A stretch of DNA of 22,775 nucleotides from positions 1 to 22,775 of the IMG/VR virus record IMGVR_UViG_3300031784_000206, one strand, 5' to 3'. The DNA comes from a virus. Both the position numbers and the translations under genes were made by a program. Positions 1-22,775 of this stretch are shown here, piece after piece; within the stretch, counting starts at the first letter, position 1; each line of letters begins with the position of its first letter. The notes below the pieces were generated by a model that saw only the letters and a program-made list of their open reading frames with translations, did no database searches and had not been told where the DNA came from.

Positions 1-4
1 TAAA

Positions 5-1339
5 ATGGTCGATACTCCAAAAAATGTAGCTTACTATCCACAAAGTGCCAGCGTAGATGAATTAAGAATATTTGCATCAACTGGTGAATTTGATGTAACT
101 GAGCTTTTAACAGAACTGTCTTTTTTCGAAGACATGTATAGTTTTGTCATTTCTGGATATGTAATATTGCGTGACGGTGTTGGACTAGTAGAAAAGTTAC
201 AACTATCAGGCAAGGAAGAAATTCAAATTAGTTTTGGATCCACAAAAGGTGGATCGGAAAACGTTAATAAGTTACCTGGTAATCTGAAGAAGTATCAAAT
301 CTATTCAATACCAGATAGAAAACCAGTTGGAAACCAAAACAGTGAGTTTATAAAAATATACTTCTGTTCAAAAGAATTATTTGACTCTGAACAAATAAAG
401 GTGGTAAAATCTTATAAAGGTAAGGCAATACATCAAATCGTAACTGACATTCTTTTAACGCAATTGAAAGTTGATCCGAAAAGAATAGATACACAAAACT
501 TTGAAAAAACAACTGGTGTTTATGATTTTATAATTCCAACACTGCGACCATTTGAAGCAATAAGTTGGTTGTGTACATATGCAAAACCAGCTAAGACTGG
601 TGATCAACGTGCGGATATGCTGTTTTTTGAAACAAAAGATGGATTTCAATTTAGGTCAATCGCCAGTATATACAAAGATCGACCATATAAAACATATACA
701 TATAATGTAAAAAACATTGAAAGTCAAACTCCTGAACAAAAAGTGACTTCTGTACTAGATTATCAATTCGTCAAAGACTTTGATAGTTTGAATGAGATAA
801 ACTCCGGCACTTTTGTGAACAGAGTAATGGCTTTTGATCCTTTGAATAGAACAATTAATTATAAAGATTATGATTATACAAAAAACATTACCTCAAGGCT
901 CAATAAGAGTTCACCAACAGATGCATCAGAATATCCAAAAGAATTTGCGAGTGGTGCTCTAAAATTGGTTGTTTCAAATTCAAATCAAAAGTTGAAACCA
1001 ACATTTCAGAATTTGAATCCTTCTCAAAAGAACCTTACACCGGATGCTTTTATTCAAGAAACTGTACAAAATAGAACTGCTCAGTTGGCTTTGGCTAATT
1101 ATACAATTTTAAAGATTAGAGTTCCAGGTGATACTGGTTTGACAGCGGGATCAATAATAAATCTCAATCTGCCAGCTCTAGATTATCGAAATGGTAGAAA
1201 AGAATTGGATAAGTTTTATTCTGGTAAATATTTGGTGACAGCTGTCAGACACATATTACAATCTCAAGGTGTGTTTCAAACTGTTTTAGAAATAACTAAA
1301 GATAGTTCCCAAGCTGCGTATATTGATTTAAGTAAATAA
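5..1339 (+). CDS. gp27: Baseplate hub protein, T4 gp27-like
   Basis: This is probably the central baseplate hub protein, which in T4 forms a trimeric ring joining the tail tube to the gp5 spike. It is 444 aa; T4 gp27 is 391 aa. The N-terminal part (about residues 20-75) has the pattern typical of myovirus hub proteins: a beta-rich stretch reading ELSFFEDMYSFVISGYVIL followed by LVEKLQLSGKEEIQISFG. A middle domain (about 130-220) contains VYDFIIPTLRPFEAISWLC, also hub-like. The C-terminal part (about 360-440) is beta-rich and carries GDTGLTAGSIINLNLP, resembling hub proteins that bind an OB-fold partner. The gene directly downstream encodes the gp5-type OB-fold, as expected for a hub. The ATG follows an in-window TAA (1-3) by one base, so the start is likely real. 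No lysozyme or protease motif is visible. The assignment rests on pattern similarity and gene order. Confidence 0.72.
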   Translation: MVDTPKNVAYYPQSASVDELRIFASTGEFDVTELLTELSFFEDMYSFVISGYVILRDGVGLVEKLQLSGKEEIQISFGSTKGGSENVNKLPGNLKKYQIYSIPDRKPVGNQNSEFIKIYFCSKELFDSEQIKVVKSYKGKAIHQIVTDILLTQLKVDPKRIDTQNFEKTTGVYDFIIPTLRPFEAISWLCTYAKPAKTGDQRADMLFFETKDGFQFRSIASIYKDRPYKTYTYNVKNIESQTPEQKVTSVLDYQFVKDFDSLNEINSGTFVNRVMAFDPLNRTINYKDYDYTKNITSRLNKSSPTDASEYPKEFASGALKLVVSNSNQKLKPTFQNLNPSQKNLTPDAFIQETVQNRTAQLALANYTILKIRVPGDTGLTAGSIINLNLPALDYRNGRKELDKFYSGKYLVTAVRHILQSQGVFQTVLEITKDSSQAAYIDLSK

Positions 1340-1354
1340 TGGAGTAAAATTGCA

Positions 1355-1705
1355 ATGTCGAATTTCTTAGGTAAAGACGGATTAATTTGGTGGGTTGGAA
1401 CTGTAGCAAACAGAATGGATCCTCTTGGTTTGGGTCGTTGCCAAGTTCGAATTTTTGGTTGGCATTATGATGGCAGCAAAGATTCACAGCAGAAGATACC
1501 AGTATCTGATTTGCCTTGGGCTATGCCAATACTACCGTGTAATAACACCAAAACCTTTTCTTCTCCTGAACTGGATGATTGGGTAGTTGGATTCTTCTTT
1601 GATGGGCTAGCTGGGCAGTTTCCTATAATGTTTGGTGTTATTCCCGGTTTCTTACCCACAGCAGAGGATAAGAAAATTGATGGAAATGATTATAATTGGA
1701 TCTGA
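1355..1705 (+). CDS. gp5: gp5-type baseplate hub OB-fold protein (no lysozyme domain)
   Basis: At 116 aa this corresponds only to the N-terminal OB-fold of T4 gp5, the spike component that docks on the gp27 ring. Residues 12-37 contain WWVGTVANRMDPLGLGR then VRIFGWH, closely matching the T4 gp5 start (WFVGVVEDRMDPLKLGR then VRVVGLH). LPWAMPILP (about 53-61) matches the T4 LPWMSVIQP segment, and FFFDG...PIMFGVIPG completes the barrel. T4 gp5 is 575 aa, with lysozyme and triple beta-helix domains after the OB-fold. Here the gene stops after the OB-fold, and the beta-helix part lies two genes downstream (2628-3623). A GGAG lies about 10 bases before the ATG, and the next gene begins 7 bases after the stop. 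The short length is not a window-edge effect: both the stop and the next gene start are clean. Confidence 0.85.
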   Translation: MSNFLGKDGLIWWVGTVANRMDPLGLGRCQVRIFGWHYDGSKDSQQKIPVSDLPWAMPILPCNNTKTFSSPELDDWVVGFFFDGLAGQFPIMFGVIPGFLPTAEDKKIDGNDYNWI

Positions 1706-1712
1706 GGTATAA

Positions 1713-2621
1713 ATGGCAACAGAACAAAAACCAACAACAGTAAATCTCGGCGGCTTCGATTTTATAAACTTCAAAATCACCGAAAGTTTTCCACCAAATT
1801 CAGTATTCTCAAGTGTATTTGCAAAGCCTGGTGTACAAACTACACCAGGTTTGGCCAGGGGTTATGTTACGGGATCAGCAATCGACTTTATGAACCAAAG
1901 ATTAACACACGTTTGTGATTTCAGATTTATCTTCAATATTGATATTTTTGCATCTTTAGGTTTGGTGAATCCAATTGCTGCGATACAACGTGCAATTCGT
2001 AATGCAAAGTTAAAAGCTGCAAATCGTATGAGAGATTTATTGCAGAAAGCTATTGAAGTTGTTAAAAAAATAATGGCATCAATAACTGCGGCATTAAATT
2101 TAGATGCTACGGGTCAAATTTCTTTAATTGTTGATGTGGCCAAAGATACGATTATAAGAGTAAATCAAGCAATTCAAGATATTGCTGATGCAATCGAGAG
2201 CGTTTTAGAGTGGGTATTCTTTGCACAACAAATCATTGAGTTGATAAATTGGATTAAAAGTTTACCAGAAAAAATCAAAAATTTATTGTTAGCTTGTATT
2301 GCAAACTTTACCAGTTCACTTAAACAAGCAGTTGAAAGCATACAGTCTATTCCCGGTCAAATTCAAAATGCAACAGTCGGGCAAGCAAGATTAATTGCTG
2401 AACAATTTGTTGGTGCAGTTAAAGAAGTAGAAGGTGCTGCGAAATTAGAATTGAACAATGAAACACAAAACTATCCTCCAGAACTTTTGTCCCTAATAAC
2501 CGATCCAACAGAAGACGGTGCGAATAATTTGATATCATATATAAATCAAAATACACCAAATGCAAATGCTGCGTTCGCGAATACGACCGGAGCATTAATG
2601 GAAAAAGCTTCTTCACCTTAA
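1713..2621 (+). CDS. Uncharacterised helical structural protein between the spike genes
   Basis: I do not recognise this 302-aa protein. The first 80 residues look mixed or beta-rich (LGGFDFINFKITESFPP). Residues about 85-245 are almost entirely predicted helix, with Ala/Ile/Leu/Lys-rich amphipathic runs such as AIQRAIRNAKLKAANRMRDL and the aromatic, hydrophobic EWVFFAQQIIELINWIK (about 166-182). The C-terminal 50 residues are polar with NANAAFANTTGALMEKA. There is no signal peptide and no hydrophobic run convincing enough for a membrane segment. A GAGG formed over the previous stop (1704-1707) is a good ribosome site for the ATG at 1713. It lies between the OB-fold and beta-helix halves of the spike, with 6 bases to the next gene, so a hub, spike or assembly role is likely. 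The specific job is unknown. Confidence 0.8.
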   Translation: MATEQKPTTVNLGGFDFINFKITESFPPNSVFSSVFAKPGVQTTPGLARGYVTGSAIDFMNQRLTHVCDFRFIFNIDIFASLGLVNPIAAIQRAIRNAKLKAANRMRDLLQKAIEVVKKIMASITAALNLDATGQISLIVDVAKDTIIRVNQAIQDIADAIESVLEWVFFAQQIIELINWIKSLPEKIKNLLLACIANFTSSLKQAVESIQSIPGQIQNATVGQARLIAEQFVGAVKEVEGAAKLELNNETQNYPPELLSLITDPTEDGANNLISYINQNTPNANAAFANTTGALMEKASSP

Positions 2622-2627
2622 TAAATT

Positions 2628-3623
2628 ATGGCAACATCAACAACACAAACACTGGAAGATGGTACAACCATACAATTTTTCGATGACGGTTCAACATTGG
2701 TGACCGACAATGAAGGAAATGTAAGTTCTTCACCGGCACCTAGTACCTCTTCACCCACAGAAAAACCAAAAGGTGTCCTTGCATGGACAGAACCAGAATC
2801 TGCTGCAAATAGTGATTATCAACCCGTATACCCATACAATACTATAACGCAGACAAAGGGTGGGCATTCATTCGAAATGGATGATACTCCAACAAGAGAA
2901 CGAATTCGCCTGCAACACAAATCTGGAACATTCACCGAGATACATCCAAACGGTGATGAAGTACACAAGATAATTAGAGATGGTTACCATATCGTATTAG
3001 GTGATCACAACATATCCATCGGTGTTGATGATGGACAATTAGCTAAAAAATTGAATATCACAGTTAATGGTGATGCATATTTCTATGTAAAAGGCAATAA
3101 AGTTGAACAGATTGACGGTAGTGTTGAACAGTATATTAAAGGCGATTATACGCAAACCGTACAAGGTATACACACAGTAACATCTTTCGGTAATATGAAG
3201 ATTAATGCGGGTTCTAATCCTGGGCTTGTTCCTGGGTTACAAAGTAAATTGACAATCAAAACATCTCTAGTAAACGTGAGTGGTGATCTTCAGGTTGAGC
3301 AAGCTTTATCCGGTGGTTATATTTTTTCTAAAGGAAGAGTGGATGCGTTTTTAGGTGTTGCTGCTGGACCATATGGTTTTCATTCTTTACTTGGTGGTAT
3401 TTCTATTGGGCTTCCAACACCAGCAATACCCGGTACTATAGTGTGTTCTGGACCAATAACCTCTTTTTCTAGTGTGTCTGCACCACTTGGAACTTATGGT
3501 ATCTCCTCTTCTTTACTGGGATTTGATGTGATCAATACATTAATAAGAAAACTTCACATACACATTTCAGGGAAACCAGGTACACCAACTTCGACATCAC
3601 CATCTAAAGAATTGAAAGCATAA
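2628..3623 (+). CDS. Beta-helix tail spike tip protein (gp5 C-terminal / VgrG-like)
   Basis: This 331-aa protein probably forms the membrane-piercing needle below the hub. Residues about 80-125 read HSFEMDDTPTRERIRLQHKS then GTFTEIHPNGDEV. This is the signature seen where gp5 and VgrG proteins enter the triple-stranded beta-helix (DTPG.ERI.L.H.SG...EI..DG). It continues with short strand repeats such as NITVNGDAYFYVKGNKVEQI and YIKGDYTQTVQGIHTVTSFG, as expected for an intertwined beta-prism. After a Gly/Pro/Ser-rich part (about 240-300) it ends in LHIHISGKPGTPTSTSPS, with H310 and H312 forming an HxH. Related spikes of P2 and Mu bind an iron ion at their apex through an HxH near the C-terminus. 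No OB-fold or lysozyme domain is present; the OB-fold is encoded at 1355-1705. The N-terminus has DGTTIQFFDDGSTLVTDNEG, a possible extra strand pair. Confidence 0.78.
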   Translation: MATSTTQTLEDGTTIQFFDDGSTLVTDNEGNVSSSPAPSTSSPTEKPKGVLAWTEPESAANSDYQPVYPYNTITQTKGGHSFEMDDTPTRERIRLQHKSGTFTEIHPNGDEVHKIIRDGYHIVLGDHNISIGVDDGQLAKKLNITVNGDAYFYVKGNKVEQIDGSVEQYIKGDYTQTVQGIHTVTSFGNMKINAGSNPGLVPGLQSKLTIKTSLVNVSGDLQVEQALSGGYIFSKGRVDAFLGVAAGPYGFHSLLGGISIGLPTPAIPGTIVCSGPITSFSSVSAPLGTYGISSSLLGFDVINTLIRKLHIHISGKPGTPTSTSPSKELKA

Positions 3624-3635
3624 AGGAAATATATT

Positions 3636-4481
3636 ATGGCTGGAGTATACGCTTTACTAGGATTCGATACAACTGATCCAATAGCTAATGGTGCTGTTGA
3701 GCAATTGAGCCCATCGGTTCAGACACAAATGAAAATGATGCCACAGTTATTACAACCATGGCAAGAAGCCGATTTAATATCGGATGAAGTTGAAGATTAT
3801 TATCTGAATCCTGTATCAAATACAATCAATGTTATCTGGTCAACATCAAACACAGTTACAAATCTATCATTTTCAAATGTTATCACAGGTACGATAAATG
3901 TAACATTCAGTAATCCTGGTGTTTCCAGTATTATGGATCCTGCACTCATGGTTGTAAGAGATATATCACAAAACATTGCAGGCAGTTTTATGATACACAC
4001 AGACAGAATATCGAATGTGGTACCATTAGATGTTGATATTGCTTCACCACATTATGAAACTGCAATTGGTTATGGTAAAATTATCATGTATATTGTCAAT
4101 CAAACTGATGATATACAGAACAACTCACCCATGATTGGTAGTTTTTCCAGTCTTTTTGTTGCGGATACGTTGTCCGATTACTCAAATACCTTCGTTTCAA
4201 TAACAAATGTCTATTTGGGTTCATTTGTTGGCAACGTTTCATCATTCAGTTTAACGGATGCTAATGAATTTGCAAATGCTGCAAATCAAGTTTCAAACAC
4301 AATGACGACATATAGACAGAAAGACTTTGATTTCTTTGCAAATTCACAAATGATTGTGGATAGGTATAATAAGGTTAGTGAATTCAATAGGATTGGTCAA
4401 ACAGAACTATTCCTCATTAATGATTACATCGGAACACCAAATCTGAAGAACAATTTGGCAAATACTGTTAACCCATCCTAA
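3636..4481 (+). CDS. Uncharacterised structural protein upstream of gp25
   Basis: I do not recognise this 281-aa protein. It starts MAGVYALLGFDTTDPIANGA, has a Met/Gln-rich stretch (about 25-42, QTQMKMMPQLLQPW), then a beta-rich middle of alternating Val/Ile/Ser/Thr/Asn (about 60-205, e.g. NVITGTINVTFSNPGVSSIM). It ends in a helical, polar tail containing DANEFANAANQVSNTMTTYRQKDFDFFANSQMIVDRYN. There are no cysteines, no signal peptide and no membrane segment. The start is well supported by AGGAAA about 8 bases upstream and by the preceding stop at 3621-3623. It closes the hub/spike group: the next gene follows only after the first sizeable intergenic region. By position it may be a hub accessory, tube-baseplate junction or wedge protein, but nothing in the sequence fixes this. 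Confidence 0.78.
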   Translation: MAGVYALLGFDTTDPIANGAVEQLSPSVQTQMKMMPQLLQPWQEADLISDEVEDYYLNPVSNTINVIWSTSNTVTNLSFSNVITGTINVTFSNPGVSSIMDPALMVVRDISQNIAGSFMIHTDRISNVVPLDVDIASPHYETAIGYGKIIMYIVNQTDDIQNNSPMIGSFSSLFVADTLSDYSNTFVSITNVYLGSFVGNVSSFSLTDANEFANAANQVSNTMTTYRQKDFDFFANSQMIVDRYNKVSEFNRIGQTELFLINDYIGTPNLKNNLANTVNPS

Positions 4482-4482
4482 A

Positions 4483-4518
4483 ATTTTGAAATTTTTCGTT
4501 CCGGCCCAAGAATTTTCT
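4483..4518 (+). promoter_or_regulatory. Conserved intergenic motif, copy 1 (core CGTTCCGGCCC)
   Basis: This sits just after the stop of the 281-aa gene. It matches 22731-22766 at about 27 of 36 positions without gaps, including an identical 11-base core at 4497-4507 and GAAAT at 4488-4492. The core is seen nowhere else in the window. In this copy GAAATTTTT (4488-4496) can pair with AAGAATTTTC (4508-4517) with one bulge and one G-T pair, leaving the 11-base core as the loop. That pairing is not kept in the second copy. Function is unknown: a terminator or RNA-processing site, a promoter element, or a protein-binding site are all possible. Confidence 0.55.
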
Positions 4519-4560
4519 CCGACGATATCAAAAGTCCAAAAAAGCGATTTACTTTTCGCA

Positions 4561-4568
4561 CATAAATA
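4561..4568 (+). promoter_or_regulatory. Possible T4-type late promoter element CATAAATA
   Basis: CATAAATA matches the NATAAATA consensus used for late promoters of T4-like cyanophages (T4 itself uses TATAAATA). It is 4 bases before the gp25 ATG, so a start site about 10 bases downstream of the element would fall inside the gene. The same string also occurs by chance inside coding regions (9490-9497 and 12455-12462). Support is therefore weak. Confidence 0.2.
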
Positions 4569-4572
4569 AAAG

Positions 4573-4968
4573 ATGGCACAAACACTAAACAAACTATATT
4601 CGGACATAGACTTCACCTTCACCAGAGTACCGGTGACAGGTGATGTTGCCGTTAGTTATGATTTTCAGGCTGTCACACGTTCCGTCAGAAATTTATTACA
4701 AACAAATAACTACGATAGACCTTTCAATCCTGATCTAGGTTCACAATTGAACGCATTATTGTTTGAACCTATGAGCCCTTTGACGGAAAACAGTATAGAA
4801 AATGAAATTGCTCAGATGATCCAGGCATATGAACCTAGAGTAATTTTGCAAAAAGTGAATGTGGAAGCAAATGATGCTCAAAATGCCTACAATGTGACAA
4901 TAAGTTTTTTCCTACAGAATGCTACCACACCAACATCAATAACAATCCTTTTAGAGAGAAACCGATAA
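4573..4968 (+). CDS. gp25: Baseplate wedge protein gp25
   Basis: This is a gp25-family protein, part of the wedge core that contacts gp6 and gp53 and helps start sheath assembly in T4. At 131 aa it is nearly the length of T4 gp25 (132 aa). The family hallmarks are visible: NYDRPFNPDLGSQLNALLFEP (residues 46-66), the helix ENSIENEIAQMIQAYEPRV (72-90) containing the invariant EPR (87-89), and the closing strands VNVEANDAQNAYNVTISFFL. The start is set by the ATG at 4573 after the intergenic region; the upstream sequence (AAAAG) is only a weak ribosome site. The stop codon is directly followed by the ATG of gp6 with no spacing, and gp25 next to gp6 is the conserved order in T4-like marine phages. 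Confidence 0.92.
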   Translation: MAQTLNKLYSDIDFTFTRVPVTGDVAVSYDFQAVTRSVRNLLQTNNYDRPFNPDLGSQLNALLFEPMSPLTENSIENEIAQMIQAYEPRVILQKVNVEANDAQNAYNVTISFFLQNATTPTSITILLERNR

Positions 4969-7044
4969 ATGGCTGGAGCAAATAGCAATATTCAGATAAC
5001 AGACTTGGATTTTAATGATATTAAAACCAATCTGAGGAACTTCTTAAAGTCACAAAATGCTTTAAAAGACTACAACTTTGAAGGTTCAGCACTCTCTGTA
5101 CTATTAGACATTCTTTCATATAATACGCAATACAATGCATATTATTTGAACATGGTTGCAAATGAGATGTTCTTAGACTCTGCAATCCAGAGAGAATCTG
5201 TAGTTTCACTAGCAAAACTGTTAAATTACACACCAAAATCATCAATTGCACCTGAAGCCACCATCAATGTTCTTGTCAATCAGGTGACAGATGCATCACT
5301 AACATTACCAAAAAACACACCGTTCTTATCCGAAAACATCGATGGTGTCAACTATAGTTTTGTTACAACAGACTCTTCAACTGTTGCGGTTTCTGGGCAG
5401 CAAGCACTCTTTTCAAATGTAACAATAAAACAAGGTATTGTTGCATCGATATCATATGAAGTGGATTCTACGACAAATCCAACATATACCTTCTCTATTC
5501 CTGATGAGAACGTTGATACCACGACACTTTTGGTGTCTGTACAACAGTCTGTTTCAAATACCACATATGAAATCTTCACAAAAGCATCAGATGTTTTACT
5601 GTTAACAGGCGATTCGACAGTTTACTTCTTGCAAGAGAGTGTCAACGGTTTATATGAAATCAATTTTGGTGATGGTATATTAGGCAAAAAACTTGTTGAT
5701 GGTAACATCGTCAATCTAAGTTACTTGTCCACAAATGGTTCAGCCGCAGCTGGCGCAAATAGTTTCATCAACATGGATGCAATTGGAGGATTCTCCAACG
5801 TTGCTGTTACATCTGTACAGCCGGCATCCTTTGGGCAAGACAAAGAAACCATAGATTCTATAAAGTTTCAGGCACCAAAGTCTTTCTCTGCACAAAAACG
5901 TGCGGTGACCAAAGAAGACTACATCACAGCAATTCAACAGAATACTTTAGGTTATTCTTTCGATGCTGTCAACGTTTGGGGTGGGCAAGAAAATGATGTG
6001 CCAATTTATGGGCAAGTTTTCATTTCATTGAAACCAGCAGGCTCTTATAATCTAACACAATTACAGAAACAGAAATTGATTCAGGATGTAATTAGACCAA
6101 TTTCTATTCTAACAGTTTCTCCCACAATTGTGGACCCAGACTACAGTTACTTGCAACTGACTGTAAATGTACTATATGATCCAACCAAAACAAATTTAAC
6201 AGCTTCACAAATCAAAACAAATGTGAAGACTGCGATTACGAATTTGGCCGCAAGTCAGTTGAACACCTTCAACTCTACATTTAATATCACAAACTTTAAT
6301 AATGTGGTAAACAATGTCAGCCCATCAATCATTACAAACGAAATAAGTCTACAAGTACAGAAGAAATTCTTCCCAATTTTAACTGTACCAACAACATACA
6401 ATCTTTATTATGGAACACCACTCAAAAGAGGTATGTTCCAGAGTGGAATCAGCACATCACCATCATTGCAATTCAGAGATCCGGACAATCTAGTATCAAT
6501 TATTGGTGGCGTACAGATTGAAGAGGTGCCATCGTCAACAGGTGGTGTTGAATCGATTTCCATTATCAATCCGGGCTTTGGTTATCAGAGTGCACCAACA
6601 ATTGAAATTCTTGGTGACGGCGTTGGTGCAACAGCAGAGGCTGTAATTGCTGCCACTGGTTCATTGAAGTCGATCAATGTAACCAACAAAGGTTCTGGTT
6701 ACACAAGTGCGATTGTTAAGATTACACCAAAGTCAAATGATACTACAGGTCAATTGGCGGCCGCAACTGTAAATCTTGAAGGTCGTTATGGTACACTAAG
6801 ATCATTCTACAATAACAATGAGAACGTGAAGATCATATTGAATAGTTCTGTTGGTACTGTTGATTACAACTTGGGTGTGATCACACTAGAAAACTTCAAT
6901 CCCTATGGCGTACAGAATGATCTTGGTCAGCTGACAGTTTCTGCAAATCCAACAACATCGATTATTTCGTCAACTTATAATAGGATCATTACAGTAGATC
7001 CATTTGATCCGAATTCGATTATTGTTAACGTAAATACTAAGTAA
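4969..7044 (+). CDS. gp6: Baseplate wedge protein gp6
   Basis: gp6 forms the dimer that builds the inner ring of the baseplate wedge (the gpJ-type fold). This protein is 691 aa; T4 gp6 is 660. The N-terminal segment (about 5-95) carries NIQITDLDFNDIKTNLRNFL, FEGSALSVLLDILSYNTQYN and NEMFLDSAIQRESVVSLAK, which is the classic gp6/gpJ start. The middle has SFSAQKRAVTKEDYITAIQ (about 304-322), another family landmark, followed by YGQVFISLKP. Residues about 525-587 hold a Gly-rich repeat pair (INPGFGYQSAPTIEI and VTNKGSGYTSAIVKI) not expected in T4 gp6, probably an inserted module shared with three other proteins here. The C-terminus (RITVDP-type strands, NYNLGVITLENFNPYG) resumes a baseplate pattern. 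It starts directly at the gp25 stop and ends 1 base before the next ATG. Confidence 0.9.
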   Translation: MAGANSNIQITDLDFNDIKTNLRNFLKSQNALKDYNFEGSALSVLLDILSYNTQYNAYYLNMVANEMFLDSAIQRESVVSLAKLLNYTPKSSIAPEATINVLVNQVTDASLTLPKNTPFLSENIDGVNYSFVTTDSSTVAVSGQQALFSNVTIKQGIVASISYEVDSTTNPTYTFSIPDENVDTTTLLVSVQQSVSNTTYEIFTKASDVLLLTGDSTVYFLQESVNGLYEINFGDGILGKKLVDGNIVNLSYLSTNGSAAAGANSFINMDAIGGFSNVAVTSVQPASFGQDKETIDSIKFQAPKSFSAQKRAVTKEDYITAIQQNTLGYSFDAVNVWGGQENDVPIYGQVFISLKPAGSYNLTQLQKQKLIQDVIRPISILTVSPTIVDPDYSYLQLTVNVLYDPTKTNLTASQIKTNVKTAITNLAASQLNTFNSTFNITNFNNVVNNVSPSIITNEISLQVQKKFFPILTVPTTYNLYYGTPLKRGMFQSGISTSPSLQFRDPDNLVSIIGGVQIEEVPSSTGGVESISIINPGFGYQSAPTIEILGDGVGATAEAVIAATGSLKSINVTNKGSGYTSAIVKITPKSNDTTGQLAAATVNLEGRYGTLRSFYNNNENVKIILNSSVGTVDYNLGVITLENFNPYGVQNDLGQLTVSANPTTSIISSTYNRIITVDPFDPNSIIVNVNTK

Positions 7045-7045
7045 A

Positions 7046-9853
7046 ATGATTCCTGATTTTCAGAAAACTTCTTTACTGATACCATCTCAACTTCCCTCTT
7101 TTGTTAGGGAAAATCCAGACTATGACAAGTTCGTTACGTTCTTGCAAGCATACTATGAATGGATGGAAGTGAATGGCAATGTCACCGAAAGAAGTAAAAA
7201 CATTCTCAATTACAAAGACATTGACAGAACAACAGAAGAATTTTTACAATATTTCACGGATGAGTTTCTTCAATATTTCCCACAAGAAGTTCTAATCGAC
7301 AAAAGAACTGCTGTAAAGTATGCTCGTCAGCTGTACTACACAAAAGGCACACCAGCATCCTATCAATTCTTATTCAGAGTCTTATATGATTCTGATTTTG
7401 ATATCTTCTACACAAAAGATGCAGTACTGAAAGCATCCGATGGTTCTTGGTACGTTGCAAGAAGTTTAAAACTAGCTACAGGTAATACAAACTTCTTGAA
7501 GGTGAATAACTATAGACTGTTTGGTGAGACAACAAAGTCGATTGCAACAATTGAAAATGCAACATCAACAGGTAACAGAGTTGAAGTATTTATTTCCGAC
7601 ATTACAAGATTGTTTCAGTCGGGTGAATTTGTTAGAGTAGTTGATACAAACAACCAAGATGTTTTGTTTGGTGGGCAACCACTCAGAGCAAAAATTGTAG
7701 GTCAGATTAGTCAGATAAGAATTGATCCAAACAGAAGAGGTTTATTGTATCAAACTGGTGATCCGGTGGTTGTTTATGGTGGTTTGAACTCTGCCAATGG
7801 GCTTGGTGCATCTGCAACTGTTGCATCAACAACATCAGGATCAATTCAACGTATAAATGTTGTTGATGGAAGTTATGGTTTCAGACCAGATCCAAACACA
7901 ATTATTTCACTCACAAACGCACCTGGTGCATCTGCTGTTGTTGCATCTATAGATCCGGATCCAACAAAAACCGCAAACGTTACTCTATTGTCCATAGAAT
8001 CCATCTTTCCCAAAAGATTTGTGACAATTGGAAACACCAACTATGGTTTCACAAATGTGGCTTCAGCAAATGCAAATACCAGATTATCTGATGCGTTTTC
8101 TTTTACCCAGTTTTCTGCATACCCAATATCATCTATTATTGTCACAAATGGTGGCGGCGGTATCAGAACTATTCCAACGGTGCAAGCAACATCGATATAT
8201 CAGAATGACATAGGCGACTCAATCGATCTTGGTAATTTAGGTATACTTTCACCAATTCAAATTGTGAGTGGTGGCCACGGTTATCAAGCGAACGATCAAA
8301 TTGTTTTTTCGGGTGGAACCGGTGTTGGTGCTCGAGCAAATGTGACAGCTGTCTCCAACACCGGAGCAATTACAGATGTTGAATATGTTTATGGTCCCGT
8401 AAGAGATTATCCACTGGGTGGTTTAGGTTATTCCCAACTATCTTTACCTACAGTATCCGTTCAATCAGCTAATGCACAAGCCGCAAATGCGAGTTTAGTT
8501 GTTCCCGGTATACTTGGAAGAGGTGCAACATTCTCTGTTGTAACAGACAGAACTGGTTCAGTTACAACAATTAATATTAATAACCCAGGTGAAGATTATG
8601 TTTCTGCACCAGGTGTTTCTCTAAGAGTTGAAGATATTTTAGTTTCTAATGTTATTCCATCAGCACCAGTGGAAAATGGAGATGTTATTTTCCAAGGAGT
8701 TGATGCCAATACATCGACATATTTGGCATATGTGGATTCACTATCAGTATATCAATTCAATGCTGATCCAGCACAGATAATATACAGCTTGCGTGTCTAC
8801 AACTACAATGCAACACCAAATACCACATTACCATTGAAGACAGAAAACAATGTTAATCTACAAATGGTTGGTGCAGCACTAGATTCCAACTACAATTCTA
8901 GTGGCGTGAGAAGATATGGTGACGGTAACGCAAGAGCTAATGCATTGTTCTTAAACGGGTTGGTTGTAAGTCAAGGCCAATACTTGAACTCAAGAGGCAA
9001 ACCAAGTTCATCTGACGTATTGCAAAGTAAAATATATAACAACTTCACTTATATAATTAGTGTTGAAAAAGAAATCGAAAAGTATAGAGAAATATTATTG
9101 AATCTCTTACACCCAACTGGAATGAATTTCTTGGGTCGTTATGTATTGAGATCAAATACCGACTATCAACTCGACACCTATAGTGCGGTGTTCCAGGGTT
9201 ACCCACTAGATTACTACACAGGTTATACTGGTACACAGGCACACATTTATACCAGCTTCACAAATGGTAGCAACAACATAATTTACTTTGATGATCTGGC
9301 TGGTGCAAACATTGCTAACATCGTATTTGCAAATACAGACACAATTATTTTGAAACCAACAAATGGTCCATATGTATCTTCTAAAGTTATTTCAGTTGAT
9401 GGTGCAGCCAACACCGTAACAGTTGAAAGCAATGTTTGGTTGACATATGCAAATGTTGCATTCGTGTCTGGTAATTCCGGTTCTAATGTCATAAATATTA
9501 CATCATTGACTAACGCTTACAACATTGTAAACAATGGTCAGTACAGCAACACAGCCTATCCAATCAAAGATATTGTCTATGTGGGCGATAGAGTTTTGGT
9601 TGATAACAATACAAGTAAGATTGTACAGAGTGTTGACTTTGAAAATGATAGAATTTATTTGACAAGCAATTTGACTTCGAATGTTGGTAATTCATTGATG
9701 GCAGTTAACAGAACATTTGTCGCAAACACAGAATTGAATTCAAGACAAATATTCATTTACGGCGCAGTTGGGCAAGTATATGTGCCAGAACTTATAACAG
9801 AAGATGGTTTCACAATAACAACTGAAGATGATAGAACACTTCTTTTAGGATAA
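7046..9853 (+). CDS. Baseplate structural protein in the gp7 position
   Basis: This 935-aa protein lies directly after gp6, where T4 has gp7 (1032 aa). The N-terminal 140 residues have a pattern common to marine T4-like virion proteins: SQLPSFVRENPDYDKFVTFL, QAYYEWMEVNGN, then AVKYARQLYYTKGTPASYQF and LFRVLYDSDFDIFYTKDAVL with ASDGSWYVARSL. After this comes a long beta-rich part. Residues about 265-530 carry several copies of a Gly-rich repeat (SGGHGYQANDQIVF, NNPGEDYVSAPGVSL, VTNGGGGIRTIPTV). A helical segment KIYNNFTYIISVEKEIEKYR with EILLNLLHPTGMNFLGRY (about 658-695) looks like a conserved C-terminal core, followed by about 230 residues of Asn/Thr/Val-rich strands. I infer a wedge role from position and family pattern; direct homology to T4 gp7 is not shown. 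The next gene follows after 3 bases. Confidence 0.82.
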   Translation: MIPDFQKTSLLIPSQLPSFVRENPDYDKFVTFLQAYYEWMEVNGNVTERSKNILNYKDIDRTTEEFLQYFTDEFLQYFPQEVLIDKRTAVKYARQLYYTKGTPASYQFLFRVLYDSDFDIFYTKDAVLKASDGSWYVARSLKLATGNTNFLKVNNYRLFGETTKSIATIENATSTGNRVEVFISDITRLFQSGEFVRVVDTNNQDVLFGGQPLRAKIVGQISQIRIDPNRRGLLYQTGDPVVVYGGLNSANGLGASATVASTTSGSIQRINVVDGSYGFRPDPNTIISLTNAPGASAVVASIDPDPTKTANVTLLSIESIFPKRFVTIGNTNYGFTNVASANANTRLSDAFSFTQFSAYPISSIIVTNGGGGIRTIPTVQATSIYQNDIGDSIDLGNLGILSPIQIVSGGHGYQANDQIVFSGGTGVGARANVTAVSNTGAITDVEYVYGPVRDYPLGGLGYSQLSLPTVSVQSANAQAANASLVVPGILGRGATFSVVTDRTGSVTTININNPGEDYVSAPGVSLRVEDILVSNVIPSAPVENGDVIFQGVDANTSTYLAYVDSLSVYQFNADPAQIIYSLRVYNYNATPNTTLPLKTENNVNLQMVGAALDSNYNSSGVRRYGDGNARANALFLNGLVVSQGQYLNSRGKPSSSDVLQSKIYNNFTYIISVEKEIEKYREILLNLLHPTGMNFLGRYVLRSNTDYQLDTYSAVFQGYPLDYYTGYTGTQAHIYTSFTNGSNNIIYFDDLAGANIANIVFANTDTIILKPTNGPYVSSKVISVDGAANTVTVESNVWLTYANVAFVSGNSGSNVINITSLTNAYNIVNNGQYSNTAYPIKDIVYVGDRVLVDNNTSKIVQSVDFENDRIYLTSNLTSNVGNSLMAVNRTFVANTELNSRQIFIYGAVGQVYVPELITEDGFTITTEDDRTLLLG

Positions 9854-9856
9854 AAA

Positions 9857-11269
9857 ATGTCAACAGTAAAAATTACAGAATTATCGTCAAAATCATTAAC
9901 AACAAACATTTCAAATACGATATTTGTTGGTGTAGATTTACCGACAGGTACAACAGGAAAGTATACAGCCAAAAACATGGCAGACAACCTGTATGCAAAT
10001 AATGCTTTGAATGTTGGTAGCGATTTCACATTACTGAGCAAACCAATCACATTCGCTGATGGCACAACACAGAATACTTCTTTTGCTGTGACTGGCACAT
10101 ATGCAAATGCTGCCTTCTTAAAGGCCAATTCAGCATATGACTCACAGAATACAACTGGAAACTATGCCAACTCTGCCTTCTTGGTAGCGAACACACCTTC
10201 ACATGTGGCAAACTCCGCTGCAATCTATGCTAATGGAGCATTCTTAGCCGCAAATACACCAACACATGTGGCCAATTCAGCCGCACTTTATGCTAACGGT
10301 GCTTTCGCAAAAGCAAACGCAGCACTAGCAAATGCATCAGGCACTTTTGCGGGTGATCTAACAATTACAGGCAATACTCAAGCACAAAAAGTTAACACAG
10401 GTAACTTAACTGTAGTCGGAACAGCTGCTGTATCAGGTAATGCAAACTTTTCAGGCATAGTGAATGTGACTGGTGCAGTTAACATGAACGCAACACTTGT
10501 TCTTGCTAACTCCAATTTTAGTGCATCTGAATCTGCGATAACAATACAGGCAACCGAAACTGTACAAGTTCCTTCGCAAGCAGGAACGATGTTGCACATT
10601 TCTGGAAAAGCAAACACTCCATCAAGAATTATTTTTGATTCTTTCAGTACCGATGGATCTGCATATTCGATAGTTGCAGGTAGAACTGCTAGAGGCACAG
10701 TGGTGTCACCATCTCCAACTCAAAACAATGACATTTTAATGAGAGTTGCTGGTAACGGATGGGGCACAACAGGTTTCGCACCACTCGGTGTTGCTCGCAT
10801 TGATATTGTTGCCACAGAAAACTATACAGATTCAGCTCGTGGTTCTAAAATCATTTTCTACAACGTTCCAAACGGTTCAAACGTAGTTAATCAAATCGCT
10901 TCATTCAATGCAGACCGTATTGATTTTACAGGTGTTGTGAGTCCAGAAAAAGGCTTCATCTACACACCTAGAATTTTGGGTGCTCAAACAGCAATCACTA
11001 TTGATTTTGCAAACGATTCAATGATTCGAACAACATATAGTTCAACACTCACAATCTCTTTCTCCAACTATACATACGGTAAAGTTGTTGAGTTGTGGGT
11101 CACAAACACAGCAGGCACCGGCCAAACAATAAACTTGGGTGTTCTAGCAAACAATTCAACAACAGGTTCAACCACACTTTCTGTAGCCTCACAGAGATCA
11201 GCAAAATTACAATATTTTAGTATTGATGGCGACCTGGCAAATACTTTCTGTGCAATAACATATGCGTAA
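9857..11269 (+). CDS. Fiber-like protein with YANGAF repeats
   Basis: This 470-aa protein has the architecture of a marine phage tail fiber. A short N-terminal part (1-45, MSTVKITELSSKSLTTNISN) resembles fiber attachment segments with a KITEL start. Residues about 80-160 hold repeats built from TYANAAFLKANSAYDSQN, NYANSAFLVANTPSHVANS and ALYANGAF, probably a fibrous trimer stalk. Strand-rich segments follow (GTFAGDLTITGNTQAQKVNT, GNLTVVGTAAVSGNANFSG). The C-terminal 110 residues (ILGAQTAITIDFANDSMIRT onwards) look like a globular head with the AITYA end. It lacks the ADLAEKY-type C-terminal domain found in the 892-aa fiber. About 60 bases at 10091-10150 are nearly identical to 21531-21590 in that gene. 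AGGA lies about 7 bases before the ATG. It sits between wedge genes, so it may be a short fiber or baseplate-attached fiber. Confidence 0.82.
   Translation: MSTVKITELSSKSLTTNISNTIFVGVDLPTGTTGKYTAKNMADNLYANNALNVGSDFTLLSKPITFADGTTQNTSFAVTGTYANAAFLKANSAYDSQNTTGNYANSAFLVANTPSHVANSAAIYANGAFLAANTPTHVANSAALYANGAFAKANAALANASGTFAGDLTITGNTQAQKVNTGNLTVVGTAAVSGNANFSGIVNVTGAVNMNATLVLANSNFSASESAITIQATETVQVPSQAGTMLHISGKANTPSRIIFDSFSTDGSAYSIVAGRTARGTVVSPSPTQNNDILMRVAGNGWGTTGFAPLGVARIDIVATENYTDSARGSKIIFYNVPNGSNVVNQIASFNADRIDFTGVVSPEKGFIYTPRILGAQTAITIDFANDSMIRTTYSSTLTISFSNYTYGKVVELWVTNTAGTGQTINLGVLANNSTTGSTTLSVASQRSAKLQYFSIDGDLANTFCAITYA
10091..10336 (+). repeat. YANGAF-type protein repeats in the 470-aa fiber
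   Basis: Four to five imperfect copies of a roughly 20-residue unit built around YAN(A/G/S)AF followed by (K/L/V)AN. The first 60 bases are copied almost exactly in the other fiber gene, at 21531-21590, with 4 differences that are all synonymous C/T changes at third codon positions. Confidence 0.75.
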
Positions 11270-11282
11270 TAAATAAATTACT

Positions 11283-12650
11283 ATGACAAATAAAATTGTA
11301 ATCACACCAGAAGCAAAGCTCTTACAGGTACAACAGAGTTATTACGCACCTGTTGCCGTAATCACATCCAAAAATAATTTGCCAGTTGAGGCAAACTATT
11401 GTTTTATGTCTAGAGTTGACCCGTGGCCTCAAGCAAATACTCCACCTACTCCTGGATTAGATCAGAAAAGTAGAAAAGAAGTCTTCAAAAACATCTTTGC
11501 AGTAAAAAAAGTAAACACATCCGATGTTTCTCCCGTCATTCAAAGAATAAACTGGGAATCTGGAGTAGTTTTTGATTTCTATCGCGATGATATTAACATA
11601 TTAGAACAAGATGAAAACGGAAATCTTGTTTATAATTTCTATGTTAAGAACAAGTATGATCAAGTTTTCAAGTGTCTGTGGAATGGAAACGGTGCTGCTG
11701 CAACAGATGAACCAATGTTCACACCAGGTACATACGGAACAAATAACATTTATGTTGGTTCGGATGGTTACAAATGGAAATTTATCTATTCAATTGACAC
11801 CGGCCTAAAAGTTAAATTCATGGATACAAAATGGATGCCTATTGGTGTCAGTACAACTTCATTGAATCCATTACTATCTTCTGAAGGTCTTGGTGGAGTT
11901 GAAGTCATAAATGTTTACAGTGGTGGTTCGGGTTACGACTCAGGTAATGCAACAATTACAGTAACTGTAACAGGAGATGGTAATGGTGCAGTTGCAACAG
12001 CCAACACATCAAATGGTTCCATCATCGATATTATCGTCACGAATCCTGGTGCAAATTATACTTATGCAAATGTAACTGTTTCATCGGCTTTGGGTAGTGG
12101 CGTTGTCGCATATGCAAACACATCACCAGTTGGTGGGCACGGCTTTGATCCAATTTCTGAACTTGGTTGTTCACATGTTATGTACTCAGTTGAATTTAAT
12201 GGATCTGAAGATGGTGAAATACCAACAGATATTGACTTTCACCAATTGGGTTTAGTTGTCAATCCAACTTCAAAACAAACAACTCCAGATCCTGCAAATG
12301 GTGCAATCTATAGAACAACAACCGATTTGATTGTTGCTCCAGGTTTTGGTACTTTTGAAAGAGATGAAGTTGTTTATCAAGGTGCATCTTTGGCCGCAGC
12401 AACCTTTACTGCAAAAGTTTTGAGTTTTGATGTTGCAAGCAATGTACTTAGACTCATAAATATAACGGGAACTCCAGCAATTAATGGTTCCGTTTACGGA
12501 AACACATCATCAACAGCAAGAACTGTACTAACCATCAGTTATCCAAACTTTGTTTTATTCTCTGGTTACTTGGCATATATAGAAAATAGAGAAAGCATTC
12601 AAAGAAGTCCTGACGGCATAGAACAATATAGATTCGTATTAGGTTACTAA
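11283..12650 (+). CDS. gp8: Baseplate wedge protein gp8 with inserted Gly-rich module
   Basis: gp8 dimers link gp7, gp6 and gp10 in the T4 wedge. This copy is 455 aa; T4 gp8 is 334. The N-terminal 200 residues match the family: FKNIFAVKKVNTSDVSPVIQ then RINWESGVVFDFYRDD (about 68-103), VFKCLWNGNGAAATDEPMF (128-146), and GSDGYKWKFIYSIDTGLKVK (159-178). Residues 203-280 are a Gly-rich repeat pair (VYSGGSGYDSGNATITV and VTNPGANYTYANVTV), after which the gp8 pattern resumes at GGHGFDPISELGCSHVMYSV (284-303). The insert accounts for much of the extra length. The C-terminus ends NFVLFSGYLAYIENRESIQR then YRFVLGY, a usual gp8-type ending. There is no clear ribosome site before the ATG; the leader is TAAATAAATTACT. 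Confidence 0.85.
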   Translation: MTNKIVITPEAKLLQVQQSYYAPVAVITSKNNLPVEANYCFMSRVDPWPQANTPPTPGLDQKSRKEVFKNIFAVKKVNTSDVSPVIQRINWESGVVFDFYRDDINILEQDENGNLVYNFYVKNKYDQVFKCLWNGNGAAATDEPMFTPGTYGTNNIYVGSDGYKWKFIYSIDTGLKVKFMDTKWMPIGVSTTSLNPLLSSEGLGGVEVINVYSGGSGYDSGNATITVTVTGDGNGAVATANTSNGSIIDIIVTNPGANYTYANVTVSSALGSGVVAYANTSPVGGHGFDPISELGCSHVMYSVEFNGSEDGEIPTDIDFHQLGLVVNPTSKQTTPDPANGAIYRTTTDLIVAPGFGTFERDEVVYQGASLAAATFTAKVLSFDVASNVLRLINITGTPAINGSVYGNTSSTARTVLTISYPNFVLFSGYLAYIENRESIQRSPDGIEQYRFVLGY

Positions 12651-12659
12651 AGGAAAAAA

Positions 12660-15600
12660 ATGGCTCTGAATTTTAACGTTGATCCATATTACGATGATTT
12701 TGACCCATCAAAGAATTTTCATCGTATTCTTTTTAAACCGGGTGTGGCAGTACAGGCAAGAGAACTAACACAGTCTCAGACAATACTGCAAAGCCAGATT
12801 TCTAAGTTTGCAGATAACATTTTCTCACAGAATACACCAGTTACTGGTGGTCAAGTTACTGTCAACCAAAATTGTTATTATTTAAAACTAAATGCTCAGT
12901 ACAATAGTGTTGACATTGTTGCTGGTGATTTCACAAATAAAATTATTCAAGATTCAACTGGTCAAGTTATTGCAAAAGTAATTAAGACAGCAGAAGCCAC
13001 AGGTACAGACGCTGCAGCTGGTGATCCACCAACATTAATCGTTACGTACCTTTCTGGTGGTCAGTTTAGTGATGGTATGGATATTTTCCCAGCAGATGGT
13101 TCAAATTTTGCTGCAACAATTATTGGCACCATTGGTGGTTCAACAGGTATTGGGCTTTCTTCCGTTGCATCCATTTCTGATGGCGTTTTCTATATTGTCA
13201 ATGGTTATTCACAGTCCAGTACACAAAATGAAGATGGTTCATATACCAGATATTCAATCGGTAACTTTGTATCTGTTCAACCACAAACAACAATACTAGA
13301 CAAGTATAGTTCAACACCGTCCTATCGTGTTGGTTTGTTGATCCAAGAAACAATTATAGATTATATCGATGATCCATCACTGTTAGATCCTGCCGTTGGT
13401 GCATCGAACTATCAGGCTCCAGGTGCAGATAGATACCAGATCGAACTTTCATTAACAACATTACCACTAGAATTAGGTAATGATGATGCGTTTGTTGAAT
13501 TGTTGAGAATCGAAAACGGTAATGTACAGAAACAAGTTGACAATACAGTTTATTCTGTCATCGACGAATACTTTGCAAAGAGAACTTCGGAAACAAATGG
13601 CGACTATATCGTCAGTAACTTCAAGATAACACCTACAGCAAACACAATCGATGCGAACACATATATTCTGGGAGTTGGTCCTGGTGTTGCATACGTTCAA
13701 GGTTTCAGATTAGAGAATCAATCAACACAACAAATTACATCTGATCGTGCAAGAACCACAGATTCGGTAAATAATAATAGTAACTTTATTGATTATGGAA
13801 ACTACATTTATGTTGACAATCTAAAAGGGCAAGGCAATAGTTTCTTTGATATCACAACAGGAAGCCCAGTTGATTTTCACATTGTTGGCACCACAGGTGT
13901 TAATAGATCAAACACAACAACATACAATTCAACTTTAGCTGGCAGTGGTTTTATTCGTGCGTTGAGTTATGTTCAGGCTTCCAACGGTTCAAATACACAA
14001 ACATATACTTACAAGGCACACATCTTTGATCTTGCAAGTAAAACAATTTCTAGCAACGTTTCGGCTGCCAACAGCACCTTCACAACATTGTATGTCGGTT
14101 CTGCTGGGTTACTATCTAACGTGGCGAACGCATACGTTGGTTGTTCTATAACAATCGATTCTGGTACAGACGCTGGTGATGCAAGAACAATCACCTATTA
14201 CGATCCAAATAACAAAACAATTCAAACTGATGCGGCATTCACAGTCACACCTGATGGAACTTCCCAGTTCTCGATTCGTTTTGGTGTAAAAGACTTTGAA
14301 ACAATTGTGCAACCTGTCACAGGCACACCTTACACATTTACAGGCAGTGCAAGTGTTAGTAATTTGGGTAAAGTAAACAATGTTGCATCAGGTTACACAC
14401 AGTTATTCAATCCAGGAAATCCACAACTGATCTTCCCATTAGGTAATAAATTTGTTTCTGCTGTAACAGATTCCTCTTACACCACATTACAAGAATTTAG
14501 AGCACAATCTTTCGCTAGTTACTTGGGTGGTTCCAGAAGATATCTACAGTTGGATCCATCATCAATAGGAGTATTTGATTTTATCAGAACAGGAGCAACA
14601 GAGTCCGCTGATGCAATCAGACAAAATTGGATAGTTGTTGTAACAGACAGATTAACCAATACCACAATAAACAACGGTGATGTTATTGATTTTACAACAG
14701 GCAGTAGAAGCATTGCTGTTGATTCAGACAAGAACGGTGTATATCTGACATGCCCAGACCTCGCACCATTCGCAGCAACAATCTACACTAAGTTGTCTGT
14801 AACGGATGGTAACGACACAAACTACGTACTAAAAACCAAAACACTGGTTGAAGCAAACACAACAGTAGCAAGTTCTACTGGTCCAGATGGTATTGTTAAT
14901 GATACATACATTGATTTAACTAATGCTCAGGTTTGGATTCCAACTGCTGGCGTTTTAAATTATGGAAATAACCAGAACTTATATGTTTCAGATGTTAAGA
15001 GAATCGTTAAGATTATCGATACAAATGGTGTGACACCAAACGTATCTCTGTTGACAACGGGAACAGATATAACATCTTACTACACATTCAATAATGGGCA
15101 GACAGACAATTACTACGGGCATTCATACATCACATTGAAACCAGGTCGTCAGAAGCCTGTTTCATTGTGGATATTGTTTGACTATTTCAGCCACTCTGGT
15201 GGTGATGGTTACTTTAGCGCACAGTCTTACACGAACGTTGGTTTCACCGACAGACCAAAATACTATGCGGGTAACGGTACACTGTATGACCTAAAAGATT
15301 GTTTAGACTTTAGACCTTCTGTGTTGAATGGTCAAGGTAACTTTGTATTCAAATACAAGATCACACCAACAACGACAAACAATTCCGGTTTCTTTATTCC
15401 TGCTGATCTAAGTGCATTTACATCGGACTATGCATACTATCTTGGAAGAAAAGATATACTTGTAATTGGTAAAGACAAAGGCCTAAGATTAATTCAAGGT
15501 GTTCCAGACATTAATCCTGTTTTCCCTGGTCAACCAGAAGGATCTATGTTGTTGGCCAAAATATCTTTAGATCCATATACTGAATATGTAACGGGACAAA

Positions 15601-17741
15601 CAATAACTGGACAAATTGCGAACATCAATGTTCAACCAGTATTACACAAGCGTTGGGCATTCAAAGACATTACAGATTTACAGACACGTGTTAACAATCT
15701 GGAATACTACACATCATTGAATTTACTGGAACAAAAGGCCACAAATCTACAGATACCAGATGGTGATGGTCTGAATCGATTCAAGAATGGTATTTTGGTT
15801 GATGACTTTTCAACCTTTAGTGTTGGTGACACATTCAATCCAGATTTTAGTGCTGCAATCAATACAAGACTGCAATACTTAACACCCGCAATATTAGTTA
15901 AGAATTATCCATTACAAAATCAGCAATTATTGAGTGTTGGTGGTTTCAAGGGTCTGTCAAATACAGCCACCACAGGACTTTCATACAATCCAACAAACTC
16001 TGATAATTCTCCAATTTATACTCTAAAGTATACAGAAGAAATAATTGCAAGTCAACCGTTGGCAAGTAGATCAATTGCAATCAATCCTTTTGCCGTGGCA
16101 GATTCGATTGGCACATTGACTCTGACTCCACCAATGGACAATTGGATTGATAACACAAAACAACCAGATTTATTGTTCATTGATCCAAATTTGAAGATGT
16201 ATCAACCATCAAGCGATCTCAATTTACTTGAAGGTAATCCAACTTTGGCTGTTTCTGACTGGAAGACAATTCCAGGAACAGAAAGCACAACAACAAAAAC
16301 AGTAAGTGAAACATCAGTTGATGAGTATGGTAATTCATATTCTTCTTCTTATAATGCAAACGTCACAACTGTAGACAAACAAAATATTTACACTTACGGA
16401 TATTGGTCACAAACATATACCGTTGAAGGTAATTATATTACCAACGTTTCTTTGTTACCATACATCAGAGCACAACAGATTGCTTTCAGAGCAACCGACA
16501 TGTTGTTCAACACAACAGTTAATGCATTCTTTGATCAGAAACGTGTCTCACGCATGGTTAGAAAACCAAACATCATTGAATTAAATTCCGTTTCTGGAAC
16601 ATTCAATGTTGGTGAAACGATTGGATATGTTGTCAGTTCGATATTCACCAAAACTGGTGTAATTGCTGATATCTACACCTACACAAACGGCAACGTTCGT
16701 TTATATGTTATAGGTGACATTGGTACCACATCTTATGGTGCAACAGTGAGAAACGGTTTCTTTAATACATCCGGTGTATATCAAAACAGTACAGCAAGTG
16801 GCACATTTGTTTCACAAACCCACTATTCTGGTGCATTTGCGGCGAATACCTCTTCAGCAAATACTGTAACACTTGCAACAACCGCTTCATCAAGCAACAC
16901 CGCATATGTTGGGCAAGAGTTCTGGATCGTCAATGGATCGGAAGCAAGTGTACTTTCAATACCTATTGGTCAGAAGGCAACAGTTTCTAGTTATAACGGT
17001 GTAACTAAAGTGGCCACACTGAGCAGAAATGTGATTGCAAAAACTGGTGAAACCTATTCTATTGGTGCTCTGACAACAAACGAAGTTGGCTCTGTGTCAG
17101 GAGTCTTTAACTGTCCCGGCGGTTACTTCAACGTGGGTGAAAGAACTTTCAGATTAGATAATAGAATTGTTACAGAAGGTGCGACAGACTTCTTCTACAA
17201 CAAAGGAACCGAAACAACATCTGCTGAGGCAACATTCTTTGCACAAGGTCTTTCAACCACTTCTCAACAGATCAACTACTCGGCCAGTGTTTCCGGACAA
17301 GCAAATACAGTCACAACTGTAAAGACAGTTAATGATTATGTAACAAACACCGAAAGAGTTGGAGGTGGTGGCGGTTGCTGTGTTATTTCTACCGCAATGT
17401 CTGATATGGGCATATGGTCAACAGATCAGAAGTTCGATCTAGTTGAATGGTGCGAAAAGTATCTGCACAACAAGACAATCGGTGAATGCTTCCGTCGCGG
17501 TTATCAAGTCATTGGTTCCAAGATTGCAGTGCCATTGTTGAGAAATGAAAGTATTGTTGGTAAGATTGCAAGAGTTTATGGTAACTGGGCATTCACCAAC
17601 GGAACAAATATGGTTCGTGGCAAGAAGTTCTCATGGTTGTCCGTACCCAATTCGTTAGTTTGGATTGCTGGTTTCATGGCAGTTGGCGCAGTTGTGACAA
17701 CAAAGTTCGCAAACAAGTGTTGGAAAAAACTGTACGAATAA
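12660..17741 (+). CDS. Giant DUF4815-like virion protein with Cys/Gly and hydrophobic C-terminus
   Basis: This 1693-aa protein begins MALNFNVDPYYDDFDPSKNF then HRILFKPGVAVQARELTQSQ, the characteristic start of DUF4815-type structural proteins of T4-like marine phages, which lie near the baseplate or fiber attachment. The family core continues with ITDLQTRVNNLEYYTSLNLL and EQKATNLQIPDGDGLNRFKN (about 1000-1040), and SLLPYIRAQQIAFRATDMLF with NAFFDQKRVSRMVR (about 1260-1300). Strand-rich FNVGETIGY-type segments follow. The last 130 residues are unusual: GGGGGCCVISTA with C1573 and C1574, then a helical stretch (DQKFDLVEWCEKYLHNKTIG, ECFRRGYQVIGSKIAVPLL), and a hydrophobic run at about 1666-1683 (LVWIAGFMAVGAVVTTKF) followed by a Lys-rich end. 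This tail resembles bacterial CFIATA-box domains. AGGA about 5 bases upstream supports the start. Confidence 0.88.
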   Translation: MALNFNVDPYYDDFDPSKNFHRILFKPGVAVQARELTQSQTILQSQISKFADNIFSQNTPVTGGQVTVNQNCYYLKLNAQYNSVDIVAGDFTNKIIQDSTGQVIAKVIKTAEATGTDAAAGDPPTLIVTYLSGGQFSDGMDIFPADGSNFAATIIGTIGGSTGIGLSSVASISDGVFYIVNGYSQSSTQNEDGSYTRYSIGNFVSVQPQTTILDKYSSTPSYRVGLLIQETIIDYIDDPSLLDPAVGASNYQAPGADRYQIELSLTTLPLELGNDDAFVELLRIENGNVQKQVDNTVYSVIDEYFAKRTSETNGDYIVSNFKITPTANTIDANTYILGVGPGVAYVQGFRLENQSTQQITSDRARTTDSVNNNSNFIDYGNYIYVDNLKGQGNSFFDITTGSPVDFHIVGTTGVNRSNTTTYNSTLAGSGFIRALSYVQASNGSNTQTYTYKAHIFDLASKTISSNVSAANSTFTTLYVGSAGLLSNVANAYVGCSITIDSGTDAGDARTITYYDPNNKTIQTDAAFTVTPDGTSQFSIRFGVKDFETIVQPVTGTPYTFTGSASVSNLGKVNNVASGYTQLFNPGNPQLIFPLGNKFVSAVTDSSYTTLQEFRAQSFASYLGGSRRYLQLDPSSIGVFDFIRTGATESADAIRQNWIVVVTDRLTNTTINNGDVIDFTTGSRSIAVDSDKNGVYLTCPDLAPFAATIYTKLSVTDGNDTNYVLKTKTLVEANTTVASSTGPDGIVNDTYIDLTNAQVWIPTAGVLNYGNNQNLYVSDVKRIVKIIDTNGVTPNVSLLTTGTDITSYYTFNNGQTDNYYGHSYITLKPGRQKPVSLWILFDYFSHSGGDGYFSAQSYTNVGFTDRPKYYAGNGTLYDLKDCLDFRPSVLNGQGNFVFKYKITPTTTNNSGFFIPADLSAFTSDYAYYLGRKDILVIGKDKGLRLIQGVPDINPVFPGQPEGSMLLAKISLDPYTEYVTGQTITGQIANINVQPVLHKRWAFKDITDLQTRVNNLEYYTSLNLLEQKATNLQIPDGDGLNRFKNGILVDDFSTFSVGDTFNPDFSAAINTRLQYLTPAILVKNYPLQNQQLLSVGGFKGLSNTATTGLSYNPTNSDNSPIYTLKYTEEIIASQPLASRSIAINPFAVADSIGTLTLTPPMDNWIDNTKQPDLLFIDPNLKMYQPSSDLNLLEGNPTLAVSDWKTIPGTESTTTKTVSETSVDEYGNSYSSSYNANVTTVDKQNIYTYGYWSQTYTVEGNYITNVSLLPYIRAQQIAFRATDMLFNTTVNAFFDQKRVSRMVRKPNIIELNSVSGTFNVGETIGYVVSSIFTKTGVIADIYTYTNGNVRLYVIGDIGTTSYGATVRNGFFNTSGVYQNSTASGTFVSQTHYSGAFAANTSSANTVTLATTASSSNTAYVGQEFWIVNGSEASVLSIPIGQKATVSSYNGVTKVATLSRNVIAKTGETYSIGALTTNEVGSVSGVFNCPGGYFNVGERTFRLDNRIVTEGATDFFYNKGTETTSAEATFFAQGLSTTSQQINYSASVSGQANTVTTVKTVNDYVTNTERVGGGGGCCVISTAMSDMGIWSTDQKFDLVEWCEKYLHNKTIGECFRRGYQVIGSKIAVPLLRNESIVGKIARVYGNWAFTNGTNMVRGKKFSWLSVPNSLVWIAGFMAVGAVVTTKFANKCWKKLYE

Positions 17742-17744
17742 ATC

Positions 17745-18194
17745 ATGGGACTAAGTGTAGCTGATTATTTCGCACAAAAGGAGGCCTGTGCCTCCTGTGT
17801 GGACCATGGCACAGAAGAACACTGTGTTACCACTTTATTGAGCAGAAAAGAAAACTGTTTTGTTTATAGTATCATACACAATCAGATAGGTGAATATAAA
17901 CAACATGAGATCGAACTTCTCAGAAAAATGAGGGAAGAGAGTTCAGAAGAAGAAAACGTAATTTATTATGTTAGAGGTGAAAATATAATTGAAAAGATGG
18001 ACCTAATGAATAAACCTTTCTACGAACAGGTTTCTATTTTCAGTTATATAAATTACAAATATATTAAAAGTGTTGTCGAAGCATTAGTTCAAAAAAGAAC
18101 AGAAGATGCAAAACGTCTAATAAATACTATGTTAGAAGTTCTTGAAAAAGAGAATAACATACCGAAGGAATTAAATGAGTTCAAGTACTATTGA
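17745..18194 (+). CDS. Small Cys/His-rich protein of unknown function
   Basis: I do not recognise this 149-aa protein. Near the N-terminus it has C15-x2-C18-x2-H21-x4-H26-C27, with C38 further on, which could bind a metal such as zinc; this is inference from spacing. The remainder is highly charged and mostly helical (EYKQHEIELLRKMREESSEE, VVEALVQKRTEDAKRLINTM), without the Asn/Thr-rich style of the surrounding structural proteins. It starts 3 bases after the giant gene, with no clear ribosome site, and overlaps the next gene by 20 bases. A 7-bp GC-rich hairpin lies within its first 52 bases (17779-17796). Its two neighbours look like parts of one protein family in relatives, so this gene may be an insertion, an assembly factor or a small virion component. 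Wild-type function cannot be stated from sequence. Confidence 0.8.
   Translation: MGLSVADYFAQKEACASCVDHGTEEHCVTTLLSRKENCFVYSIIHNQIGEYKQHEIELLRKMREESSEEENVIYYVRGENIIEKMDLMNKPFYEQVSIFSYINYKYIKSVVEALVQKRTEDAKRLINTMLEVLEKENNIPKELNEFKYY
17779..17796 (+). other. GC-rich hairpin with embedded Shine-Dalgarno-like AGGAGG
   Basis: AGGAGGC (17779-17785) and GCCTCCT (17790-17796) pair perfectly around a CTGT tetraloop. It lies within the coding start of the 149-aa gene and encodes part of the KEACASC region, so codon needs explain some of it. AAGGAGG would be a strong ribosome site, but no good start codon is correctly spaced after it: the ATG at 17806 is about 20 bases away and opens only an 11-codon frame. 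Confidence 0.4.
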
Positions 18195-19830
18195 TCCAGT
18201 AGCGCAAACATTTATCATAGATGGTCAAAATTTTCCATCTGGAGCTTTTTTAAGTTCTGTTAATTTGTTTTTTAGAGCAAAACCATCGACGAACATACCG
18301 GTTCGCATTTGCATATTGCCAACTCTGAATGGTTATCCAACTGGGCAACCATTGAATTATTCCATTGTCAGTTTACCAGTTACTTCTGTTAATGTATCTG
18401 AAACACCACACTATCTCAATTCAAATACATATACGAATTTTGCATTTTCATCACCCGTCTATATTAATCCGGACCAATTATATGCATTAGTTGTGCAATC
18501 TTCTTCAGATGATTATACATTGTGGTGTTCACAACAAGGTGATTTTGCACTATTATCAACATCAAAAGCACTGCCAACCGACTCAAATCCTTCAAGAGCA
18601 ACAAAAATTGTTACTACACCATATGTTGGTGATCTGTTTGAATCACAAAATGGATTGACTTGGACGGCTAACCTACTAAAAGACTTGATGTTTACAATTA
18701 ACAGATGTAAATTTGATACAAACACATCACCTTCAATGTCATTTGTTGTGCCGGCAGGATTACCGCAGAGAAGAACAATTGAATCCGATACGGCTCTTGC
18801 TACAGCCAATTCCATATATGATGTGTTCAACCTGTCTACAACAGACTTAACACCACCAGGAACCACTCTTGTTTATCAGTACACAACAACACTGGAGTCT
18901 GGTACAGCCGATGGTCCTTATAGTGTTGTTCCAGGAAAATATGGAACACCAAAATCAGAAGACATTAGTTTGAATGACAATAAGGGATCGAGAGTATTAA
19001 ATTATACCGCAAATGATTCATTCAAATTACAAGCCACTTTATCTACAGACAACGATGCGGTGAGTCCAGTTATTTCGGAAGACGGATTGAACCTGTGGAC
19101 AATTCGTTACAGAATTAATAACATGGGTATTTCAAACGATGATATTTTCCTAATTTCTGGTGGCCGAGGATACTTAGCCAATGCGAACGGAATAATTTCG
19201 TATCCTGAAATTACAGTTTCTGCACCGGATTTGGGTGGTGGTGAACAAGCTTACGTTTCTGCCAACATACAGTCTGGAAATATTGTCAGTGTATATGTTA
19301 CATCAGAAGGTTCTGGATATCTGACAACACCATCAATCACCATTTCAAATACATCAAATGTCTTAGCAAATGTGATTATTGCTGGTGAAACATCACCATC
19401 AGGTGGTAACGGCAGAGCCAAATATATCACACAAGTTGTCACCCTAGCTGAAGGCAGTGATTCTGGTGACTTGAGGGTCTACACAACAGCTTATAGACCA
19501 CCAAATTCAGACATTCACGTTTATTACAAAATTGTGGCCAGAGATGACACGCAAAAAATTGAAGAGAGTGATTGGAAATTAATGACTATTACAAGTGGTG
19601 CAGGAAGATATTCAACCAGTTTTTCGGATGTTATTGAATATGAATTTTCACCAGGAACTTTAAATGTTGCGGATGAATTTGTGAGTTATACCAGTAAAGC
19701 TAACGGGCTTTCTTACACATCATTTTATCAATTTATGATTAAGGTTGTCATGTCATCTTCCGATTCTACATTTTCACCATTTTTGGATGACATAAGAGCA
19801 ATTGCTCTGCCGCCAGGAACAGGATTATAA
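18175..19830 (+). CDS. Virion structural protein resembling the C-terminal part of DUF4815-type proteins
   Basis: This 551-aa protein begins SSSTIDPVAQTFIIDG, then FLSSVNLFFRAKPSTNIPVR and ILPTLNGYPTGQP. In T4-like marine phages the DPLAQTF...FxxxxDVFF...IPV...NGYP pattern is typically found in the C-terminal portion of a large DUF4815-type structural protein. Residues about 95-125 (YINPDQLYALVVQSSSDDYT then LWCSQQGDF) and about 411-450 (GRAKYITQVVTLAEGSDSGD then LRVYTTAYRPPNSDIHVYYK) fit the same family. A Gly-rich repeat pair (ISGGRGYL..., SEGSGYLTTPSITI, about 327-407) is inserted just before the second block. The C-terminus has YTSFYQFMIKVVMSSSDSTF and ends DDIRAIALPPGTGL, also typical. 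AAGGA lies about 8 bases before the ATG, within the previous gene, and the two overlap by 20 bases. It probably assembles with the 1693-aa protein. Confidence 0.85.
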   Translation: MSSSTIDPVAQTFIIDGQNFPSGAFLSSVNLFFRAKPSTNIPVRICILPTLNGYPTGQPLNYSIVSLPVTSVNVSETPHYLNSNTYTNFAFSSPVYINPDQLYALVVQSSSDDYTLWCSQQGDFALLSTSKALPTDSNPSRATKIVTTPYVGDLFESQNGLTWTANLLKDLMFTINRCKFDTNTSPSMSFVVPAGLPQRRTIESDTALATANSIYDVFNLSTTDLTPPGTTLVYQYTTTLESGTADGPYSVVPGKYGTPKSEDISLNDNKGSRVLNYTANDSFKLQATLSTDNDAVSPVISEDGLNLWTIRYRINNMGISNDDIFLISGGRGYLANANGIISYPEITVSAPDLGGGEQAYVSANIQSGNIVSVYVTSEGSGYLTTPSITISNTSNVLANVIIAGETSPSGGNGRAKYITQVVTLAEGSDSGDLRVYTTAYRPPNSDIHVYYKIVARDDTQKIEESDWKLMTITSGAGRYSTSFSDVIEYEFSPGTLNVADEFVSYTSKANGLSYTSFYQFMIKVVMSSSDSTFSPFLDDIRAIALPPGTGL

Positions 19831-19831
19831 G

Positions 19832-20059
19832 ATGTTGGTCAAAGTAGAAGGCACAAATCTGTATCGCGATACGGAAACTATGGCTTTAATTAATAGAGAC
19901 ACAAAAGAAAAAAACGATTACGTAATGAAGTCTCGTTTAATTAAGAACCAAAAAGATCAAATAAATACCGTCAAAGAAGAAATAGAAGTCATCAAAGGTG
20001 AAATGTCTGAGATTAAACAATTGATGATAAAACTACTCGAAAAAGGTTCAAATGGCTAA
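19832..20059 (+). CDS. Small coiled-coil protein, marine T4-like phage type
   Basis: The 75-aa product begins MLVKVEGTNLYRDTETMALI then NRDTKEKNDYV, and ends in a Lys/Glu/Ile-rich coiled coil (about 30-70: IKNQKDQINTVKEEIEVIKG, EMSEIKQLMIKLLEK). Short proteins of this design (KVEG.....RD..T.A.IN.D then a coiled coil) are common in structural regions of T4-like marine phages; their function is unknown to me. An earlier in-frame ATG at 19802 would add 10 residues inside the preceding gene (MLCRQEQDYK). I prefer 19832 because it leaves a conventional start 1 base after the previous stop, with GGA about 9 bases upstream, and because the N-terminus then matches the family. It overlaps the fiber gene by 8 bases, so translation of the two is probably coupled. 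A fiber-assembly or attachment role is possible but unproven. Confidence 0.8.
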   Translation: MLVKVEGTNLYRDTETMALINRDTKEKNDYVMKSRLIKNQKDQINTVKEEIEVIKGEMSEIKQLMIKLLEKGSNG

Positions 20060-22730
20060 TACAGTTACATCGTTAAGTTACGCCAATACGTTTGGTGAAT
20101 GGGTTGTTGCGACAAATAATCTTATTAGAGAAAATAATGATCTTGCGGCAAACGACTATGTTAAAAGCACAGGTACACTTTACCTAAACGAAACAACACA
20201 AAACGCACTTCAGTCAAACGGTACTGTAGTTATTCAGAAACAGTTACTTGTACAAGGTACAGGTTCGTCCGCAACTGTACAGAACAATTTGAACGTTGGT
20301 AGCCAGTTATATTTAACAAATGCATCTTTAAGTTTAGTTGCATCTGGTCAAGCAAACGTTGCTGGGCAGATTAACGGGCAAGCTTCTGGTATTGGTCTGT
20401 TCATTGCAAACAATGCACATATTGGCGGCACCACAGTTTCTGCGGTAAGGATTACGACAGGTATCTTGCAAGCAAACTCTTCTGTTAACACATCGAACGC
20501 TTCAATTGTTAACACAGTATTCACCAAAGATTTACAGGCAAACTCTACAGTTAACACAGCAACCGCTTCTGTAACTGGTACTACATTTACTAACGTATTA
20601 CAAGCCAACACATCAACAAATACAATTACTGCTTCGATTGTTGGGACAACATATACTGACATTTTACAAGCAAACACTTCTGCAACAGTTGGTACATTAC
20701 AAGCTAACACATCGACAAATACCGCAACGGCTTCTGTAACTGGTACAACATTTACTAACGTATTACAAGCCAATACTTCTACAAATACTGCAACCGCATC
20801 TGTAACAGGTACGTCATTCACGAATGTTTTACAGGCAAACACTTCTGTTAACACTTCGACTGCTTCTATAACAGGTACAACACTAACTGGTGTTTTACAA
20901 GCAAACACCTCCCTTAATACAGCTGTAGCTTCTATAACTGGCACAGTATTCACCAACGTATTGCAAGCCAATAGTTCGTTATTTGTTCCATTAGCAAACA
21001 TAACAACAGCAAACATAACAACAGCAAACATAACAACAGCAAATGCAGATACGGTTGTTGTGAGAAATTTGTTAAATGGTAATACTTGTGCAGCATTTTT
21101 TAATAGCTTACAAATATTAAGTGGTGGTCTAACTGTCAACGGAAACTTTGTTCTTACTGGCACAACCGTTTATGCGTCAAACACATTTGTATTATCTTCT
21201 AATGTAAATTCAGCGATTTCAAGTTACTACAATGTTGATAGAGGATCCACAGGTGTTGATGCTTCATTCCGTTGGAATGAGACTTCAAAGTATTGGGACA
21301 TGTTAAATGTCACATCAAACACATATTATCGTATACTGACTGATGAATATTTCGATGACACACTAACATCTACTAGCACAACATCTGTTGCAACTGCAAA
21401 TGCAGCCAATGCATTAAACAATCTTTTAAATACAGCAAACACATTCTTACAGAGCGGCATCAGTTCTTCAGGATTGTATGCGAACGGAGCATTCTTAAGA
21501 GCTAATGCAGCATATGGTTCTCAAAATACTACTGGTACATATGCAAATGCTGCTTTCTTAAAGGCCAATTCAGCATATGATTCACAGAACGTTACTGGTA
21601 CATATGCAAACTCAGCTTATGCACAGGCAAACACAGCAACAAACAACGCAGCTGGCGCATCATTGTATGCTAATGGTGCTTTTGTTCAAGCAAATGCTGG
21701 TTATACACAAGCGAATACTGCCACCAATAATGCGGCTGGCGCATCACTATATGCGAATGGTGCATTCATCCAAGCTAATGCAGCATTCTTAAGAGCTAAC
21801 ACTCCAGATGCTATAGCCAATTCAGCTGCATTGTATGCCAACGGCGCATTTACACAATCGAATGCGGCTTACTCACAAGCAAACACAGCTACAAATAATG
21901 CAGCTGGTGCATCACTTTATGCCAATGGTGCTTTTATACAAGCAAATGCTGCATTCTTAAGAGCCAATACACCAGATGCTATAGCCAATTCAGCTGCATT
22001 GTATGCTAACGGGGCTTTTGTACAAGCGAATGCGGCTTTCGGAACAGCTAACAGTGCAGCAAACGCAAGTAATCTTACAAGTGGTACTGTTCCTCTTGCT
22101 AGACTAAGTGGCATAACAAACAATCAAATTAGTACATCTGCTAATATTACAAATACACAACTGTTAAATAGCACAATTTCTGGTGTTAGTTTGGGTGGTA
22201 CTTTAGCTTCACACTCCGTTGGAAGTTACCTGCTAGGTGATGCATACAATGGTAGCACATCTAGATCATGGGCTGTCGATGCGACAACCACAAACACAGC
22301 AAACAAAATTGCAGCAAGAGATGGTTCCGGTGACATATATGCAACAGTCTTTAGGGGACTGGCAACCAGTGCCAACTACGCCGACTTGGCAGAAAAGTAC
22401 ACAACACCTGAAGTCTATCCAGTTGGTACAGTTGTTGTTATCAACACGGGTGATGAATCTGAAGGCATCAAATCTTCTGGTATCTCCCAATTGGTACTGG
22501 GTGTTGTGTCCGAAAAGCCAGCATTCTTGATGAACACAGATGCACCAGGTCAACCACTCGCACTACGTGGAAGAGTTCCTGTCCGCGTAAGAGGTCCAGT
22601 GAAAAAAGGTCAAACTCTGGTTTCATTCAGTGGTGGCACAGCCACTGTTGGTGATGTGAATAGATTTGCTCAGGCATTAGAAACCAATCTCAGTGAAGAA
22701 GAGAAATTGGTAGAGGCAGTGATTTTATAA
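20052..22730 (+). CDS. Tail fiber protein with two repeat arrays
   Basis: This 892-aa protein is a probable host-contacting tail fiber. The N-terminus (SLSYANTFGEWVVATNNLIR then ENNDL, about 6-30) matches the attachment segment of marine phage fibers. Residues about 139-312 are seven full 22-aa units starting LQAN, one exact half unit, and a partial unit. Then come three NITTA repeats (316-330). Residues about 375-440 (YYNVDRGSTGVDASFRWNET then SKYWDMLNVTSNTYYRI) form a beta domain common in such fibers. Residues about 475-672 hold YANGAF/QAN repeats related to the 470-aa fiber. The C-terminus (GSGDIYATVFRGLATSANYA then DLAEKYTTPEVYPVGTVVVI, with LRGRVPVRVRGPVKKGQTLV) is the DLAEKY-type fiber-tip domain. 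AAGG about 8 bases upstream supports the start, and it overlaps the previous gene by 8 bases. Confidence 0.9.
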   Translation: MANTVTSLSYANTFGEWVVATNNLIRENNDLAANDYVKSTGTLYLNETTQNALQSNGTVVIQKQLLVQGTGSSATVQNNLNVGSQLYLTNASLSLVASGQANVAGQINGQASGIGLFIANNAHIGGTTVSAVRITTGILQANSSVNTSNASIVNTVFTKDLQANSTVNTATASVTGTTFTNVLQANTSTNTITASIVGTTYTDILQANTSATVGTLQANTSTNTATASVTGTTFTNVLQANTSTNTATASVTGTSFTNVLQANTSVNTSTASITGTTLTGVLQANTSLNTAVASITGTVFTNVLQANSSLFVPLANITTANITTANITTANADTVVVRNLLNGNTCAAFFNSLQILSGGLTVNGNFVLTGTTVYASNTFVLSSNVNSAISSYYNVDRGSTGVDASFRWNETSKYWDMLNVTSNTYYRILTDEYFDDTLTSTSTTSVATANAANALNNLLNTANTFLQSGISSSGLYANGAFLRANAAYGSQNTTGTYANAAFLKANSAYDSQNVTGTYANSAYAQANTATNNAAGASLYANGAFVQANAGYTQANTATNNAAGASLYANGAFIQANAAFLRANTPDAIANSAALYANGAFTQSNAAYSQANTATNNAAGASLYANGAFIQANAAFLRANTPDAIANSAALYANGAFVQANAAFGTANSAANASNLTSGTVPLARLSGITNNQISTSANITNTQLLNSTISGVSLGGTLASHSVGSYLLGDAYNGSTSRSWAVDATTTNTANKIAARDGSGDIYATVFRGLATSANYADLAEKYTTPEVYPVGTVVVINTGDESEGIKSSGISQLVLGVVSEKPAFLMNTDAPGQPLALRGRVPVRVRGPVKKGQTLVSFSGGTATVGDVNRFAQALETNLSEEEKLVEAVIL
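20466..20996 (+). repeat. 66-base (22-aa) tandem repeats with one 33-base half unit
   Basis: Units begin LQAN at 20466, 20532, 20598, 20664, 20697, 20763, 20829, 20895 and 20961. Spacing is exactly 66 bases except 20664 to 20697, which is 33. Typical unit pattern: LQANTSTNTATASV then TGTTFTNV. The last unit is truncated and runs into the NITTA repeats. Confidence 0.9.
20997..21041 (+). repeat. Three exact 15-base tandem repeats (NITTA)
   Basis: Three identical copies of AACATAACAACAGCA, at 20997-21011, 21012-21026 and 21027-21041, encode NITTA three times in frame. Identity down to third codon positions points to recent slippage or duplication. Confidence 0.95.
21474..22070 (+). repeat. YANGAF/QAN repeat array with 168-base duplicated unit
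   Basis: Two 56-aa units, 21702-21869 and 21870-22037, differ at 3 residues. A half unit of 28 aa (21618-21701) precedes them. Each is built from ANTATNNAAGASLYANGAF, (I/V)QANAAFLRANTPD and AIANSAALYANGAF. The array start (21531-21590) nearly duplicates 10091-10150 in the 470-aa fiber gene. Confidence 0.88.
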
Positions 22731-22766
22731 ATTTCGAAATCCTGCGTTCCGGCCCGAAAAAAATCT
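22731..22766 (+). promoter_or_regulatory. Conserved intergenic motif, copy 2 (core CGTTCCGGCCC)
   Basis: This begins directly after the fiber stop codon. GAAAT (22736-22740) and the core (22745-22755) have the same spacing as in copy 1 (4488-4492 and 4497-4507). It starts with the 10-base palindrome ATTTCGAAAT. The core is followed by an A-run (22757-22763). The window ends 9 bases later, so what it controls downstream is not visible. The hairpin possible in copy 1 does not form here. Confidence 0.55.
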
Positions 22767-22775
22767 TGATGAGTT

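Follow-up and report, generated by a model that had tools for sequence, protein, structure and literature searches.

A 75-bp bipartite element behind stop codons in metagenomic relatives of phage T4, and its possible role at the ends of late transcription units

Two copies of a repeat in a late structural region

The window, by which we mean the whole stretch analysed, covers an entire virus record (22,775 bases) and encodes T4-like proteins of the baseplate and tail. Among them, the gp5-type baseplate hub looks split—an N-terminal part at 1355-1705 (phrog_694/430) and a C-terminal part at 2628-3623 (phrog_430)—with a 302-aa gene in between and no lysozyme domain seen. According to the ORF list, only two gaps between likely genes exceed 15 bases, at 4482-4572 and from 22731 to the end, in agreement with an earlier note made from the sequence alone, and both hold the same repeat. 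Its core, CGTTCCGGCCC, lies on the plus strand at 4497-4507 and 22745-22755; these are the two exact matches in the whole window, and no third site appeared even with up to two mismatches allowed, so that the claimed uniqueness of the core holds. The two 36-mers first recognised are identical at 27 of 36 positions. A held-out profile of 43 positions, built from other phages' copies only, with window-like copies excluded, gave 55.0 bits at 4481 and 41.8 bits at 22729, against a maximum of 10.7 bits in 200 dinucleotide shuffles searched on both strands, confirming the repeat in both sizeable gaps.

The 36 bases originally proposed as the unit proved an underestimate, being the left part of a 75-bp bipartite element. 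Copy 1 occupies 4481-4555 (+), where our sequence model R1 matched 4481-4554 (E 1.5e-19) and the held-out profile at full length scored 81.3 bits, compared with -1.9 or less in 200 shuffles. Its conservation profile delimits block A (AAATTTTGAAATTTTTCGTTCCGGCCCA, 4481-4508, +), which includes the core; a middle (4509-4535, +) variable in sequence and nearly fixed in length; and a conserved block B (CCAAAAAAGCGATTTACTTT, 4536-4555, +). Upstream, the TAA stop at 4479-4481 (+) ends the ORF at 3636-4481, and the element opens with the final A of that codon. Downstream lie a candidate T4-like late promoter recognised by its sequence, CATAAATA (4561-4568, +), 5 bases 5' of the ATG of gene 25, and gene 25 itself, which encodes a baseplate wedge subunit (4573-4968, +; phrog_261, E 1.4e-43). 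Copy 2 (22729-22775, +) overlaps the TAA stop (22728-22730, +) of a tail-fibre-like gene at 20052-22730 and, the window being the complete record, is cut by the contig end, leaving block A plus the first part of the middle (R1 match 22729-22771, E 3.2e-9); a whole version is present in a relative (L021/L236; G022:18375-18448, R1 E 2.2e-15). The earlier placement of both copies a few bases after a stop codon stands as to the abutment, but the element begins 2 bases earlier, on an A-run shared with the TAA.

Conservation of the element across viral contigs

We searched viral contigs for GAAAT-N4-CGTTCCGGCCC, as the earlier note had proposed for related genomes, and obtained 64 loci. About 10 of them (e.g. 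L005, L017, L028, and L060) were GC-rich chance matches, dismissed on context, and the remainder were AT-rich phage contigs carrying the same longer element. Pattern scans, together with a set gathered through the gene 25 protein instead of the element, yielded distinct 75-mers (n = 125) from viral contigs. The end of the upstream coding sequence is almost unconserved, at about 0.1-0.3 bits per base, whereas the element blocks reach 1.2-1.8; the middle drops to 0.3-0.7 bits at element positions 35-50. The consensus of block A is AAA(A/T)TTCGAAATTTT(G/T)CGTTCCGGCCC and that of block B CCAAAAAGCGATTTTACTCC. Invariance of the core among loci retrieved by a core search is partly a selection effect; variants such as CATTCCAG, GATTCCGG, and CGTTTTGA turn up among loci chosen by their gene 25 protein. 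Block A was present, at the same distance, in 18 of 18 contigs retrieved via block B alone, and in a search that permitted gaps of 25-50 between the blocks, 32 of 33 matches had equal spacing, the other being one base longer. A seemingly open reading frame (KIRNFAFRPKNF...) is interrupted by stops in several copies and has no start, and every frame is stopped in some copies, leading us to reject a protein-coding role. At the start of one contig, an inverted partial core precedes the element (L109:1-60), possibly an assembly artefact.

Blastn found no close relative of the element in cultured phages, nor did the sequence model find it in four cultured relatives (HTVC008M, Melnitz, Mosig, and BUCT-ZZ01); the exact consensus was not matched in bacterial genome contigs, and we found no description of the motif in the literature on T4-like operons. 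So far the element has been found solely in metagenomic relatives of phage T4. One of these, a 157-kb contig (G001), encodes a permuted-type tmRNA with the tag ANDEKFALAA (L245:10646-11062), and 28 tRNAs were noted at L250; the two-piece tmRNA may point to a betaproteobacterial host.

Addresses in phage genomes

Copies detected by the sequence model number 1-3 per contig and occupy two main addresses—5' of gene 25, and behind the tail-fibre cluster 17-19 kb downstream. Same-strand pairs approximately 17-18.5 kb apart were found in the window, G001, G010, G013, and G021, while G003 and G012 carry the tail-fibre-end copy and no gene 25 copy. Restricted to phages and, in relatives, again bordering the ~18 kb late structural block, the repeat behaves as the dedicated phage element that had been suspected. 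Its orientation is always that of the surrounding genes, and 102 of the 125 copies have an upstream stop codon between positions -9 and +3 relative to where the element starts. Among 59 distinct gene 25 upstream regions, 9 have no element, the stop codon there abutting the late promoter; the element is therefore dispensable at gene 25. The gene ahead of the second address is not constant (a fibre with a C-terminal chaperone-like tail, a fibre-assembly-like gene, and others); behind it comes either a member of a single conserved family akin to phrog_1084/phrog_3304 or, for the window type, a cupin-like gene. At a third address, block A stands behind an accessory gene cluster, beside a hairpin and U-run in L287, with related forms elsewhere; here the element can be read as a common C-terminal tail of different genes. 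In L270, L260, L287, and L290, the tail PGKxFESSxSGPxNK is found on unrelated genes, as if fused to a shared 3' module.

In favour of a replication origin, packaging site, or other site of DNA metabolism are the low copy number of the element (1-3 per genome) and its AT-rich blocks with the internal palindrome AAATTTCGAAATTT. We regard such a role as very improbable, given that orientation and position track stop codons, that genomes can hold two or more copies, and that relatives lack the element.

Turnover of the genes upstream

We compared the genes adjoining the element by protein family; ungapped upstream identity is misleading if the stop offset shifts. At least 15 unrelated families lie upstream and 3 downstream, and 53 pairs of copies are at least 90% identical yet follow unrelated upstream proteins. 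This strong link to swapped upstream genes had not been anticipated in the earlier note. The ORF at 3636-4481 and its replacements terminate at copy 1; this ORF and those at 9857-11269 and 17745-18194 have no PHROG match.

That the element survives amid upstream gene change suggests, as far as sequence comparison goes, a homologous joint in module exchange, since no other DNA between the swapped genes is conserved. It could even be mainly such a joint, a linker valued as homology for exchange of tail-fibre and baseplate accessory genes, a view favoured by near-identical elements beside unrelated genes, by gene 25 regions that either carry the element or cleanly lack it, and by the way in which different genes at the third address are joined to a single 3' module. 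We consider this improbable as the main function: a joint does not need a fixed bipartite geometry with kept blocks and a free middle, and two direct copies per genome risk deletion.

Relationship to the late promoter

The T4 late promoter is TATAAATA, and a close match stands just 3' of most element copies—TAAATA, the only promoter motif covered by our systematic search at the element, follows 122 of the 125 copies at a distance of 4-21 bp. Because this spacing varies, the element is not part of the promoter but a separate entity, missing at most late promoters. Relatives of window-type copy 2 have no TAAATA, and the remaining late promoters of G001 stand without the element. Scanning the G001 region for sigma-70 promoters yielded 76 sites against 74 expected, the chance level. 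The earlier preference for a 3'-end role over a promoter holds in that the element starts at stops whatever the upstream gene, but the close late-promoter-like TAAATA behind most copies makes the site a composite of 3' element and promoter.

This proximity raises another explanation, namely an upstream control site where a phage or host protein bound to both blocks would activate or repress the nearby late promoter. The near-constant presence of TAAATA, the fixed block spacing, which fits protein-bound DNA, and the few, conserved downstream genes agree with it. We nonetheless think it unlikely, as the distance to TAAATA shows no clear helical phasing, the motif is absent in the window-type copy 2 relatives, other late promoters manage without the element, and the element start is bound to a stop codon.

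RNA structure and termination signals

The earlier note had also raised an RNA-processing element and proposed a check for covariation in homologous copies. Across 51 sequences RNAalifold found zero shared pairs; in a helix scan of the copies no helix beat column independence; mutual information across copies revealed no shared helix; and per-sequence folding gave a mean z of 0.00 with no common helix. No Rfam family exceeded its gathering threshold. With neither a conserved fold nor covariation found among the copies, we do not favour an RNA-processing hairpin. Helices drawn by eye (UUUUG/CAAAA replaced by UCCUG/CAGGA, a T-loop-like UUCRA, and CGCUUU/AAAGCG) fit some copies and break in others, and were discarded.

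A structured RNA in the 3' UTR—riboswitch-like, a processing hairpin, or an RNA-protein site—would find some encouragement in single copies that form long helices (L055, L162, and L010) and in pairing between middle and flanks that is stronger than in shuffled sequences (z -5.6 on the plus strand and -9.3 on the minus strand) and than with exchanged middles (z about -3 on either strand). Against this stand the negative fold, helix, and Rfam results, the lack of any effect of column permutation, and the occurrence of the weak complementarity on both strands, meaning that the transcribed strand is not singled out. We judge a structured RNA quite improbable.

Like intrinsic terminators, the element sits behind a stop codon at the end of a unit and is T-rich in its 3' part; unlike them, it has no conserved hairpin ahead of a T-run. 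A GC-rich hairpin with an immediate U-run was not found at the main addresses, the third address alone having both, and a terminator pattern scan at the G001 copy made no call. An ordinary hairpin-U terminator does occur elsewhere, at G010 2025-2095.

Discussion

We propose that the 75-bp phage-specific bipartite element ends late transcription units, probably in a protein-dependent manner, and doubles as a joint for module exchange; we put the probability of this combined reading at roughly 0.45. The message-end role is suggested by stop-codon abutment, constant strand, and position at unit edges. An element behind a unit's last gene would end that late message, and the late promoter behind it would launch the next, separating hub genes, then gene 25 to the tail fibres, then the genes that follow. 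Action through a protein seems most likely because there are two blocks at fixed spacing and no conserved hairpin with a U-tract; such a protein, on DNA or nascent RNA, might work by factor-dependent termination, as a roadblock, or in 3' processing. At the same time, the element would serve homologous exchange of modules. What we observe directly is the sequence, its geometry, addresses, and strand, the abutment to stop codons, and the turnover of upstream genes; from these we infer that transcripts end or are processed at the element, that a protein binds it, and that recombination makes use of it. Recurrence of block A behind an accessory gene cluster, at the third address and beside a hairpin and U-run, supports the boundary function. 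Arguing against it are the hairpin-U terminator in G010, which would make a special terminator an extra device, and the absences described above at other G001 late promoters and in 9/59 gene 25 regions.

The closest known parallel is the promoter early stem-loop (PeSL), which Arbiol (2010) and Comeau (2014) are said to have described as composite promoter-terminator cassettes of T4-like phages. A later article cites promoter early stem loops as composite promoter-terminator motifs that mediate gene shuffling (PMC4503421). As far as that account goes, our element resembles them as a short intergenic cassette of T4-like phages that couples a gene end to the next gene's promoter and lies where genes are shuffled. 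It differs in its late-type promoter (TAAATA), in having no conserved stem-loop by RNAalifold or helix scan, and in its fixed bipartite geometry, few copies, and set addresses. Given the failed stem-loop test and the late-type promoter, we read the element as a late-gene counterpart and variant of the PeSL cassettes, not a member. It is also conceivable, if doubtful, that it represents an undescribed protein-dependent boundary element, built of two blocks at fixed spacing and served by a phage factor of its own, which would set it apart from intrinsic, Rho-dependent, and PeSL sites.

Little is understood of how late operons end in T4-like phages, or of how modules for tail fibres and baseplates can be exchanged while gene expression stays intact. 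The element offers a concrete site for studying late termination, processing, and modular exchange across many environmental phages, and it flags the borders of host-recognition genes in metagenomic contigs.
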